Positions 1 to 64,000 of a stretch of 64,000 nucleotides of DNA are shown one piece after another. A program made the translations under genes and the position numbers. Source of the DNA: Methanosphaera sp. (GTDB lineage Archaea > Methanobacteriota > Methanobacteria > Methanobacteriales > Methanobacteriaceae); NCBI GenBank assembly GCA_017430835.1, contig JAFRMD010000120.1, positions 1 through 64,000 of the forward strand, given 5' to 3'. How positions within the stretch are numbered: the stretch's first letter is position 1; the number at the start of each line of letters is the position of its first letter. The notes below the pieces were generated by a model that saw nothing but the letters and a program-made list of their open reading frames with translations, searched no databases and was not told the origin of the DNA.

Positions 1-249
1 ATGTTCTTTTGAGGTTATTGTTAGTTCTGGTGGTGTGTTCATCCTGAAAGTTACTCCATCAGTGTCGAATGGTATTGAACCATCGTTTAATCCTGTTATT
101 AATTGTTGTACTCTTTTTTCATTCCAGTATAATATCCAACCGTCACCTTTTTGTTTGAATGGTAATTGGATAGTTAAACCAGAATACTTATTATCTCCGT
201 TAATATGTTTTATTGTGTATCCTTCTTTTGTTCGTTCATATCCCCACAT
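1..249 (-). CDS. hypothetical protein, partial (C-terminus outside window)
   Basis: Open frame of 83 codons that runs off the left edge of the window, so its C-terminus is missing. The ATG start lies 40 nt inside the upstream gene, but a perfect GGAGG sits 7 nt before it (plus strand around 254-258), which fixes this start. The visible part is rich in Gly, Lys and aromatic residues (MWGYERTKEGYTIKHINGD...). I recognise no family. Confidence 0.75.
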   Translation of the reverse strand, partial: MWGYERTKEGYTIKHINGDNKYSGLTIQLPFKQKGDGWILYWNEKRVQQLITGLNDGSIPFDTDGVTFRMNTPPELTITSKEH

Positions 250-557
250 AAAAATTCCTCCAATTTATCAGATAACCATTGGAATGTATAAATATTATGA
301 TTCATTTTAACCATTTTTGAACCAGTTAAATTTTCAATTTCCTCTAAATCCTTTAATGGTATGTATTTATAGTATCCGTATCCTGTTTCTGAATAATATA
401 CTTCAAAACCGTATTTATCATTTAAGACAACAGTATATTTTTCCAGTAGTTTATCTTTTAATGTACGGTTATGTGTATATTTACTTATTTTCCTTTGTAT
501 GTCCCGTTCTTCATCTAATAGTTTACGGTATTCTGTTAAAGTTTCTAGTACAGTCAT
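210..557 (-). CDS. hypothetical protein, 115 aa
   Basis: Small charged protein with a helical N-terminal half (ETLTEYRKLLDEERDIQRKI) followed by a Tyr-rich stretch (YGFEVYYSETGYGYYKYI). Its start overlaps the stop of the upstream gene in an ATGA arrangement at 554-557, so the two are probably translationally coupled. No family recognised. Confidence 0.75.
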   Translation of the reverse strand: MTVLETLTEYRKLLDEERDIQRKISKYTHNRTLKDKLLEKYTVVLNDKYGFEVYYSETGYGYYKYIPLKDLEEIENLTGSKMVKMNHNIYTFQWLSDKLEEFLCGDMNEQKKDTQ

Positions 558-1399
558 TTCTCTTTTAGTTTCATTATTAGTTTTTCCACATCTTCATCGT
601 AAGCTATTACTTTACCTATAGCTTTTAATTCAAAATCAATTAATACATTATTCATCCGTAGGTCATCACCATCACGATAATTATACCTAATATACCATAT
701 CTCATTAGTAGTGTGTTTCACATACCAACATTCACCATTACCTATATGTGGATTCGGTGGAAATAATGGATTACTTACAATATAATCATCACCAACGTCA
801 CCAGTATATAATTGGAATTCACCATAAGGTGTTTCCACTACACTGAAAACTTCATGTAAACGGTCAACTATGTCAAATATTTCAACCTCACTTAACTGAT
901 TACCCGTTTCCATAATATCATCTTTAGTTATCTCCTGATTACAAACCTTTAACTCATCACGAACATTCAATACTTCCTCCACTTTTTCAGGATTACTTGT
1001 AACCCAACCCACATAACCAACACTATATCCAAGGTCAACCTCAGCCGGTGTTAATTTTACAAAGTAATCAGCAACCAAGTTCCAAGTAGTATAAGGTAAA
1101 GTATCCGATAACTTATACAAATCCTGCATTGTATTATAATCAGTTCCAAAATAAGTTAAATGAATATTCGATAAAGTTTCAGTAAAAGTCTCCACACTCA
1201 ATGATTTCTTACCACAGCATGGACAATACACCTCACCATCAATAAACAAATAAGGTGTAGGACTGTCATGACAGTTACAATAAATAGGTGTACCACAACG
1301 ATACAATCTTTTATCCTCACCGAGAGTAGCATTAATAGTAACTAGTTTATTTTGATTGTTTAATATTCTGAAACGTATATTGGCTTTACTCATAATCAT
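554..1399 (-). CDS. hypothetical zinc-binding protein, 281 aa
   Basis: The N-terminal 70 residues contain CxC and CPCCGKK clusters (YCNCHDSPTPY, VYCPCCGKK), which look like a zinc ribbon. The remaining 210 residues are mixed alpha/beta with no motif I can name. An internal ATG two codons downstream (MSKANIRF) is an equally good start, and neither has a clear ribosome binding site. The gene overlaps the Ntn-hydrolase-like gene upstream by 14 nt and the next gene by 4 nt, so the three are likely co-transcribed. Confidence 0.75.
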   Translation of the reverse strand: MIMSKANIRFRILNNQNKLVTINATLGEDKRLYRCGTPIYCNCHDSPTPYLFIDGEVYCPCCGKKSLSVETFTETLSNIHLTYFGTDYNTMQDLYKLSDTLPYTTWNLVADYFVKLTPAEVDLGYSVGYVGWVTSNPEKVEEVLNVRDELKVCNQEITKDDIMETGNQLSEVEIFDIVDRLHEVFSVVETPYGEFQLYTGDVGDDYIVSNPLFPPNPHIGNGECWYVKHTTNEIWYIRYNYRDGDDLRMNNVLIDFELKAIGKVIAYDEDVEKLIMKLKEK

Positions 1400-1994
1400 A
1401 TATTATATGTATATCCGAGTTAGTATCACAATAGATAGTGTTTACTCCACAACTAATAATAGCTTGCTGAACCATATTAACACGATTCAAATGCTGATGA
1501 TAATGGAGGTTAGTGTATAATGAACCAATAGCTACTTTCCAACCAGACCAGATAACTGCATAATCTGTATGCACATGATCTATTCCAAAACTATTAGTTA
1601 ATTCATAAATTTCACCATCATAAATTATTAACACATTACTTTCACTATTGAATTTATCCTCTTTTAATCCTAATAATTTTTCATCCATTAATTGTGTTTT
1701 CAAATCAGATAATAAACATGTGTATAAGTAATCTATGAAGTTAATATTTTCATTTATAGGTGGTATTTTGAATTTATATTCAAGGAATCCGTCTAGGAAT
1801 CCCCATCCAGCTAATATGAAATATATTTTTCTTGTACCGATAACATTTTCATATCCGTCAATTATTTCCAGTTCTCTGCAGACATATTTCTTTTTAACTG
1901 TGGCTTGTATTTCATCTCCAAGTGTTGCTTGCCTGTCTGTGCCAATTATTATTCTATGATTTTTCTTGTCTTTTAATGCGATACCTATAGTCAT
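1386..1994 (-). CDS. proteasome beta-subunit-like Ntn hydrolase
   Basis: A 202-aa protein that resembles the proteasome beta/HslV N-terminal nucleophile fold. After removal of Met1 the mature N-terminus would be Thr (MTIGIALKDKK...). With that Thr as residue 1, the segment IIIGTDRQATLGDE puts an Asp at 19 and Lys residues at 33-35, matching the beta-subunit Thr1/Asp17/Lys33 triad with a two-residue insertion. Further on, SNVLIIYDGEIYELTNSFGI and VIWSGWKVAIGSLYTNL match the family's beta strands and the 'GsGs.yAlGaly' segment. Length (about 200 aa) fits the family. This is inferred from sequence pattern only; substrate and assembly state are unknown. It is the first gene after a 750-nt noncoding stretch and heads a short cluster running to position 1. 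Confidence 0.7.
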   Translation of the reverse strand: MTIGIALKDKKNHRIIIGTDRQATLGDEIQATVKKKYVCRELEIIDGYENVIGTRKIYFILAGWGFLDGFLEYKFKIPPINENINFIDYLYTCLLSDLKTQLMDEKLLGLKEDKFNSESNVLIIYDGEIYELTNSFGIDHVHTDYAVIWSGWKVAIGSLYTNLHYHQHLNRVNMVQQAIISCGVNTIYCDTNSDIHIIYDYE

Positions 1995-2740
1995 GATAAA
2001 TATAATAAAAAAAAATTTAAATTAGGGGGGAAAGAGGTTAAAAAGAAAGTTATTACCAAACCCTTTTATTTTATTTTTTTGAAACAAAAAAAACGTGACC
2101 ATCATTTTTTTTTCAACAAATATATAAAAATACTCTCCTCTCTTTTTTTTAAATATCCCATTCTCCCCTTTTTTTTAGTGAAAAAAAAACACATGAGAAT
2201 ATAAAAGTGAAAGTTTGGATAAAAAAAAATATTTTTCTCATTTTATTGGGGAATTTTTTTTTGTTTCACGCCCCGTGATTCATTATATTTTTAAGAAGGT
2301 GAATTCTTTCTTAAATTATATATTGTTTTTTACTTAAATTGAAAAATATTATGAAGACTTAAAAACTCTTAATGTTTATTTTTATTTTTTTGAAAAACCT
2401 GCGGAAGTACAATTGAAATTATTTCCAGACTAATTTAATTTTTTTTATTCCCCTTAAAAATATTTTTTTTTTATAAGTTTCCAAACTTTTACACTTTACT
2501 CATTCTTGATGTGATTTTTTTTCTCCCCTATATATTCAAAGAAAAGCTAAATGCTTTTTTTCCCACATATTGTTTTTTTTTCCTCACACAAAAATTTTGG
2601 ATGTTTGTGATCATTGGAAAAAAAACAAACTTATTTTTTTCCAAATAAGATTAATATGCTATGCTATAATATTAAATATAATAAGTTATACTATTTATAG
2701 TTTATGGTAGTTAATATAAAAAAAATAATATAAAAAGAAT
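1995..2740. other. long AT-rich noncoding block
   Basis: About 745 nt without a convincing ORF, dominated by A and T homopolymer runs. It holds a candidate TATA box (2119-2130) for the Ntn-hydrolase-like gene, an 11-bp stem-loop (2614-2624 pairing with 2634-2644, TTGGAAAAAAA/TTTTTTTCCAA), and an imperfect inverted repeat whose arms at 2203-2236 and 2456-2497 share AAAGTTTGGA and a run AAAAAAAAATATTTTT. Confidence 0.6.
2119..2130 (-). promoter_or_regulatory. candidate TATA box for the Ntn-hydrolase cluster
   Basis: The minus strand reads TTTTTATATATT, a fair archaeal TATA box, about 125 nt before the start codon at 1994. This would give a leader of roughly 100 nt. The AT-rich background makes this call weak. 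Confidence 0.35.
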
Positions 2741-2759
2741 AAAAAGGAGATTATTCTCC
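2741..2759 (-). terminator. hairpin plus T-run terminator
   Basis: GGAGA/TCTCC stem with a 4-nt loop (2746-2750 and 2755-2759) overlapping the stop codon of the gene at 2751, followed on the minus strand by TTTTTATTCTTTTT. This is a plausible end of the transcript covering 3086-2751. Confidence 0.5.
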
Positions 2760-3086
2760 GTATTCCCATCTATTGCAGGAATCATGACTCATAATCAGTT
2801 TCTCATTAACTTCACACCATAAATCACCACTGAACCTTAATGTACGGTGCTCACAATTACTACAATTATGCACCTCACTTTCAACAGTTAATCCATGTTC
2901 TTGTATTGTTTTCTCTAATACTCTGATACGTTCTCTTTGCTCCAATACAATTTTCTCATACTGGTTTAATTTACTAGCTATAGCTATTGCATCATCCTGT
3001 TTAGGAGTGTAATAGCTCCTCCAATTCACTTCATCTATTAATATGTAGTGGTGGTTATTTTCTAAATCAGTGTGGTATCTTTCCAT
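2751..3086 (-). CDS. small coiled-coil/zinc protein of the MTENKRF-like family
   Basis: 111 aa with the same layout as the tandem array at 5.6-8.3 kb: a short polar N-terminal domain, a helix (AIASKLNQYEKIVLEQRERIRVLEKTI), and a C-terminal CSNCEHRTLRFSGDLWC...SCNRWEYGE zinc-finger-like tail. The spacing CxxC-x12-C-x12-C-x-W recurs in the protein at 5865-6191. Function unknown; likely structural zinc. Confidence 0.75.
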   Translation of the reverse strand: MERYHTDLENNHHYILIDEVNWRSYYTPKQDDAIAIASKLNQYEKIVLEQRERIRVLEKTIQEHGLTVESEVHNCSNCEHRTLRFSGDLWCEVNEKLIMSHDSCNRWEYGE

Positions 3087-3128
3087 ATGTAATCCTCCTT
3101 TAATATATAATAAGTAGAAGTATAATTT

Positions 3129-3431
3129 TTATACTTCTACTGTGATTACCCCATTTAACTCTTCATCATCGATTGTGAAACTTACATTTGTGACTTGATC
3201 ATATTTTTCAGTGATGTATTCTGTGATTTCACTGAGATAATCTTCACCACCCCATGCTGCGTTGCATGATGAGTCAAATCCTCCTCTTACTTCACAGTCT
3301 AGTGTGAAGTGGTCGAGGTCTATTTTTTCTACTCCGATGTATCTGAGTTCTTGGTAGAATTCTTCACCGAGGTTGTTTTCGATTTCTTCTGCGAGGTTTT
3401 CAATTATTTCTTTTTGGGTTTTGATTTTCAT
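3129..3431 (-). CDS. hypothetical acidic protein, 100 aa
   Basis: Acidic alpha/beta protein starting MKIKTQKEIIENLAEEIENN. The first six residues and the whole ribosome binding leader (GGAGACAAAAATAATG) are shared with the gene at 34644-34937, although the rest of the proteins differ. The coding start therefore carries the recurring AAAACCCAAAAAGAAA motif in codons 3-8. It is driven by the clear TATA promoter at 3503-3513. Confidence 0.8.
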   Translation of the reverse strand: MKIKTQKEIIENLAEEIENNLGEEFYQELRYIGVEKIDLDHFTLDCEVRGGFDSSCNAAWGGEDYLSEITEYITEKYDQVTNVSFTIDDEELNGVITVEV

Positions 3432-3459
3432 TATTTTTGTCTCCTTTTAATTTTTTTTA

Positions 3460-3513
3460 GTGTATACTTTTGTATTCACCTATATTAATATTGGTTTTCA
3501 TAGTATATAAACT
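3460..3513 (-). promoter_or_regulatory. TATA promoter with palindromic operator-like site
   Basis: The minus strand reads AAGTTTATATACTATG (TATA box at 3503-3513), about 75 nt before the start codon at 3431. Downstream at 3460-3479 lies GTGTATACTTTTGTATTCAC, an almost perfect palindrome (8-bp arms, one mismatch) that also occurs in the 10.9-kb promoter. The T-rich 3' end of the preceding transcript (3520-3570) abuts the box. Confidence 0.7.
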
Positions 3514-3572
3514 TAATGGTACAAAATATAAAAAAAATATACAAAAAAGAAAAAAAAGAAGAATGAGAATAT

Positions 3573-3719
3573 CTAATCCTCAGTAACATACAAATTAATC
3601 AAAACCTTCTCCTGACCACGAGACCTAACACGAGCCTCCTCCAAACCACCATACTTACTAATAATACGCTTAACACCAATATAATCCAAACCATTACCTC
3701 TACCATCAATCCAATCCAT
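3573..3719 (-). CDS. small hypothetical protein, 48 aa
   Basis: Short ORF MDWIDGRGNGLDYIGVKRII... ending VLINLYVTED. A GGGGGG tract lies 10 nt before the ATG. Codons are strikingly G/T rich compared with neighbours, as in other last genes of transcripts here. It sits between the exonuclease gene and the next promoter. No family recognised. Confidence 0.6.
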   Translation of the reverse strand: MDWIDGRGNGLDYIGVKRIISKYGGLEEARVRSRGQEKVLINLYVTED

Positions 3720-3745
3720 AAAAATATCAATCCCCCCATTATTCT

Positions 3746-4468
3746 TCACTTATCAACATTTAAAAATCTATAATATTTAGAAGCCAAATCCTTAAATTTA
3801 TTTTTATTATTTTTAAACGGTAAAATATCATTATAATCCACTAAACCATCATTAAAAGCTTGCGGAGTATAAGTAATGAAATCAAATTGCTTACCAGTTA
3901 AACCATACTTCGGCAAGTAACCAAAAACATTAACATACCTACGTAAATCATCACGCTCACCAATAAAACAAGGAACCACTTCCCTTAAAGCCTTAGCATC
4001 ATCCAATGCACAATGAAAATTAAACCCATCCAACTCATAATGCCCTACCATTGATTGAAGATTATGAGGATATTTCTTACGATCACGTAACACGGTTAAC
4101 GTATCCAACCACAATATATCACGTAGAACTTTTTCCACATCATCCTCACCATGAAAACGGGATAAGAAATAGTAGATGAAGTTTAAATCGAATTGGCAGT
4201 TATGTGCAATCCACACACCACCATAACCTAATTCATCCCATAACTTCTCAGCAACCATACGCTCAGGAATACCACTATGATATAACATTTCATTTGTAAT
4301 ACCAGTCAACCGGACAATATCCTTTGACAACTTCCCATCCACCTGCAATAGCTGATCATACTCCTCAATTAATACTCCATCTTCATAAATTAATAAAGCT
4401 AATTCAATAATCGTATCCTCCCCTGGTTTTAATCCAGTTGTCTCAGTATCAAAAAACACAGTCCTCAC
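3746..4468 (-). CDS. DnaQ-like 3'-5' exonuclease (DEDDh family)
   Basis: 240 aa, starting at GTG with a GGGGGTG ribosome binding site 8 nt upstream. Exo I motif VFFDTETTG (Asp7, Glu9), exo II WIAHNCQFDLNFIY, and exo III HCALDDAKAL are all present, the last giving the His and Asp of the DEDDh class. DnaQ-like proteins of this size act in proofreading or DNA end trimming. No polymerase is in the window, so a partner is unknown. The C-terminal 60 residues (FGYLPKYGLTGKQFDFITY...) extend beyond the core domain. Confidence 0.9.
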   Translation of the reverse strand: MRTVFFDTETTGLKPGEDTIIELALLIYEDGVLIEEYDQLLQVDGKLSKDIVRLTGITNEMLYHSGIPERMVAEKLWDELGYGGVWIAHNCQFDLNFIYYFLSRFHGEDDVEKVLRDILWLDTLTVLRDRKKYPHNLQSMVGHYELDGFNFHCALDDAKALREVVPCFIGERDDLRRYVNVFGYLPKYGLTGKQFDFITYTPQAFNDGLVDYNDILPFKNNKNKFKDLASKYYRFLNVDK

Positions 4469-4486
4469 TAAAACTACACCCCCATA

Positions 4487-4864
4487 TTATTTTATTTCTT
4501 TTTCAAGTATTCCAATATTCATTTTTAACAGTTCATGAGTACTCACTGCTTCCACATTAACACCCCATAACTCCGTTAATCTAGCTATCGTATCATTATC
4601 CATTACTCTTTTATAATAATCCTTGTCAAATATTAATTGACAATAACCCTGCATACTATAATTATAGAATGTTTCAACAGCATGGTCTAAGTTAACTTTA
4701 GCTAATCCATCCAATACTAGACGTGATTTTAATTCACGAAAGTAATCCTGAACAGGCATGGGTGTACCATTACTATTATCATAAGATAATTCCAATCTAA
4801 AAGCATCATCCAATACAGTTATGTTGTCACCTATTTTTTTAATTTCTTTTAAATCCTGCACCAT
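4487..4864 (-). CDS. hypothetical protein, 125 aa
   Basis: Mostly helical, acidic protein (MVQDLKEIKKIGDNITVLDDAF...). The ATG at 4864 is preferred to an in-frame TTG one codon upstream. It is followed by the exonuclease gene after 18 nt, so co-transcription is likely. No family recognised. Confidence 0.75.
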   Translation of the reverse strand: MVQDLKEIKKIGDNITVLDDAFRLELSYDNSNGTPMPVQDYFRELKSRLVLDGLAKVNLDHAVETFYNYSMQGYCQLIFDKDYYKRVMDNDTIARLTELWGVNVEAVSTHELLKMNIGILEKEIK

Positions 4865-4889
4865 CAAAATTATAACACCAATCCATTAT

Positions 4890-5033
4890 TTACTTTTTTT
4901 TTGGTTTGAATTCATTACATGGTTCAGCTAAAGGAGACAAAGTCCCATTAACTTTCTTACATCCACCATCTTGTGCAGGTCTTTGACTATCATAATTATA
5001 GGTTTCACAATTACCACAAATATTAATCAACAT
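4890..5033 (-). CDS. small cysteine-rich protein, 47 aa
   Basis: MLINICGNCETYNYDSQRPA...GGCKKVNG...PCNEFKPKKK: a CxxC-x15-C-x12-C arrangement that would bind one zinc ion, ending in a basic tail. It resembles the neighbouring 70-aa protein at 5066 in layout. Function unknown. Confidence 0.65.
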   Translation of the reverse strand: MLINICGNCETYNYDSQRPAQDGGCKKVNGTLSPLAEPCNEFKPKKK

Positions 5034-5065
5034 AAATATTTTCACCTCTCCATTCTTATTTTTTT

Positions 5066-5278
5066 TTAGTCTTTTAAAAATTTATAAGGAGCTTCCCTCC
5101 CTAAACGTTCATATAATTCTTTTTTACCAGTATTTATTTCACCTTGTTGATATCCATGACAATTTTTACTACTCATAAAATAAGTATATCCGAATGGGTG
5201 TGAGCATCCCTCATGATTATGTTTTTGTCTTTTTTCATAAGTGTGATATTTACAACTATTACATTGCTTAATTGTCAA
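5066..5278 (-). CDS. small zinc-binding protein, 70 aa
   Basis: MTIKQCNSCKYHTYEKRQKHNHEGCSHPFGYTYFMSSKNCHGYQQ: CxxC plus a later Cys and His cluster consistent with a single zinc site, followed by a short basic helix. It forms a trio of small Cys-rich genes with 4890 and 5304. Confidence 0.75.
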   Translation of the reverse strand: MTIKQCNSCKYHTYEKRQKHNHEGCSHPFGYTYFMSSKNCHGYQQGEINTGKKELYERLGREAPYKFLKD

Positions 5279-5303
5279 TTTATCACAACCCCCATATTAT
5301 TTT

Positions 5304-5609
5304 TTATATTAATGTGCTTTGTACACTTTTTTTCTGATTATATTTTCGTTTTAACTCCTCTCTTTTACCATTACGTACACATATAAAATAATCTCCACCA
5401 TTAAGACAGTTTCCACTACCTGCTTTTGCTCTTTTGATACAGTTATGGCAGATAAGTTTACCTACTCCGTAGTATTCCATGTAGTCTAACCAGTGACTAC
5501 CATCCTTTTCAGGATAGACTCGGCAGTAGTAGGGTGCTGGATGTGGATTGTTTTCCACAGTCCAACCATCAGGATCCTCGAGGTCAGAGATTATTTTATT
5601 ATTACTCAT
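5304..5609 (-). CDS. hypothetical cysteine-containing protein, 101 aa
   Basis: An N-terminal half with many aromatic residues (HPAPYYCRVYPEKDGSHWLDYMEYYG) precedes CHNCIKRAKAGSGNCLNGGDYFIC, a possible zinc site, and a basic tail. The stop codon of the next gene upstream is one nucleotide away. No family recognised. Confidence 0.75.
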   Translation of the reverse strand: MSNNKIISDLEDPDGWTVENNPHPAPYYCRVYPEKDGSHWLDYMEYYGVGKLICHNCIKRAKAGSGNCLNGGDYFICVRNGKREELKRKYNQKKSVQSTLI

Positions 5610-5610
5610 T

Positions 5611-5868
5611 TTAATGTTTCACCTTGATTCTTCCAAATTCTCTAATATATTGTTCTAATTCTTTATAAGTATCATCATGTGATTGTTTTGATACTTCTAA
5701 TCCTCTTTTTAACTTCTCATTCTCTTCAACTATTGTATTAACAACAACACATAATTCCTTCATTAAAATATTACTTGCACAATTATACACTTTCCCAGTA
5801 ACATTATCTGTAATTGGAAAACCCCAATCATTAGGATTATCCATAGTAAATCGTTTATTTTCAGTCAT
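5611..5868 (-). CDS. MTENKRF-family coiled-coil protein
   Basis: I place the start at the second ATG (MTENKRFTMDNPNDWG) because GGGAGG lies just before it and it overlaps the upstream stop as ATGA; the first ATG would place the ribosome binding site inside the gene. N-terminal 'TENKRF....DN.TGKVYN' domain followed by a helix with heptads (VNTIVEENEKLKRGLEVSKQSHDDTYKELEQYI). One of about ten tandem paralogues. Confidence 0.75.
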   Translation of the reverse strand: MTENKRFTMDNPNDWGFPITDNVTGKVYNCASNILMKELCVVVNTIVEENEKLKRGLEVSKQSHDDTYKELEQYIREFGRIKVKH

Positions 5869-6191
5869 ATTTCCTCCCATTCGCTACAAGAATGATTTTC
5901 CATTTGTGCTTCATTATTTCCTTTTTTACAAACTTCAAACTCATCTCCATCGTCAAACCAGTCATAATTTTGAAATTTGCATTGACTACAATTAAAGGCA
6001 TCAGTATATTTTTTTAATTCTTTTTTTAACTGCTCATTCTCATCTTCATAATCATTTAATCGATTACATAATCCCTCTGCTTCAACATGATTATCAAACC
6101 TTGCAATAGTATATTCTGCAACATCATCAGACACACCATAACAGTTACAATCAGAATATTTGAATACTCTATATCGTTTATTTTCAGTCAT
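5865..6191 (-). CDS. MTENKRF-family protein with C-terminal zinc site
   Basis: 108 aa: MTENKRYRVFKYSDCNCYGVSDD N-terminal domain, helix LCNRLNDYEDENEQLKKELKKY, then CSQCKFQNYDWFDDGDEFEVC...HSCSEWEEI, matching the tail of the 2751 gene. ATGA overlaps with both neighbours indicate translational coupling across the array. Confidence 0.8.
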   Translation of the reverse strand: MTENKRYRVFKYSDCNCYGVSDDVAEYTIARFDNHVEAEGLCNRLNDYEDENEQLKKELKKYTDAFNCSQCKFQNYDWFDDGDEFEVCKKGNNEAQMENHSCSEWEEI

Positions 6192-6451
6192 TCCACATCA
6201 CCAAATTTTTCTTCATATTTCCTTAATCTTGATTGATAATTAAAAACAACATCTTTGTAAGCAGATAATAATACATTTTGATGAGGTATTGTTTTATTTA
6301 ATTCATCATTTCGTTTTTCTAATCTCATTATTATTCTATGTCTTCTTGCAGATTCATCTGCACATATATTTACTTGTTTTTCTAATTTTTTTGCTACTCT
6401 TTCATAATTTACTGTATTTGTCATAGTATCTTCTTGTGTTTTTTCAGTCAT
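6188..6451 (-). CDS. MTENKRF-array coiled-coil protein
   Basis: 87 aa, almost entirely helical and basic (KKLEKQVNICADESARRHRIIMRLEKRNDELNKTI). It keeps the MTEK start but lacks the N-terminal beta domain of its neighbours, so it may be a truncated or diverged copy. Overlaps the next gene as ATGA. Confidence 0.7.
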   Translation of the reverse strand: MTEKTQEDTMTNTVNYERVAKKLEKQVNICADESARRHRIIMRLEKRNDELNKTIPHQNVLLSAYKDVVFNYQSRLRKYEEKFGDVE

Positions 6452-6457
6452 TCCACA

Positions 6458-6799
6458 TCACCATCTTTTCCTTTTATTAAAATCAAAAATTGCATTGTAA
6501 AAAATCTTAACATCATTAATCATTAGATAATACTCTTCAAAAACAATTTTTTTCACATATTCTAAATCAAATATCCTGCTCTCAACTTTATAATTGTATT
6601 GTGGTATCGGATACACAATATCAAAAACAAAAACATCATCATCTTTGATTAAAGACAATAAATCTGCACACATCTTGTTTAAAGGAGCATTTATTTCTAC
6701 ATCAATATCTATCGCATATCGTGTAACTTCATCTTTAATTAATTCTCCATATTTGTTATACCCTAAACTACAAACATCTTTATGAATATGTTCAGTCAT
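6458..6799 (-). CDS. hypothetical protein within the MTENKRF array
   Basis: 113 aa starting MTEHIHKDVCSLGYNKYGE. Unlike its neighbours it has no coiled coil but an alpha/beta body (VFVFDIVYPIPQYNYKVESRIFDLEYVKKIVFEEYYLMINDVKIFY) and a basic tail FNKRKRW. It may be an unrelated cargo gene inside the array. No family recognised. Confidence 0.75.
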   Translation of the reverse strand: MTEHIHKDVCSLGYNKYGELIKDEVTRYAIDIDVEINAPLNKMCADLLSLIKDDDVFVFDIVYPIPQYNYKVESRIFDLEYVKKIVFEEYYLMINDVKIFYNAIFDFNKRKRW

Positions 6800-7249
6800 T
6801 CACACGTCCCCTTTAAATTCTTTTAATTGTTGTTTTAACCACTCATTCTCCTCCATTAATCCCATTGTCTTTTTATGCGAATTAATTGCTTTCAAATTAC
6901 TTTTAGTATGAACATTATCCATTTGAGATTTTAACTGCTTATTCTCCTCTTTCAACTTCGCCACTTCTGTTTCCAAAGTAGTAACAGTATCAGAGTTTAA
7001 AACATCTTCAAAAGTATCAATTAACTTATTGAAAGGAATATTATAATCTCTTGCAAGATTTTTAAATTGTTTTAAATGCTCATTCTCATCTGCTAATTCA
7101 TTCATTTTGTTTATACAGATTTGTACATTCTTTTCAGAATTTTCAGACATTGAATGCAAATCAATCCATTGCTCACCATCAACTTGTGAGTTATCAATTA
7201 AACCATAATCCCCACAGACATATCCTAATTTAAATCGTTTTTCAGTCAT
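6800..7249 (-). CDS. MTENKRF-family coiled-coil protein (longest member)
   Basis: 149 aa: MTEKRFKLGYVCGDYGLIDNSQVDGE domain, then three heptad blocks (INKMNELADENEHLKQFK, LETEVAKLKEENKQLKSQMD, GLMEENEWLKQQLKEF), suggesting internal duplication of the coiled coil. Its start abuts the stop of the gene at 7246-7500 by an ATGA overlap. Confidence 0.8.
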   Translation of the reverse strand: MTEKRFKLGYVCGDYGLIDNSQVDGEQWIDLHSMSENSEKNVQICINKMNELADENEHLKQFKNLARDYNIPFNKLIDTFEDVLNSDTVTTLETEVAKLKEENKQLKSQMDNVHTKSNLKAINSHKKTMGLMEENEWLKQQLKEFKGDV

Positions 7250-7500
7250 TCAAATTCCACCAAATCTTTTATTCTACCAAAATCCATATATCCATCTTCT
7301 TTAATCTCATTGTAAATAAATCTGATTAAATCCCAAGCATCTTTATTAGATTGTTTTAACTGCTCATTCTCCTCTGCTAATTCATTCAACAAAGCAGTTA
7401 CTCTTAAACCTCCATCACTTGTACAAATGGCATATTCAATCATTTCAACATTATCTTCAATGTCCATTCCATCATAAGTAAATCGTTTGTTTTCAGTCAT
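7246..7500 (-). CDS. MTENKRF-family coiled-coil protein
   Basis: 84 aa with the consensus layout: MTENKRFTYDGMDIEDNVEMIEYA, then LLNELAEENEQLKQSNKDAWDLIRFIYNEI. It is close to the gene at 7501, sharing ELAEENEQLKQSN/LLEENEELKQSN. Confidence 0.8.
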   Translation of the reverse strand: MTENKRFTYDGMDIEDNVEMIEYAICTSDGGLRVTALLNELAEENEQLKQSNKDAWDLIRFIYNEIKEDGYMDFGRIKDLVEFE

Positions 7501-7764
7501 TCACACATCACCTTTTAATAATTTAATCGCTTTATTGAATATTATTTCTGCATAATCTCTTTTACCATCATGCATTTCAACAACTCCATCAAGTATAAGT
7601 TCAATTGCTTCATTATTGGATTGTTTTAACTCCTCATTCTCCTCCAATAACTGATTTAAAGTATCTTCCATCATTCTCCAAGTCATATGCTCCCCATCAA
7701 GATTATCAATATAGATATGTCCAATTTCAGAAGTATTAATCTTAAATCGTTTTTCAGTCATCAT
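7501..7764 (-). CDS. MTENKRF-family coiled-coil protein
   Basis: 87 aa: MMTEKRFKINTSEIGHIYIDN, helix LNQLLEENEELKQSNNEAIELI, C-terminus LLKGDV. Two consecutive ATG codons are possible starts; the first overlaps the upstream stop. The ending GDV recurs in neighbours (EGDVE, FKGDV, DGDV), another sign of tandem duplication. Confidence 0.8.
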   Translation of the reverse strand: MMTEKRFKINTSEIGHIYIDNLDGEHMTWRMMEDTLNQLLEENEELKQSNNEAIELILDGVVEMHDGKRDYAEIIFNKAIKLLKGDV

Positions 7765-7922
7765 ACATCACCATCATAATAAGGTTCAACTACTTTCAAC
7801 AATCGTTCAAGGCATTCGTGTATTGTTTCGGCTTCATATTCGATTGCTTCGTGTTCAAGGTTGTTTTCTAATAGGAAATCAAATATTTGTTTGATTAGTT
7901 TTAAATCGTTAGTGTAATTCAT
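7761..7922 (-). CDS. small MTENKRF-array protein, 53 aa
   Basis: MNYTNDLKLIKQIFDFLLENNLEHEAIEYEAETIHECLERLLKVVEPYYDGDV: helical, acidic, with the array's GDV ending but without the N-terminal domain. It is flanked by ATGA overlaps on both sides, which supports it as a real gene. Confidence 0.7.
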   Translation of the reverse strand: MNYTNDLKLIKQIFDFLLENNLEHEAIEYEAETIHECLERLLKVVEPYYDGDV

Positions 7923-8224
7923 TCCACATCACCTTCTTCAATTTCACTTAATTTTCTTAAATAGAAAGCCCTTTCATCAAAAGTAATTTGACCATTACGA
8001 TATAATATGCTAATTGAGTTTCTAATCTCACCGTAAGATTGCTTTAACTTTTTGTTTTCTTGTTTTAACTGCTCATTCTCCTCTGATAAATTATTCATTA
8101 CACCAATACTATCTTTTACGGACAATAACTCATCACCATCATCTGCATTAATCATATTATCAATAACAAATTCTTGATTTGTCGAATTGTTTTTATAATA
8201 ATTAAATCGTTTATTTCCAGCCAT
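7919..8224 (-). CDS. MTENKRF-family coiled-coil protein
   Basis: 101 aa: MAGNKRFNYYKNNSTNQEFVIDN domain, helix NNLSEENEQLKQENKKLKQSYGEI, end EEGDVE. The start overlaps the small gene at 8211-8333 by 14 nt. Confidence 0.8.
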   Translation of the reverse strand: MAGNKRFNYYKNNSTNQEFVIDNMINADDGDELLSVKDSIGVMNNLSEENEQLKQENKKLKQSYGEIRNSISILYRNGQITFDERAFYLRKLSEIEEGDVE

Positions 8225-8333
8225 AATATTCCCTCACTATTTCAAAAGCATCACATTCATCAGAATCACAACAAGGACAAGGCACATTAGCCTCATAATA
8301 ACATTCACCTATAACTCGTTTATTCTCATCCAT
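8211..8333 (-). CDS. small cysteine-rich protein, 40 aa
   Basis: MDENKRVIGECYYEANVPCPCCDSDECDAFEIVREYYGWK. It keeps the ENKR start signature of the array and carries a CPCC...EC cluster. GGAGG lies 10 nt before the ATG. The frame stays open upstream for another 60 codons without a start, see the adjacent remnant. Confidence 0.55.
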   Translation of the reverse strand: MDENKRVIGECYYEANVPCPCCDSDECDAFEIVREYYGWK

Positions 8334-8517
8334 TTCTAAAATCCTCCTCTTTGCATAATCTTCGTTGTATCCTTTACTAAAACAGTATAATCCATTACTT
8401 CCTTGGAAACACCAGTTATTCCAATGTTTATAAATACTTCGAGTAGTATAATCCTGAATAATTTCACGGAAACTATTACTTGGTGTACATGGAATGGAAT
8501 TGTTCTTTATGACTCAT
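8334..8517 (-). pseudogene. possible frameshifted gene remnant
   Basis: An ATG at 8515-8517 opens MSHKEQFHSMYTK and stops after 13 codons. One nucleotide over, an uninterrupted frame reads NNSIPCTPSNSFREIIQDYT, continues through KHWNNWCFQGSNGLYCFSK and runs directly into the MDENKRV ORF. A one-base gain in the A-run near 8506 would fuse them into one protein of about 100 aa. This may be decay, a sequencing error, or chance. Confidence 0.3.
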
Positions 8518-8520
8518 TTT

Positions 8521-8670
8521 TTAATTCGACCATTTTCTACTTAACTCATTATCATCAAATACTGTTTTCTCTTGGCATTCTTGGTATTCTTTACTTACAT
8601 TGTCTGTGAAGTATTTCAGACAATAATCCTTTGTTTTGTTAAAATGCTCACAATCATCGTGTATGCTCAT
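8521..8670 (-). CDS. small hypothetical protein, 49 aa
   Basis: MSIHDDCEHFNKTKDYCLKYFTDN...ECQEKTVFDDNELSRKWSN. Its ATG overlaps the stop of the HNH-derived ORF (TGA inside ATGAG), a coupling pattern typical of real genes here. Three Cys and one His; no family recognised. Confidence 0.6.
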   Translation of the reverse strand: MSIHDDCEHFNKTKDYCLKYFTDNVSKEYQECQEKTVFDDNELSRKWSN

Positions 8671-9388
8671 AATAATTCACACTCCATTGCTTTTTGTTCA
8701 TCAAGTACAATCCATTCCATATTTTTCGCTAAAACTTTTTCTCTTAATCCTTTAAAAGTTACAGAGTTAATAGATTTTATTTTGCCATTATCTGTGTACT
8801 TATATCTCCAAATATACCCATTATCACATGATTTGTTTTTGGCTTTGGATACATAAAGAACCCCTGTTCGTGTTTTTGATTTCCCCATTTTCTTTCGTTT
8901 TTCAAATGAATGTTTTTTACCATACATATAATGATTTTCACCACTCAATGATTCACTAATCTTCCTTTTAGTTCATCCGTATGCACCCTATTTTCATTTA
9001 ATGCCCTTAATCTCATTTTAGTTTCTTCTGAAACAGGTTTGCCTTTTTTTGCTTTACTCATCTTTTGTTTAGTTTCTTCTGAAACAATTTTTCCTTTGTT
9101 ATGAATAAAACCGTGTTCTTCTCTTGTTAACGGGATTAAGTTCCAAATCTCATTGTTTGTTTTATCATTATCATTATGGTGGATAATAATATGAGGAGGT
9201 AATTGAATTTTATAAAAATCTTCAAAAATTAATCGATGTAATTGTTTCATATAATTACCTTCTTTTTTTGAAGTAATCCTATAATATCCATCGCTATGTA
9301 CACTCGCATTACCAAATTTAGTTTTAATTGGTTTATTATCTTGGTTTCCATTGTAACGTAATTCACAGTCTTTAAATTCATTAACCAT
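8667..9388 (-). pseudogene. HNH homing endonuclease, frameshifted
   Basis: First part (8945-9388, 147 aa) has the HNH core LHRLIFEDFYKI...HIIIHHNDNDKTNNEIWNLIPLTREEHGFIH followed by two NUMOD3 repeats (VSEETKQKMSKAKKGKP, VSEETKMRLRA). It then reads VHTDELKGRLVNH and stops. In the other frame the sequence continues TKRKISESLSGENHYMYGKK, a textbook NUMOD3 repeat, then a DNA-binding domain (GVLYVSKAKNKSCDNGYIWRYKY...). A lost A near 8971-8974 (GATGAA|CTAAAA) explains the break. The intact relative in this window is at 24095-24580. These enzymes cut intron-less or intein-less target sites and spread with them. Likely inactive unless the indel is a sequencing error. Confidence 0.85.
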
Positions 9389-9414
9389 TATATATCATCC
9401 CCCCACAATAAAAA

Positions 9415-9966
9415 CTATTTTTTTGGTAGTATGAAGTTAAAATCACAACCATAACTGTTCCTTTCAGCAAATTGGGTGCGGGTTTCTTTTTCAATAGCTA
9501 TTATTTCATCTAAAGTTAATTTTTTTTCATCAGTTATTTCTTGGATTCTGAAACCCCAATAACTACTTGTAAAAACTTCAAGATCCCTGTATTTACCAGC
9601 TAATTTTGCACTAGGATAACTATTCCCATGAATACCAATTAATGTTTTACCTAAAGTTTTTTGTCTTTCGAGTAATTGTTTATATTCTTGAATGATTGGT
9701 ATTCCTTTATCCGGATTAGCTATGTTGAATTTAACATATTTACCTCCACCAAAGCTAAAATCACACCCCAGTATATCCTGTAATTTACTTAAATCTTTTG
9801 TAGTCATATCTTCTTCCTTATGAACCTCAAAGGTATAAGATTGGTTGATGGTAATTGTATATCCGTCAACAATATTTTTTATTTCTGATGTTAATTCTTG
9901 TTTTCTTTTATAATTTGTATAGAATTCTTTTGCATACTTTACAAACTCATCAAAATCTTCAATCAT
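9415..9966 (-). CDS. hypothetical protein, 183 aa
   Basis: Alpha/beta protein beginning MIEDFDEFVKYAKEFYTNYKRKQELTSEIKNI and containing a repeated pattern 'LGCDFSFGGGKYVKFN' and 'SYGCDFNFILPKK' in its two halves, suggesting internal duplication. It lies just upstream (in transcription) of the HNH gene. No family recognised. Confidence 0.75.
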   Translation of the reverse strand: MIEDFDEFVKYAKEFYTNYKRKQELTSEIKNIVDGYTITINQSYTFEVHKEEDMTTKDLSKLQDILGCDFSFGGGKYVKFNIANPDKGIPIIQEYKQLLERQKTLGKTLIGIHGNSYPSAKLAGKYRDLEVFTSSYWGFRIQEITDEKKLTLDEIIAIEKETRTQFAERNSYGCDFNFILPKK

Positions 9967-9985
9967 ATATTATTTCCCCCCATTT

Positions 9986-10207
9986 TTATTGTATTTTGTG
10001 GAATTGGTCTGTGCCGGGTATTAATCCTAGTCCGCTGCCGTTTTCCCATCGTACATGTATTGTTCCTGCATCATCAATACATGTTACTTCTCCAATTGTA
10101 CCTGTTGGTGGTGCTTGTTGATCATCCATATAATCCAATACGATTTTACAACCAACTGGATAATAGTTTTTTAAATTTTTGATTTCATTTTTATTGGGTA
10201 ATTGCAT
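9986..10207 (-). CDS. DUF4314 family protein
   Basis: 73 aa. The segment YYPVGCKIVLDYMDDQQAPPTGTIGEVTCIDDAGTIHVRWENGSGLGLIPGTDQF is the DUF4314 signature (MDDxxAPPxGTxGxVxxxDDxGxIxVxWxxGxxLxLxPGxD), a small beta-barrel seen in mobile elements of unknown role. GGAGG 9 nt upstream fixes the ATG even though it overlaps the upstream gene by 37 nt. Confidence 0.9.
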   Translation of the reverse strand: MQLPNKNEIKNLKNYYPVGCKIVLDYMDDQQAPPTGTIGEVTCIDDAGTIHVRWENGSGLGLIPGTDQFHKIQ

Positions 10208-10518
10208 AATCTAGTGCCTCCTTTTATTATTTCATTAAATGTGCTCATATTTGTAGCATATATTAACATATTTTCATTGTATATTGTGATTTTATGGCAA
10301 CCGACTCCTATGATTGTGTGGTTTCGGTTTTCAGTTAACCAGTCTTTGCATGCTTGTATATGTTTGCATTCTACCTTACGGAAGAAATGATGTTCGCATG
10401 AGCACATCCATCCATCATGTACATCAAAGTATACATTGTGGGTTTCATCTGGTCTGCTGGTACTTGTGACTTCGAAGTATAATGTTGTATCGGTAGCTGT
10501 GGTTAATTTTACACTCAT
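10171..10518 (-). CDS. SWIM zinc-finger protein
   Basis: 115 aa with HNVYFDVHDGWMCSCEHHFFRKVECKHIQACKDWL: the CxCx(n)CxH pattern of the SWIM zinc finger, which binds nucleic acid or protein. The C-terminal half (NHTIIGVGCHKITIYNENMLIYATNM) is beta-rich. Overlaps the DUF4314 gene by 37 nt. Confidence 0.85.
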   Translation of the reverse strand: MSVKLTTATDTTLYFEVTSTSRPDETHNVYFDVHDGWMCSCEHHFFRKVECKHIQACKDWLTENRNHTIIGVGCHKITIYNENMLIYATNMSTFNEIIKGGTRLCNYPIKMKSKI

Positions 10519-10550
10519 TTAATCCACTCCACATAAAAAAAATGTATATG

Positions 10551-10570
10551 AGAAGAGTTTAGTCTCTTCT
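10551..10570 (-). terminator. hairpin at end of 10559 gene
   Basis: AGAAGAG/CTCTTCT 7-bp stem with a 6-nt loop overlapping the stop codon, with an 8-T run about 10 nt further downstream on the minus strand. It may reduce read-through into the SWIM gene. Confidence 0.4.
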
Positions 10571-10900
10571 TGGGATTTTTGTAATATTAACTTCTTTAAT
10601 GACTTTAACCACGTTTTTACGGTTTTTGTTATTTATGTAGAATCCTTCAATGATTAGTTCAGTGATGTCTTCTAATTTGATGACTTTGTATTCCACATCC
10701 CATGGTCTCATAGTTTCCAGTTCTTGTGTGTCTTTGCCGGATAATGTTTTTGTGTTGTAGTTTATTCCTGCATCGATGAAATCATATGTTTCACCATTGT
10801 TGGTTTTTACTGTGCATGTTCCGCCGATGCTGATGCTGATGCTTTCTAGAAATGTGAAGTCGGGTTTCATGTGGTCGTATAATGAGTCGTATTGTACCAT
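10559..10900 (-). CDS. hypothetical protein, 113 aa
   Basis: Beta-rich protein (ISIGGTCTVKTNNGETYDFIDAGINYNTKTL, YKVIKLEDITELIIEGFYINNK). First gene after a strong promoter and the iteron-like block. AGGAGACAAAAAATATG leader. No family recognised, but first genes after such control regions are often regulators. Confidence 0.75.
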   Translation of the reverse strand: MVQYDSLYDHMKPDFTFLESISISIGGTCTVKTNNGETYDFIDAGINYNTKTLSGKDTQELETMRPWDVEYKVIKLEDITELIIEGFYINNKNRKNVVKVIKEVNITKIPRRD

Positions 10901-10920
10901 ATTTTTTGTCTCCTATTTTT

Positions 10921-10995
10921 TTTCTTTTTGGGTTTTAGTTGAATACTTTTGTATTCATCTATGCTTATATTAGTTTTACTAGTATATAAACTTTA
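10921..10995 (-). promoter_or_regulatory. TATA promoter with perfect palindromic operator and leader motif
   Basis: Minus strand: GTACCATAAAGTTTATATACTA (TATA at 10983-10992), then the perfect palindrome TGAATACTTTTGTATTCA at 10940-10957, then the leader motif AAAACCCAAAAAGAAA at 10921-10936, then the ribosome binding site. About 65 bp are near-identical to the promoter at 3460-3513. Confidence 0.75.
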
Positions 10996-11224
10996 TGGTA
11001 CAAAAAATAAAAAACAAATAACTAAAAGAAAAAAACAATAATGATCCAATAAAAAAAAAATAATACACCTAAAAACAATAGAATAGAAAAGGAGGATTCC
11101 AAAAAGAAAGGAAATAATATCAACAAAAATACACTCCACATGAAAAGAGTATTATTCCAAGAAACATCCTCCTTTTTCCAAAACATCACCAAAATTGTGT
11201 ACAGATGTGTAACTAAGTACGACA

Positions 11225-11275
11225 AATTGTTCAATATGCAAATAATGAGATATTATGAAAATATATTGAACAATT
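11225..11275. repeat. 13-bp perfect inverted repeat
   Basis: AATTGTTCAATAT at 11225-11237 and its exact reverse complement ATATTGAACAATT at 11263-11275, separated by 25 nt. It lies in the gene-free block next to the palindrome array. It could be a regulator site or an RNA hairpin. Confidence 0.7.
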
Positions 11276-11482
11276 AAAATATTACCCCTCAAAGTATATA
11301 AATCTTTTGTGACAAAATATAACCAAAAAACACTAAAAAGAACACCCATACAATAAAAAAAAGAAAAAATAGTAAACTGTTCAAACCAAAAAATAAAAAC
11401 CTCGGCATTCCCAAAAAAGTGTTCAAAAAACAACACCAAAAAATGAACAAAAAAAAATAAACTACAAATTCTACAACACACA

Positions 11483-11870
11483 ATAGAAAAATCTTTGAAA
11501 AATTTATCATCATTAAATTTCTATCACTTAATTTTTTCTGAATAGAAAATCTTTGAAACTTTTATCAACACTAATTTTCTATTACGGCAATTTCATTCAG
11601 AATAGAAAATCTTTAAAAAGTTTTTCATCACAAAATTTCTATTACAACACTTTTCAAAGCATAGAAGAATAGTGACAACTTTTGTAACTATAAATGTTCT
11701 ATTCGAGGATTTTATCAAGATAGAAAATTAATGATAAAATTAACATGCCTTGTTTTTCTATTCTGAGGAGTAGAATTCTATTGATTTGAATAGAAATATT
11801 AATAGCTATTATTTTAAAATTAATAGTTGCTATTTTTCTACTCCATTCTAAAATATGAATAGAAAATTAA
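11483..11870. repeat. array of spaced palindromes (iteron-like), candidate origin
   Basis: At least five units of ATAGAA(A)...(A)TTTCTAT, each spanning 41-43 bp, start at 11483, 11542, 11602, 11661 and 11720 (steps of 59, 60, 59 and 59 bp), with degenerate further copies starting near 11790 and 11858. The outer half-sites are conserved; inside, the first three also share TCTTT(G/A)AAA and TCATCA/TCAACA. No ORF covers the region. Such phased arrays bind initiator, partition or repressor proteins; this is inference from architecture. Confidence 0.75.
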
Positions 11871-11944
11871 AAAAAATTATAATCTAATCTACATACACTA
11901 AAAGAAAAACACTAAAAAAAGAATATAATACAATTAATATGAAT

Positions 11945-12000
11945 GTAGCTATTATAAAAAACTGCTAACACAAATACTACCTAAGAAATATAATAGCTAC
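11945..12000. repeat. 12-bp perfect inverted repeat beside the array
   Basis: GTAGCTATTATA (11945-11956) and TATAATAGCTAC (11989-12000), 32 nt apart. The core AATAGCTATT also appears at 11801-11810 in the array's last part. The rest of the 10996-12128 gap is A-rich and holds no convincing gene. Confidence 0.7.
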
Positions 12001-12128
12001 AATCAAATATTTTAATAGAAAAATACCAAACACATTACAAAATCCACTCTAAAAAAAAAATTATAATGCAACAAGGATATTTAAATTCTACAATAACATA
12101 TTATATCAAAACCCACATATAAACCTAT

Positions 12129-12560
12129 TTACTCCACACGACTAAAATCAGCAACACCCATAAAATCACTCAAACTCCTACTATAAGGATAAACACTCAA
12201 AACCTCCTCCAAACGCAACTCATTATAACGCAACCGCAAATTACACACACCCTTAACAGCTCTAACCTCACGCTCCAAACTCTTAACCTCATCAGCTAAT
12301 TCAAAAACATCCTTATCAACCAACGATTTAACCTCAGATAACTCCCGTTCAACATACTCCAACTCACCAGCTAAACGATTAACAGAATCACAAACATCCC
12401 GTGCAGTACCAAAATCATCAACATCAAAATAACCAACAACAATAAAATCCAGAGTATCATAAACAAACAAATACTCATCACCATTACACCATTCATCCTT
12501 TTTAACCACAAAACGAAGCCCTCTACTATGCTCCGGATAAACAATAACCTCATTACTCAT
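12129..12560 (-). CDS. hypothetical coiled-coil protein, 143 aa
   Basis: MSNEVIVYPEHSRGLRFVVKKDEWC... with a helical centre (VNRLAGELEYVERELSEVKSLVDKDVFELADEVKSLEREVRAVKG). The layout (beta N-terminus, VCDSVNRLAGEL helix) resembles the MTENKRF family. Codons are strongly G/T biased, unlike the A/C-biased genes just upstream. It is the last gene before the origin-like block. Confidence 0.75.
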   Translation of the reverse strand: MSNEVIVYPEHSRGLRFVVKKDEWCNGDEYLFVYDTLDFIVVGYFDVDDFGTARDVCDSVNRLAGELEYVERELSEVKSLVDKDVFELADEVKSLEREVRAVKGVCNLRLRYNELRLEEVLSVYPYSRSLSDFMGVADFSRVE

Positions 12561-12712
12561 AAATCATCCTCCTCATAACGCCTTAAAATCTCACTACGTA
12601 AACGGACACTCCACTTACAAAAACTAATCGCTAAATCAAAAACCTCATCTTCATTATCCAACCTCGTATTACTAATCTTCCATAGCATTTTCTTCTTTTG
12701 CTTCTTACTCAT
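12557..12712 (-). CDS. small basic protein, 51 aa
   Basis: MSKKQKKKMLWKISNTRLDNEDEVFDLAISFCKWSVRLRSEILRRYEEDDL. ATGA overlap with the following gene. Basic N-terminus could bind nucleic acid. No family recognised. Confidence 0.65.
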   Translation of the reverse strand: MSKKQKKKMLWKISNTRLDNEDEVFDLAISFCKWSVRLRSEILRRYEEDDL

Positions 12713-12780
12713 GTAATCCGTCAATATTATCCCTTTTCCTACCTTTTAAATGGTTTTTTCATTCGTGTGTGTATGTTTTA

Positions 12781-12887
12781 TGTTTTTTTACTGTATGTTT
12801 TTGTGTTTTTACTGTATTTTTGTTTAGTTTTTATGTTTTTTTACTGTATGTTTTTGTGTTTTTACTGTATTTTTTTATTGTTTTGTG
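12781..12887. repeat. 53-bp imperfect tandem duplication
   Basis: TGTTTTTTTACTGTATG followed by TTTTTGTGTTTTTACTGTAT occurs at 12781 and again at 12834, a 53-bp step. The stretch 12717-12946 has no ORF on the minus strand and is almost pure T and G on the plus strand. Confidence 0.7.
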
Positions 12888-12946
12888 TTATTGTTTTAGT
12901 GTTTTTTTGTGTGTTTATTTATTTTATTGTTTTTTTATGTTTTTGT

Positions 12947-13195
12947 TTATTTTTTCATTGTTTTTAGTGTATGTTTGGGGGTGTTTTGTGTTGTGTTTGT
13001 GTTTTTTTGTGTTTCTTGTAGGGTTTTTTCGAGTATGTTTAGTGTTTTTTGTGTTTGTTTTATTAGTTTGGTTTTTTGTTGTATTATTCTTTCTAGGTGG
13101 TTTAATTGTTTACAGGTTTGTGTTTGGTTGTATTTTTTTCCTGTGGTGTTGTCTTGTATGTAGTATGTGTTTAGTATTGTGTATCTTTCTTCCAT
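12947..13195 (-). CDS. coiled-coil protein of MTENKRF-like layout, 82 aa
   Basis: MEERYTILNTYYIQDNTTGKKYNQTQTCKQLNHLERIIQQ: the 'RY..L...YYIQDN.TGK.Y.....C..LN.LE' pattern matches the N-terminal domain of the 5.6-8.3 kb family, followed by a helix and a low-complexity Asn/Thr/Lys tail. The last third is A/C-only drift, so the C-terminus may be under weak constraint. Confidence 0.6.
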   Translation of the reverse strand: MEERYTILNTYYIQDNTTGKKYNQTQTCKQLNHLERIIQQKTKLIKQTQKTLNILEKTLQETQKNTNTTQNTPKHTLKTMKK

Positions 13196-13208
13196 TTTCT
13201 CTTTTATT

Positions 13209-14000
13209 TTAGTTGTTGTTTTTTAGTGTTATTGTTGTTTGGTCTTGTTTTTTTATGATTGTATAGTTTAGATTAGTGGTATTTGTTTCGGTTAAGGTTT
13301 TTAGTAGGTCTTGTGTTTGTGTTGGTTTTAAGGTTATTGTTATTTCTTCTATTATTCCGGTGTTTTCTATTAGTTTGTTTATTATATGTTTTATGTTACT
13401 GGTATTCTGGTCTATTATTTTGTCTTCTTGAGGATTGTGTTTTATTGTTGTTATTGTGTTTAAGCCTTTTAGTGCATTGGTTAGTATTTTTTTACTTTCA
13501 TTAGTGGTGAGGTTCCTTGCAGTTATATTTTCTGTGTAGTTATTTAATTGTTTTTTATATGTTTCTTTTAATTCTTTTTCCATAATATTATCAGATTCTC
13601 GGGTTTCTTCTTTAATGTTTATTTTATCATCTTTATTCATTTTTGACTCTTTTTCCTCTATCTTTTTTTTACTTGATACTGGGTGATTATTCCAATTAGT
13701 TTCTTCTAAAAGTTTTACGGTTTTTTGTGCTTCTTGTTCGGTTTGGCAGTATTTGAATATTTTATCTCTACCTTTAACTTTCCTTTTAACCACATATGCT
13801 CCAAGTTTTTTATTATATGTGTAGTATCGTGGTCGTATATTATTTGATGGTAGTATTTTCCAGTCGGAGTCTATTAATCTGGATAATGCTTTTTCCGCTT
13901 CTATTTTATTGGGATAGTAACCGAAGTATTTCATTTTACCATTTATCCTTTTACAGATGAAATAATTACCACTTCGTTTATCTTTATAAACATGCTTCAT
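13209..14000 (-). CDS. DNA-binding protein with two AP2-like repeats
   Basis: 263 aa. Two tandem copies of a small three-strand-plus-helix domain: KHVYKDKRSGNYFICKRING with LIDSDW (1-50), and YYTYNKKLGAYVVKRKVKG with LLEETNW (58-106). This pattern (basic strands, aromatic residues, closing helix ending in NW) matches AP2/integrase-arm-like DNA-binding domains, also found here at 15778, 18795, 23526 and 30810. The C-terminal half is Asn/Thr/Lys-rich. Probable transcription or recombination factor; exact role unknown. Confidence 0.7.
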   Translation of the reverse strand: MKHVYKDKRSGNYFICKRINGKMKYFGYYPNKIEAEKALSRLIDSDWKILPSNNIRPRYYTYNKKLGAYVVKRKVKGRDKIFKYCQTEQEAQKTVKLLEETNWNNHPVSSKKKIEEKESKMNKDDKINIKEETRESDNIMEKELKETYKKQLNNYTENITARNLTTNESKKILTNALKGLNTITTIKHNPQEDKIIDQNTSNIKHIINKLIENTGIIEEITITLKPTQTQDLLKTLTETNTTNLNYTIIKKQDQTTITLKNNN

Positions 14001-14034
14001 AAAAAAAAAATTCCATTATTTTTTTTTACTTTTT

Positions 14035-14361
14035 TTATACATTTTCCTTTCTTTTTTTAGTTTCTTTTATAAATTCATCTACTCGTTCTTGTTTTTCTTT
14101 CATTCCGCTGATTAAGTTTATTACGCTGCAGTGTTCGAGGTTTATTATACTACAGTATGTATGTTGGAAACCATGAGTTGGTTGATTTATATTCTCCCCA
14201 TTTATTTTTATTAACTGTCCACCATAGAGACCTAATATCTTGGTTATTTCCATGTTTTGTTCTATAATATATTTATCACCGTTTAGTAAGACTAGTTCTA
14301 CTGCATAATCATTTTCTTTTCCTTCCTCAAGCAATCTCCTTATATTTTCATAACTAATCAT
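14035..14361 (-). CDS. hypothetical protein, 108 aa
   Basis: Begins MISYENIRRLLEEGKENDYAVELVLLNGDKYIIEQNMEI and resembles the next gene upstream (MITYNDIKEYY...VEITFSNGEKLSIKPDTKI), so the pair are tandem paralogues with a probable small beta-barrel. Ends in a basic helix. Function unknown. Confidence 0.75.
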   Translation of the reverse strand: MISYENIRRLLEEGKENDYAVELVLLNGDKYIIEQNMEITKILGLYGGQLIKINGENINQPTHGFQHTYCSIINLEHCSVINLISGMKEKQERVDEFIKETKKRKENV

Positions 14362-14362
14362 A

Positions 14363-14644
14363 TTATACTCGCCTCATCCCATTTTTACTTGGTTTATATA
14401 TTTCACCTAGTTTTATGTTCTTTTCTTTTTTTAATTCTATGCTACGGGCAAATTTCAAATTTAACAACATACTATCTTTATACGTATTGGTTAGTTCTAT
14501 TAAATTATCTGATTCTGGTTTTCTTCTTATTTTAGTATCCGGCTTAATTGATAGTTTTTCCCCATTACTAAATGTTATTTCTACTGTTTCACCAGTTTCA
14601 CATATAACTGTATAATATTCTTTAATATCATTATAAGTAATCAT
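14363..14644 (-). CDS. hypothetical protein, paralogue of the neighbour
   Basis: 93 aa, sharing start and the strand pattern 'VEITFSNGEKLSIKPD' with the 14035 gene. The stop-to-start gap to that gene is one nucleotide. The ATG overlaps the upstream gene's stop. Function unknown. Confidence 0.75.
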   Translation of the reverse strand: MITYNDIKEYYTVICETGETVEITFSNGEKLSIKPDTKIRRKPESDNLIELTNTYKDSMLLNLKFARSIELKKEKNIKLGEIYKPSKNGMRRV

Positions 14645-15102
14645 AATATAGTTTTCTTCAATTCTTCTAATGATTCTCTTATTTTTTTACTGCGTTCTTT
14701 TATTTCTGCATTATATCCTTTAAACCATAACTTTTCATTCTGACTTATTTCACCATACACTGGACTTATTTCACTCGTATACTCATCCTTTTCATAACCT
14801 GTTATTTCAGGTTCAGGTTTCACTATATTATAATTAAAAAAGTTTAAATCACTAATTCCACTATGAACTTCATCAATAACTTCTTTTATTTCTTCAGGTA
14901 AAGTCTTAGTATTCAAATAATTTATATATTCTTTAGCAGTTTCCTCATCAGCTACTACTAAGTCAGGTAATTCATCAGTTAAATCTTGGATTTTCACTTT
15001 TTTAACATCATTTTTATGTTTTATAACTTCCTCCGGTGTTAAGTTTTCACCAATATAATGAACTATACGAAACCTACCAGTATTTCCAACTTTCATTTCC
15101 AT
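14641..15102 (-). CDS. hypothetical acidic protein, 153 aa
   Basis: Acidic alpha/beta protein (MEMKVGNTGRFRIVHYIGENLTPEEVIKHKND...). Contains DELPDLVVADEETAKEYINYL and a helical C-terminus SKKIRESLEELKKTIL. No family recognised. Confidence 0.75.
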   Translation of the reverse strand: MEMKVGNTGRFRIVHYIGENLTPEEVIKHKNDVKKVKIQDLTDELPDLVVADEETAKEYINYLNTKTLPEEIKEVIDEVHSGISDLNFFNYNIVKPEPEITGYEKDEYTSEISPVYGEISQNEKLWFKGYNAEIKERSKKIRESLEELKKTIL

Positions 15103-15154
15103 TTATTTTACTCCATCATTTTATTCTTTTTTTATTTTGGAATTCCTACTCAAT

Positions 15155-15313
15155 TTATAATCCCCATTTATTTTTTACTATATTATAGTAATCATTTAAT
15201 AATGTTATTAATTGTTTAGCATGGTATTTATTATTTAAATCTAATACTCTACCAGTTTCATTGTCTTTAACAAAGATTTTTTCATCTTTTACCCTTAATT
15301 CAAACTTCTCCAT
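15155..15313 (-). CDS. small hypothetical protein, 52 aa
   Basis: MEKFELRVKDEKIFVKDNETGRVLDLNNKYHAKQLITLLNDYYNIVKNKWGL. The 'RV.DEKIFV.DN.TG....LN.KY.AK.L..LLN' layout is again like the N-terminal domain of the MTENKRF family, without a coiled coil. Confidence 0.65.
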   Translation of the reverse strand: MEKFELRVKDEKIFVKDNETGRVLDLNNKYHAKQLITLLNDYYNIVKNKWGL

Positions 15314-15322
15314 ATTTTCAAA

Positions 15323-15529
15323 TCAATCCATTTGGTAGTTTATGAAGTATCTGCCAATTACACATGCTCCCATTCCTAAACCGAAGATAATATAAAATAG
15401 TATATCAATTACTTCAAGTATCCACACATCAACAGAAGAATATGATTTTAACACCATACCTATACTGAATAAGATTAACATTAAAATTAAAGTCATAACA
15501 TCAAATTTAATTACACTAATCTTCCTCAT
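15323..15529 (-). CDS. small membrane protein, 68 aa
   Basis: Two predicted transmembrane helices: VMTLILMLILFSIGMVL and VIDILFYIIFGLGMGACVIG, joined by a short loop. Size and topology would also suit a holin, but it is in the early region, away from the lysis gene at 36913, so I would not call it one. Confidence 0.75.
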   Translation of the reverse strand: MRKISVIKFDVMTLILMLILFSIGMVLKSYSSVDVWILEVIDILFYIIFGLGMGACVIGRYFINYQMD

Positions 15530-15532
15530 TTT

Positions 15533-15781
15533 TCACCCTCTCCTTTCTTTCAGTGAATAATAACTCTCACTACTTACACGTTTAACTACTAATTTTACAC
15601 CATCTTCCATATCAGAGTTGCACCATAAATCAAAATCAGTTATATGGTAATATTCACGATCTAAACCATGATGTTTACACTTAAACCAAATTGGATTCCT
15701 ATGAAATTTCATTGGATGATTATTCAATAAATACTCCCCACAGGTTTTATCACTAGTTAAACATAAGCATCTGCATTTCAC
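15533..15781 (-). CDS. cysteine-rich protein, 82 aa
   Basis: MKCRCLCLTSDKTCGEYLL...WFKCKHHGLDREYYH...LWCNSD: six Cys and several His, suggesting one or two zinc sites. ATGA overlap with the AP2-like gene upstream. No family recognised. Confidence 0.75.
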   Translation of the reverse strand: MKCRCLCLTSDKTCGEYLLNNHPMKFHRNPIWFKCKHHGLDREYYHITDFDLWCNSDMEDGVKLVVKRVSSESYYSLKERRG

Positions 15782-15990
15782 ACGTTTATCCTCCGTGTTA
15801 TTGGTATTCCAAGGTCTTCTTTTATCCGCATCAATTCTTTTTTATCCCAGTTACATTTTTCTAATTCTTGTACTACTTTTTCTGCATCCTCCAATTGTTT
15901 ATATGTACCAAAACTTACTACTTTACCATTTATTTTTCTTCTTATACGGTAATTACCCCATATTTTATCATAAGAAATATACTTAACCAT
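15778..15990 (-). CDS. single AP2-like DNA-binding domain protein
   Basis: 70 aa: YISYDKIWGNYRIRRKING, then SFGTYKQLEDAEKVVQELEKCNW. A minimal version of the domain found twice in the 13209 gene, followed by a short basic tail ITRRINV. Likely a small DNA-binding regulator. Confidence 0.7.
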   Translation of the reverse strand: MVKYISYDKIWGNYRIRRKINGKVVSFGTYKQLEDAEKVVQELEKCNWDKKELMRIKEDLGIPITRRINV

Positions 15991-16261
15991 AATCTTTAAT
16001 TATTTTATTTTTTTTTATTATTCTGAATTTATCCGTTAATTTCAAATCCATACAACGATTATTAGGTAAAACTAACCTTAAAATCATATCATTAACTATG
16101 AAACTAGCTTTTTCGATTTGTATTAGATTTAATTCAACACCATAATACTCTGATTGTATGATTATCTCCTGTGAGTATAATTCACTAGCTGAAGAATTAT
16201 TTAATGTATCTATTAATTTTTCAACTTGGTTAATAACCTCCTGATTAACCATTTTTACCAT
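15983..16261 (-). CDS. hypothetical protein, 92 aa
   Basis: Starts MVKMVNQEVINQVEKLIDTL with GGGAGG directly upstream, which fixes the first ATG. Beta-rich C-terminal half ending KKNKIIKDYG. The leader contains a variant of the recurring CCAAAAAGAAA motif near 16305-16316. Confidence 0.75.
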   Translation of the reverse strand: MVKMVNQEVINQVEKLIDTLNNSSASELYSQEIIIQSEYYGVELNLIQIEKASFIVNDMILRLVLPNNRCMDLKLTDKFRIIKKNKIIKDYG

Positions 16262-16334
16262 TGTCCTCCCTCGAATAATATCATATTTTTTTGTGTGCGA
16301 AAATTTTCTTTTTGGATAAAAAAAATATAATAAT

Positions 16335-16679
16335 TTATTTTATTATTTCAAACAAATAAGTTACCAAACCAATTGATTTATTTCCCTCATAATCTTCATG
16401 GATTTCACGAGTAACACCCTCAAAAGTAACCTTATACTTTTCACAGAATCTATCCACAAATTCATCACTGAATTCTTTAGGATTATATAAATGAAACACA
16501 ATATATTTCCCACTATCATTCAAGAAAACATCAAAAGTTACATTATAATCATCATAGAAACCATGTGTAAACTCTTCGATTTCATCGGTTAAATCATGTT
16601 TATATAGGAAACTATTAATTTCAGATTCACGATACATCCTTAATAACTCAGCACCAGAGTAATCTTTATTAAGCCTCAT
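16335..16679 (-). CDS. hypothetical protein, 114 aa
   Basis: I start it at MRLNKDYSGAELLRMYRESEI because GAGAGGTG lies about 10 nt upstream; a longer frame to 16781 would overlap the next gene by 79 nt. Alpha/beta with a Tyr/Phe-rich centre (FTHGFYDDYNVTFDVFL). No family recognised. Confidence 0.75.
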   Translation of the reverse strand: MRLNKDYSGAELLRMYRESEINSFLYKHDLTDEIEEFTHGFYDDYNVTFDVFLNDSGKYIVFHLYNPKEFSDEFVDRFCEKYKVTFEGVTREIHEDYEGNKSIGLVTYLFEIIK

Positions 16680-16702
16680 AAAAAATAAACACCTCTCATT
16701 TA

Positions 16703-17095
16703 TTATATTAGTTTTGATTGGAAACCCTTTTGATTTAACAAATCTATTTCTTCCTGAGTCCAATCTAAACGTGTATCCCAAGTATCCTTATTTTCAACAG
16801 TGTAACATGGATACTCCGCACCAGTATCCTCATTTATCAATGTTGGTATTGCCCATGTACTGTTTAAATAAGCATCATGATCTGTTACTGCTTTACCATC
16901 ACGTAGACAGTAATCATTAGTAGCAGACCAGTCACCATCTAAACCCCAACGAGCATTACGAATATTATTCTCACGAATAATTTTAACTGCTTTAGAGAAA
17001 TCAAAACAATTAATAGTCTTAGATTTTTTCTGCTCCTCAACAAATACTACTAACTCATTAGGCTCCATATTCAAGGTTTTATTACTCTCAACCAT
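16703..17095 (-). CDS. hypothetical protein, 130 aa
   Basis: Contains FDFSKAVKIIRENNIRNARWGLDGDWS and AYLNSTWAIPTLI. The 'FsxAxxxI......R..W' opening is faintly like DUF2829 (Tad2-type) proteins, but the rest does not support it. Separated from the DUF5662-like gene by 4 nt. Confidence 0.75.
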   Translation of the reverse strand: MVESNKTLNMEPNELVVFVEEQKKSKTINCFDFSKAVKIIRENNIRNARWGLDGDWSATNDYCLRDGKAVTDHDAYLNSTWAIPTLINEDTGAEYPCYTVENKDTWDTRLDWTQEEIDLLNQKGFQSKLI

Positions 17096-17099
17096 ACTT

Positions 17100-17573
17100 T
17101 TACTCCTCGTATAATTCCACGTTTTCTTTAACTAATTTAACCGTATTCCAGTAAGCATTATTAAGTACTTTTTGAGGAATTACTAGAAAATCATCATTAA
17201 CAGAGCCACTACGAGTTTTACCAGCAACCACGCAATCAGATATAAGTTCAAGTAAATCAAATAAATTAACATCCTCCGGTACACGAGCATTTATATGATG
17301 TCTTTCTTTTGTGGTGTGGATTTTATACCAATTTCTCTGTTTGAAATCAGGTGTATCCTCACGTTCTAATGTATCCTTTGCGAATTCATCAAAATATTCA
17401 AGTTTACTCCAATCATGTTCATCAGCACGCTTAGCTAATTCATAACCCATAGCCCTTAACACACTACCAACATCATAAATATGTTGTTCTGTATCTTCAC
17501 GTAATTGTTTTTTAGTCTCATATCCTTTTTCAGGATCATTTGTCCTAGTAACATATACTGGCCACAAACCCAT
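17100..17573 (-). CDS. DUF5662-like protein (copy 1)
   Basis: 157 aa. Motifs EQHIYDVGSVL, EHDWSKLEYFDEF, WYKIHTTKERHH and NLFDLLELISDCVVAGKTRSG match the DUF5662 layout, which has an HD-domain-like arrangement of His and Asp residues for metal binding. The paralogue is at 29458-29949. Such proteins occur in many phages; biochemical role unknown to me. Confidence 0.75.
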   Translation of the reverse strand: MGLWPVYVTRTNDPEKGYETKKQLREDTEQHIYDVGSVLRAMGYELAKRADEHDWSKLEYFDEFAKDTLEREDTPDFKQRNWYKIHTTKERHHINARVPEDVNLFDLLELISDCVVAGKTRSGSVNDDFLVIPQKVLNNAYWNTVKLVKENVELYEE

Positions 17574-17592
17574 AAAAATCTAATCCTCCATA

Positions 17593-17964
17593 TTAAGTAG
17601 AATAATAATAAACACCTACACTTGCATTATTTTCATTTAATGCTTTAACACTAAAACCACCCATTTCCCCTGTACTTGTAAGGATGTTAAATACTACTTT
17701 AATTACATCCGTTGTTACTTGTACGGTGATTTTAATACGTGGTTTATCTTTTAATAAATCATCAGGGGTTACTTTTAAAACTTTACTTGCATCTAATAAT
17801 TCAAAAGCAACCACTTCCTTAACTTCACATATATCAATATTGAATATTGGATTTACAGGTATAGTATAATCATAAATATATGGTAGGTTGATTTTACAAT
17901 ATAATGCATCAACCTCCGGACTATACCTGTACATTAAATTACTGAAATTTAAAATAGAAACCAT
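17593..17964 (-). CDS. DUF2283-like protein
   Basis: 123 aa: YRYSPEVDALYCKINLP near the N-terminus and VVAFELLDASKVLKVTPDDLL in the middle match the DUF2283 pattern (YDxxxDALYIxL ... GiEiLdAS). The C-terminal 40 residues (VVFNILTSTGEMGGFSVKAL) are extra. Confidence 0.75.
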   Translation of the reverse strand: MVSILNFSNLMYRYSPEVDALYCKINLPYIYDYTIPVNPIFNIDICEVKEVVAFELLDASKVLKVTPDDLLKDKPRIKITVQVTTDVIKVVFNILTSTGEMGGFSVKALNENNASVGVYYYST

Positions 17965-17991
17965 ATAATCAATTAATAAGAATGTGTTCTT

Positions 17992-18726
17992 TTATTCATC
18001 TTGTTCGATTCTAGGTGCGAGCAAAAAGCCTAAGCATCCATCATTACTTGCTAAATTGAAGTTAATTGTTACTGGTTTGTCATTTCCTAAGCTTATAGTA
18101 ACATATTTACTGAATTTACTTGCTTTGAAAATCTCTTTTAACTTATCAATACTGAAACATGATTTAACAACTTCAGTAATGTTTTCACCATGCAAATATT
18201 TTATATCTGCACTTCCAAATTCACCATCACTTGTAACAATGAAATAGTTTTCATCAAATAGGAAATTTAATCTGTCTGCAAATAAATCCATATCAGTAAT
18301 ACAATCCCTTACTAGATTAGATGGTACTTCAATACTTGAATTATATTCTAATACTGGTGGTTGTGGTGGCTCATAATCAATATCAATTAACCTAATTTTG
18401 AATTTTCTTTCAGCATCACCTTTTAAACCAACGATAAGATTACCTTCATCTAATGTTAATGTTAAAATATCAGTGTTCTTCATTCTTTTTAACACTTTCA
18501 TGAACTCATCAGTATCTAAAGTAATTCTTTCAGGTTCACTGCATTCAAATTCATCAAATACTGTAGGTTTCAAATCTAATGTTACAAATGATATATGTGA
18601 CCTATCCATTGCAGTTACACGGAATCCATCACTATCAACGATACATATAATCTCATCCACAATAGCAGTAATACTTTCAAAAGCATCTTTAAAAATACTA
18701 TTGTCACTTAATTCTATTCTAAAAAT
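17992..18726 (-). CDS. pcn: PCNA sliding clamp with apparent ATT start
   Basis: 244 aa, typical for archaeal PCNA, which tethers polymerase and other enzymes to DNA as a trimer. Segments FKDAFESITAIVDEIICIVDSDGFRVTAMDRSHISFVTLDL and the C-terminal PVTINFNLASNDGCLGFLLAPRIEQDE are characteristic, ending just past the usual '..yllAPri' segment. No ATG fits: the first in-frame GTG (18660) would delete the first beta strand. Reading upstream gives IFRIELSDNSIFKDAFESI, aligned with the usual MFRxEL start, with ATT at 18724-18726 in place of ATG and GAGGTGA six nt before it. An in-frame TGA lies at 18733-18735. The leader has the AAAACCCAAAAAGAAA motif at 18757-18772. Confidence 0.93.
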   Translation of the reverse strand: MFRIELSDNSIFKDAFESITAIVDEIICIVDSDGFRVTAMDRSHISFVTLDLKPTVFDEFECSEPERITLDTDEFMKVLKRMKNTDILTLTLDEGNLIVGLKGDAERKFKIRLIDIDYEPPQPPVLEYNSSIEVPSNLVRDCITDMDLFADRLNFLFDENYFIVTSDGEFGSADIKYLHGENITEVVKSCFSIDKLKEIFKASKFSKYVTISLGNDKPVTINFNLASNDGCLGFLLAPRIEQDE

Positions 18727-18794
18727 AATAAATCACCTCATCTTACTCGATAAAATTTTTCTTTTTGGGTTTTAATAAAAAAATTTTTTATTTT

Positions 18795-19391
18795 TTATAT
18801 TTTTCTTCTACCTCTTTTCAAGGGCAGATTATGTTTTTCACGAACAATACCTGCTAAATAATTATACTGATAAAAACTAATACCTAAATTGGATGTAATT
18901 TCTTTTCTAGTACAATTATTTAAGTATAATTCTTCAAAATCATCATACACATTCATTGCACGTTCAAAACTTGGAATACAACGACTATTAGCATACTTAT
19001 TTTTCAAATTAACTGCTAACTCATCATCCCAATTATTCTCAACTAATTTGTCACGAACAAAACGTGCAGTTTCAATTGAATCATATGATCCATAACTTTT
19101 ACGATGACCATCCTCAAAAGTTTTATAAATCACATAAGCACTTTTAGTATAAGCAATATATTTATCCTTATTTTCAACAATATTACCATAACCACATTTT
19201 GATGGTTTCATTGTTAAACCAGTATCCGTTAATACTCTATTTTTCAAGTCACGATACTGTGAAGGTGATAAATCATATTTCTCCTTAATCACACTAACTT
19301 TTACCTCTGGATTTATGAAATCTTTTTTAAATTCCTCGTAAATATTATTCATATTATCATATGATTCTTCAATAATACGGAAACTCACCAT
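18795..19391 (-). CDS. HTH/AP2-like DNA-binding protein
   Basis: About 198 aa from the ATG at 19391; a GTG at 19430 would add 13 residues. Three parts: an N-terminal helical 'IYEEFKKDFINPEVKVSVIKEKYDLSPSQYRDLKNRV' HTH-like unit, an AP2-like domain (YIAYTKSAYVIYKTFEDGHRKSYGSY...LVENNW), and a second HTH-like unit (FEELYLNNCTRKEITSNLGISFYQYNYL). The protein at 30810 has the same architecture. Probable transcription regulator directly ahead of the PCNA gene. Confidence 0.75.
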   Translation of the reverse strand: MVSFRIIEESYDNMNNIYEEFKKDFINPEVKVSVIKEKYDLSPSQYRDLKNRVLTDTGLTMKPSKCGYGNIVENKDKYIAYTKSAYVIYKTFEDGHRKSYGSYDSIETARFVRDKLVENNWDDELAVNLKNKYANSRCIPSFERAMNVYDDFEELYLNNCTRKEITSNLGISFYQYNYLAGIVREKHNLPLKRGRRKI

Positions 19392-19426
19392 AACACTAAA
19401 AAATCCATTATTCTTTTTTTTACACC

Positions 19427-19954
19427 TCACATAAACATTACTAACAATATAATAACCGTTACAATAATCAAATAAACAAATAATAACTTCTGCATCAGAT
19501 TATTATCTTTTAATTCTTTTTCAACAAATTCGTCCTGCAGTTCTAAGGATTCATAAATCTTATCTAATATGTTTCTACCATCATCACTACGGATAGTTTC
19601 AATTATATCTCCACGGACAGTATCATCTAATTCTTTATTCAAATGCAAATGCAATTCCATTAACTCATTATCCTGCAATTTACTTGAATTCCTTAACTGA
19701 TTCAATAAAAAATTCATATCTAAACGACCCTGACTGAATTTCCAATCATACTCATTATCCAATGGAGTATCCAAATAAGGTGAAACACAAACAGTCTTCC
19801 AACTATCACTATTATCTTCATCAATTACACAAGCTTGCAAGGCATAATAACCAGCACTATACCTTACCACACGGAATACACCAGTATGCTCACCTAAATC
19901 ATAGACTTTACTAGTTACAACAAAATCCTCTTCATCAAAACTAATATCAATCAT
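19427..19954 (-). CDS. tail-anchored membrane protein, 175 aa
   Basis: Soluble N-terminal 150 residues (MIDISFDEEDFVVTSKVYDLGEHTGVFRVVRY...) and one C-terminal transmembrane helix LLFVYLIIVTVIILLVMFM, so it is probably tail-anchored. Overlaps neighbours by a few nt. No family recognised. Confidence 0.75.
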   Translation of the reverse strand: MIDISFDEEDFVVTSKVYDLGEHTGVFRVVRYSAGYYALQACVIDEDNSDSWKTVCVSPYLDTPLDNEYDWKFSQGRLDMNFLLNQLRNSSKLQDNELMELHLHLNKELDDTVRGDIIETIRSDDGRNILDKIYESLELQDEFVEKELKDNNLMQKLLFVYLIIVTVIILLVMFM

Positions 19955-20174
19955 ACTTCAAACCATTTATCTTATCATACTGAATAATTAAATAAGGTTC
20001 GTCTTCACCTTTATGTTTAAACTCTAAGAACTTATTATTAACTAACATAACTGTTGAATTCTCAATACCATCTAAAACAATGTAATCTAATACTAAAGCA
20101 ACAGTTTTACCTTTTTTTAAAGCATTATCTAATTCTGTTATTAAATAATCCTCTGAATGAATACGATAAACCAT
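19947..20174 (-). CDS. hypothetical protein, 75 aa
   Basis: Beta-rich small protein (MVYRIHSEDYLITELDNALKKGKTVALVLDYIVLDGIENSTVMLVNNKFLEF). Overlaps the tail-anchored gene by 8 nt. No family recognised. Confidence 0.7.
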   Translation of the reverse strand: MVYRIHSEDYLITELDNALKKGKTVALVLDYIVLDGIENSTVMLVNNKFLEFKHKGEDEPYLIIQYDKINGLKYD

Positions 20175-20184
20175 AATCCTTATT

Positions 20185-20550
20185 TTATCCTAAATCAAAG
20201 TAGGTTTCCTTACCTTCACCATCATCATCATTAATAGTGTATCTGCCGTAACCAAGGTTCTGCTTATTCACCTCATCCGGAAGTAAATCTTGGAAGATAT
20301 ATTCATCTTCACAGTGTCTTTTGAATTTTAATTGTACAGCTCCATCACCATCACAGAAAATAGTTAACTGCCTACTAGCTCCAACTGCACCTAATCCCTG
20401 CATATAAGTAAATACTTCTTCAAGCATATTCAATTGCCCTTCATTACGAGCAGTTATTTTATAATACCTACTAACACCATCATCATGCATTTTTGTTGCA
20501 TTTTGATATTCTGGTGAATCCTCATTAGTTTCAATTCTTTCAGTTTTCAT
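20185..20550 (-). CDS. hypothetical protein, 121 aa
   Basis: SRYYKITARNEGQLNMLEEVFTYMQGLGAVGASRQLTIFCDGDGAVQLKF: a compact alpha/beta core that looks well conserved in style, but I cannot name the family. First gene after the promoter near 20625, with the leader motif AAACCCAAAAGAAT at 20588-20601. Confidence 0.75.
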   Translation of the reverse strand: MKTERIETNEDSPEYQNATKMHDDGVSRYYKITARNEGQLNMLEEVFTYMQGLGAVGASRQLTIFCDGDGAVQLKFKRHCEDEYIFQDLLPDEVNKQNLGYGRYTINDDDGEGKETYFDLG

Positions 20551-20587
20551 AAAATACTTAATTGTCCTCCTCTAAAAAAAAATATAA

Positions 20588-20635
20588 TTCTTTTGGGTTT
20601 ATTTAATATGTTTATATTATTATATTTATATATTT
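20588..20635 (-). promoter_or_regulatory. candidate promoter with leader motif
   Basis: TATA-like AATATATAAATA on the minus strand at 20623-20634, followed by AAACCCAAAAGAAT at 20588-20601 and GAGGAGGA shortly before the start at 20550. The AT-rich context lowers certainty for the box itself. Confidence 0.5.
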
Positions 20636-20679
20636 AATGGATTATAATTTAAAAAATTATACTAAAAAAGATAAATTTT

Positions 20680-20916
20680 TTATAGTTTTAGTTTATTCTC
20701 CAAAGTTGATTTTGTAAACATTATCCATAATTCACCACCATGAGACTCATAAAAAAAACTACAATCAACAATACTTTGAACCCATTTAGTTATCATATCC
20801 ATTTCATCATCCATAACCTTTAATTTAAAAACAGGTTCATCATATTCCCACCTATTTTTACTAGCAGGACATCTATGATTAAGAATTCTTAAATAATATT
20901 CTTCTGTTGTAACCAT
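20680..20916 (-). CDS. hypothetical protein, 78 aa
   Basis: MVTTEEYYLRILNHRCPASKNRWEYDEPVFKLKVMDDEMDMITKWVQSIV. ATG at 20916 chosen over a TTG two codons upstream because GAGG is placed 10 nt before it. No family recognised. Confidence 0.7.
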   Translation of the reverse strand: MVTTEEYYLRILNHRCPASKNRWEYDEPVFKLKVMDDEMDMITKWVQSIVDCSFFYESHGGELWIMFTKSTLENKLKL

Positions 20917-20918
20917 AA

Positions 20919-21233
20919 TCAAAAAACCTCATTATCCCTTATGCTCCTACGAGTATCTATCAGTGAAGGAGTATATGGTTCAATTAATTCCACCAAGGCC
21001 ATCTCTTGGATATTGTCTACCCTAAACAGAAATGTATTTCCTAAGTTTACTTTTAAAGTAATGAATTCTTTATAGAACTTAATAGTATGGACATCAGCAC
21101 AATAAAAAGACCTGATTTCATCATCATATTTAATTTTAATTAAATATTGGTTTTGATTTTTATCCATACCATTAATTAAAACATCATAAAAAGCTTGATT
21201 TTCTTTTAAATCTTCTTTTTTATCCAATATCAT
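20919..21233 (-). CDS. hypothetical protein, 104 aa
   Basis: Beta-rich (YLIKIKYDDEIRSFYCADVHTIKFYKEFITLKVNLGNTFLFRVDNI). ATGA overlap with the upstream gene. No family recognised. Confidence 0.75.
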   Translation of the reverse strand: MILDKKEDLKENQAFYDVLINGMDKNQNQYLIKIKYDDEIRSFYCADVHTIKFYKEFITLKVNLGNTFLFRVDNIQEMALVELIEPYTPSLIDTRRSIRDNEVF

Positions 21234-21700
21234 TCTTTTTTCACCAATTCACTATTTAACAAAGTTAAAATTACATCACTTAATAATTTATTTAATTGTT
21301 CATCACCTAATTGTATTTGAATAACATTCTCATCAGGAAATTTCTTAATTATCGATACAGGCTCTTGTTGTTGATTCAAATCACCAAGACCATCTAGTGT
21401 TTTTGTTAACTCAGTATGTTCCACAATATACTTTTCAAAGTACAACCCACCATCTAGACGAGAGTTATTTTGCACATCAATTTTATCATGATTGGGACTG
21501 CATTGATTTTCCCAAAATGGTGGCATATCTGAACTATCTAGATATTTTTCAAGGAACTCATCATCCTCCGATTTATTATCATGCTCTCTAGGAGGTTTAC
21601 TCATAGCCTCAGCCAATGTAATATAATCAGTATAAGGATAAGAATATTTACTCATGGCCTCCTCCAAAATTCTTTTTTCCACCAAATCACAATCCTCCAT
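21230..21700 (-). CDS. hypothetical acidic protein, 156 aa
   Basis: Acidic and probably partly disordered N-terminal half (EDDEFLEKYLDSSDMPPFWENQCSPNHD), ordered C-terminus NVIQIQLGDEQLNKLLSDVILTLLNSELVKKE. Overlaps the DUF3310 gene by 14 nt. Confidence 0.7.
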   Translation of the reverse strand: MEDCDLVEKRILEEAMSKYSYPYTDYITLAEAMSKPPREHDNKSEDDEFLEKYLDSSDMPPFWENQCSPNHDKIDVQNNSRLDGGLYFEKYIVEHTELTKTLDGLGDLNQQQEPVSIIKKFPDENVIQIQLGDEQLNKLLSDVILTLLNSELVKKE

Positions 21701-22235
21701 TTATCTTATTTATTAATCTACTATACCATGAGTCACTTGGTTCTCCACATAACCGCTCAGTATGTTTTAGATTAGAATCAGGTTCCGGTTTCTTTTCAAT
21801 ATTAGATTTTTGTGGTCTTAAAGCAGCTTTAGGAACACGACCATATTTAGACTTACATGTATCAAACCATACAAATTTTTCTAAATCTTCATCATTGAAA
21901 GTTAATACATTATCAGTATTATATAAATCTGCATCAGTTAAAGCCAATCCTTTCTTATAATCTTGAATCTTATTTTTAACTTCCTCTAATTTATCATCCA
22001 AATCACTTATATTATCGGTTTCATCTGCTTTTAATACTTTATGCAGATGATGTAAATAATCCATAGCTTTTACAATATCTAGTAATGGATCACTTGTTTT
22101 TTCACCAGCCCGAACAGTATATTTAATAATATTACCTTTACAAAAACCTACAACTTCTTCTTTACTGAGTAATCCTTTTTCAAATGCTTCTAATGGACTT
22201 AATCCATTTTTTGCATAATAATCTGGTTCAACCAT
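21687..22235 (-). CDS. DUF3310-like protein
   Basis: 182 aa. The first 65 residues, SPLEAFEKGLLSKEEVVGFCKGNIIKYTVRAG...LLDIVKAMDYLHHL, match DUF3310 (GFCxGNxIKYxxRxxxK...DLxKAxxYL), often called a nucleotide kinase-like phage protein although function is unproven. The C-terminal part is extra and ends SWYSRLINKINGGL. Confidence 0.85.
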   Translation of the reverse strand: MVEPDYYAKNGLSPLEAFEKGLLSKEEVVGFCKGNIIKYTVRAGEKTSDPLLDIVKAMDYLHHLHKVLKADETDNISDLDDKLEEVKNKIQDYKKGLALTDADLYNTDNVLTFNDEDLEKFVWFDTCKSKYGRVPKAALRPQKSNIEKKPEPDSNLKHTERLCGEPSDSWYSRLINKINGGL

Positions 22236-22308
22236 CCTTTAATACACTCCATTTATTATTTTTTAATACATTTCATCTGCCATTGAAAGTATAATTTTAT
22301 CCACAATT

Positions 22309-22569
22309 TCAACCTCCATTTAGTTTTTCTTGAAGATATTTTAATTCTTGTTCCTCGTTTTTGAAAAAACGGATATCCTCTAAATTGTCACATAAGTGTA
22401 GGTTTACATTTGCTTCTTTTTGTATGATATTAACTAAATCTTTTAAACCAACGAGGTTGAAACCTATATGTGATTTAACAATATCCTCATCATTACAATT
22501 ATAATATTTTTCTGATAATATTTCAGCTACATCATGAATACATACGCCTACAGCTCCACCATCACTCAT
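22309..22569 (-). CDS. hypothetical protein, 86 aa
   Basis: MSDGGAVGVCIHDVAEILSEKYYNCNDEDIVKSHIGFNLVGLKDLVNIIQ: small alpha/beta protein with two Cys and several His/Asp but no recognised motif. ATGA overlap with the upstream gene. Confidence 0.7.
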   Translation of the reverse strand: MSDGGAVGVCIHDVAEILSEKYYNCNDEDIVKSHIGFNLVGLKDLVNIIQKEANVNLHLCDNLEDIRFFKNEEQELKYLQEKLNGG

Positions 22570-23006
22570 ACTATATCAGCCCTTGATAAATACTCATCAA
22601 TCTTAGATTGTATTATTACTGGTTCTTGGTTAAATTCTTTCCTTGTTAATGAGTTTTTTTCAAAGTTCACATGATTAAAATAGAAACTATCCATTAAAGC
22701 CTCACGTACTTTACGTAATATTAACTTCTTGTCCTCACGAAGATTAGTTTGAAACGTTACTGTTACAGTATATTCATCATCATTCGTGAATAATAAGTTA
22801 CTATAATCTAATATTCCAAGTTCCTCATTGAAATCTATATAATCATAGACTTTTTCTTTCATTTCTTCAAATCTTTTTTTACGAATTAAATCAATTACGA
22901 AACCACAACAGTATTCAAGTAAACCTAATTCTTTACGAAACTGGCAGGTTTTACATTCTGGTGTATAATCGAATCTTATTAATTCACTCATATTCTTCTT
23001 CACCAT
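22566..23006 (-). CDS. hypothetical cysteine-containing protein, 146 aa
   Basis: I start it at MVKKNMSELIRFDYTPECKTCQFRKELGLLEYCC because GAGGAGG sits 9 nt upstream, at the cost of a 23-nt overlap with the next gene. CKTCQF...YCC suggests a zinc site, followed by a beta-rich region YTVTVTFQTNLREDKKLILRKVREAL. Confidence 0.75.
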   Translation of the reverse strand: MVKKNMSELIRFDYTPECKTCQFRKELGLLEYCCGFVIDLIRKKRFEEMKEKVYDYIDFNEELGILDYSNLLFTNDDEYTVTVTFQTNLREDKKLILRKVREALMDSFYFNHVNFEKNSLTRKEFNQEPVIIQSKIDEYLSRADIV

Positions 23007-23529
23007 TATTATTTGCCTCCTCAATTATTTCTTTTGGGTTAAAATTTAAATTATAATAATCTTTAACTGCAACAACTAACATGAACTCCCCATCACACAT
23101 TACTTTATACGGTGGGAACTTATTAGTCATTATACAATCCCTGAAATCAGCTCGTATCTCATTAACTAATTTCTTATTCATATGATCATAATTTTTAAAA
23201 TAAAAATTTAACCGGATATTATCAATGGTACCTGAAGTTTCCACACGTATAAGATTTTCTTTCAAGTAATCAGGTAATTCATTTAGTATTTCTTTTTTTA
23301 ATGAGCGTAAGGTAATATTTAATTCTAGCATTTGTGTGCATAAATCAGCACCTAAACCTAATATACTATCATCATTTCCAGTTACTTCTTCAATCCAACC
23401 ATAATTAGTTATATAATCAGCATAAATATCTGTATCATTACGTATATGGAATAAAGTATATAATTTATCCTTAGATTCATTGAAGAATTCTATTATTCTA
23501 TTTTTATAAGTATTAAGTTTATCATTCAT
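22984..23529 (-). CDS. hypothetical protein, 181 aa
   Basis: Helical N-terminus (NDKLNTYKNRIIEFFNESKDKLYTLFHIRND) and a C-terminal half LIRVETSGTIDNIRLNFYFKNYDHMNKKLVNEIRADFRDC resembling part of the 22566 protein (FQTNLREDKKLILRKVREALMDSFYF), so the pair may be diverged duplicates. Confidence 0.75.
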   Translation of the reverse strand: MNDKLNTYKNRIIEFFNESKDKLYTLFHIRNDTDIYADYITNYGWIEEVTGNDDSILGLGADLCTQMLELNITLRSLKKEILNELPDYLKENLIRVETSGTIDNIRLNFYFKNYDHMNKKLVNEIRADFRDCIMTNKFPPYKVMCDGEFMLVVAVKDYYNLNFNPKEIIEEANNNGEEEYE

Positions 23530-24080
23530 GGTAAAGCCTCTTCATCTTTTATAATCTTATTGTATAAGTCATAGTTAACAATATTCCATTCTAAACCCTC
23601 ACCTAGTATGCGTTCTCGAAGATTCTCTAATTTGCTACTGCAGAATGTTTTCTGATTAGTAGTAGTACAGTTTTTAGGGACAACATACATCCAATAGAAA
23701 CCTCTGCGTGCATGAATATCCTTGGATTTATAAACATACTTTACACCAGAATTTGAACGATTATTCTTATACTGTTTTTTAACTTCAGCATGCTTTTTTA
23801 ATAATACACGGTTTAAATCATAAGCATCAGTAGCAAACTTAATATCCGTAATAATCCATGGTAAACCTTTACCCTCAATTTTACGTCTTAACTTCTTCAA
23901 ATCATAACTGCTAATGATACGTATTTTAAATCCATCAAAATATTGATACTTCCATTGATAACCAGTTCTTACTTGACTGCATTTTGCAAGATGCACATTC
24001 AAAATACCCCATTTACTAGAGTTAACTGGTTTATTATTTTCTAATTCCGGAAAATAAGATACACTACTCCCATCAATCAT
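23526..24080 (-). CDS. tandem AP2-like DNA-binding protein, companion of HNH gene
   Basis: 184 aa with two copies of the domain that forms the C-terminus of the adjacent HNH enzyme: copy 1 GYQWKYQYFDGFKIRIISSYDLKKLRRKIEGKGLPWII (about 40-78), copy 2 GFYWMYVVPKNC...SSKLENLRERILGEGLEWNIVN (about 125-167). It has no HNH motif of its own. It may have arisen from an HNH gene that lost its nuclease domain, and could act as a DNA-binding factor. It starts 15 nt after the HNH stop. Confidence 0.75.
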   Translation of the reverse strand: MIDGSSVSYFPELENNKPVNSSKWGILNVHLAKCSQVRTGYQWKYQYFDGFKIRIISSYDLKKLRRKIEGKGLPWIITDIKFATDAYDLNRVLLKKHAEVKKQYKNNRSNSGVKYVYKSKDIHARRGFYWMYVVPKNCTTTNQKTFCSSKLENLRERILGEGLEWNIVNYDLYNKIIKDEEALP

Positions 24081-24094
24081 AAATAAATCTCCTA

Positions 24095-24580
24095 TTAACC
24101 TCTAAATTCAATCCATGGTAAACCTTTATCTAATACTTTACTTTTCAATACTTCCAAATCAACAGCTCTCATTTTTTTACGGACCCCATCCTCGAAGTAT
24201 TGGTATTTATATATGAATCCTTGACGACAACCTTTAGATTTCTCCTTACTAACATGGAAAATATTAGTTTTACTCCTTGCTTTACTCATCAAAAGTTTAG
24301 TCTCCTCTGACATTTTCGCACCAGTACGATGCAATCGTGCATGATCACTAGCAGGAATAGCCTCCAAGTTCAATATACAATTGTCAAGTTTCCTATTGTT
24401 GCGGTGGTGAATATGAATATTACTCGGTAAATCAACACCGTAGAAATCCATATATATTAAACGATGTAATAATTTATCCTGATTTCCTTCTTTTACTGAT
24501 GCGACTTCATAGTACCCTTCACCATTTATTAAACAGGTGCCGAATCTAGTATACATCTTACTTTTAACACTACTAGTCAT
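24095..24580 (-). CDS. HNH homing endonuclease
   Basis: 161 aa. Core KLLHRLIYMDFYGVDLPSNIHIHHRNNRKLDNCILNLEAIPASDHARLHRTG contains the HH pair, Asn and final His of the HNH motif. One NUMOD3-like segment (MSEETKLLMSKARSKTN) and an AP2-like DNA-binding domain (FHVSKEKSKGCRQGFIYKYQYFEDG...LDKGLPWIEF) follow. It lies between dCTP deaminase and the companion gene without visible interruption of either. The frameshifted relative is at 8667-9388. Confidence 0.88.
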   Translation of the reverse strand: MTSSVKSKMYTRFGTCLINGEGYYEVASVKEGNQDKLLHRLIYMDFYGVDLPSNIHIHHRNNRKLDNCILNLEAIPASDHARLHRTGAKMSEETKLLMSKARSKTNIFHVSKEKSKGCRQGFIYKYQYFEDGVRKKMRAVDLEVLKSKVLDKGLPWIEFRG

Positions 24581-25071
24581 AATCGGCTCCTGATTGTACC
24601 TATACTGTTTTGATAATGACTTCCTAGACTTTCATCACCATAAGTACGAGTAACCTCTGTGGTTAATTCAAAGAATATTATTTGACATATACTCATTCCT
24701 TTTTTTAATGTGAATGGTTTATTACTAATATTCTTTATTTCTAATGTGATATTGCCATTAAAACCTGCATCTATGTATCCTGCAGTTACATGAATCATTA
24801 CTCCTAATCTTCCAATACTTGATTTGCCATCTACTTGTGCGACAAGGTCATTAGGTATTGTAACATATTCACTTGTACTACCAAGGATGAATTCATCCGG
24901 TTGAAGTATATAATCCCCTGCATCTAAATTGAATTCTTCACCATCTAAGTTTATTAAGTCTTCACGTAAATGTAAATCAACACTGCATGGTTGAATACTA
25001 TTTAAACTAATAGGACTATTGAATAATTCATCAATCCTTTCTTTAATTGAATAATCAGATAAAACACACAT
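24577..25071 (-). CDS. dcd: dCTP deaminase / dUTPase family protein
   Basis: 164 aa. The family signature is clear: QPCSVDLHL near residue 27, GKSSIGRLGVMIHVTAGYIDAGFNGNITLEI at 82-112 with the catalytic Glu111 and substrate-binding Ser/Arg, and a Gln/Gly-rich C-terminus. Archaeal members deaminate dCTP to dUTP, hydrolyse dUTP, or do both. Next to thymidylate synthase, it would feed dUMP into dTMP synthesis for an AT-rich genome. ATGA overlap with the HNH gene. Confidence 0.92.
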   Translation of the reverse strand: MCVLSDYSIKERIDELFNSPISLNSIQPCSVDLHLREDLINLDGEEFNLDAGDYILQPDEFILGSTSEYVTIPNDLVAQVDGKSSIGRLGVMIHVTAGYIDAGFNGNITLEIKNISNKPFTLKKGMSICQIIFFELTTEVTRTYGDESLGSHYQNSIGTIRSRL

Positions 25072-25077
25072 AATAAA

Positions 25078-25911
25078 TTAAAACACTCCATTAACTACTT
25101 TTTCAGCTTGACTCAAGTCATATTCATATACATGTAAACTAGTTGAATTGTAATTAATACCCTCAAAAGTTAATGATGGATAAACACTCTTTAAATCCTC
25201 AACTAAACGAATTCCAATAAAACTTATGAAATACATATTGCTGACCCATGCACCATAACAATCATTACTACGGAACATGACATGTAATAATAACTTATTA
25301 TTACGAATAGTAGCTTGAATCCAGTTCAAACAAGGAATGTGTTGTTCAGTTTCATCTAATCCAGCAGAGTATAATGTTGCTACTGCACGGTTACTACCCA
25401 TATGCTCAATCAATCTTCTTTTAATTATTTCATATTGGTTAAAATAATCATTGTGTCCGCCACGTGTGCATAGTTGAATATTTTTCATCCTCTCAGAATA
25501 TGTATAAATGAATGGTTTGTCACCATTTGCATCTTCCTCGAGGTAGATGTATTTGTTATTGTCGAATTGTTCCACATAATCAGCAAGTGCGGAGCCTTTC
25601 AATGGATAACCCTCAACATCAAACTCGCCGTTACGGATTAAATCAAGGAACATTTTACTTGATATTTGCATTGGTTCGTATTTTTTTAATGGATTACTTA
25701 TCATGCAGTGATTGCCCATGTATTCTATGAGTTTATCACCGTCATCTTTTGTATGTTTTTCACCATTTTCTAACACATTTTTTAATAGAATGTACCAGTT
25801 TTCACTTATACTCTTCATTTTTTTCACCAATTTGTCTTTTTCAGACATTTTTTCATCCTGTTTGTAATCTTTATCGATTTCGTATTCTGGAGTTATTACT
25901 TTATACTTCAT
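25078..25911 (-). CDS. thyA: thymidylate synthase (ThyA superfamily)
   Basis: 277 aa. Catalytic Cys194 in EQHIPCLNWIQATI, the phosphate/base-binding RSNDCYGAWVSNMYFISFIGIRL (Arg214, Ser215, Asp217, Asn225), and a C-terminal SLHVYEYDL. These fit the archaeal-type thymidylate synthases, which methylate dUMP. Asn225 lies where classical enzymes carry the Asn that selects dUMP over dCMP, so a dCMP hydroxymethylase role is less likely, but this alignment was done by eye. Pairs with the dcd gene 6 nt downstream. Confidence 0.88.
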   Translation of the reverse strand: MKYKVITPEYEIDKDYKQDEKMSEKDKLVKKMKSISENWYILLKNVLENGEKHTKDDGDKLIEYMGNHCMISNPLKKYEPMQISSKMFLDLIRNGEFDVEGYPLKGSALADYVEQFDNNKYIYLEEDANGDKPFIYTYSERMKNIQLCTRGGHNDYFNQYEIIKRRLIEHMGSNRAVATLYSAGLDETEQHIPCLNWIQATIRNNKLLLHVMFRSNDCYGAWVSNMYFISFIGIRLVEDLKSVYPSLTFEGINYNSTSLHVYEYDLSQAEKVVNGVF

Positions 25912-26053
25912 TTAACTCACAACCTACCAGTATTATGGGTAGTTCTTTTAATGCCTCGGACTTAATTTCTTTTAAGCATGGTCTTTTTAGGCGTGGTGAG
26001 GGTAAGTATTCTGGCATATAATCCCCCACCTTGATGTAAAAATTGAGATTCAT
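25901..26053 (-). CDS. small hypothetical protein, 50 aa
   Basis: MNLNFYIKVGDYMPEYLPSPRLKRPCLKEIKSEALKELPI... Start at 26053 has AGAGGT 8 nt upstream; a second ATG (MPEYLPSPRL, 26017) has GGTGGGGG and is equally possible. Overlaps the thymidylate synthase start by 11 nt, so coupling is likely. Confidence 0.6.
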   Translation of the reverse strand: MNLNFYIKVGDYMPEYLPSPRLKRPCLKEIKSEALKELPIILVGCELNEV

Positions 26054-26093
26054 AAATTGTGACCTCTTAAAAAAATAAAAAAATAAAAAATAT

Positions 26094-26267
26094 TTATGCT
26101 GGTTGAGGTTCATGTTTTAATAAGTCCTCGAATTCTGCTTCTTCTGCCCACATTTCGAATATGTATGATTCGATTTCATATTTGATTTCGTGGTCTGGGC
26201 ATAAGTCGTTTAAGTCGCCGTATTCAGTGTTTTCAAGTTCTGGATATATTGTTGTGAAAAAGTTCAT
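26094..26267 (-). CDS. small acidic protein, 57 aa
   Basis: MNFFTTIYPELENTEYGDLNDLCPDHEIKYEIESYIFEMWAEEAEFEDLLKHEPQPA: very acidic, helical, DNA-mimic-like in charge but with no recognised family. GAGGAGAT precedes the start. First gene after the promoter at 26360, heading the thyA-dcd cluster. Confidence 0.7.
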   Translation of the reverse strand: MNFFTTIYPELENTEYGDLNDLCPDHEIKYEIESYIFEMWAEEAEFEDLLKHEPQPA

Positions 26268-26289
26268 TTTTAATCATCTCCTCATTAAT

Positions 26290-26369
26290 TTTCTTTTTGG
26301 GTTATAATTGTTTTTTTTTTGGAGTTGTTCTCTCCGACAAATAAATATTTGTTTTCATAGTATATAAAT
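26290..26369 (-). promoter_or_regulatory. TATA promoter with palindrome and leader motif
   Basis: Minus strand ACATTTATATACTATGAAAAC (TATA at 26359-26369), palindrome ACAAATAAATATTTGT at 26337-26352, leader motif ATAACCCAAAAAGAAA at 26290-26304. It follows directly on the T-rich tail of the transcript ending with the 26424 gene. Confidence 0.7.
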
Positions 26370-26423
26370 GTTTTGGTATAAAAAATAAAAAAAATAAGAA
26401 AAAAAGAAAAAAAGTAAAAGTAG

Positions 26424-26648
26424 TTAATCATCAGCAAGCTTATCCTCAGACAACTCAAAAGTCAAAGGATTCAACTTACCAACATTAACAACATCAACAT
26501 CCAACAACTTAATATGCTCCAACTCCTTAATCTCACTACAAACAAGATCACCAATCACTAAAGCATCCTCCAAATCAGATACCCTATTCTTACGTGACAA
26601 CTCAGTAGGAGAAATCTTCAAACGAATATCAACATAAACATCAGACAT
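26424..26648 (-). CDS. hypothetical protein, 74 aa
   Basis: MSDVYVDIRLKISPTELSRKNRVSDLEDALVIGDLVCSEIKELEHIKLLDVDVV... Start at 26648 overlaps the preceding stop by 8 nt and has AGGTG upstream. G/T-rich codon use contrasts with its neighbours. Last gene before a terminator-promoter junction. Confidence 0.7.
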   Translation of the reverse strand: MSDVYVDIRLKISPTELSRKNRVSDLEDALVIGDLVCSEIKELEHIKLLDVDVVNVGKLNPLTFELSEDKLADD

Positions 26649-26883
26649 CAATACCAGCACCTAATTCTTCTAATCGCCTATCCTTAACATATAATTCATC
26701 CAATACATTATGCAACCTTTTATCGTAATAGTTCAATAATCCACTAATCTGTTTTGCCATTGGTTCACCAGTCATAGGATACATTAAACCAGTACTGCAT
26801 TCTTTAACATTCCACACATCCATATATTCATCATAATATGGTGCCCAATGTTCTTTAACCTCACCCATATGCTTATTCCCCAT
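26641..26883 (-). CDS. hypothetical protein, 80 aa
   Basis: I start it at MGNKHMGEVKEHWAPYYDEYMDVWNVKECSTG (overlapping the stop of the next gene); a longer frame to 26946 would overlap by over 70 nt. Centre STGLMYPMTGEPMAKQISGLLNYYDKRL resembles the N-terminal domain layout of the MTENKRF family. Confidence 0.65.
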   Translation of the reverse strand: MGNKHMGEVKEHWAPYYDEYMDVWNVKECSTGLMYPMTGEPMAKQISGLLNYYDKRLHNVLDELYVKDRRLEELGAGIDV

Positions 26884-27091
26884 CCTTTTTAGGTACTTTT
26901 TTAACACGTTTAGCAGTTTCACGTTTACTTGTTTTTTTACCTGCAACCTTATTCAATAACTTGCAGACTTCTTCAGCTTCATACCTATCACTTAATTTCA
27001 GGAGTTCTTTTTTTCCTTCTTTAATTAAGTATTCTTTTTTACTAGTCCATGTACGTTCAGTTCTTTCAACAGTAAATCTTTCATTAGCCAT
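26873..27091 (-). CDS. MTENKRF-like small protein, 72 aa
   Basis: MANERFTVERTERTWTSKKEYLIKEGKKELLKLSDRYEAEEVCKLLNKVAGKK: same ERF start, beta strands and 'EAEEVCKLLN' helix as the array at 5.6-8.3 kb, with a very basic C-terminal tail instead of a coiled coil. Confidence 0.7.
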   Translation of the reverse strand: MANERFTVERTERTWTSKKEYLIKEGKKELLKLSDRYEAEEVCKLLNKVAGKKTSKRETAKRVKKVPKKDGE

Positions 27092-27136
27092 AATATTTCT
27101 TTTAAACCTCAATTTTTATTTTTATAATTTTTTTAT

Positions 27137-28393
27137 CTAGTTTTTTCCTTTTAAATCCAAACCTTTCTTTTTAAATTTCATCTCTAAAGTATTATACACC
27201 ATACGAGCCTCTTTTTTCTTAAAAGGATACTCTTTAGCGAATTCCTGCATGCACTTACGAATGCCCTCATCACCATACTCATCAAGTAAATCTTCACAAA
27301 TTTTATGTATAGATTCAGGAACAGTTTTAGAATCAGCAATCTGTATGAATACACGTTCAATTTTATTTTTACTTTTTTTAATTAAATCAGCATTATATTC
27401 CTCAGATAACATTCTATGAATATACTCGGTGTGGTGGTTTTTGTCTTTTAAGTAGATTTCTTTTACTTCACTACCGTATTCATCGAAGTATTTTAATACT
27501 TCTTTTGTTATACTGGAACGTGGAATTCCATTAACAGTACGGTGTTCATTTTCAATATCTCTTGGTTTACATTTCAACCATTTAGGATGATCATTAATAT
27601 TTCTTGTATTAATCACTACACCTTCAATTGCACGTATACCATTAACTTCAATGTATTGTTTGTTTAAATCTTCCAATAGGTTTTGTATTCCGTCAACAGC
27701 ATCAATATTTGTTGGGAATGTGTATATTTCGTTTCCAAGGTAGACTTGGAATTTTTTACTTTTTGTTTTAACCATCCAATCTGTACCATGTTTGAATAAA
27801 GTGAAAAGAAGGTCAGGTTTACGGAAACCCCAAATACTTGCAGTTACCGGATTAATCTCAAATACACCATCATTGTATTCTGCGATTAATCTTATATCTA
27901 TACCCGTGTCGTAATGGATTATTTCATGTTGGTTTAATATTCCGTACATTTCGAATATTAATATTCCATCATTTTTTTTGTAGTATTTTTGTATTGGTTT
28001 TTGGTCTACGTGTTGTAGTAATTCACGGAAGTGTTTGTCTGCTACTGGACGACCTCTTGTTTTAGGTACTACCTCTATGGTTTCACCTTTACTATTTTTT
28101 AATGGGTATATTATTAGACAGGTTCCATCTAATTTTTCATAACATAAGCTAAGACTATGTTCACTTATATCTCTACTGTCTTCAAAGTAATGGATTTTAG
28201 GCATACTTTGAATAAATTGATTTGTCTCCTCACCATTAACAGTCATGATTAACATACTGCCAAGATACTTATTCGGTTTGTGACAAATATAACCAGTAAT
28301 ATTATTACCCTCTGGAGTGGTTTCATTAAACCTACGCATATGCTTAGGTTTAACATCATTAAAATACTCCTTACAAATCTCTTCTAACTCCAT
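27137..28393 (-). CDS. RNA ligase (nucleotidyltransferase superfamily)
   Basis: 418 aa. Motif I CYEKLDGTC with the AMP-accepting Lys87, motif IIIa ILIFEMYGI near 145, motif IV AIEGVVINT near 256, motif V WLKCKPRD (Lys274, Lys276). These place it with ATP-dependent RNA ligases of the Rnl2/archaeal type. The C-terminal 130 residues are helical. A phage RNA ligase could repair cleaved tRNAs as in T4; the window also encodes a tRNA-Cys. No polynucleotide kinase is seen here. Confidence 0.85.
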   Translation of the reverse strand: MELEEICKEYFNDVKPKHMRRFNETTPEGNNITGYICHKPNKYLGSMLIMTVNGEETNQFIQSMPKIHYFEDSRDISEHSLSLCYEKLDGTCLIIYPLKNSKGETIEVVPKTRGRPVADKHFRELLQHVDQKPIQKYYKKNDGILIFEMYGILNQHEIIHYDTGIDIRLIAEYNDGVFEINPVTASIWGFRKPDLLFTLFKHGTDWMVKTKSKKFQVYLGNEIYTFPTNIDAVDGIQNLLEDLNKQYIEVNGIRAIEGVVINTRNINDHPKWLKCKPRDIENEHRTVNGIPRSSITKEVLKYFDEYGSEVKEIYLKDKNHHTEYIHRMLSEEYNADLIKKSKNKIERVFIQIADSKTVPESIHKICEDLLDEYGDEGIRKCMQEFAKEYPFKKKEARMVYNTLEMKFKKKGLDLKGKN

Positions 28394-28446
28394 AAAAAAA
28401 TCAACCTCCCATAAAAAGAAAATTAAAATAATACTTATTCTTTTTT

Positions 28447-28995
28447 TTAGATTACTCTAGTTCCGAAATAATCACCTGCAGTCTTATTCACAGCATTAGA
28501 ATCATCAATGATTTTTTCAACACTAAGAATATTTGGGAAACCACTATTAAAGCCCTCGCGCCAACCATAATATTTTATCTCTGCCACAGTACCAGGTTTT
28601 AATTCATTCAGTATATCTCTTGTGTCGAATTTCTGGAATAGGAAATTCTCCTCATTCAGGAATGCTTCACCATCAGTAGTGATTAACATTAGTTGGTCTG
28701 CATTATCAATAACCATCATACCATTTTCATTAGTGGCTATTCCTGCTTTTGGCTGCCAAGTATCCACAGTAACAACCTTTGTCTGTACAGAGGGAACCTC
28801 ATAATTCTGCCACCATAAAACACTAGTACATACCCCTGCACATACAATACAAACAATTAACAGTACAGTTCCAATCATTGGTTTATCTTTACTTGCACAA
28901 ATCACCCACAACACAATACCAATAACTAATGGTATAATGAAGTAACCTATTTGCACTAGTAATCCAGTAGTCCATGTCGGTGCAATAAAAGTCAT
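28447..28995 (-). CDS. membrane protein with large exterior domain
   Basis: 182 aa from MTFIAPTWTTG (GGAGG 11 nt upstream); an earlier ATG at 29013 would add six residues. Two transmembrane helices, IGYFIIPLVIGIVLWVI and IGTVLLIVCIVCAGVCTSVLWW, followed by about 115 soluble residues (VVTVDTWQPKAGIATNENG...) of beta-rich type. It could act at the envelope, for example in superinfection control, but no family is recognised. Confidence 0.8.
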   Translation of the reverse strand: MTFIAPTWTTGLLVQIGYFIIPLVIGIVLWVICASKDKPMIGTVLLIVCIVCAGVCTSVLWWQNYEVPSVQTKVVTVDTWQPKAGIATNENGMMVIDNADQLMLITTDGEAFLNEENFLFQKFDTRDILNELKPGTVAEIKYYGWREGFNSGFPNILSVEKIIDDSNAVNKTAGDYFGTRVI

Positions 28996-29014
28996 TATAA
29001 CATAATCCTCCATT

Positions 29015-29428
29015 TTATTTGAATAAAACTTCCTCTTCTTCTTTAGTGTCTTTTAACTTTAAAGTTTTAGATACATCAGCACCTAAAGCATCACAATCAG
29101 CTTTAATAGCATCTAAATGTAATAATATTCTTTCTTTTTCCTGATTAATACGAGTAATATTCTGATAAGGATATAATACTTCTTTCAACATTTCATAATC
29201 AACAGTAGTATATGGATAATCATTTAATTGTTTACAGACATTTTGTAAAATAGAGTATAGGAATTTATTCATTTCCACTTTAACTCTTTCACGTATCATT
29301 TTATCCTCATCCAAATTATCTTTCATTAAACGGACAATTTCTGCTTTTGCAAATGGTAAACCATCATCATTAACTGTTTCTTCAGCTACACTTCCACCAT
29401 TCGCAAATTCAGTAACCTCAGCACTCAT
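29015..29428 (-). CDS. hypothetical helical protein, 137 aa
   Basis: [58 protein letters not shown]: this opening resembles archaeal histone-fold helices (LPxAxIxRxMK..), which I note with caution. The rest is helical with a coiled coil ([25 protein letters not shown]). Confidence 0.75.
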
Positions 29429-29457
29429 AAATTTAACACCTCAATTTATTTTAAATT

Positions 29458-29949
29458 TCATTTTAATGGTTTGTTTGATACTTGCACAACATTATCAAGC
29501 ATTCTTACAGTATTCCAGTAAGCTAAGTATAATAACTTTGGATCTATATCCATAAATGCACTTGTCAAATGTCCTGCACGACCACGACCACTCATCACAT
29601 CATCGCAGATATGCTCAAAAATATCAATTAAATTACAATCTGCTTTGAAATCAATATTTACATGATGACGCTCTCCGAACACATGTTTCGACCACCATGG
29701 ATTAGCTTTAAACTCATCATCCATTACACGAGACATTACAAGAGCGCCATATTCTTTTTCAAAATTTTCTAATTTTGTATGGTCATGATTTTTACCAGCT
29801 TCTATTAATTTTTCTGCAAAGAATTTCATACCTTTTTGAACATCATGTATATGTTCCTCAGTTGCGATTTTAACATCATCCAATGTGGCATTAGACTTCA
29901 TAGTTCTGCTGTCTGCATTGCAAGTGTTTTTAATAATAATTTTATCCAT
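29458..29949 (-). CDS. DUF5662-like protein (copy 2)
   Basis: 163 aa: TEEHIHDVQKGMKFF, KNHDHTKLENFEKEYG, WWSKHVFGERHHVN and NLIDIFEHICDDVMSGRGRAG parallel the copy at 17100-17573 motif by motif, ending in AYWNTVRMLDN versus AYWNTVKLVKEN. The two are clear paralogues. Conserved His and Asp residues suggest a metal site. Confidence 0.75.
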   Translation of the reverse strand: MDKIIIKNTCNADSRTMKSNATLDDVKIATEEHIHDVQKGMKFFAEKLIEAGKNHDHTKLENFEKEYGALVMSRVMDDEFKANPWWSKHVFGERHHVNIDFKADCNLIDIFEHICDDVMSGRGRAGHLTSAFMDIDPKLLYLAYWNTVRMLDNVVQVSNKPLK

Positions 29950-29970
29950 AAAAAAAATACTCCTCCGAAT

Positions 29971-30198
29971 TTAATTTATTACCTCTTGGTAATCTTTTTC
30001 TTGTTTTAATAATTCTTGACGTTTTTCTTCCAAGATTTCTAATTTCTGATTTATTCTGTTACGATCACTATGTGATAGTTTTGGTCTACCATCATCCACC
30101 ATTTCACCAATACTTATCCAAGTATCCTCTTGTAATATACGTTTGTAATGTTCTATGGCTAAACGGCAGTCTCTTAAATCCTTGTTAATCTGATTCAT
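29971..30198 (-). CDS. small coiled-coil protein, 75 aa
   Basis: MNQINKDLRDCRLAIEHYKRILQEDTWISIGEMV...NRINQKLEILEEKRQELLKQEKDYQEVIN: helical hairpin with coiled-coil heptads. Two nt from the next gene. Function unknown. Confidence 0.7.
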   Translation of the reverse strand: MNQINKDLRDCRLAIEHYKRILQEDTWISIGEMVDDGRPKLSHSDRNRINQKLEILEEKRQELLKQEKDYQEVIN

Positions 30199-30200
30199 AA

Positions 30201-30434
30201 TTATTTTAAGTGTCTTTTTTCAACTAGTTTCATGAATTTTTCCATTTCCTCTGGAGAGTGTACTTCTTTGACGGCTTCAGTGTAAGCTTGTGTTAAGAAG
30301 TATTTCCCCATGTCAATTAAACTATTGCAGAAGCTTAATGTTTCTATTGGATTAGTGAAGTCTGTTTTAATGATTAATTGTTCTACTTCACTGGGAAATG
30401 TTTTTAATTCTTCTTTTCTAATATACTCAGTCAT
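30201..30434 (-). CDS. hypothetical helical protein, 77 aa
   Basis: MTEYIRKEELKTFPSEVEQLIIKTDFTNPIETLSFCNSLIDMGKYFLTQAYTEAV. ATGA overlap with the zinc protein upstream. No family recognised. Confidence 0.7.
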   Translation of the reverse strand: MTEYIRKEELKTFPSEVEQLIIKTDFTNPIETLSFCNSLIDMGKYFLTQAYTEAVKEVHSPEEMEKFMKLVEKRHLK

Positions 30435-30820
30435 AAGTCTCTTTTTAGTCTTAGGCGTTGGAATTCTTTTTCAATTACTGATTGTTCTTTTTCAAAATCA
30501 TCATGTCTGTGTGCACCTATTGTACCTGAGCCTAAACCCCATCTTTGTTTTTCAGATAGTTCATGTTTATGACGGTGGTACCAGCGGTGTGCTTTGTTTC
30601 TTGATTGTTGGCTTCTTGCAACTTCCCTGCATTCATCACCACAATATTTTTCACTATGATGTTTTTTCACAAATTTTGTCCCACAGAGTATGCATTTTTC
30701 AATACGTGGGTCAGTATTTGCTAATTTTAATCTTGTATTTTCTATGAATCCTTTTTTATCACGGATTTTTTTGAATTCCTCATCATCCCATTTTAATGGG
30801 TATATTTGATTAACAGCCAT
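30431..30820 (-). CDS. zinc-finger protein, 129 aa
   Basis: A single treble-clef-like zinc finger CILCGTKFVKKHHSEKYCGDECR near residues 43-65, followed by a basic helix (SQQSRNKAHRWYHRHKHELSEKQRW) and GLGSGTIGAHRHDDFEKEQSVIEKEFQRLRLKR. This arrangement occurs in methanogen phages and proviruses as I recall; function unknown, probable nucleic acid binding. Confidence 0.75.
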   Translation of the reverse strand: MAVNQIYPLKWDDEEFKKIRDKKGFIENTRLKLANTDPRIEKCILCGTKFVKKHHSEKYCGDECREVARSQQSRNKAHRWYHRHKHELSEKQRWGLGSGTIGAHRHDDFEKEQSVIEKEFQRLRLKRDL

Positions 30821-31517
30821 TTTCTATTTCTGCTTCTTTTACTATCCTCTCTTTTTCATTTTGCCAACGATTCACATTCCATTGAATATCTTCAAGGTAA
30901 TCTCTTACTTTCACTGCAACATTTAGGTTGTTGTAGTAACCGAATTGGAAGCTTTTACCGTGTAAGCTTTTTTTAACAAGGTATTTTCCATTGTTTTTTT
31001 GTTTGTAGACATAACGTGTGTTTTTAGTTGTTCGTATGTCTCTCGATAGTCCGAGATTGTCTTTGATGTTTGCGAGTAATTCATAGAATTTATGATATGG
31101 TATTTGGTATTTTTTCAGTATGTCTGACCAGATCATATTTTTTGTGAAGTAATCGTTTTGGATTAATTCCATCATTTTTTCATCGGTTGCTTTGTCGATT
31201 TCGTATATGCTTATTCCATCGTCGATTAGTCTTAGTTTTGCTTCTGCATCTTCGGATGTTGGTGAATATGTTATTATTTCAAATTCCCCGTTTTCATCAT
31301 ATTTTTTGATGAAGTATGCGTTTTTAACATATTTACCGTATCTGTGTGGTTTTCTACGGGAACTAGTTGGCAATCCTAATTCTTTTTTGACTTCTTGTAG
31401 TAATTCTTGATATTCGTAGTTGTTTAAGTCTAGTTTTCTTTGAATATCTATACTTGTCAAATTGGAGTAGAATAGTTTTTTGAAATCTTCTCGTTTATTA
31501 TTCTTTTTGGGTATCAT
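30810..31517 (-). CDS. HTH/AP2-like DNA-binding protein
   Basis: 235 aa with two repeats of HTH-like plus AP2-like units: (1) REDFKKLFYSNLTSIDIQRKLDLNNYEYQELL and KYVKNAYFIKKYDENGEFEIITYSPTSEDAEAKLRLI; (2) MELIQNDYFTKNMIWSDILKKYQIPYHKFYELL and RYVYKQKNNGKYLVKKSLHGKSFQFGYYNN...LEDIQWN. Related to the 18795 protein. Likely a transcription regulator. The first codons coincide with the recurrent ACCCAAAAAGAA motif. Confidence 0.78.
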   Translation of the reverse strand: MIPKKNNKREDFKKLFYSNLTSIDIQRKLDLNNYEYQELLQEVKKELGLPTSSRRKPHRYGKYVKNAYFIKKYDENGEFEIITYSPTSEDAEAKLRLIDDGISIYEIDKATDEKMMELIQNDYFTKNMIWSDILKKYQIPYHKFYELLANIKDNLGLSRDIRTTKNTRYVYKQKNNGKYLVKKSLHGKSFQFGYYNNLNVAVKVRDYLEDIQWNVNRWQNEKERIVKEAEIENGC

Positions 31518-31542
31518 TTACTCAACTCATATTATTTTGTTT

Positions 31543-31836
31543 TTATGCTAGTTTTCTGTTATAATAGTTTGTTGAGTCTAAACAACCTGATTTGAGTAAT
31601 AATAATGGTACAATAATCATTAGTAATATTACTACTATGATGAGTAGTAGTTCGGATGTGAAATATTTTTTATGTGTATTTATTTTTTGTTGATTATTGT
31701 CTGTTTGTTTATTTAGTCGTACAGGTTGTTCAGATTCTATGGGTTTACTTTTTTTACTAAACACTAATAGGATTAATAGTAGGATAGGAATTTTCCCGGT
31801 TATGTGGTTTAGTATTATTCTTGGAGTTCTATGCAT
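31543..31836 (-). CDS. small membrane protein, 97 aa
   Basis: Start placed at MHRTPRIILNH, which has GGAGG 8 nt upstream. Two transmembrane helices (GKIPILLLILLVF and ELLLIIVVILLMIIVPLLLL) around a polar loop of 40 residues. It overlaps the 56-aa gene by 22 nt. Could be a small effector at the membrane; no family recognised. Confidence 0.75.
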   Translation of the reverse strand: MHRTPRIILNHITGKIPILLLILLVFSKKSKPIESEQPVRLNKQTDNNQQKINTHKKYFTSELLLIIVVILLMIIVPLLLLKSGCLDSTNYYNRKLA

Positions 31837-31985
31837 TGTATAGCCTCCTTGAATTGTTTTAGTAAACCTTCTTTTTTTAGAATTTGAGAACATGTGAATC
31901 CAATTTTTGCGAATGTTAGTATGTCGCTCATTGGCATTTTTTGTTGGTAGTCCTCAAATTTCTTTATGGAAATTTGTTCGACCAT
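31815..31985 (-). CDS. small hypothetical protein, 56 aa
   Basis: MVEQISIKKFEDYQQKMPMSDILTFAKIGFTCSQILKKEGLLKQFKEAIQCIELQE: helical, with a pattern (MSDILTFAKIGFTCSQILKKEG) that could be a helix-turn-helix. First gene after the promoter and palindrome at 32027-32080, a usual place for a regulator. Confidence 0.65.
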   Translation of the reverse strand: MVEQISIKKFEDYQQKMPMSDILTFAKIGFTCSQILKKEGLLKQFKEAIQCIELQE

Positions 31986-32001
31986 AAGTCATCTCTTCTT
32001 T

Positions 32002-32081
32002 TTTCTTTTTGGGTTTTATGTTTTTGCCAGTAAAGTATATTTACTGGTTACTTTTTAATATTTATTTTATAGTATATATAA
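32002..32081 (-). promoter_or_regulatory. TATA promoter with 8-bp-arm palindrome and leader motif
   Basis: Minus strand TATA (TTATATATAC) at 32070-32081. Between it and the start codon lies a perfect palindrome with arms CCAGTAAA/TTTACTGG around a 5-nt centre (32027-32047), then AAAACCCAAAAAGAAA at 32002-32017. The palindrome sits near the expected transcription start, as an operator would. Confidence 0.7.
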
Positions 32082-32241
32082 TTTGTTATTTGTCTTTGCT
32101 AACCATTTAAACACAAGGTTTTAACCATAAATACGATTATGTTGAATTTAAATGGAGAATATAGTAAATCAGTTAATTAAGTGAGAAATTGTTGTTTTTT
32201 TGTATAAAAAAGGGTGTGGTCTTTATTTATAGTAAAGTATA

Positions 32242-32265
32242 AATACTTAATTTATACTATATATT
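32242..32265. repeat. inverted repeat flanking the recombinase, left arm
   Basis: AATACTTAATTTATACTATA... (24 nt). Its reverse complement matches 34039-34062 with one mismatch. The left copy lies 400 nt past the recombinase stop. Adjacent sequence (AAGTATAAATACTT) is itself palindromic. Confidence 0.6.
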
Positions 32266-32660
32266 AATTGGTTACAATATTTTTAAAAATTGTCTTCTCG
32301 AATAAATTTCTTTTTGGGTATACGTGAAATTATTAAAGAACTTTTTTTTAAATGTAACCAAACACTAAAAGAATGGGAGAGTACGAACCTCGTATAATCC
32401 CTTCTTCCAATATAATAAAAAAAATAAAAAAACCACTCCATTTATTAATTTAACACTAAAACGAACGGGGATTCTCCTATATTTTTTAAACCGTATTCAA
32501 CAAATCCTATGCTAATTTTTTTTATGATCCATAAAGAAAAAAAATAATATTTTTTTTTAAATTACTACAGGTACAAATAAAATTTTTATAAAAAAGAGTA
32601 TTTAAACAAAATGAAAGAGAGCATTTGTGAACTAATAATTTGAGAAAAAAATAATAAAAA
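32266..32660. other. noncoding stretch downstream of the recombinase
   Basis: No ORF on either strand. Contains one further copy of the leader motif (ATACCCAAAAAGAAAT, 32305-32320) with no gene directly after it, and a small perfect hairpin TACGAACCTCGTA near 32372-32384 that could be part of an attachment site. Function not resolved. Confidence 0.5.
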
Positions 32661-32697
32661 ATAAAAGGTTAAAAATACTTATCAATAACTTTAACCT
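32661..32697 (-). terminator. recombinase terminator hairpin
   Basis: AGGTTAAA (32666-32673) pairs with TTTAACCT (32690-32697), 16-nt loop, overlapping the 3' end of the recombinase gene and followed on the minus strand by TTTTATTTTTTATTATTTTTTT. Confidence 0.55.
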
Positions 32698-33820
32698 CTT
32701 CATCACTAAGATTATCAGAAACAATCTTCTCCAAAACATCCATACGGCTAGTTAAATTAGAAACTTCTTCTGTTTTACGAACCAACTCATTTTCTAAACG
32801 GACAAATTCAACAGTTTTAACATCCAAATGTTTAACTTCTAAATTAATTGTCAATGCACCCATATGCTCCATATACTTAGCTTTCAACTTCGCAGGATCC
32901 TCCATAAAATAACTACTATCAGTCTTATTTTTAGATTTACCTTGTAAATCATTAACAGTATCTAAAGTCATACCCGCATTATATAATGTACTAGCATGAA
33001 ATTTACGGAGCATATGAGCTCTAAACTTCACATAATTATTTTTACCAACAGTACCTAAACCTAAAGTATTGTTCACATCACGGAACAATTGCATTAAATG
33101 TAATTGTGTGACTTTGAATAATCTATCACTATTCCTTAATCCTTTACGTGTTAAAAGGTATGAGCATATTTCATTAAATGCTTCTGGACTGCAGAATGCA
33201 TAATAAACTTTCCCTGTTTTACGTCTTTTGATTTCAAAACAAGGTACAACATCATCACGACCGTATAAGTTATGTATTATCTCGTATATATCATCAGATT
33301 TATAGTATTCTTCTACTGATTTAATGAAGTCAGATATTGTTAATCCTAGAGTTTCTGCAGATGCACAGCCACTGCTGGAGAAAAATAGTATGATTGCTCG
33401 GTGCATTGGTGTTGTTATTTTCAATGCTTCACGGATTTCCTCTTTTGTAGGTAAATCATTATATCGAATAATACTTTCTTCAGCTTGTTTTTCACTTATA
33501 GTTGGTAATTCATGGAGTTCTATTTCGAAGTGTTTGTATACTGTTAATATTTTACTGAAATTCATTTTTGCTGTACTTAGCATATAATTATTGTATAGGT
33601 AGGTTCTGAAGTTCAGTAATCTTTTTCGTATTGTTCTTCTTTTCCATGGTATTTGTTCATCTTCTTCTTTTTCAGCTTCTTTTAACATTTCAGTTAAGGA
33701 CATTTTGTTGAATTTTATGTATTTTCTTAGTACTAGTCGGTATAGTAATTCTGTTCTTTCTGAAAGGTTTCTTGAGATTGATATCTCTTTTATTAGTAAT
33801 TCATCTGTCTCCTCAATCAT
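32669..33820 (-). CDS. int: tyrosine recombinase / integrase
   Basis: 383 aa. An N-terminal SAM-like arm/core-binding domain (1-120), the catalytic domain with beta-strand Lys residues (EIKRRKTGKVYYAF, about 196-209), HxxR in AHMLRKFHAS (His269, Arg272), and nucleophile candidate Tyr304 in KTDSSYFMEDPAKLKAKY. The usual box I Arg (GLRxSE) is not at its place: FFSSSGCASAETLGLTISDF reads Ala153; this variant I recall from methanogen integrases. A C-terminal coiled coil (VRLENELVRKTEEVSNLTSRMDVLEKIV) is extra. It is the only site-specific recombinase in the window and so the first candidate both for integration and for inverting the fibre segment at 42.4-43.6 kb. Confidence 0.9.
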   Translation of the reverse strand: MIEETDELLIKEISISRNLSERTELLYRLVLRKYIKFNKMSLTEMLKEAEKEEDEQIPWKRRTIRKRLLNFRTYLYNNYMLSTAKMNFSKILTVYKHFEIELHELPTISEKQAEESIIRYNDLPTKEEIREALKITTPMHRAIILFFSSSGCASAETLGLTISDFIKSVEEYYKSDDIYEIIHNLYGRDDVVPCFEIKRRKTGKVYYAFCSPEAFNEICSYLLTRKGLRNSDRLFKVTQLHLMQLFRDVNNTLGLGTVGKNNYVKFRAHMLRKFHASTLYNAGMTLDTVNDLQGKSKNKTDSSYFMEDPAKLKAKYMEHMGALTINLEVKHLDVKTVEFVRLENELVRKTEEVSNLTSRMDVLEKIVSDNLSDEEVKVIDKYF

Positions 33821-34038
33821 TGGGCATCACTTAGAATATGTGTATTTTTTTATATATTCTTAAATGTTTGGGGAGTCCATTTGTGAAGTAATATTTTTTT
33901 TTAGTGAAGTGGTGGGAATAGGTATGGATTTTTTTATTATCCTATATTTAAACTTAATGAAAAAATATATAATAATTCCATTATTTTGACCCTAAAAAAA
34001 CAATTACTTTTCAAAGTATACTACAACATATAATAAAG
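33821..34038. other. noncoding region upstream of the recombinase
   Basis: Holds a TATA-like CATTAAGTTTAAATATAGG on the minus strand near 33942-33960, about 125 nt before the recombinase start, and another TATA-like box at 34067-34076 just beyond the inverted repeat. No gene seen. Confidence 0.45.
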
Positions 34039-34062
34039 AATATATACTATAAATTAAGTATT
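34039..34062. repeat. inverted repeat flanking the recombinase, right arm
   Basis: Matches the reverse complement of 32242-32265 at 23 of 24 positions (shared core TATAAATTAAGTATT). It lies 220 nt before the recombinase start. Could be recombinase arm sites or paired regulatory elements. Confidence 0.6.
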
Positions 34063-34167
34063 CACAGTATATAAACCTAACCCAAAAAACACACCATAAC
34101 CATAGAAAAATAAGCATGAAAAAAATGTGCACTAATTTTCTACACAAAACAATACAAAAATAGTATT

Positions 34168-34626
34168 TTATGGGAAACTATTACAAAGTGTCTTCCCATA
34201 AGCATAATATAAATTCATATCATCATCAGAAATATTAGAAATATTATGTGAATTAATAATTTCTGCTGAAATCAAACGAAACAAATTATCATGCTTAAAA
34301 CTAATATCATTAGCATTAGCATCCGCTAACTGAGTATAAACAAATTTAAAATTCTCATTATTCAAATTCTTTATTTTATCATAATTCTTAATATCAACAC
34401 CGTTTATATCACCATATGTTTTACCAAATAATACTCCAAGGTAAAAGCATGCTCGTTTACTTGCAGAATCAATATTATTAATCATTTCATCCAATTCACT
34501 ATCCAAACAGTAGCTTTTAAGTATTGTTTTATGGATGATGTCATTATATGTTTCTCCTTTATGACCCATACTTTGTAATAATTCTTTTGTTGATTGTTTT
34601 AATTTAATATTTGTGTCTCTTTCCAT
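34168..34626 (-). CDS. ribbon-helix-helix-like N-terminal domain protein
   Basis: 152 aa. The opening DTNIKLKQSTKELLQSMGHKGETYNDIIHKTI has the strand-helix-helix pattern of archaeal RHH repressors (xIKLxxxTKexLxxMGxKGETYxdII). The remaining 115 residues are helical and novel to me. Likely a DNA-binding regulator near the recombinase. Confidence 0.75.
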   Translation of the reverse strand: MERDTNIKLKQSTKELLQSMGHKGETYNDIIHKTILKSYCLDSELDEMINNIDSASKRACFYLGVLFGKTYGDINGVDIKNYDKIKNLNNENFKFVYTQLADANANDISFKHDNLFRLISAEIINSHNISNISDDDMNLYYAYGKTLCNSFP

Positions 34627-34643
34627 CCTTTAACCCCCACTAT

Positions 34644-34937
34644 TTAGTTTAAATAGGTGTATTTTCTTTTTTCTACTCTTTGAACACCATAATCTTCACC
34701 AGCCATTCTAGTGAAATTTTTTTCTTGACAACAAATATAATAATATTCATCATCTTCGATTAATATACATTTTTCTTCAATGAAATTTTTTTCGTCTTCT
34801 GTTGATTTGAAAGGTACACTACCAATAGTTATTGCTTCATATACCATTTCATCAGTAATGATCTCTTTTTCGATTAAGATGTTTTCAATTTCTTCGTCGA
34901 AGTTTTCTTTTGATAAGTTTTGGGTTTTGATTTTCAT
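34644..34937 (-). CDS. hypothetical protein, 97 aa
   Basis: MKIKTQNLSKENFDEEIENILIEKEIITDEMVYEAITIG... Shares the first six residues, ribosome binding leader and upstream promoter style with the 3129 gene, then diverges. The shared 5' end looks like a mobile or recombined leader. No family recognised. Confidence 0.75.
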   Translation of the reverse strand: MKIKTQNLSKENFDEEIENILIEKEIITDEMVYEAITIGSVPFKSTEDEKNFIEEKCILIEDDEYYYICCQEKNFTRMAGEDYGVQRVEKRKYTYLN

Positions 34938-34970
34938 TATTTTTGTCTCCTTAGTTAAGTATTGTCTACT

Positions 34971-35000
34971 TAGTATATTTGGTATACTAATATATAAATG
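34971..35000 (-). promoter_or_regulatory. TATA promoter overlapping a palindrome
   Basis: TATA CATTTATATATTAG on the minus strand (34988-35000) followed directly by the palindrome TAGTATA/TATACTA with a 5-nt centre (34971-34989). A repressor bound there would cover the initiation region. GGAGACAAAAATAATG leader follows. Confidence 0.65.
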
Positions 35001-35030
35001 TTTCGATTATATTTGAAAAAAAATAATTAA

Positions 35031-35107
35031 AGACAAGTAGGAGATTCGAACTCCTGAAATAGTGGTTTTGCAGACCACCGCATTATAGACCACTCTGCCA
35101 ACTTGTC
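35031..35107 (-). tRNA. tRNA-Cys (anticodon GCA)
   Basis: Acceptor stem GACAAGT/ACTTGTC (7 bp), anticodon stem GTGGT/ACCAC around loop CTGCAAA giving anticodon GCA, T arm AGGAG-TTCGAAT-CTCCT, and discriminator U73 as expected for tRNA-Cys. CCA is not encoded. The D arm is weak (3-bp GCA/TGC stem) with a long loop containing GTGG. A T-rich tract follows. It lies between small viral genes, so it is probably a viral tRNA and not a host attachment boundary. Confidence 0.9.
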
Positions 35108-35118
35108 ACATAATAAAA

Positions 35119-35508
35119 CTATGATATGCGTTTAATACTGACATCACCAGCTTCAATACGCTCATCAAAACCTAAAACAGCCATAATATTAAAAATATTC
35201 TCCAATGATTGAATAGCACCAATAAAACTATCCCAATCTTTATCAACACCCAAAGTCAACGGTAAGTCAAAACTCAAATCACCATCACTATTATAATATA
35301 ATATGTTTTCTTCTGATTTACCCCAATCCACACAAACTTTTAACTCATGATTACTATGATTATCACTTATCAAATAATCAATTTCACGACCATCTAATTT
35401 AACATCTAGTAATCTTAAAATAATATTATTATATGATTCATTATCGGTTAGGCTTAGTCCTTTCAATCTATGCTTTGTTTCCCTACTTACACGTATATTA
35501 CTACTCAT
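35119..35508 (-). CDS. RHH-like protein, paralogue of the 36177 gene
   Basis: 129 aa: MSSNIRVSRETKHRLKGLSLTDNESYNNIILRLLD is a ribbon-helix-helix-like DNA-binding start. The rest (DYLISDNHSNHELKVCVDWGKSEENILYYNSDG...FIGAIQSLENIFNIMAVLG) aligns along its whole length with the protein at 36177. Probable transcription regulators or partition-type proteins. Confidence 0.78.
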   Translation of the reverse strand: MSSNIRVSRETKHRLKGLSLTDNESYNNIILRLLDVKLDGREIDYLISDNHSNHELKVCVDWGKSEENILYYNSDGDLSFDLPLTLGVDKDWDSFIGAIQSLENIFNIMAVLGFDERIEAGDVSIKRIS

Positions 35509-35737
35509 AATTATATATTAATTATATATTGGGAGTTTTATTCCATTTATATTTTTATATCATATAATCATACCCAAAAAAAGATTATATAATATTCCCA
35601 TTTATATTATTTTTTTTACCCAAATTTAATATTTATTAAGAAGATGACTTTTTTTTCCATTAAAAAAAGTTAAAAAAAAAGAATAAAATATAAACTGTGA
35701 ATAAAATTATGCTCCCAATAATATAATCATGAAATTT

Positions 35738-36031
35738 TTAGAAGGATACTAATTTGATTTTATCATCACATAAATTCAATTCTCTTTTTAACCTCCTAAT
35801 CTCATTATTAATTAATTCTTCATTTAATCTAAGGTCACTGGTTTCATTATGCACATACGCCCTACGAGTATCATCATTAGTGTAACCTAATTTTTTGAAC
35901 TCAGTGTTTAACCAGAGATCATTTTCTTTATTTTTTAATTCATTTTTTGTAGTACTTAGTTTGTCTTCAGCATTTTTTAGTTTGCTGATGATTTCTTTTT
36001 TTGTGTCAAATAAATTTTCCATTATATTCAC
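35738..36031 (-). CDS. coiled-coil protein, 97 aa
   Basis: MNIMENLFDTKKEIISKLKNAEDKLSTTKNELKNKENDLWL...NNEIRRLKRELNLCDDKIKLVSF: nearly all heptad repeats. It stands alone after the promoter at 36120. Function unknown. Confidence 0.75.
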   Translation of the reverse strand: MNIMENLFDTKKEIISKLKNAEDKLSTTKNELKNKENDLWLNTEFKKLGYTNDDTRRAYVHNETSDLRLNEELINNEIRRLKRELNLCDDKIKLVSF

Positions 36032-36116
36032 ATCCGATTTATTTTTATTTGTTTATTTCCTATCCCAAGTACTCTATTAATCCTTTTCACAATTCCATAG
36101 TTAGTATTATATTTTC

Positions 36117-36135
36117 ATACTATTTATACTTTATG
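36117..36135 (-). promoter_or_regulatory. candidate TATA promoter
   Basis: Minus strand ACCATAAAGTATAAATAGTATG, close to the ACCATAAAGTTTATATACTA consensus of the other promoters, about 85 nt before the start at 36031 and directly after the T-rich end of the 36177 gene. Confidence 0.55.
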
Positions 36136-36176
36136 GTTAAAATATTAAAAAAATATACATAAAAAGAAAAACAAAT

Positions 36177-36566
36177 TTACTTAAACCTGTTAAAAACCAA
36201 ACCATCAACAACAACAGACCCACCCCTATCCAACACAACCAAAACATTAAAAATAAAACTCAAACCACAAACAACCTCCTTAAAACCACACCAAACATTA
36301 TAATCCACACAAGGATTAACAGGAAACGAATCAGAATAAACACCATCAAAACCAAAACACAAATTCTCAGTAAGACTACCCCAATCCACCCTTAAATCAA
36401 CAAAACAATCATTAACAGTATCAAAAACACGATACTCACAAACATAAGACTCCACCTTACAATCCAATAAACGTGACAATATCGAATCATAAGACTCACC
36501 ATTAGTAATACTTAATGATTTCAACCTTAATTTAACCAAATCAGAAACAAAAACAAAACCAGACAT
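36177..36566 (-). CDS. RHH-like protein, paralogue of the 35119 gene
   Basis: 129 aa: MSGFVFVSDLVKLRLKSLSITNGESYDSILSRLLDCKV is the RHH-like start, then DLRVDWGSLTENLCFGFDG and FKEVVCGLSFIFNVLVVLD parallel the paralogue. Codons are extremely G/T rich (Val, Cys, Gly heavy), in contrast to the A/T-ending codons of the 35119 copy, so the two have diverged under different mutational pressure. Confidence 0.72.
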   Translation of the reverse strand: MSGFVFVSDLVKLRLKSLSITNGESYDSILSRLLDCKVESYVCEYRVFDTVNDCFVDLRVDWGSLTENLCFGFDGVYSDSFPVNPCVDYNVWCGFKEVVCGLSFIFNVLVVLDRGGSVVVDGLVFNRFK

Positions 36567-36651
36567 ATTATAATAAATTACTATGAAAAGTACAAGTATT
36601 TAAACCATTATAACACACAATCATACACAAAAATAATTTAAAAAAAAATAA

Positions 36652-36676
36652 GGAGGAATGAATCAATCATTCCTCC
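36652..36676 (-). terminator. strong terminator of the late operon
   Basis: Perfect 10-bp stem GGAGGAATGA/TCATTCCTCC with a 5-nt loop, followed on the minus strand by TTATTTTTTTTT. It lies just after the last gene of the fibre/lysis block. Confidence 0.8.
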
Positions 36677-36700
36677 CTTTTCAATATACAACACGTTTTT

Positions 36701-36898
36701 TTATTGTGCGAAACCATCCTCGTAAATAATCTCAGACTTATCAGGCAAATCCAATTCACACCTTATAGTATTAATTTTAACCTGCTTTTCAAGAATAGTA
36801 TCATTCAACTGATTATTATTCTCAGCTAATAATTCAACTACTTCTTTTTGCATCTTACCTAATTCCCTTTGCTTAAAAAACTTACTAATAAAATTCAT
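36701..36898 (-). CDS. small coiled-coil protein at end of lysis block
   Basis: 65 aa: MNFISKFFKQRELGKMQKEVVELLAENNNQLNDTILEKQVKINTIRCELDLPDKSEIIYEDGFAQ. Amphipathic helix, no transmembrane segment. It follows the endoisopeptidase by 15 nt. A lysis helper role is possible from position only. Confidence 0.7.
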   Translation of the reverse strand: MNFISKFFKQRELGKMQKEVVELLAENNNQLNDTILEKQVKINTIRCELDLPDKSEIIYEDGFAQ

Positions 36899-36912
36899 GT
36901 ATAACTAAACCT

Positions 36913-37941
36913 CTAAATTGTTAATGCACAAATACTTTTCTGACTTATTCCTTTCATATAACCTAACTCAGTAGATTTAGTTCTAGTTTCAATATAACCA
37001 CAATAAGTACCCGAACCACAACTACTACCTAAACTATTTAAAACAATCACATTACTACCAGATACACTTTTAGGGACTTCATAATGACCCCAATTGTATC
37101 TATAGAGAATATGAGTGAACATTGCACCATTAGTGATTAATGATTGGAATTTACTCCATCTAGAAGTATCATTCTTACCTAAATCACTGAAATTATACCA
37201 TTTAATTTTAACATTTTTCTTATAGGTTTTATTGAACATTGCAACAGCAGTTTCAATACCTTGATGACTAGTACCTGAAGATGTGGTTCCAGCCCATTTT
37301 GCAATAGTTGATTCAGCAACCTTAATACCAGTCAAACGGTAAAAACACTGTTGAAGACTGTTGCACGCACAAAAATACCCAGTACACTGACCAAGACCAC
37401 TACAACCACTATTAGTCATGTATGGGTTTAATTTAGTCTTAACAGATGATTTAGTGGTTGTATTTGTGGTTGTAGTTTTTGTTGTTGTTTTAGATACTTT
37501 AGTTTCACTAGTGTAAAACCTACATTTACTAGGTAAAACCTTATTATGATTAGTATACCATACAATGATTTTACTTAAACTGTAAATGAAAACTCTTTGA
37601 TGTATTCTTTTACCATTATACGTACTATAGTTAGGTAATTTACGGTTTTCTTTATCTTCAATGAAATTAGAGTAGTTTTTTGCTAATTTTTTATAATCTT
37701 CTTCATTAATATCGAATTTTACTGTTTCACCTTGAGGTTTAGGTGCTTTACCAACACTAATGACAGTTATATCTTTACCAATATTATTAACAGATTTAGC
37801 TAGTATATAACCGATTTGTGGATAAGTATATTTTACATTATCTACTGTTAAAGTAGATGGTAATTTACCGTTTTTTTCAACGTATGCTTTTGTTTTTTTT
37901 GCTATTGTTTGTATATTTTTAAATGTTATTTTTGTTGCCAT
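36913..37941 (-). CDS. pseudomurein endoisopeptidase (C71-type lysin)
   Basis: 342 aa. Two N-terminal pseudomurein-binding repeats (about 5-50 and 85-138, with NGKLPSTLTVDNVKYTYPQI and RKLPNYSTYNGKRIHQRVFI), a Thr/Lys linker (148-170), and a C-terminal cysteine-peptidase domain like PeiW/PeiP. Candidate nucleophile Cys191 in GYFCACNSLQQ and His286 in NWGHYEV. The third position, normally Asp, reads Asn302 (VIVLNSLGS), as in some C39-like enzymes. Cleaves the cross-link peptide of pseudomurein, so it should lyse the host. This is the strongest evidence for a Methanobacteriales host. Confidence 0.93.
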   Translation of the reverse strand: MATKITFKNIQTIAKKTKAYVEKNGKLPSTLTVDNVKYTYPQIGYILAKSVNNIGKDITVISVGKAPKPQGETVKFDINEEDYKKLAKNYSNFIEDKENRKLPNYSTYNGKRIHQRVFIYSLSKIIVWYTNHNKVLPSKCRFYTSETKVSKTTTKTTTTNTTTKSSVKTKLNPYMTNSGCSGLGQCTGYFCACNSLQQCFYRLTGIKVAESTIAKWAGTTSSGTSHQGIETAVAMFNKTYKKNVKIKWYNFSDLGKNDTSRWSKFQSLITNGAMFTHILYRYNWGHYEVPKSVSGSNVIVLNSLGSSCGSGTYCGYIETRTKSTELGYMKGISQKSICALTI

Positions 37942-37989
37942 AACTCTTATAAAATTTTTTTAAAATAATTTGTTCATTCTTCCATATTT

Positions 37990-38625
37990 CTAGTAATGAT
38001 AAACTACGGAACCGTAAATATGCATTCCAGCACCAATATTACCATCTAAAGTCCATGTAATCGCTCCAGCACTAGTAACTCTTAAACTACCTCCAAGTTG
38101 AAGACTACCTACAACCACACCAGATGGTCTATAATCCACTGGCACACTAGTACTAGTACCATGGTCACCGGATGCTACATTACTATTTGTAGTGTAATTC
38201 ATTCTTAATTCACATAATCTAATATGCTCATTCACAAATAACTCAAAAGTAGAAGATGGATTATTTAAAGTAATAGTTTCCCACGTATTATCATCAGCTT
38301 TGGTGATGTTGACTTGGGTTTGATAATTATCAGTGGTGAATGTTGCCAATCCAATATTTGTTGCAGTGTATTTTAATGTGAATGTTCCATCCGATCCAGT
38401 TTTTCCAGTATATGATTGTGTACTGGAACCACTTATCATTACATCAGTATTATTTCTAGTGTATTTAGTGAAATATCCAGTATCCACACTAACAGTTGCT
38501 TCAGTATCTGTTACTGGATTACCGTTAAAATCAACTAATGATACTGTTATAAGTGTATCTGTACTATTTACGAGTATATTATGTGAACTGCATTCTATTT
38601 TCGTTTTATATAATTCTATTCTCAT
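37990..38625 (-). CDS. short Ig-like fibre with C-terminal tip domain
   Basis: 211 aa from ATG 38625. Residues 1-105 form a bacterial-Ig-like domain (LITVSLVDFNGNPVTDTEATVSVDTGYFT...GKTGSDGTFTLKYTATNIGLATFT) as in methanogen adhesins. The last 90 residues (GVVVGSLQLGGSLRVTSAGAITWTLDGNIGAGMHIYGSVVYHY) form a tip module that ends YHY, like the fibres at 39433 and 47926. Confidence 0.75.
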   Translation of the reverse strand: MRIELYKTKIECSSHNILVNSTDTLITVSLVDFNGNPVTDTEATVSVDTGYFTKYTRNNTDVMISGSSTQSYTGKTGSDGTFTLKYTATNIGLATFTTDNYQTQVNITKADDNTWETITLNNPSSTFELFVNEHIRLCELRMNYTTNSNVASGDHGTSTSVPVDYRPSGVVVGSLQLGGSLRVTSAGAITWTLDGNIGAGMHIYGSVVYHY

Positions 38626-38653
38626 AACCAAAAAAAAATAATAAAATTAATAA

Positions 38654-38977
38654 TCAATCGTTAATAATTAACACTCCATTATCATAACGGATATTATTAA
38701 CTAATAAACTACTCCAATACTCTTGTTTATCCTTTTTAGTATACGCCCATGTTTTAACAAGATTTTTCAAAAAAACATCACCATTACCTGCATTTACTTG
38801 TTCTGTTTCAGTTATCAAAGGATTATCCGGTATTTCAAGAACACCATTATCATAATTGATATTCTTTTGGAGCCATCTAAGAAATTCATCTTTTTCAGAA
38901 TCACGTGAATAATAATTCAACCCTAATGATTCCTTAAAATTAAATATAATTGTTTCAATAATATTACTATCAACCAT
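38654..38977 (-). CDS. small fibre-region protein, 107 aa
   Basis: MVDSNIIETIIFNFKESLG... contains two copies of a motif 'N(I)xYDNGVL' (NINYDNGVLEI and NNIRYDNGVLIIND) that also appears once in the neighbour at 38997 (NENVTYTNGVLQN). Suggests small modular fibre or chaperone proteins. A longer GTG-started frame to 39007 is possible. Confidence 0.65.
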   Translation of the reverse strand: MVDSNIIETIIFNFKESLGLNYYSRDSEKDEFLRWLQKNINYDNGVLEIPDNPLITETEQVNAGNGDVFLKNLVKTWAYTKKDKQEYWSSLLVNNIRYDNGVLIIND

Positions 38978-38996
38978 AAAATTTTCTCTATTTTTT

Positions 38997-39413
38997 TTAT
39001 GTTTCACATGTTAAAGTGCAACCAGAATAATCCACACCATCAACATTTAATGGTTCCACAATAACAGTAACAGTTTCACCCCTGTTAAAACGACCACTAC
39101 TTGAAACACAATAACCCTCACCATCAGTAATAGTCCTCATATTAACATACGAACTAATAAACTGGACAGTCTGACCTTCAACACCATTAACCAATTTACA
39201 AGACACAGTACCCAACCGGTAATTAGGACTAACAATAGATGCATTAAAGGATAATTCACCAGTTTGAGTAAGAGTACTATGATTCTGTAATACACCGTTA
39301 GTATAGGTTACATTTTCATTTATCCAAGTATGGAAATTTGATTCATCATCCGATTTGAAAAAAATAAAAGAATGAAATAAATTTTTCAAATCACGTATCA
39401 ACTTAACACTCAT
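38997..39413 (-). CDS. small Ig-like fibre protein, 138 aa
   Basis: N-terminal NLFHSFIFFKSDDESNFHTWINENVTYTNGVL, as in the 38654 protein, then an Ig-like/carboxypeptidase-regulatory-like beta domain (GTVSCKLVNGVEGQTVQFISSYVNMRTITDGEGYCVSSSGRF...CTLTCET). Probably a small structural or decoration protein. Confidence 0.7.
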   Translation of the reverse strand: MSVKLIRDLKNLFHSFIFFKSDDESNFHTWINENVTYTNGVLQNHSTLTQTGELSFNASIVSPNYRLGTVSCKLVNGVEGQTVQFISSYVNMRTITDGEGYCVSSSGRFNRGETVTVIVEPLNVDGVDYSGCTLTCET

Positions 39414-39432
39414 AATTATTCAATATTTTTTT

Positions 39433-42315
39433 TTATTGGTAATGATATAATCCATGGAATACAATTGGTACTGTACCTGAACTGGTTGAATATGCATAAA
39501 TATGCCCATTTGAGGAATTTATGTATGCCATAGTTGATGGCCTGTCTGTTTCAATGAAAGTATTCTTACGTGGTTTATAACCAATAGTTAAACCAGTATC
39601 AACCCATTGATTTAAATTGCTTGAAGTAAAAGAGTAATTATAATTACAATACACTTCTACAAGTTTTAAACTAGTATTTGGTCTTTCTTCAACTGCTGTT
39701 CCGGAAACACTAACAACACTAGCATTACCCCATTGGCAATAACTTACAAGGTTGCTTAATGTTGTTTCTGTTAGTGCAGCTGCACTTCGCACACCAGTGA
39801 TTGCATCGTTGGCATCGTCGGCAGATTGTTGAGCTGCATCAGCAGCACTTTGAGCATTACTTGCACTTGTAGCTGCATTTGTTGCACTTGTTTGTGCGGC
39901 ATCAGCTGCGTTTTGAGCGGCAGTTACTTGTGTTTGCAAATCACCTTTAGTTGCAAAATCAACATTACCAACATTCTGTTTAAGGTTTTTAATTTTAGCC
40001 CATATACTGTCCCCATCAGCTGTAGTTTCATCAGTTCCAGTACCGTACATTTCAGCATTAGCACTATTAATACTAGTGTTTAAATTACTGATTTGCTGTA
40101 AAGCATAATTAAATCTCGCCCATAAACTCGCATCATTACTATTACTGGCCGTATTTCCACTTGCACCCACATTAGCATTTATTGTAGTTATATCTTCATT
40201 GGCTTTATTGATTTTACTCCATAAGCTTGTACCATTACTACTATCACCACTAGAACCAATCACACCATTAATACTAGTGATTTGACTTATTGCATAATTG
40301 AATTTAGCCCATAAACTTGCTCCATCATTATTAGAAGCAGAATCACCACTATTACCAACATCACTACTTAAAGATGATAATTCATCACTATTATATTTGA
40401 ATCTTGCCCATAAACTAGCACCATCGTCATTACTTGCAATGTCGCTACTGAAACCTATTTTACCATCTAAAGTTGATAATTCACTTGATAATCCTTTTAC
40501 TCTACTCCATAAGCTTGTACCACTTGTATTAGCGGCGTCACTATTGTAACCTACATTACTTATTAATGTTTTGAGTTTTGCCCATATACTGTCACCATTA
40601 GCACTATCACTATCTGTTCCAGTACCGAATAATTCTGTGAATGCATTTGCAATACTACTATTAGCACTAGATATGCTTGATTGAGTTGAAGCGATTTGTT
40701 GTTTTAAACCAGGGTTATTAGGGTCACTATTATCAATTTGATTATTTAAATCATCAATATCACTTTGCACAGTAGCTATACTTGCTTGTGCAGATTCGGC
40801 ACTACTTTTAGCAGTTTCCGCTGTACTCTTTGCAGTTTCAGCAGTTGATTTAGCAGTATTGGCTAAACTTTGCACACTATTTGCTGTGGATTGTGCAGTT
40901 GAAGCTGCGGATTGAGCATCTTTAACATTCTTTGCTAATGTACCATTCGCTGGATTCTGTAATGTTGCATTTGCATTATAATTATTACCAGTACCTTTAT
41001 ACATTTCTTTTAACAAGTCTGTTACGTCATTAGTTGCAGTTGTAATACTACTTGTTAAACTGGATATTGATGATTGTGCATTATTAATTAATTTACGTAG
41101 TGTTCCCTCAGCAGGATTGTTTTCATCACCTATAGTATCTTGTAAGTCTTGTATATCGTCTTGTGTGTCACCTATATCAGATTGCACAGCAGGAATAACA
41201 TTCGTAGTCAAATCACTAATATTACCCATGACAGAATTACTGTCCGGATTGGATTGGTCTTTATCCTCACCCCATAAATCAGTTTGCACATTACTAATAT
41301 CAGTCTGCACCGCTGGAATAGAATCCTCAGTGATTTCAGTAACATCAGCTTTAACACTGGCAATAGCACCGAATAATTTAAGGATGTTACTATTCATATC
41401 AATAGTTTCAAGGGTGATTCCTTGTTCTTGCATTTCTGCTTTGAAATCCGTTAGGTTTCCTTCAAAACCATCCAAAAACTCACCCAATACTGCAAGGTCA
41501 CTTAACAAGTTAGTTAATCTTAAACTTAAATTGGTAATGTCTGCATCGGTACTTACAAGGTCACCGTTGGCATCGAATAATGTATCGTAGAGGTTGTCTA
41601 AGCGTGTGGTTAATGTACCTGCATCAGTATTCAACTGACTAATAGTACTACTAAAACCATCCAATTGAGTTTCAAAACCAGTTAGACCATCCTCCAAATC
41701 AGAAACATTACTATTAGTAGTATCAAGATTATCTTGTAGTGTTTGTAAATCAGAATCAAAAGTATTCAACCTAGTATCAAAACTACTCATACTAGTATTT
41801 AAGGTAGTTAAAGCAGTATCTAAACGAGTGGTATCCTCATCCAGTTGATCCAAACCATCTTCTAATGCATCAATCGCAGTAATCATATTACCCACACGGT
41901 CAATAAATACTTGAAGATTATCCTTTAATTTTGTTAAATCAGAATCTAAATTCTCATTATCTTCACTGAAATCGATTAATGCTTTGTTGAAATTGGTTAA
42001 ACTAGTGTATAAACTTGTTAAGTTTGTTCTTAGTGTGGACATGTCACTGACAAGTGATAATACTGTTTCGTTTCCCTCAACAACATTAACCCACTCACCA
42101 CTACTATAAATATACAAACCACTATAATTTAAGACATATAAACACTTAGTACAAATATTCTCAGATGGTAACTCTGATACATATAAGATATTACCCTCAA
42201 AATCATCCAAATTAATATCTAAGTTTTCTAAAAGTCTTAAGATTTCATTTTGAGTATAGGTTTCACTTTTCGTATAATGCTTCTCATTAACATATTCATT
42301 TAAATTAGTTGGCAA
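39433..42315 (-). CDS. long trimeric tail fibre
   Basis: 960 aa, TTG start with GAGGTGA four nt upstream. Long heptad-rich shaft (residues about 90-560, many LNTxL/TNSNVSDLEDG repeats), then about six copies of a 35-45-residue unit containing 'G..ASN.DGASLWA(K/R)F' (560-830), an Ala/Ser-rich coiled coil, and a 100-residue C-terminal tip (SVSGTAVEERPNTSLKLVEVY...TVPIVFHGLYHYQ). The tip resembles those of 37990 and 47926. Likely the long host-recognition fibre. Confidence 0.85.
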   Translation of the reverse strand: MPTNLNEYVNEKHYTKSETYTQNEILRLLENLDINLDDFEGNILYVSELPSENICTKCLYVLNYSGLYIYSSGEWVNVVEGNETVLSLVSDMSTLRTNLTSLYTSLTNFNKALIDFSEDNENLDSDLTKLKDNLQVFIDRVGNMITAIDALEDGLDQLDEDTTRLDTALTTLNTSMSSFDTRLNTFDSDLQTLQDNLDTTNSNVSDLEDGLTGFETQLDGFSSTISQLNTDAGTLTTRLDNLYDTLFDANGDLVSTDADITNLSLRLTNLLSDLAVLGEFLDGFEGNLTDFKAEMQEQGITLETIDMNSNILKLFGAIASVKADVTEITEDSIPAVQTDISNVQTDLWGEDKDQSNPDSNSVMGNISDLTTNVIPAVQSDIGDTQDDIQDLQDTIGDENNPAEGTLRKLINNAQSSISSLTSSITTATNDVTDLLKEMYKGTGNNYNANATLQNPANGTLAKNVKDAQSAASTAQSTANSVQSLANTAKSTAETAKSTAETAKSSAESAQASIATVQSDIDDLNNQIDNSDPNNPGLKQQIASTQSSISSANSSIANAFTELFGTGTDSDSANGDSIWAKLKTLISNVGYNSDAANTSGTSLWSRVKGLSSELSTLDGKIGFSSDIASNDDGASLWARFKYNSDELSSLSSDVGNSGDSASNNDGASLWAKFNYAISQITSINGVIGSSGDSSNGTSLWSKINKANEDITTINANVGASGNTASNSNDASLWARFNYALQQISNLNTSINSANAEMYGTGTDETTADGDSIWAKIKNLKQNVGNVDFATKGDLQTQVTAAQNAADAAQTSATNAATSASNAQSAADAAQQSADDANDAITGVRSAAALTETTLSNLVSYCQWGNASVVSVSGTAVEERPNTSLKLVEVYCNYNYSFTSSNLNQWVDTGLTIGYKPRKNTFIETDRPSTMAYINSSNGHIYAYSTSSGTVPIVFHGLYHYQ

Positions 42316-42417
42316 CTACTCACCTCAAAAAAATTAATTTATTTAAGTTAAAATTTTATTTAATAAAAAAAAAATAAGAAAAAATAAAAAAAATAATATA
42401 AAATAATAATAAATTGA

Positions 42418-43011
42418 ATAAAAAAAAACAACAACGTATCTTACTACTCAAAAGATACAGGAGATTTATATATTAAAGCAAGTTGTAACAACATCGAAAG
42501 TTCAAGTGTAGCAATAACAAACAAATGGTATAATAACTCTCTCACAACCTCACACGATATGTTCACACCATCAACAACTGGAATATCCATCTCTCATTCA
42601 AGCAATGGAGTTTCAATAACTGGAAATGGAATCAATAGCGACCACTTTGCAAGTTTAGATATTCCAATGCCTACTAATTATGAATTAAGTGTTGAAATAA
42701 CTGGGATTATAATAAGTAATAAGTATAGTGCAGGGATTAGTTGTGAAGGAATATTTTGTGAAACTTCTGGGAATAATCTAAATTGGGGGAGAATTGTCGA
42801 TTTAGGAGGCAATGTTACATCTACTTCTCCTATATTAAAGGTTGGAGATACTTTAAAGTTTATTGTAAACAATGGAGTTGTAACTTGTTATCTGAACAAT
42901 ACTCAAAAGTATCAAAAACAAGCCGATAGCAGTAATCATAGTGGATTTAAAATCAAATTATATTCAAATAGAAATGTAACAATCAAGAATATGGTAATTA
43001 CAAAACTATAA
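42418..43011 (+). CDS. silent alternative C-terminal fibre cassette (no start)
   Basis: The only convincing plus-strand coding sequence. The frame opens after a TGA at 42415 and has no ribosome binding site; the first ATG (42559) is far inside. Its protein, VSYYSKDTGDLYIKASCNNI then ESSSVAITNKWYNNSLTT, matches VYYYSKDADVLNIKCSCNNI then ESSSVQIEDCWKYDSLTT in the minus-strand fibre gene opposite, then diverges, ending VTIKNMVITKL versus TVFKNLKIKSL. Both cassettes are about 190-197 codons and converge with overlapping stops (CTATAA, 43006-43011). Read as the switched-off partner of an invertible fibre tip. Confidence 0.85.
   Translation: MKKNNNVSYYSKDTGDLYIKASCNNIESSSVAITNKWYNNSLTTSHDMFTPSTTGISISHSSNGVSITGNGINSDHFASLDIPMPTNYELSVEITGIIISNKYSAGISCEGIFCETSGNNLNWGRIVDLGGNVTSTSPILKVGDTLKFIVNNGVVTCYLNNTQKYQKQADSSNHSGFKIKLYSNRNVTIKNMVITKL
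42436..42456 (+). repeat. inversion site, left copy
   Basis: GTAT-C-TTACTACTCAAAAGAT. The last 16 nt are identical to the inverted copy at 43582-43597; GTAT is shared as well, with one differing base between. In the plus frame it encodes VSYYSKD. Confidence 0.8.
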
Positions 43012-44625
43012 AGACTTGATTTTTAAATTCTTGAATACTGTCCATCTTCCATTGTGGGTTTTAAATCTTAAAGTATTGTTCTGTGTAACATTAGTTATTG
43101 TACCTTTCAATACTCCATTTTGATAAATCTTCATAGATTGTGTTGATGAGTCAAATTCATATTTTAAAGTATCCCCATTTATCCAATCCCAATTCTCAAG
43201 ATTATACTCTATAATTGGAGCAGAACTGTCAGTAATATTGTATTTGTAATATCCGATTTTTGAGTAAGTTACATCTCGAACAACAGATACATTTTCAACT
43301 ACACATTCTGATGTATAATCAGTTGTTACAAATGAATTGATGTCTATTTCAACACTATATTTATTTGGGAGTGTTAAATCAAGATATTTTATTAATGTGT
43401 CTGTTGTAGCAGTTCCTTTTATCTTTACTCCATCATTGGAGTATGTGAGTGAAGCAGAACCTTTGGTAACACTTAATCGATTGTTATTTGTGGTTAATGA
43501 GTCATATTTCCAACAATCTTCGATTTGTACTGATGATGATTCAATATTGTTACAAGAACATTTTATATTTAAAACATCTGCATCTTTTGAGTAGTAATAT
43601 ACGGAACATATACCGGACGAATCAGTAGTCGCAGTTCCAATATTCGAGATAACAGTACCAGCATCATGGTCAACAATATCGAAACTGACTGTTTTTCCAA
43701 CAACCGGGTCGTTGTTACTGTCTAATACTGTTGCGGTTAAAAGTGCTGACTCACCATCAACATATGAGAGAATAGCAGAATCGGAAGGACTGCCAATTGC
43801 TTGATTGTTACTATCACAGACAGTGGCGGTTAATGTTACGCTTGATACAGGTACATGTACGCTTACACTGTTACTGTTACTTGCACTGTCTTCGTAGAAG
43901 TCGTTTGCTGAATCATAGATGGCGTGTATGCTTAAATTCCCAGTCACGGTTGGTGTGTATGAGTAACTGTATTCTCCATCGATGTTGGTTGTGCAGGTTC
44001 CTAGTAAAGTGTTACCATTGTAGATTTCAATGGTTGCTCCTTGTATTTCTCCACCGTGCATATCAACATTACTTTGGCTTGTGTCATCATAACTGGATGT
44101 TAATACTCCTGTTATATTGAATGGTACGCCGACTGATGCACTACTTGGGCAGGTGCATGTTATACTAGTGTCTAGTTCTATTCCACGTTGTGTTGGTGGA
44201 ACACTCAACACTTTAGCAATATTAGTAGCTAAACCATCATTAACGGATGCTCCTATTACTCCCATACTGGTTAAGTTAGATACTAATGCTGCATTAGCAT
44301 TGTAAATATTCTGTGCATGACTATTATTATTTACAGTTAATGTTATTGTGTTACTTTGATGTATAATTTCAGATACTTCTTCTGTTTGTAGTACTATATT
44401 TATTATTCCAGTGGTTTGTGGATAGTATTTATATATTAATAATCCATTAGTAACACTATCACTAACATCTACTAATTCAGTTAATTCATTATTAACTATA
44501 TTATATAATTTGAATTCTTCATAAGTATTGGTTAAATTAGAGACATCACATACGAAAGTTACACTGTGTCCTAACTTAAAATTATTATTATCATTTATTA
44601 AAGTTAAATCATTATTAATACTCAA
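43006..44625 (-). CDS. Ig-like tail fibre/adhesin with switchable C-terminus
   Basis: 539 aa, TTG start with GGAGGGGG 7 nt upstream. Fixed part: an N-terminal domain (1-100), then two or three bacterial-Ig-like domains (ITCTCPSSASVGVPFNITGVL..., VTLTATVCDSNNQAIGSPSD...VDGESALLTATVLDSNNDPVVGKTVSFDI). From residue about 342 the sequence lies inside the invertible segment: a linker and a 150-residue lectin-like beta domain (DGVKIKGTATTDTLIKYLDL...WDWINGDTLKYEFDSSTQSMKIYQNG). The tip should bind the host surface; the current orientation expresses this cassette. Confidence 0.85.
   Translation of the reverse strand: MSINNDLTLINDNNNFKLGHSVTFVCDVSNLTNTYEEFKLYNIVNNELTELVDVSDSVTNGLLIYKYYPQTTGIINIVLQTEEVSEIIHQSNTITLTVNNNSHAQNIYNANAALVSNLTSMGVIGASVNDGLATNIAKVLSVPPTQRGIELDTSITCTCPSSASVGVPFNITGVLTSSYDDTSQSNVDMHGGEIQGATIEIYNGNTLLGTCTTNIDGEYSYSYTPTVTGNLSIHAIYDSANDFYEDSASNSNSVSVHVPVSSVTLTATVCDSNNQAIGSPSDSAILSYVDGESALLTATVLDSNNDPVVGKTVSFDIVDHDAGTVISNIGTATTDSSGICSVYYYSKDADVLNIKCSCNNIESSSVQIEDCWKYDSLTTNNNRLSVTKGSASLTYSNDGVKIKGTATTDTLIKYLDLTLPNKYSVEIDINSFVTTDYTSECVVENVSVVRDVTYSKIGYYKYNITDSSAPIIEYNLENWDWINGDTLKYEFDSSTQSMKIYQNGVLKGTITNVTQNNTLRFKTHNGRWTVFKNLKIKSL
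43582..43602 (-). repeat. inversion site, right copy
   Basis: Reads GTAT-A-TTACTACTCAAAAGAT on the minus strand (16-nt core at 43582-43597), coding VYYYSKD in the expressed fibre gene. Confidence 0.8.
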
Positions 44626-44678
44626 AAATAACCCCCTCCAAAATATTAATAAAATTTTTTTATTATTCTATTTTTTTT

Positions 44679-44843
44679 TTAATTTGTAATATAATCATCC
44701 AAATCACCGATTAAGTCATCTACACTTGCTTGTGTTGCATATTTATTATCTGATTGAGTTTTAGTGTAGTGATTCTGCCCTACAAGTGACATTATATGAT
44801 TGTATAAGCCTGATAATGGATTAATAATTTCTTCTTCAGTCAT
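44679..44843 (-). CDS. small fibre-associated protein, 54 aa
   Basis: MTEEEIINPLSGLYNHIMSLVGQNHYTKTQSDNKYATQASVDDLIGDLDDYITN. The last 13 residues are almost identical to the C-terminus of the spike protein at 56942 (VQDLIGDLDDYITG), and the middle (HYTKTQSDNKYA) is a phage-fibre trimerisation-like motif also seen as KHYTKSETYTQNEI in the 39433 fibre. It may cap or anchor fibres. Confidence 0.7.
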   Translation of the reverse strand: MTEEEIINPLSGLYNHIMSLVGQNHYTKTQSDNKYATQASVDDLIGDLDDYITN

Positions 44844-44858
44844 AATCTTTATTTTTTT

Positions 44859-45056
44859 TTATTCATTTTCAATAATTGTTAAAACATCAACACTAGTAAT
44901 ATTGATTAATAAAATATTATCATCTGTTTCTTTTAATTTTAAATAATTTTCTTCTTCCTCACCAAGTTCTATGCATTCTCCATAGAAACTGAAGTTGCCT
45001 ATGAAAACTTTAACTGTTTTATTTATAATATCTGATGGAATTGCACTAAAATTCAT
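44859..45056 (-). CDS. small beta-rich protein, 65 aa
   Basis: MNFSAIPSDIINKTVKVFIGNFSFYGECIELGEEEENYLKLKETDDNILLINITSVDVLTIIENE. The strand pattern (V.V.IGN...G.C.EL.....YL.L......LINI.SV) is reminiscent of an Sm-like fold, at low confidence. It sits among fibre genes. Confidence 0.7.
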   Translation of the reverse strand: MNFSAIPSDIINKTVKVFIGNFSFYGECIELGEEEENYLKLKETDDNILLINITSVDVLTIIENE

Positions 45057-45070
45057 AATTTTTTAAAGTA

Positions 45071-45105
45071 TCAAAAAAAAAAGAGAGATTTTTTCACTCT
45101 TTCAA
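45071..45105 (-). terminator. candidate hairpin terminator between fibre genes
   Basis: Minus strand GAAAGAGTG...CTCTCTTTTTTTTTT: 6-bp AAAGAG/CTCTTT stem followed by a long T run. The gap 45057-45227 holds no gene. Confidence 0.4.
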
Positions 45106-45227
45106 TTATTTATTTTTTATTGAATGAATAATTAAAGGAAGAAATTAAATTTTATATATTTTCCTCCCTAAAATCATCCATTTAACATATTTTTTTATCT
45201 AAATGTTTTTTCCTTTTTATATCCAGT

Positions 45228-46148
45228 CTAGGATTGTTGGGATTGTCCGTAACTGATTAAATTTTGGATAACACCATCCAATTCATCAGTCCAATCACTA
45301 GCAGTTAAAACACCATTAGTAGTAGTTGTAATAACTTTACCACTAGTACTACCGATTGCACCGGAGGTGCTGATGTTACCAATGCTTGCTTGACTGGTTA
45401 CTGCTCCACCAGTTGTGGTGGTTACAAAGTAATCAGCGTTGGAACCAATTTTACCATCATTGGTTAAGTTACCATGAGTATGTGAGACATCTGCTTTGCC
45501 AGATAAGTCGATTCTTGCTGTATCGACTTTTTCCCAGTCATACTCGTAACTTCCACTGGAACCAGTTCTGACAGTTACGTAGATTTCATAATTGTCATTG
45601 GTTGCTGAGGTGGATTCTGCAACAAGGTAGAATTTGTTCATTGTACTTGCTGCTGCAGTTGGTAATGATACTGCTACTTCTATTAATTCTACGGATAATA
45701 ATGCACCTAATTTAGTATCAATAGCTGCATTAATGGAAGCTTGAGTAGTAGCAACATTACCAATATTAGAATAAGTTGCAGTATCAGTAATTGTACTGGA
45801 AGCTTGTGTGTGGTCTGCAGGAGTGAAAGTTTGTGGAACATCCTCTAAGTCATTGTAACTTCCACTTGTTGCAACAGTTGCTAAGTCTGCACTGTTTGCT
45901 TTACCAGATATGTCTTGGTGTTCGGTTAAATATGCATTAGTATCAATAGTACCATCATTTTTTATTAAACCTGCAGTGTTGCTGGTGGATATGAAGTTAC
46001 TATCATTGGTTAAGTCAGATGTTTTTGTTGGTATTTCAACATTATCTGCTTTTGCTTCTAATGCAGTGTCTAATTCAGTTTTATCGTAAAACCATTGTTT
46101 GTTTAATGTTCTTAAATGTTCGTATAATGTTTGATTACTTACAGCCAT
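45228..46148 (-). CDS. tail fibre protein, 306 aa
   Basis: Phage-collar/fibre style: MAVSNQTLYEHLRTLNKQWFYDKTELDTALEAKADNVEIPTKTSDLTNDSNFIS, then Ala/Ser/Thr-rich shaft and VELIEVAVSLPTAAASTMNKFYLVAEST, a beta domain of fibres. Ends DELDGVIQNLISYGQSQQS, close to the end of the next fibre (ELDKVIQNLIDE). Confidence 0.82.
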   Translation of the reverse strand: MAVSNQTLYEHLRTLNKQWFYDKTELDTALEAKADNVEIPTKTSDLTNDSNFISTSNTAGLIKNDGTIDTNAYLTEHQDISGKANSADLATVATSGSYNDLEDVPQTFTPADHTQASSTITDTATYSNIGNVATTQASINAAIDTKLGALLSVELIEVAVSLPTAAASTMNKFYLVAESTSATNDNYEIYVTVRTGSSGSYEYDWEKVDTARIDLSGKADVSHTHGNLTNDGKIGSNADYFVTTTTGGAVTSQASIGNISTSGAIGSTSGKVITTTTNGVLTASDWTDELDGVIQNLISYGQSQQS

Positions 46149-46238
46149 AATATATCTAATTTTTTACCAAAAAAAATATTTTAAAAAAATATTGTTTATA
46201 TATTTTTTTATATTTAAATAAAATTCGATTTTTTTATT

Positions 46239-47045
46239 TTATTCGTCTATTAAATTTTGGATTACTTTATCCAATTCCGTAGCAAAGTCAAAATCATCCT
46301 TTTTACCAGCTAACGCTGTGGCGATAGCATGGTTTGCAACTGGATAATTACTATCCATATCCAGTTCATCATCAACAATTAATGAGTCTGGATCAAAACC
46401 ATCAAGTTTCATTTTATCCTCTTTGGACATGAAACCATCATCGGTACTGGTTGCAAGAGAATGGGTATGATTCTTATCTGCTTTATCATCCAATAAGTTT
46501 TGGAAGTCTGTTGCAAACACTTGTATTAGAAGGTTAACATCTTCTTCTGTAAGTGAAGGTAAGTAAACGGATTCTAATAATTTACTACCATTAAAAACAT
46601 GCAAATAATTATTATTATAAGCAATGCTATCGAATTTTGTATCTAATGAATCAAATATTTCCACAAATACATCCTTTTTAGATGGGCAACTATGATGATG
46701 ACCATTATGAGGATGATGCATATGATTTTTGTATCCTGATTCAATTATACTTACAGTTACATTGTTGGTTGAGATTAAATCCCCACCGTAAACAGCGACT
46801 TTGAAGTTTGCTCCTTCTAAAACTTCATCGGGGACTAAACATGTTAATATATCACTATCCTTTCCAAGATGGACTTTTGTTATTTTACCCCATCCATCTG
46901 TGAAGATTGCGAATTTATGGAGTTCATCCCATTCAGAGTCTATGAAAGTAAATTTACAAGTGTATACGTTCTTATTGTTACTTACAACATTTGTTGTATC
47001 TACTCTTCTGAGTTGTTGATTATTTACTACGAATTCTAAACTCAC
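46239..47045 (-). CDS. tail fibre / receptor-region protein, 268 aa
   Basis: GTG start at 47045 is chosen because GGAGGG lies 10 nt before it; a TTG at 47063 would place that site inside the gene. N-terminal beta domain (SLEFVVNNQQLRRVDTTNVVSNNKNVYTCKFTFIDSEWDEL...), typical of phage proteins placed before fibres, then a His-rich linker (KNHMHHPHNGHHHSC) and fibre repeats (LLDDKADKNHTHSLATSTDDGFMSKEDKMKLDGF). The HxH linker could hold metal as in T4-type fibres. Confidence 0.8.
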   Translation of the reverse strand: MSLEFVVNNQQLRRVDTTNVVSNNKNVYTCKFTFIDSEWDELHKFAIFTDGWGKITKVHLGKDSDILTCLVPDEVLEGANFKVAVYGGDLISTNNVTVSIIESGYKNHMHHPHNGHHHSCPSKKDVFVEIFDSLDTKFDSIAYNNNYLHVFNGSKLLESVYLPSLTEEDVNLLIQVFATDFQNLLDDKADKNHTHSLATSTDDGFMSKEDKMKLDGFDPDSLIVDDELDMDSNYPVANHAIATALAGKKDDFDFATELDKVIQNLIDE

Positions 47046-47063
47046 AAAATACCAACCCTCCAA

Positions 47064-47760
47064 TTTATATAATCATATAAAAAAAGAATAGTTTTTTTTA
47101 TACCTTGTTCAACAACTACCATATCATTTTCATTTTTTTTATTTGTCAATATAAAAAAATAAAACAAAAAATTATTAATTTAATTATTTTTTAATCCCTA
47201 TTTTATAGTCTTTTATAAATATAACTTTTTTTTATGAAAAAAAATTGAATTTTAAATTTAAATAATCATAGGTGGGGTGAAGTCTTATTTTTTTCCCATT
47301 AAATTATAAAAATAAAGTTTAAAATTTCATATTTTCTTTTACATGCATTTTATTTTGAAGAAAAAAAGAATAAAAAAATTATAAAAATATTATTTTATGT
47401 TTTTATTTTTGAGGGAAAATATAAAATAAAAATCCATTCTATTTTTTTATATTATAAAAAATTTTCACACCATTTTTTTTATACACATACATGAAAAAAA
47501 AATTAAGAAATTTTATATCTCATCTTATACTAGGGGGGAAAAGAATAAATTTTTTTTCCACCCAATCACCTTTGAAAAATACTTAAAAAAAAATTCTAGA
47601 AAAAAAAGTAAAAAAAGTAATAAAAAAAACGTTTTATTTAAGGGAAAAAATATTGTTTTATTTTATTTTTTTTTGACATTCCCAATTAATGTTTTTTTTT
47701 TGCATCAACAGAAAAAAAATGATTTTCTGTATCATCTGCAATATTTTTACCAAAATAGTT
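47064..47760. other. AT-rich noncoding block inside the fibre region
   Basis: About 700 nt of A/T runs without a believable ORF. It has a TAGGGGGGAAAAGAATAAA segment near 47531 that resembles TTAGGGGGGAAAGAGGTTAA at 2024-2043 in the other large noncoding block. Possibly a boundary where a fibre gene was lost, or a regulatory/packaging element. Confidence 0.5.
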
Positions 47761-47901
47761 TTATTTTGTTCTTACTACATACCCCTCTTGGAGCATACAT
47801 TCATTCCGTACAAGATAACAACATTTTTCAAGGTCATGATTGCATGTTCTACGATTACAACAACCATCACAAAATGAATTATCCTCTGATTTCCTAACCA
47901 T
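47761..47901 (-). CDS. small cysteine-rich protein, 46 aa
   Basis: MVRKSEDNSFCDGCCNRRTCNHDLEKCCYLVRNECMLQEGYVVRTK: seven Cys and one His, consistent with one or two zinc ions. GAGG sits close to the ATG. It lies between two fibre genes, an unusual place for such a protein. Confidence 0.6.
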   Translation of the reverse strand: MVRKSEDNSFCDGCCNRRTCNHDLEKCCYLVRNECMLQEGYVVRTK

Positions 47902-47925
47902 TATCCTCTTTTTTTTATACTCTTT

Positions 47926-48846
47926 TTAGTAGTGCCACATTACCTGAGCATGAATACTAAACTTCTTAATAGTAGTTAAATTATATAAACTAATACTACC
48001 ATCAGTATTATAATATAAAGTAAGGTCACCCCTGTACAAAGGAGTTAACACCCTACCTGTTGGTGCATAATAAGACGGGATAGTACCCTCACCATGTAAT
48101 GTTTTCACACCAGTTGTATTTTTACAACCAGTGTAATTACTACGATTATAATTACAAACAACTAATCTTAAATCCTCATTAACCCTGTATTTAATATAAC
48201 TACCAACAGATATAACATTAGACCATTTAAACTTTTCATCAACAGTGTTAATCTTCTGATTTAACTCGTATCCCTGATGACTGCTTAAAGCAGTAGCTTC
48301 GTTAAAAGTTGAATCATTCAAATTATCTGCGATTTTAACATGACCATAGAAGTTACTTGTTGCAATTCCATAGTCTTTATTACTGGATTGGTGATTTGTT
48401 ATACAATATTTATCATCATGTTCATGATCTGATGATGCAAAACTAGAAGCATTATAAGTTCCGTTTAAAGTTGTTGCATTAATATTGGTAGTATCATCAG
48501 TATTAGTTAATATTTCTTGTAATGTTGTTAAATCCCCATTATCTACTAATTCTTGTAAATCACTGGATAAATCAGCATCCTCGTTAAGTACGTAGTATTT
48601 ACTGATGTTTTCCCATTTTGTTTGGAATTCTTCAAGACTTGTGCTGTCAGCTACAACAATACTATCTATTTTGTTTTGGTCATCATCGTAGATTATTACT
48701 TCTGCACCGATTACTTGATTGTTTTTTTCATGGAATACTCTTGTAACAAATCTTTGATGATATGAGGATTCTGTGGATTCGGTTCCACTATTATTTTCCT
48801 CGTCTCCGATGTGTTCTAATTCCAATGTTTCATCATTACCAGCCAT
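47926..48846 (-). CDS. tail fibre with C-terminal tip domain, 306 aa
   Basis: N-terminal acidic region and TRVFHEKNNQVIGAEVIIYDDDQNKIDSIVV, a fibre base; middle with phage-fibre motifs (ATTLNGTYNASSFASSDHEHDDKYC...NFYGHVKIADNLNDSTF, EATALSSHQGYELNQKI); C-terminal 95-residue tip WSNVISVGSYIKYRVNEDLRLVVCNYN...FSIHAQVMWHY, of the same kind as those ending in YHY at 37990 and 39433. Confidence 0.82.
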   Translation of the reverse strand: MAGNDETLELEHIGDEENNSGTESTESSYHQRFVTRVFHEKNNQVIGAEVIIYDDDQNKIDSIVVADSTSLEEFQTKWENISKYYVLNEDADLSSDLQELVDNGDLTTLQEILTNTDDTTNINATTLNGTYNASSFASSDHEHDDKYCITNHQSSNKDYGIATSNFYGHVKIADNLNDSTFNEATALSSHQGYELNQKINTVDEKFKWSNVISVGSYIKYRVNEDLRLVVCNYNRSNYTGCKNTTGVKTLHGEGTIPSYYAPTGRVLTPLYRGDLTLYYNTDGSISLYNLTTIKKFSIHAQVMWHY

Positions 48847-48899
48847 AATATATTCCTTTTTTTTAACCTCTTATAAAAATATTATTAAATTTCTTTTTT

Positions 48900-51284
48900 T
48901 TACACCTTATACTCAAGGTAATTCGGTTCTATATGAACATCTTTACGTTTATCACTACGATGCGCATGATAACCAATACTAATACCTGCATCTTCAATAC
49001 AAGGAGTATATACAACAGTTAAAGTATCACCAAGATTCAACCTTGAAGAAACACCATCACTACCAACAACACCAAAAATTAACTTTTTATTATCAGCATC
49101 AACAGTATAATCAACATTCTCATTCAAAACAGTTTCATCATCAGTATCCTTATTCAACACTACTGACCGGATAGGGTCAACAGGTGAAACTCTTAAGTTA
49201 ACAGTACGTGTTTCAATATGCTCACTTGTAATAACAAAAGTTTCTTTGAAATAATCTAATATTAAACCTTCATCAACACCCATATCAGAATCAACACGAC
49301 GACCCACTTCTAAACTAGTTAAATTATCAATAAAAACAGGATTATAATCTATTTGTAAAGTTCCCTCAATTAACTGGTCGGTTAATATTGATTCATGGAA
49401 TGTTAAAATATTATCTGTATAATCAAATGTGAAATCATACCATTCTCCAAAGTTAAATGCTCTTATACTACTATTAGCTGGTTGTAAGTAGCAACCTTTT
49501 AATGGATAAGCAGGACTGTTATTTAATTTTATTTCTGTAAAGAAACCGAGGACATAAATATTGTTTTCTTCCAGTAATGTTACTTTACTTGGATTATCAG
49601 TTAAGTATTGGATTAATTGTGATTCAGTTTTATCTGTAACATCACTTTCATCTATACCATCAATCCAAGAATACTCACTTAAATTAATTGGATTAATAAT
49701 TTTAAATTTCTCATTATCTAAACGATTACTTATGATTTCAACACTACAATCCGTGGAGGGTTCTGTGGTAAATGGAGCATATAAACGACCCCACATATTC
49801 GCTCCAAGCATAGGTTCAGTATTTGGATTATAATAATGCGTACGGACATACATTTCTTTAGGAACCTCTGTAACAATACCAAGACGAATATTTTTAATAG
49901 TAGGACTATTGGCAGTATTAGTAGTTTTCATTCTTGCACGTGCAAATAAAACACGTGAATACTCTCCATTTTCATCAGGGTCGAAAACAGCAAGACGTGA
50001 ACTAGTAACATCAATCCAATCATCAGGATGTCCTGTAGTTGAAACCTCATAAATAATAGTCTGATTATTTTTATCAGCATCACTTGACAATTGCACCCTA
50101 CGAATAGGATTAGTATAAATTGGTTTTAAATACAATGCTTCCTCTGCATTAGCTGTGAATTCATCATCATATTCTAGTATATGGCATTCAAAAGCAAAAT
50201 CACGTGGCCATCTTTTACCAAAACTATATGATTCAGTGTAATCATCTTTTCCGTAACGGTTCCAAGTATAACCATTATCCTCTGAGATGAACGCAAAACC
50301 ATCACTGTATGGGTCAGGGTCACATTTACGACCCCATCCACCAATACGTGGAGCATGAGCATAATGAGATAACGGACTTGCAAAAACTAATGCATAAGTA
50401 GTATCAGCTTCAACAGCAGGAGGATTATCAAAACTAATAGTCACATTACCGGGTGTTGTAGTGTCAGGGTAATAAACTGCTGTGGCTAAAGCATCCTCAG
50501 GATTACTATCAGGTACATAAATCTCCTCATATTCTTTAGGATCATATGATTCGAATTTGAATTCCTTATTACCGAACTCACCAGTCATATTATATTTTTC
50601 AACTTTTGTTTTATGTGTTTTTCTTAGTTGAACATATAAAGGTGAACCAACATTTGAAGTAACACCTCCACCGTAGTGTACTCTTAAAACTACACCACTT
50701 AATCTTGCTTTTTTATTAGTGGTTATGTTTTTGATTTTTATTGTTTGTGCACGGACGATTGATGGTATTTTTTTATCCCATATATTATTATCCCATTCAG
50801 GTAATGATTGGTATGTTTTACTTTTATCATATCCTACATACCAGAATTCATTTGTACCTGCACGTGCATCCCAATCTGTAGTTTCTTTATTTAATGTTGA
50901 ATCTTCATGAACGGTTAATCTTGCAACTTTACTGGTTCCACCAGTTGGTACTATAATGTCACAGGTAGTGTTTTCCATATCCACTAAGTCTATTGTTTCT
51001 TCTGTGAAGTCAACGAAAACATCTTTAGTGGTGGATGAATTAAAACTTATGGTATTGTCAGTATTGATTTGATAACCCCAACTTTGACTTGGGTCAACAT
51101 TAACGGGATTGAATACTTTTCTTACTGCTGGTGGTGATAAATATGATAATTCATCGGTTGTTTGTTTTAAGTATTCATCATTCATACAAGCTTGTTCCAT
51201 TAATTGAACGGTAACATATCTTTGTTCACTGAATGATTGTATGCGACTTAAATTTTTATAATTTGGATTACAATTATCAGCCAT
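48900..51284 (-). CDS. large baseplate/fibre-anchor protein, 794 aa
   Basis: MADNCNPNYKNLSRIQSFSEQRYVTVQLMEQACMNDEYLKQTTDELSYLSPP... Beta-rich throughout, with jelly-roll-like segments (VLRVHYGGGVTSNVGSPLYVQL, KFESYDPKEYEEIYVPDSNP, TYALVFASPL) suggestive of carbohydrate-binding folds, and a C-terminal domain (LEVGRRVDSDMGVDEGLILDYF...). Its position after the gpI-like gene suggests a baseplate-attached structural protein. No family named with confidence. Confidence 0.75.
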   Translation of the reverse strand: MADNCNPNYKNLSRIQSFSEQRYVTVQLMEQACMNDEYLKQTTDELSYLSPPAVRKVFNPVNVDPSQSWGYQINTDNTISFNSSTTKDVFVDFTEETIDLVDMENTTCDIIVPTGGTSKVARLTVHEDSTLNKETTDWDARAGTNEFWYVGYDKSKTYQSLPEWDNNIWDKKIPSIVRAQTIKIKNITTNKKARLSGVVLRVHYGGGVTSNVGSPLYVQLRKTHKTKVEKYNMTGEFGNKEFKFESYDPKEYEEIYVPDSNPEDALATAVYYPDTTTPGNVTISFDNPPAVEADTTYALVFASPLSHYAHAPRIGGWGRKCDPDPYSDGFAFISEDNGYTWNRYGKDDYTESYSFGKRWPRDFAFECHILEYDDEFTANAEEALYLKPIYTNPIRRVQLSSDADKNNQTIIYEVSTTGHPDDWIDVTSSRLAVFDPDENGEYSRVLFARARMKTTNTANSPTIKNIRLGIVTEVPKEMYVRTHYYNPNTEPMLGANMWGRLYAPFTTEPSTDCSVEIISNRLDNEKFKIINPINLSEYSWIDGIDESDVTDKTESQLIQYLTDNPSKVTLLEENNIYVLGFFTEIKLNNSPAYPLKGCYLQPANSSIRAFNFGEWYDFTFDYTDNILTFHESILTDQLIEGTLQIDYNPVFIDNLTSLEVGRRVDSDMGVDEGLILDYFKETFVITSEHIETRTVNLRVSPVDPIRSVVLNKDTDDETVLNENVDYTVDADNKKLIFGVVGSDGVSSRLNLGDTLTVVYTPCIEDAGISIGYHAHRSDKRKDVHIEPNYLEYKV

Positions 51285-51334
51285 AAATCTATTAAATTCC
51301 CCTCTTATATTTTTTTTTATAGTTTAATTTTTTT

Positions 51335-52024
51335 TTATTTTGTTTGAACAAGTATAGTATCATTAACTGGATTAGTTCCTTTAGTATTCCTTATATATAA
51401 GTAACCTAATCCACGGTCATAATAATAAGCTCCCATATATTGTGATAATTCATTTAAACTACTTGTTTTACGATAACCACAATTAGTATTCTCCTCTAAC
51501 ACACCAATAATTTCGTTAGGTTCATTAGTGTAGTAAATATTATAACCATTATATGTACTGGTTAGTTCGTTCCAATCACTACGTATTGCTGAGGTGGATA
51601 ATTGGAAACTGTATTCTACTTCAACTTCACCAATACTACTTTCTAATGTACTATTAGTTATTTTTTCATAAACATCATGAGAGATTAATATATCATCATT
51701 AGCAACACCAATTTCAGTTGTACCTAATAATTCATTAATATCAAAATTAACAGTTAATAGTATTCTTTTATTATCCAAGTCTGCTTTTTTAACACATTCT
51801 TTACGTATTGTTTCATTACCAAGACTAGTGTCCATTTTACGAGGACGATTAGTACCGTTTCCCAATACAATATATTTCATTGCATTAAAATTATTGTTAA
51901 TCGGACGGTTTAAGAAGAATGATTCACCAAGGAAAGTTATAAGATTCTCACCAGTTATAACACGGTATTCCCCATTACTTAGTTTTATTTTGAATTTATA
52001 TGTGCCTTTAATATTAATATTCAT
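51335..52024 (-). CDS. tail-fibre/baseplate accessory protein, 229 aa
   Basis: Beta-rich: YKFKIKLSNGEYRVITGENLITFLGESFFLNRPINNNFNAMKYIVLGNGTNRPRKMDTSLGNE..., a pattern I recall from phage proteins placed next to fibres (xxxVLGxGxxxPxxxDxxLxxE). Overlaps the 100-aa gene upstream by 4 nt. Confidence 0.75.
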   Translation of the reverse strand: MNINIKGTYKFKIKLSNGEYRVITGENLITFLGESFFLNRPINNNFNAMKYIVLGNGTNRPRKMDTSLGNETIRKECVKKADLDNKRILLTVNFDINELLGTTEIGVANDDILISHDVYEKITNSTLESSIGEVEVEYSFQLSTSAIRSDWNELTSTYNGYNIYYTNEPNEIIGVLEENTNCGYRKTSSLNELSQYMGAYYYDRGLGYLYIRNTKGTNPVNDTILVQTK

Positions 52025-52323
52025 AAAAAGTTAACCTCCATCATAGTATCATTATTATCGGGATTGTTTATTTTCATTGATGAGTGTAAGTGGATATTAT
52101 TATCTTCTTTTAATGTTTCACTATTCATGTTTAAATGGATTATTTTTGTTAAAGGCATTAATTTCTGCAACCTATTACGTAAGTCATTTGCTTTTTCAAT
52201 AGGTATATTTACAGGTATATTATTATAATCAAAGAATAAATCATAATTATTAGGAGTGTAATATGGTTCATGATGTAAATATTTACACTCATTATTAGTT
52301 TCCCCACAATCTTTATCAACCAT
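52021..52323 (-). CDS. small structural-region protein, 100 aa
   Basis: MVDKDCGETNNECKYLHHEPYYTPNNYDLFFDYNNIPVNIPIEKANDLRNRLQKLMPLTKIIHLNMNSETLKED. No family recognised. Located between the gpI-like and accessory genes with overlaps on both sides. Confidence 0.75.
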   Translation of the reverse strand: MVDKDCGETNNECKYLHHEPYYTPNNYDLFFDYNNIPVNIPIEKANDLRNRLQKLMPLTKIIHLNMNSETLKEDNNIHLHSSMKINNPDNNDTMMEVNFL

Positions 52324-55220
52324 TATATAATTTCTTCCTCGTTTCTTTGTATTTTAACATCACCATTATCTTCAACAATTATATCAGTAATGGCCTGTTG
52401 TAGTATACTATAATCTTTTGGTGTTAAATCAGTACCAGTTAATTCATCATCAGAATAACCTTGCAACTCACTATAAACCATATTATATTTTAAATCATCT
52501 GTGAACTCTAAATCTGTTAATAAACCGTTTAAATCATTTAAAGTAATAATAGTACGTTGATTTATATTGAATTCACCATCATTATTGAAACTAACATCAT
52601 CAATGAAAACATTATTAGATAATTCACTTATAATTATGATTGTGTCTATTAACCATTCATTTTTAACAGTTTCACCAATATTATCCTCATAAGTGTATAC
52701 TGTATATGTTCCCCATTCAGGAGTCCATTCTAATACTGCATCACCGTTACTATCAGAGGTTACAGTATCAATTAAAGTATCATCACTAATATAAAATGAA
52801 ACATCAACATTACTATCATGTCCACTACTGGTTAATTCTATACTTTCACCTATTCTAACCCTTAGATATTCTGGTTCTTTATAGGTTATATTCCATTCTT
52901 TGGTGGTTTCAAAATAATCAGTATGATCAAATACTAAAGATAACACTTGAGTATCCTCTGAATATTCACTATTAATATTAACCCATTCATTAAACTCCCC
53001 ATTATCATCTGTAGTAATTGTTGCAAAACTAGTATCATTTAATTTTAAGGTTAAATTTTTATTAGTTAATGGAACTTCTTCCTTACTTTTCAAGGAACCA
53101 TTAACATGAATATAATCAAAAGGATAATAACTATCAGTATTAATATCTGCTTCCAGTACGGCTAATCCACCATTAATAATAACAGTTTCATAATCATAAA
53201 AATTAGAATTAGTATTTTTAAAATCAACAAATTTAATACTAGTGCTTACTTCACTGGTTTTCAATAATAAGTTAACTAAATGTAAAGTAATATTATGTGA
53301 ACCGACTAAATGGAAGAATCTGCGATGATAATTACTTGTAATGGAAACATCATCACAACCAAGTATAGTACAATTAGTGTTAACTACTGGTATGCTGTTT
53401 TCATCAGATAAAGTGAGGTCTCCACTAACTACAATTAAATCACGTGCATTTGAAACTACACTAATTGCTTTATTAAGTGTTTGGAATGGATTATCCCTAC
53501 TACCATCACCAAGGACATCATCACCAGTACTGGAAACATACCAGTCACCATCATCACAATTCCTTATATTAATTATGATTTCTTCTGTACCAATAACAGT
53601 ATCATCATTTTTATGTGCAACAAACCTTAAAACATGAGATTTATCAAGATTACTCTCAAATACTTTATAACTAATAACAGCAGTATCCATTGAATAATCA
53701 GCTTTCAATAATTTAACATTATCATGTTCATCTTCAAGATAATAATAAATATCAACAAGATAATCATCAATTATTTCTTCAGCAAAACTATTTAATAATC
53801 GGAATTTTATAGTAACATTCTGCCATATTGTTGGTCTTATAGTATCTGCTTCAGCAAAGAAATATTCACCAAGACTACCTCCACCATCACAGAAACGGTC
53901 TTTATGCTCCCATACTTGTGGTTTCCAACATCCAACCAAACCAGTTTCCTTGTCGAATTCATGTTTGTTTTCATCAAACATTCTGACTAGTAATCTTTCA
54001 CGGTTTAGTAATGTTGCAGGTAAACCGTATAGTTTCCAAATCTCTAATACTGGTGCTGGAGTATCCCATAATCTTAGGTTATATTCCAGTATTCTTTTCA
54101 TGTAATGATAATCATCTTCTGTTCCACGATTATTATATGGGGGTTCAGTTAGATGATATAATTCAGGATTGGTTACTTCTATATATTGTTTTCTTGGTAT
54201 TTGGTTTAATTTACCGTATTGGTCTAAACTGTAATCATGGTCGAATGGATCACCAATTAATCTTCCGTTACTATCATATGTTGGAGTGTCGTTTTCTGGA
54301 AATCCTTTTGAGACAATATATTCATCATATGTTTCAACGGTGATTAAGAATTTATCATCGGGTATTATTGGTATTGGTATATGATATGGGTTTTCCGGTG
54401 TTGACTCCACATCATCTGCTGAGTTAATGAATCTTTCACTTTCAGTTTCCGGTTCAGGTGGATTCAGTATTATTGTATCTATTATTGTGTCTTCAGTTTC
54501 GTTTGTTTCATTTAGGTTTATACTGTTATCATTTATGTTTATGTTGTCTTCATCATAGTATAATGTTCTGTTGGGTCTTGAAGTGTAAGGTGTTTGACAA
54601 TTAGGACATTCACTTAGAACTGTTTCGCTGAGGTATATTTCATTACAATTATTACAGTAGTATGCTTGTAATTGTGTGAATTCGTTGTTGTTGCAGTGTG
54701 TGCATGGTTCTTCTGTGTTGCCTAAGTATATTTCATTACAATTATTGCATTGGTAAATGTTGATTTGTTCTAGGTTTTCATGGTTACAATTTGTGCATAT
54801 TAATGGTGTGGTGGTGTCGAAGTAGATTTCACCACAAGAAGTGCATTTATATGCATTTACAAGGGAATTGTTTGAAGTTGTGTAGTTGCAAATGTAAGTA
54901 AATTGAAAGTTTGTTTTATTTTCACTTCTTTCATATGAGTTAGTATATATGAGAGTGTCATTTTTTAATATATTTACACTTTTAATATTAGGATAATTAC
55001 AAACAAAATGAATCCTGTAATCATAAGGTACACTCTGCTCCTTCCAAACCAACAATCTTTTATTCAAATGAAAACTTTCATAAACCTGAAACAAACTATT
55101 ATATAATAATTTGAAATTTTCATTATTAACATCAACAACTTTATAAAAATTAGAACCCTCATTTTTATTAAAGAAAAATGAGTATTTATCAAGCATTGAT
55201 TGTAAACTATTCTCAACCAT
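52323..55220 (-). CDS. gpI-position baseplate protein with zinc ribbons and beta-helix adhesin part
   Basis: 965 aa from MVENSLQSML. Residues 1-115 contain a tail-protein-like helical start (FKLLYNSLFQVYESFHLNKRLLVWKEQ). Residues about 124-210 are three tandem zinc ribbons (C126/C129...C142/C145, C158/C161...C173/C176, C189/C192...C205/C208). A conserved middle (YHYMKRILEYNLRLWDTPAPVLEIWKLYGLP) follows, then Ig-like and WYVSSTGDDVLGDGSRDNPFQTLNKAI, the hallmark start of right-handed beta-helix methanogen adhesins, and further Ig-like domains. It occupies the slot after gpJ where gpI/YmfQ-like proteins attach fibres. Confidence 0.8.
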   Translation of the reverse strand: MVENSLQSMLDKYSFFFNKNEGSNFYKVVDVNNENFKLLYNSLFQVYESFHLNKRLLVWKEQSVPYDYRIHFVCNYPNIKSVNILKNDTLIYTNSYERSENKTNFQFTYICNYTTSNNSLVNAYKCTSCGEIYFDTTTPLICTNCNHENLEQINIYQCNNCNEIYLGNTEEPCTHCNNNEFTQLQAYYCNNCNEIYLSETVLSECPNCQTPYTSRPNRTLYYDEDNININDNSINLNETNETEDTIIDTIILNPPEPETESERFINSADDVESTPENPYHIPIPIIPDDKFLITVETYDEYIVSKGFPENDTPTYDSNGRLIGDPFDHDYSLDQYGKLNQIPRKQYIEVTNPELYHLTEPPYNNRGTEDDYHYMKRILEYNLRLWDTPAPVLEIWKLYGLPATLLNRERLLVRMFDENKHEFDKETGLVGCWKPQVWEHKDRFCDGGGSLGEYFFAEADTIRPTIWQNVTIKFRLLNSFAEEIIDDYLVDIYYYLEDEHDNVKLLKADYSMDTAVISYKVFESNLDKSHVLRFVAHKNDDTVIGTEEIIINIRNCDDGDWYVSSTGDDVLGDGSRDNPFQTLNKAISVVSNARDLIVVSGDLTLSDENSIPVVNTNCTILGCDDVSITSNYHRRFFHLVGSHNITLHLVNLLLKTSEVSTSIKFVDFKNTNSNFYDYETVIINGGLAVLEADINTDSYYPFDYIHVNGSLKSKEEVPLTNKNLTLKLNDTSFATITTDDNGEFNEWVNINSEYSEDTQVLSLVFDHTDYFETTKEWNITYKEPEYLRVRIGESIELTSSGHDSNVDVSFYISDDTLIDTVTSDSNGDAVLEWTPEWGTYTVYTYEDNIGETVKNEWLIDTIIIISELSNNVFIDDVSFNNDGEFNINQRTIITLNDLNGLLTDLEFTDDLKYNMVYSELQGYSDDELTGTDLTPKDYSILQQAITDIIVEDNGDVKIQRNEEEII

Positions 55221-55269
55221 AACTACAAAAAAAAACAAATAAAAAAAAAATTTAATAATTTAAATTATT

Positions 55270-56469
55270 TTATTCCATTTCAATAATAATATCATCACTA
55301 GTAACAACACCCTTCTGCTCATCCTCAATAGTAACCGGAGCAGACGGATACTTAAAAGTAATATTCTTCAACTCAGGAACAATACCCTTAATAAAAACAC
55401 CCAACTGATAAGGAATAAAATCCTCACCAATACTCAAACCCTTAAAATTAGTAACATCACCATTAACATATAACATAATAGCATCAACAATACGTGACTG
55501 AATAGCCTCCTTTTCAATACTACTATAAGGATTAACTAAATCAATATCAACATTACAACTAGCATAAATACTAATACGTACAGGTTCATAACTAAACATA
55601 GTAATATCATCATCAATCTGACAAACACTACTTTTTAATTGATTATAAACATCATTCAACTGATAAGGAGTACCCGGATCCAACACCACCTTAATAGTAC
55701 CAGTAACATCCCAATTAGGAACTACTTTCCAACTATTCAAACCATCATAATTACTGAAAAACTTCTCAAAAGCCTCCCAACTACCACGAATATTCTCTTT
55801 ACGATGATTCAAAATCAAATCACGGTAATCATCATCATTAAAACCATTAACACCACCACTACTATTCACAGTATTAGTAACAGTTTTAAGGTTAACACCA
55901 ATACTTGTTTCACTAGCATCACTAACAATCCTAGTTAAAGTATCCTCTAAAACACGACTACCACTACCAGCCTCAACAGCTTCCGCCTGAATACTAATAC
56001 TAGTAGTATGAGGGGCTAATTCAACCTCCTCAACAGTACGATAATAAACACCATCATTAGTAGATACAAGCAAACCCTCAGGTATAGTTTTAACAGTATC
56101 ATATTCATCAGTAGTGAAAGTTAACAATACACTAGCATAAGTAGCCTCAGGTCGAAGACACCCAACAATATCACCTATACTATCTAAATCATTGTTAATA
56201 GCATAATCAACTTTATTACTATTATAAACATCAGTCATATCATAATAAACATCATCCACTTCATCACTGAAAACAGATAAGTTCATCACATAAAAATTAC
56301 TAATATCCTGTTTAGATTTAACATAAGATGTGAATTCATCACTACGAGATATTAAACCATTATTATAAGCATTTTCAAGATTCCTTAAAAAAATATCCTC
56401 ATAATACTGTTGAATATAATTAGCTGGAGAATAAATTTTCTCCCCATCCTCATTAATAATATAACTCAT
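55270..56469 (-). CDS. baseplate J-like protein
   Basis: 399 aa. The segment VKTIPEGLLVSTNDGVYYRTVEEVELAPHTTSISIQAEAVEAGSGSRVLEDTLTRIVSD is the typical gpJ/XkdT core (IPxGtxvst.dG..F.T......ga.s..v.v.a...G..GNv). GGVNGFNDDDYRDLILNHR continues the family pattern. It forms the baseplate wedge of contractile tails with gp25. Confidence 0.9.
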   Translation of the reverse strand: MSYIINEDGEKIYSPANYIQQYYEDIFLRNLENAYNNGLISRSDEFTSYVKSKQDISNFYVMNLSVFSDEVDDVYYDMTDVYNSNKVDYAINNDLDSIGDIVGCLRPEATYASVLLTFTTDEYDTVKTIPEGLLVSTNDGVYYRTVEEVELAPHTTSISIQAEAVEAGSGSRVLEDTLTRIVSDASETSIGVNLKTVTNTVNSSGGVNGFNDDDYRDLILNHRKENIRGSWEAFEKFFSNYDGLNSWKVVPNWDVTGTIKVVLDPGTPYQLNDVYNQLKSSVCQIDDDITMFSYEPVRISIYASCNVDIDLVNPYSSIEKEAIQSRIVDAIMLYVNGDVTNFKGLSIGEDFIPYQLGVFIKGIVPELKNITFKYPSAPVTIEDEQKGVVTSDDIIIEME

Positions 56470-56924
56470 ATATAGAAACTCTCCTCGATTAATTCACCAT
56501 CACTATTATCTTCATCATGTATACTTGTAACACTGAAACTAATTTTATAATTATAATAATTATCTTCCGGATTATCCGTAACCTGCACCCAATTAACAGT
56601 TTTAATCCTACGCATATTATTCAATACTTCAGTAACATAAACTTCAATCTTATATGCTGCGTTTCTGCCTTTGGATTGTTTAATTACTTCATGGATTCTG
56701 CAACCGAAATCTTCATATAAACTACAGTAACCTAATTCATTGAATCTGGTCATTATTGCTATGATACAAGCATTAACCAAGCTATCAATACCAGTACAAT
56801 TAACCCAATCACCGTTTTTAAAATCAAGATCCCATTCTCCATATTCATTACTTACTAATTTCACATCCTCGTTTAAGGTTTTGTAAAAATTATAATCGTA
56901 ACTATTTGTATCTACGGGTAAAAT
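56466..56924 (-). CDS. gp25-like baseplate wedge protein, probable ATT start
   Basis: Core DLDFKNGDWVNCTGIDSLVNACIIAIMTRFNELGYCSLYEDFGCRIHEVIKQ matches the gp25/XkdS family. The first in-frame GTG (56864) has GAGG only 2 nt upstream, too close. In the same frame an ATT at 56922-56924 has GGTGA exactly six nt before it, the arrangement of the PCNA gene, and would give 152 aa starting ILPVDTNSYDYNFYKTLNED. The GTG start (133 aa) remains possible. Confidence 0.85.
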   Translation of the reverse strand: MLPVDTNSYDYNFYKTLNEDVKLVSNEYGEWDLDFKNGDWVNCTGIDSLVNACIIAIMTRFNELGYCSLYEDFGCRIHEVIKQSKGRNAAYKIEVYVTEVLNNMRRIKTVNWVQVTDNPEDNYYNYKISFSVTSIHDEDNSDGELIEESFYI

Positions 56925-56941
56925 AAATAATCACCACAATT

Positions 56942-57694
56942 TTATCCTGTTATATAATCGTCAAGGTCACCAATCAAATCCTGAACACTACCCACTGCAT
57001 TATTAACTATTTCATCAACTTCACTTCTAGTATAAAAATCACTAGTATCAACATCAGTAATATTATTAACTGCTTCATTAACAGAATCATTAACTAATGA
57101 TGTGACGTCAGAGGTGGAAACATAATCCACATCCTCCATTTCTTCATCTAATAATCCTGAAGCTAATTCAGGTTTATTTGGTAATCTTATATTTAAACCA
57201 TCATTACCAAATTCAATCCAATACTCATTAGTCTCTCTTAAAAAAGCAAGTTTAACATTACCCGGTTTAGCAGGGTCAAAACCAACAATCTCCTCATTTT
57301 GATAGTAACCTAAAATTAAATTCTCCTCACTATCAGCATCATTAATATTTAAGACACAAACATGTTGTGCTGCTTTAGGAATAATATAAGGTTCATGGAG
57401 GTTTTCACAGTAATCAGATTCATATTCTAATGGTGTGAAAAAATCAATCATTTCACCACCAAAACGATGAAGTATCTTACAAACAATAGTTTTATCAAGA
57501 TTATCTAATTGGACTTCTGCTTTGTCAAGGTATGGATAGAATTTAGTAATTACACCAGTTCTTATTTTTTCATTATCGACGGCTTTTTGGATTTGACCGG
57601 GAATATTTTTACTGGTTAGTACATTATTAACTACATTACTGAATTGACTGTGTAAACGTCCTTTTGTTGCAGTTATATTTTTTGAATCACCCAT
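56942..57694 (-). CDS. baseplate spike protein (gpV/XkdR-like)
   Basis: 250 aa. IRTGVITKFYPYLDKAEVQLDNLDKTIVCKILHRFG...PYIIPKAAQHVCVLNINDADSEENLILGYY is the OB-fold of spike proteins (G.V.....d..r..V.....................G..V.v....gd...glilG). The tail carries fibre-like helices and ends in DLIGDLDDYITG, shared with the 54-aa protein at 44679. Follows the hub gene, as in contractile-tail modules. Confidence 0.8.
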   Translation of the reverse strand: MGDSKNITATKGRLHSQFSNVVNNVLTSKNIPGQIQKAVDNEKIRTGVITKFYPYLDKAEVQLDNLDKTIVCKILHRFGGEMIDFFTPLEYESDYCENLHEPYIIPKAAQHVCVLNINDADSEENLILGYYQNEEIVGFDPAKPGNVKLAFLRETNEYWIEFGNDGLNIRLPNKPELASGLLDEEMEDVDYVSTSDVTSLVNDSVNEAVNNITDVDTSDFYTRSEVDEIVNNAVGSVQDLIGDLDDYITG

Positions 57695-57714
57695 AATATG
57701 AACCTTAAACTATT

Positions 57715-59025
57715 TTATGATTCACTAGTAGTGTCACTGCTAGTGTCATCTGTACTTTCAGAATCTTCATCATCTGTACTATTGTCGTCTGTAGTTTCAG
57801 CACCCCAACCGGGTGGATAATCTACTAATGCAAGGTTAACATTCCAGTCACCACCATCATCAGAATGTGATGCTCTTGAAGTATACATGTAACCGTTTTC
57901 ACCGAAACTTGGGAATATTACTCTAACCCATTCACCTACACGCCATTCCGGTGAACCTTGCACTTGACATTCAATAGTATGCCCATTATCTCTTTTGATT
58001 TTATTCCATTCAATATTACCAAAACTTAAAGCATCCTCATATTTTGTTATTGGTCTTAGTATAGTATTGGTTTTACTTGAATTATTTTTTGATTCTGATT
58101 CACTATTATTATTAGAATTAGAAGTATTATTATTTGATTTATTTGATTTATTCTTATTAGACTCTTTTTTATCCACAGTATTGGAGATAGTTTTAACAGC
58201 ATCAACCTCTTTAACAATATCACCGAAACGATTAATTAATTCTTCATCTTTAAAAGTGATTGTTCCACCACTCCAATGAACAATTAAATGATTAACTGTA
58301 TCAGGATTAACATCAGTTACTTTAATACTACTTGAAAAAACATTAACTCCCTCTTGTAATAATAATGTGCAGTTCTTTTGAGGTTCACGGATTTTATGAA
58401 TATGCACAACACCATCACGTATACGGCATTCCACATAACCATCCCAATGAGTTAACAACTTCTGAACAGCTTCCTTACAAGAGCTAGCACCACTACTGCT
58501 ATTAGATGATGATGAACTATCCGTGTCACCACCTATAGCTTTAATGAAATTATCAGTTACCTCTTTAAAATCACAACCTTTCTTACCACAAGCGTAACCA
58601 ATATATTTCTTATTAGAGTCAAAATATGATTTAGCAGTTTTACCAACAGATTCAATACTGGAACCACTATAATTATCATCCCATGCACGAACCAAAGAAG
58701 TATTACTTAAACCATTACAAGTAATCCATTTATCCGTTGTTGCAGTATCACTTGCAAAAACAACCCACATATACTTATAATGATAATAACCTCTTTTCAA
58801 ACCATCACGGAAATCAACATACATTCCAGCATCAGAACCACCAACAATAAAAACACCAATCTGCCCTTTAGCATTACTAGTTAAACCATGTGATTGGACG
58901 GTATTAGGACCAACTCCACCATTATGTGCTGTGTGCCCTGCTTTTTTCAAAGCATCACATAATGTATTAATCCTTTTATTTTCTTTACCATCAATATTAT
59001 CACTACAAACCCAAAAATTAGACAT
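57715..59025 (-). CDS. baseplate hub, C-terminal part, with novel N-terminal domain
   Basis: 436 aa. Residues 1-170 (MSNFWVCSDNIDGKENKRINTLCDALKKAGHTAHNGGVGPNTVQSHGLTSNAKGQIGVFIVGG...) form an unrecognised alpha/beta domain with CGKKGC. After a Ser-rich linker (about 170-185), the rest (CKEAVQKLLTHWDGYVECRIRDGVVHIHKI...HTIECQVQGSPEWRVGEWVRVIFPSF) matches the C-terminal half of hub proteins (gpD/XkdQ). Together with the 59066 gene it makes up one hub split by extra domains; a Ser/Asn/Lys linker (about 285-325) divides the hub part further. Confidence 0.72.
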   Translation of the reverse strand: MSNFWVCSDNIDGKENKRINTLCDALKKAGHTAHNGGVGPNTVQSHGLTSNAKGQIGVFIVGGSDAGMYVDFRDGLKRGYYHYKYMWVVFASDTATTDKWITCNGLSNTSLVRAWDDNYSGSSIESVGKTAKSYFDSNKKYIGYACGKKGCDFKEVTDNFIKAIGGDTDSSSSSNSSSGASSCKEAVQKLLTHWDGYVECRIRDGVVHIHKIREPQKNCTLLLQEGVNVFSSSIKVTDVNPDTVNHLIVHWSGGTITFKDEELINRFGDIVKEVDAVKTISNTVDKKESNKNKSNKSNNNTSNSNNNSESESKNNSSKTNTILRPITKYEDALSFGNIEWNKIKRDNGHTIECQVQGSPEWRVGEWVRVIFPSFGENGYMYTSRASHSDDGGDWNVNLALVDYPPGWGAETTDDNSTDDEDSESTDDTSSDTTSES

Positions 59026-59065
59026 AATAGGAAACTATTTGAACCTCACTTATTATTATTTTTTT

Positions 59066-60115
59066 TTATCCTATTTTAGTACCTTTTGCTGTACCTGATG
59101 ATGGACCCCAAACTTCACCGAAACTTCTTGTGGTATGCTGACCATCACTTGCAGCATTATCAGTAGCATAAACTTTACCTTTAACTTTAACCCTAACAAT
59201 ATAATGACCATTACCATCTTTGCCGGGTGTGTGGTGTATGACTGCATCGAAACCACCTTTTATGAACATTGCACATAATACATTAGCACCATCAGCACAA
59301 TTCAAATGAGCAACACTCCACGCTTTATCCAAGTCCGGGTATTTACAATCAAAATAATAACTATAAATAACATGCTCTTTGAATGCTTTATCAATAGCTT
59401 TGGCTTTTGCTAAATCACCACTAACACCATTAATAGCATTCTCAACAGCCTCATCAATAGTAGCACTACCAGTACTTTTACCCGAACCACTACTACTGTC
59501 ACTACTGCTTGATTTAAATGAGGTTACATCATCATCCAAACCAGTAACATCAATATCAGCTTCCAAACCAGCCGTTTTAATAATTTCCTCCAATATCTTT
59601 GAACGTTTCATATTAGAGAAATCAAAAGTATATTTCTGGTCTAATAGTTTGGATAAACCATCAATTTTAACTTCAACGGTTTCTTCATTAAATGTTTGTT
59701 CAGTGATAAAACCTGTTGTTACACTTTTTAAATCATCCCAAACTAAAGTTTTACCGGGTTCTTCCCATTCTTTTTTAAGTGAAACTCTTACTCCTTTGTA
59801 AAAACGATTCTTATCAACCTCAGGTACTGTAATGGTTGCACTATTATTCATTTCTTTATAATCGCTTTCATAATTAGCAGAGTATAAATTAGCATAATGG
59901 TAGATTTCTCTTATTTCACCTTGATGATAAGTGTAACCAATACTATTAGTATCATCTGTTGAACTATCACTACTATCTGTTTCACTATTGCTTGAAGAAC
60001 TGTTACTTGCACCTGCAGATATATACGGTTTGAAGTTTTCTTCATCGGTTTTGTAAACTTCTAAACCTGCACGAACAATACTATAATTTTTAGGACTTGA
60101 ATAAACAGCACACAT
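59066..60115 (-). CDS. baseplate hub, N-terminal part, fused to transglutaminase-like domain
   Basis: 349 aa. Residues 62-200 (YHQGEIREIYHYANLYSANYESDYKEMNNSATITVP...GFITEQTFNEETVEVKIDGLSKLLDQKYTFDFSNMKRSKILEEIIKTAG) correspond to the N-terminal half of XkdQ/gpD hubs. After a Ser/Gly linker, residues 220-349 are a transglutaminase-like fold with Cys273 (HLNCADGANVLCAMF), His304 (GNGHYIVRVKV) and Asp319 (VYATDNA) as the catalytic triad. Such a fold could cut pseudomurein peptide cross-links during genome entry; this role is inferred. Confidence 0.78.
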   Translation of the reverse strand: MCAVYSSPKNYSIVRAGLEVYKTDEENFKPYISAGASNSSSSNSETDSSDSSTDDTNSIGYTYHQGEIREIYHYANLYSANYESDYKEMNNSATITVPEVDKNRFYKGVRVSLKKEWEEPGKTLVWDDLKSVTTGFITEQTFNEETVEVKIDGLSKLLDQKYTFDFSNMKRSKILEEIIKTAGLEADIDVTGLDDDVTSFKSSSSDSSSGSGKSTGSATIDEAVENAINGVSGDLAKAKAIDKAFKEHVIYSYYFDCKYPDLDKAWSVAHLNCADGANVLCAMFIKGGFDAVIHHTPGKDGNGHYIVRVKVKGKVYATDNAASDGQHTTRSFGEVWGPSSGTAKGTKIG

Positions 60116-60134
60116 TTATTAAAAAAATAAAATT

Positions 60135-60707
60135 TTAGGATAAGGCAGAAGTAATCTTACCACCTTTATTTTTAGAATTAACCTTCTTAGACTTATTAAT
60201 AACTTTCTTATTTTTCTTTTTAGACTTATCCTTACTCTTAGAAGAATCCTTTGTAGTTACTTTCACTTTAGGTAATATTTTATCATACGGTACAATGAAA
60301 TTATCATTTGGTATTAATGAGTTTTCATCAGGGATTTCTATTAAATGAATCTCTAATGATAATGATGAGGGGTTTTCATGAGTTTTTTTAACCGTGCACT
60401 CAGCATTAAATTTCCCACCTAATTCTTTACTAACCACTTCAACAGGTTTACTCATCCATAAACGAAAAGTAGAATCATAAATATCAGGATATAATGGATC
60501 TATGCGAACATGAGTATTGAAAGTAAAATCACGTTGAACATAAGTGGTACGTATAACCTTTTGAGTACCACCTATAATAGTATGACGGCTTAATTCTCTG
60601 CGATTATAACTTTCACTAGGTGAAAAACTCTCTCCAATTAAATCTAAACCATCAATACTAATGTTAAATAATTTAGAATCTAGATTATCGTAATCATACA
60701 TCTGCAT
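60135..60707 (-). CDS. tail protein after tape measure (XkdP position), 190 aa
   Basis: N-terminal 140 residues beta-rich (SKLFNISIDGLDLIGESFSPSESYNRRELSRHTIIGGTQKVIRTTYVQRDFTFNTHVRI) and a very basic C-terminal tail (about 150-185, KDKSKKKNKKVINKSKKVNSK). It occupies the slot between tape measure and hub where LysM-type XkdP proteins lie in contractile phages; I do not see a LysM motif. Confidence 0.75.
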   Translation of the reverse strand: MQMYDYDNLDSKLFNISIDGLDLIGESFSPSESYNRRELSRHTIIGGTQKVIRTTYVQRDFTFNTHVRIDPLYPDIYDSTFRLWMSKPVEVVSKELGGKFNAECTVKKTHENPSSLSLEIHLIEIPDENSLIPNDNFIVPYDKILPKVKVTTKDSSKSKDKSKKKNKKVINKSKKVNSKNKGGKITSALS

Positions 60708-60725
60708 AATATTTATTCAAAAATT

Positions 60726-63700
60726 TTATATGTTTTTATTTACTTCAATATACTCAATATCATCAATGCCTTCCATAGCATTAACCATTATTTGACGTGA
60801 CTCCTCAGTAGTTAAGTTACGTGCATCCAATTGCACAGCACCCTCACCAACAATAATATTAACAGGTCTCTGTGTCTTACCTAAATCACTAGACCCACGC
60901 ATATTATTAATTGTATTTAAACGATTATAATCAAAATTAAAACTATCCCAAGCAGGATTTAAATTACCATTACCAACAGCTACAACACGACCAGTGATAT
61001 CACGCATAGCACTAATTAAACCTTGACCACGAGAATATACAAGGTCGGATGAGAAACCCATCTCAGCACCCCACATACGTGCAATTTTACCCGGTGATTG
61101 TTGTTCTAATTCATTTTTTGCAGCTTCAACAGCTTCCTTAGCCATTTGCCTTACAGCTTCTACAAATGGTGCAGTACCGTTTTGAACTGCTTGAACACTA
61201 TAAGTCATTTCAGAACTAACAACTTGTGCTAATTTAAAGTTAGATTGGAATCCACTTGTTCCACTACTTCCCATACGAGCACCACCAGACCTTGCAACAC
61301 CCGCACCAGAACTAGTAGCACTACTAACACGAGACCTTACAACACCAGACAGATTATTTAAACCAGCACTAATACCAGACCTTATATTACGTCCAATATT
61401 AACACCACCAGTTCTAAAACCACCACTAGCTTTATTTAAAGTAGTACGCAAACTAGTAATAGCTTCCCTGACCTGTCTTAATGATTCACCAATACCACCA
61501 CTAACATTAATATTACCTAAACGGTTTAATTGTCTTGCAACATTACTAACTGTTGTAACTGCCTTAGTTACACGATCACTAGCACCCTCACTAACTTGAG
61601 GAACACCATTTAAAGCAGAAACAGAACCCTTAACATTATTAACAGTCCAAGTAACACGTTGAATCTTATTACCTAACCCTTCAGGGATAGCACTAATACC
61701 ATTTAAACTACGTAAACTAGCAGCAACCTTAAATAAATCATTTTTAATACTGTTAATTGCACCCGGAATATCTGTACCTTGGAAAATATTACCCCATGTT
61801 GAATCCCAATTATAATCATCACGAAGCTTACGTAAAGTTTCAACACTTTCACTAACACTTTTCAAAGTACTAGCAACTTTTTTCAATTTACCTGCAACAT
61901 CCTCCGGAATATCACTAACACCAGTGAATTGTTTTAACGCAACAGACGCATCATAAATATCCTGACGAACACTTGACAATGCCTGACCAATATTAATTCC
62001 ACCAAAGAGGTTAGTTAAACCACTGAATAAATTATCCCAGTTTTGACCATCACGAAGACTACGCAATGCCTCCATAGCAGTAGCAACACTATCCAAACCA
62101 GATGAAACTTTCTTTAATTTATTAACAGCACCTTCATCAATGTCAGGTAAATCTTTTAAAGTTTCAATTTCTTTAGCTGCATTAGTAATTTCATTTTTAG
62201 CAGTAGTAATTGCATCGGATACATTACCTAATAAACCACCTAATGTTGCAAGATTACCCACTGCCATATCCACTACAACAGTAGTTAAACTATTCATAGC
62301 CTCTGAAACTAACTTTAAAGATTCACTAATTTTTTTAATATTCTTAGGAACATTAGAGTCAATATTTACATTGTTAAATACTTCTAATTCTTTAGCAGCA
62401 TTAATTAATAATGCACCAGCAACTTGAACGGGATTAACCAAACCAGTTAAACCACTTGTTAAAACTGCCAAACCAGTCATAACATTAGCAAAGGTCATCT
62501 CTGCCATTGCAATACCCATTTCAAGTAAAGCACTACCAACCTGTTTAATACCCTCAATAGCACTAGTTAAATCAATCTTATCAAAGTCTAATGCATCGAT
62601 TAATAATTGAATACCTTTAATAAATATTAATGCTTCTGCAGCTAAACCTGCAATAATAGGAATCATCACAGCAACAACTGCTGCAATAGCAAGTAATGGC
62701 ACAATCATACTTGTGAATGCAGATGCAATACCTGATAAAGCACCACCAGTTGCAGTAGCACCCCCTGCAGCAGCACTAGCTTCAGGTGCTAAAGCACCAA
62801 CTTTGGCAGCTTCCTCCACTACTTTTTCAGTAGGTTTAGAAAAGTTTTTCATAGCTGAAATGGCTCCACTAATACCTTCACCACCAGCTAATGCTTTATA
62901 ACCAGTTTGTAATAATCCTATACTTTTTCTAAGAGTACCCATTTCCAGTCCAGCCATGTTCATGTAGGCTCTCATTTTTATTAATGGTCCTGCGACAATG
63001 GCTGCACCACCTGCTAAACCTGCAAAAGCAAGCACTGTTGATTTTATTGGTTGTGGTAAACTACTAAATGCTTGGAATGCTTGTTGAACAACAGGTATTA
63101 ATGGTTCAATAGTATTAATAATCTCCCTACCAAAATCAGTACGTAGACTGTTAATGGCATTGTTCATTTTTTGAACACGTGCCTCATAAGTATCAGCATA
63201 TTTTTCAGCTGCTCCACTGGTTTTTTCCATGATTGCAGCTAATAATTTTTCACGATCAACATTACCAGCAGCATCTTTAAAATCAGCAATGTCTAAACCT
63301 AATTTTTTAATACTACGTCCTGCACCCATGAATGACATTTGTATCATCTTGGATGCTTCGGCTTGACTTATTCCGAATTGTGCTGCATAATTGGATACTG
63401 CTTCCATGGTTTTTTGAGTTTCATCTAAACTCATACCCATATTAAGAAATGTTGTCATTGCAGTACGTGTGTCTGCTACTCCACGACCGAGATTATTGGA
63501 ATATGTTTTAACCCATGATTTAATACTTTCTTCTTGAGCTTCCCAGTTTCCACCCGTATTATTAACAGCGTTTCCGAATCTTAACCATCCTTGTTCAGCA
63601 GTACTTGCTGCTTCAACTGCTGAATCACCAACATCTTTTATTGAACCGGATAAGTTAACCATATCATCGTACATGCTGGTTCTTAAAGCACTTGTATCTT

Positions 63701-64000
63701 GTCCATTTGTGGAATCTACATTTAAATCTGTGTCAACGTCAAGACCACTGGATTCAATACTAATATCTACGGTTGTTCCGTCAAGGTCAAGTAATTGACC
63801 GGCTAAATTAGATGCTTCTTCCTCAGCACTACTTAATGCTTCGCTTGCTTCGGTTGCACTTGAGGTTACTTCAGATAAGTTTCCACCATCAATATTACCT
63901 ATTGTTGATTGGAAGCTATCTGCACTGGATTCTGCGGAATCTATACTGGATTCCATTTCACCGAAAGCTGAAGATACGGCATCTGCACTTGAGACTAAGT
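60726..64000 (-). CDS. tape-measure protein, partial (N-terminus outside window)
   Basis: At least 1090 residues; the frame stays open to the window edge (upstream of the first in-window ATG it reads LVSSADAVSSAFGE). Contains a phage minor-tail/TP901-type domain (WLRFGNAVNNTGGNWEAQEESIKSW...MTTFLNMGMSLDETQKTMEAVSNYAAQFGIS), hydrophobic stretches (VLAFAGLAGGAAIVAGPLI; IVPLLAIAAVVAVMIPIIAGLA), long helices, repeats of 'LKKVSSGLDSVATAMEALRSLRDGQNWD', and the C-terminal EQQSPGKIARMWGAEMG of tape measures. It sets tail length and leaves first during ejection. Confidence 0.92.
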   Translation of the reverse strand, partial: LVSSADAVSSAFGEMESSIDSAESSADSFQSTIGNIDGGNLSEVTSSATEASEALSSAEEEASNLAGQLLDLDGTTVDISIESSGLDVDTDLNVDSTNGQDTSALRTSMYDDMVNLSGSIKDVGDSAVEAASTAEQGWLRFGNAVNNTGGNWEAQEESIKSWVKTYSNNLGRGVADTRTAMTTFLNMGMSLDETQKTMEAVSNYAAQFGISQAEASKMIQMSFMGAGRSIKKLGLDIADFKDAAGNVDREKLLAAIMEKTSGAAEKYADTYEARVQKMNNAINSLRTDFGREIINTIEPLIPVVQQAFQAFSSLPQPIKSTVLAFAGLAGGAAIVAGPLIKMRAYMNMAGLEMGTLRKSIGLLQTGYKALAGGEGISGAISAMKNFSKPTEKVVEEAAKVGALAPEASAAAGGATATGGALSGIASAFTSMIVPLLAIAAVVAVMIPIIAGLAAEALIFIKGIQLLIDALDFDKIDLTSAIEGIKQVGSALLEMGIAMAEMTFANVMTGLAVLTSGLTGLVNPVQVAGALLINAAKELEVFNNVNIDSNVPKNIKKISESLKLVSEAMNSLTTVVVDMAVGNLATLGGLLGNVSDAITTAKNEITNAAKEIETLKDLPDIDEGAVNKLKKVSSGLDSVATAMEALRSLRDGQNWDNLFSGLTNLFGGINIGQALSSVRQDIYDASVALKQFTGVSDIPEDVAGKLKKVASTLKSVSESVETLRKLRDDYNWDSTWGNIFQGTDIPGAINSIKNDLFKVAASLRSLNGISAIPEGLGNKIQRVTWTVNNVKGSVSALNGVPQVSEGASDRVTKAVTTVSNVARQLNRLGNINVSGGIGESLRQVREAITSLRTTLNKASGGFRTGGVNIGRNIRSGISAGLNNLSGVVRSRVSSATSSGAGVARSGGARMGSSGTSGFQSNFKLAQVVSSEMTYSVQAVQNGTAPFVEAVRQMAKEAVEAAKNELEQQSPGKIARMWGAEMGFSSDLVYSRGQGLISAMRDITGRVVAVGNGNLNPAWDSFNFDYNRLNTINNMRGSSDLGKTQRPVNIIVGEGAVQLDARNLTTEESRQIMVNAMEGIDDIEYIEVNKNI

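What the first reader, a model, noticed from the sequence alone, without database searches (positions are those of the whole stretch)
42436..43602. Invertible tail-fibre tip segment in a methanogen virus
The only plausible plus-strand coding sequence in the window (42418-43011) has no start codon or ribosome binding site and encodes a diverged copy of the C-terminal 190 residues of the convergent minus-strand fibre gene (43006-44625). Both copies begin at an inverted 16-bp repeat, TTACTACTCAAAAGAT (42441-42456 plus; 43582-43597 minus), in the same reading frame. The stop codons overlap at the centre (CTATAA). Inversion would replace the lectin-like tip and leave the Ig-like stalk intact. This is the architecture of host-range switches such as the Mu G segment, here in an archaeal virus and with a different site. 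The only recombinase in the window is the tyrosine recombinase at 32669-33820, 9 kb away; a dedicated invertase may lie outside.
Basis: partly seen in the sequence, partly recalled or inferred. Interest (0 to 1): 0.95.

Follow-up and report, generated by a model that had tools for sequence, protein, structure and literature searches.

The report
Flippable tail-fibre tip, methanogen virus
In a virus of gut methane-producing archaea, the gene for the tail fibre ends in a predicted lectin-like tip that faces a second, start-less tip between two inverted copies of a short repeat; a virus-encoded recombinase likely flips this piece so that the virus would show its hosts a different tip, and a related provirus carries more than thirty such spare tips.

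Summary
In detail: a 16-bp exact inverted repeat (22 bp with one mismatch) bounds a 1.1-kb segment with two convergent, paralogous fibre tips in one frame, the plus-strand one without a start. It is not a one-off: I found 19 facing-tip pairs on 14 contigs (Methanobrevibacter genomes, viral contigs) and larger arrays; a provirus whose tail genes align with the window's carries 33 site copies: one active, one direct and 31 inverted silent tips, all open. The window's active tip (98%) also occurs on a different stalk, joined at the repeat, and the window's stalk (76%) with another tip. A near-identical contig encodes, 3.8 kb beyond the window's edge, a tyrosine recombinase of a clade that neighbours tip arrays in viruses and BREX pglX or hsdS in hosts; this, not a Gin-type serine invertase, is the likely invertase. 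Inversion itself was not seen: the fibre stands on 11 database contigs in one phase, and no opposite-phase relative was found. Tail-fibre inversion is known in the haloarchaeal viruses phiCh1 and phiH1, so this is a new, recurrent variant of a known kind.

The parts
42435..42456 (+). left inverted repeat (proposed recombination site), 16-bp exact core 42441-42456
43582..43603 (-). right inverted repeat, 16-bp exact core 43582-43597, inside the fibre gene
42457..43581 (.). proposed invertible segment between the repeats (1,125 bp), filled by the two tips
42418..43011 (+). silent tip frame, 197 codons, no start codon before the homology; predicted all-beta, lectin-like (pLDDT 73)
43006..44625 (-). 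active tail-fibre gene, 539 aa, TTG start preceded by GGAGGGGG; Ig-like stalk
43009..43518 (-). [not shown]
43522..43752 (-). Big_1 Ig-like domain in which the junction falls
43006..43011 (.). CTATAA: last Leu codon and stop of both tips on opposite strands
32669..33820 (-). tyrosine recombinase, 383 aa, of the group outside the invertase-like clade (integrase or second candidate)

Best explanation
The segment 42435-43603 carries two alternative C-terminal tips of one tail fibre on opposite strands between inverted repeats, and a virus-encoded tyrosine recombinase likely inverts it, which would replace the predicted lectin-like tip and so, presumably, the receptor that the virus binds. Shown: the repeats, the shared frame, the start-less paralogous tip, the same layout in 19 pairs on 14 contigs, and tips and stalks found in other combinations joined at the same point. 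Predicted: the lectin fold. Inferred: that inversion happens, that the enzyme is the one at G001:C52:95958-97013 just outside the window (second candidate: window 32669-33820), and that the switch changes host range. The window is the two-tip form of a layout that reaches 33 site copies in a provirus with an alignable tail module.
For: Repeat and frame. Facing tips: 6 of 266 facing frame pairs in 19 fetched stretches score >=75, all six at fibre-tip loci; further pairs in L188, L189, L191, L192, L193, L196, L200, L227, L245 and, below the cut-off at score 65, G033:C54. 12 of these 19 pairs overlap by only 4 or 6 nt at their ends. 9 of 14 silent frames checked have no start codon before the homology (without L177, an hsdS pair). 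Codons of identical residues agree in 35 of 42 cases within the first 12 aligned codons of the junction against 149 of 269 further on, five loci (p = 3e-4). G003 array: 31 of 31 inverted cassettes open for >=120 codons, 0 of 62 in the other frames; ATA-AAA-GAT fixed in 25 of 25 examined, other conserved residues with mixed codons. Modular exchange: P0002 carries the window's active tip at 98% on a 54%-identical stalk; P0009 the window's stalk at 76% with a tip of no clear likeness. Invertase clade: a 33-row set, support 98/93, holds the 11 array-, 6 pglX- and 2 hsdS-labelled rows; viral loci with this recombinase have facing pairs in 6 of 10, with the other type in 3 of 45 (p = 5e-4).
Against: No inverted molecule was seen. 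P0001, the window's fibre, stands on 11 contigs, so in one phase, and none of 35 proteins listed is the window's stalk with the window's silent tip. Window and G001 share the phase. Viral scans with each tip found no other carrier; the silent tip in 137 genomes gave G001 and two remote matches at 25-30%. No two viruses compared share an orthologous tip (best 36% identity). The candidate invertase lies 46 kb from the site on the contig; its nearness to the second fibre locus assumes circularity, which is not shown. Neither recombinase type has an evident first catalytic arginine at the usual place (SSGxAxxE; motif recalled). 5 of 14 silent frames do have a start codon upstream. Exact repeats are only 7 bp in 2 of 19 pairs.
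Confidence: 0.72

Rival explanations
1. The facing tip is an archive for homologous exchange: tips move between fibres and viruses by ordinary recombination or gene conversion at a conserved Ig-domain border, with no dedicated inversion.
For: P0002 and P0009 combinations; in G019 two contigs with different stalks end in one tip over exactly 141 bp, which reads as one tip behind two stalks; some array cassettes lie in direct orientation.
Against: Gene conversion needs no opposite orientation, yet 31 of 32 silent cassettes with the exact site in G003 are inverted and the two-tip loci face each other (though the script looked for facing pairs only); fixed codons at the junction; the recombinase clade beside arrays.
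Confidence: 0.17
2. The inverter is the recombinase inside the window (32669-33820), with the outside one serving the second fibre locus or integration.
For: It lies 9 kb away on the same strand as the fibre, and a relative lies 2.3 kb past a facing-tip pair in G033:C54.
Against: Its group has facing pairs in 3 of 45 viral loci, the other type in 6 of 10; it falls outside the clade that holds the array, pglX and hsdS neighbours.
Confidence: 0.2
3. The plus-strand tip is a dead inverted duplicate.
For: It has no start codon; the fibre stands in one phase on 11 database contigs.
Against: 197 codons stay open; the layout recurs in 19 pairs; silent frames are open in 31 of 31 G003 cassettes.
Confidence: 0.06

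Closest known systems
Invertible tail-fibre module of haloarchaeal viruses phiCh1 and phiH1 (Int1); like module in ChaoS9
   Same: archaeal tailed viruses; two fibre ends in opposite orientation, one uncoupled from a start; a tyrosine recombinase (passages of PMC6210493, PMC6471424, PMC8651126)
   Different: there the recombinase gene lies between the two fibre genes; here the 1.1-kb segment is filled by the tips, the site is in an Ig-like domain, and the recombinase is elsewhere
Shufflon of plasmid R64 (Rci) (features recalled)
   Same: C-terminal alternatives of one protein between short repeats, cassettes in both orientations, tyrosine recombinase; resembles the multi-cassette relatives (G003, G039, L193, L196)
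   Different: the window has only two tips; viral fibre, not pilus tip; no comparison with Rci made
Mu G segment and Gin (recalled)
   Same: inversion replaces the fibre end and leaves the shaft
   Different: serine invertase; no serine recombinase found in G001
Invertible hsdS and BREX pglX loci (recalled)
   Same: kin of the outside recombinase sit beside these genes in host genomes; L169 and L177 have facing partial copies
   Different: the target is a methyltransferase specificity part, not a fibre

Membership tests
phiCh1/phiH1 type invertible fibre module | two fibre C-termini in opposite orientation, one without start | tested here: met
phiCh1/phiH1 type invertible fibre module | recombinase gene between the two fibre ends | tested here: not met
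   segment 42457-43581 is filled by the tips
phiCh1/phiH1 type invertible fibre module | inversion observed | not testable with these tools
   no reads; one phase on 11 contigs
Mu G / Gin serine invertase systems | serine recombinase in the element | tested here: not met
   PF00239: 0 matches in G001, which carries the same DNA; the control rings in 10 of 14 genomes
R64-type shufflon | several cassettes bounded by the same short repeat in both orientations | tested here: not met
   one segment in the window; relatives have 33 site copies (G003) or cassettes on both strands (G039, L193, L196)
R64-type shufflon | Rci-family recombinase | not tested
   no comparison with Rci was made
tyrosine recombinase family | sequence kinship to phage integrases | tested here: met
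   phrog_1 E 2.6e-11 (window) and 2.2e-10 (outside); Pfam matches stay below their cut-offs
tyrosine recombinase family | full set of catalytic residues | tested here: inconclusive
   HxxR and a C-terminal Tyr are conserved, first Arg not evident in A4/A5; motif recalled

The most novel reading that the evidence does not exclude
Tailed viruses of gut methanogens run an inversion-driven archive of receptor-binding tips, from two (this window, whose virus also has a second such fibre locus) to more than thirty, driven by a tyrosine-recombinase clade that their hosts use to switch the specificity of BREX and restriction systems: one kind of switch on both sides of the arms race.
Probability: 0.5. 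Interest if true: 0.9.

Novelty: new variant of a known kind. Interest (0 to 1): 0.78.

Why it matters
It gives a testable account of how viruses of major gut methane makers may keep up with varying hosts. It shows the two-tip switch and the 30-tip archive as ends of one layout, and it links it to a recombinase clade that also neighbours host defence genes. If right, host prediction from one consensus genome is unsafe for these viruses.

Tried and rejected
Gin-type serine inversion: no serine recombinase in G001. A relative in the opposite phase: not found by stalk, by tip, by tip-against-tip comparison or in the protein database. My first reading that G007 shows the opposite phase, from an A/C difference at the site, was dropped: two loci and one base decide nothing. 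L177 was first counted among the fibre tips; Pfam shows it is a facing pair of hsdS parts, so it was taken out of the counts (20 pairs to 19) and moved to the host side. Start of G033:C86 joins 42 bp of stalk and site to another tip, as an inverted molecule would, but its first 49 bp are a fold-back, so it may be an artefact. G039:C273 repeats 53.5 kb of a 77,099-bp genome and ends in the array; the two copies agree where compared, so no phase evidence. G019's shared 141-bp contig ends equal a common assembler word length (k = 141, recalled) and fit a duplicated tip as well as a switch. Two papers on methanogen viruses that I recall (DOIs tried) are not held, so earlier notice of such loci cannot be excluded. 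Searches of the held library for methanogen or Methanobrevibacter virus with invertible, inversion, adhesin, tail fiber or shufflon listed no such report; apart from PMC8651126 (passages), listings only.

The script looks only for facing pairs, so it cannot show that facing is the rule. An Ig-like domain match supports the fibre reading in L188 (both pairs), L189b, L191b, L192, L227 and L245; no Pfam match at E 0.01 for L200, L116 or the L191a and L196 frames, and no informative one for L193.

Full report
What is there. The minus-strand fibre gene 43006-44625 starts at TTG behind GGAGGGGG and encodes 539 residues with Ig-like domains (Big_1 at 292-368). Facing it, frame 42418-43011 (+) opens after a stop, has no start codon before the homology, and aligns with the last ~200 residues of the fibre (score 205). 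The homology starts at CGTAT[C/A]TTACTACTCAAAAGAT, inverted, in the same frame (YYSKD). The two tips end in one hexamer, CTATAA, that reads Leu-stop on both strands. The 16-bp core is the longest non-simple inverted repeat of the region; 2 of 400 resamples reach its length.

The virus. The window's own assembly is not held. Genome G001 carries the same DNA (99.98% over 18 kb, same phase) on a 98-kb contig, C52, with terminase, portal and head genes. C52 holds a second fibre (1208-3705) that shares its first 368 residues at 45%, with a facing silent tip, a different tip family (LRR-like) and its own 17-bp inverted repeat near the same point of the Ig domain.

How common. Facing tips were found by a script that scores facing frames. 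Beyond the two on C52: G007:C24, G047:C17, G042:C168 and, at a lower score of 65, G033:C54, and among 79 loci fetched by recombinase L188 (2), L189 (2), L191 (2), L192, L193, L196, L200 (2), L227 and L245, besides the G039 array. A further one, L177, proved to be hsdS. Of the 19 fibre pairs, 12 overlap by 4 or 6 nt at their ends. The best exact repeat near the junction is 9-30 bp in 17 of 19 and 7 bp in L188a and L191b. As a control, 13 of 6000 random frame pairs reach the cut-off, true paralogues included, and all 6 flagged of 266 facing pairs are fibre-tip loci.

The large form. In G003:C71 the tail genes align with the window's from the tape-measure region on, and genes past about 42 kb look like host genes by eye, so I call it a provirus. 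The fibre gene 15087-16469 is followed by one direct and 31 inverted cassettes of about 440 bp, each starting at ATAAAAGAT: 33 exact copies, 2 plus and 31 minus; at least one more frame has a variant site. All 31 inverted frames stay open for at least 120 codons, 0 of 62 in the other frames, and in 21 of 30 the stop lies one base into the next site. The cassettes are 18-30% identical to the first (18 aligned), yet ATA-AAA-GAT is fixed in 25 of 25 examined. Smaller arrays with cassettes on both strands are in G039, G033, L193 and L196. In the family, 5 of 138 genomes match the cassette alignment.

Signs of exchange. In the protein database the window's fibre P0001 is one sequence on 11 contigs. 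P0002 has a different stalk (54% over 84 columns) and, from YYSKD on, the window's active tip at 98%; P0009 has the window's stalk at 76% over 346 columns and then a tip of no clear likeness. So the junction is a real exchange point. No protein among 35 is the window's stalk with the window's silent tip, which speaks against a frequent switch in the sequenced material.

The enzyme. G001 has no serine recombinase by PF00239. C52 has three tyrosine recombinase-like genes: the window's (32669-33820), and two at 95146-95961 and 95958-97013, about 3-5 kb beyond the window's left edge. The last is 52-62% identical to recombinases near the arrays of G039, G033 and G017. A tree of 82 recombinases puts it in a 33-row set (98/93) with the array-, pglX- and hsdS-labelled rows; the window's enzyme is outside. 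PglX was confirmed by PADLOC models for L173 and L174 and by tblastn for the others; hsdS by Pfam for L177, L182 and L185. 14 rows of the set bear no label. Viral loci with this type have facing pairs in 6 of 10, with the window's type in 3 of 45. So the outside enzyme is the better candidate, though its distance to the window's site is large and neither enzyme was tested.

Known kind. phiH1 and phiCh1 switch two fibre genes by inversion with a central tyrosine recombinase, and the partner is uncoupled from a start (passages of PMC6210493; PMC6471424; PMC8651126). The window works like that, but the recombinase is not in the segment, the site lies in an Ig-like domain, and relatives extend it to an archive. 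I found no report for methanogen viruses in the held library, with two relevant papers not held.

Verdict. Observation confirmed; mechanism by inversion likely, unobserved; a new variant of a known kind, and a recurrent one.

Noticed in passing
L119 15087-19999 and L117 1-11117 (G003:C71:15087-31117): Provirus fibre gene with one direct and 31 inverted silent tip cassettes at a fixed ATAAAAGAT site.
   Followed up: yes
L030 1208-3705 (G001:C52): Second fibre of the same virus with its own facing silent tip, 17-bp repeat and LRR-like tips.
   Followed up: partly
L169, L172, L173, L174, L252, L254-L258, L260; L177, L182, L185: Kin of the outside recombinase sit beside BREX pglX (L169 with a facing partial copy) and beside hsdS (L177 and L182 with hsdS parts on both strands) in host contigs.
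   Followed up: partly
L107 and L098 (G019:C36 and C40 ends): Two contigs with different stalks end in the same tip over exactly 141 bp.
   Followed up: partly
L153, L154 (G039:C273): Contig of 130,604 bp repeats itself with period 77,099 bp: a circular or permuted virus genome.
   Followed up: partly
L155 1-90 (G033:C86): Contig start is a fold-back that joins stalk end to another tip.
   Followed up: partly
L035-L038 (G001:C72:37738-42690): Four tyrosine recombinase genes close together in genome G001.
   Followed up: no
L030 1-200 and last 100 bases of L034: Ends of contig C52 have higher G+C; the first bases looked like a bacterial nrdR (recalled), so the contig may be chimeric at its ends.
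   Followed up: no
window 35031-35107: tRNA-Cys gene between the endolysin-like gene and the recombinase.
   Followed up: no
window 36913-37941: Pseudomurein-binding repeat protein with an endolysin-like end, beside the fibre module.
   Followed up: no
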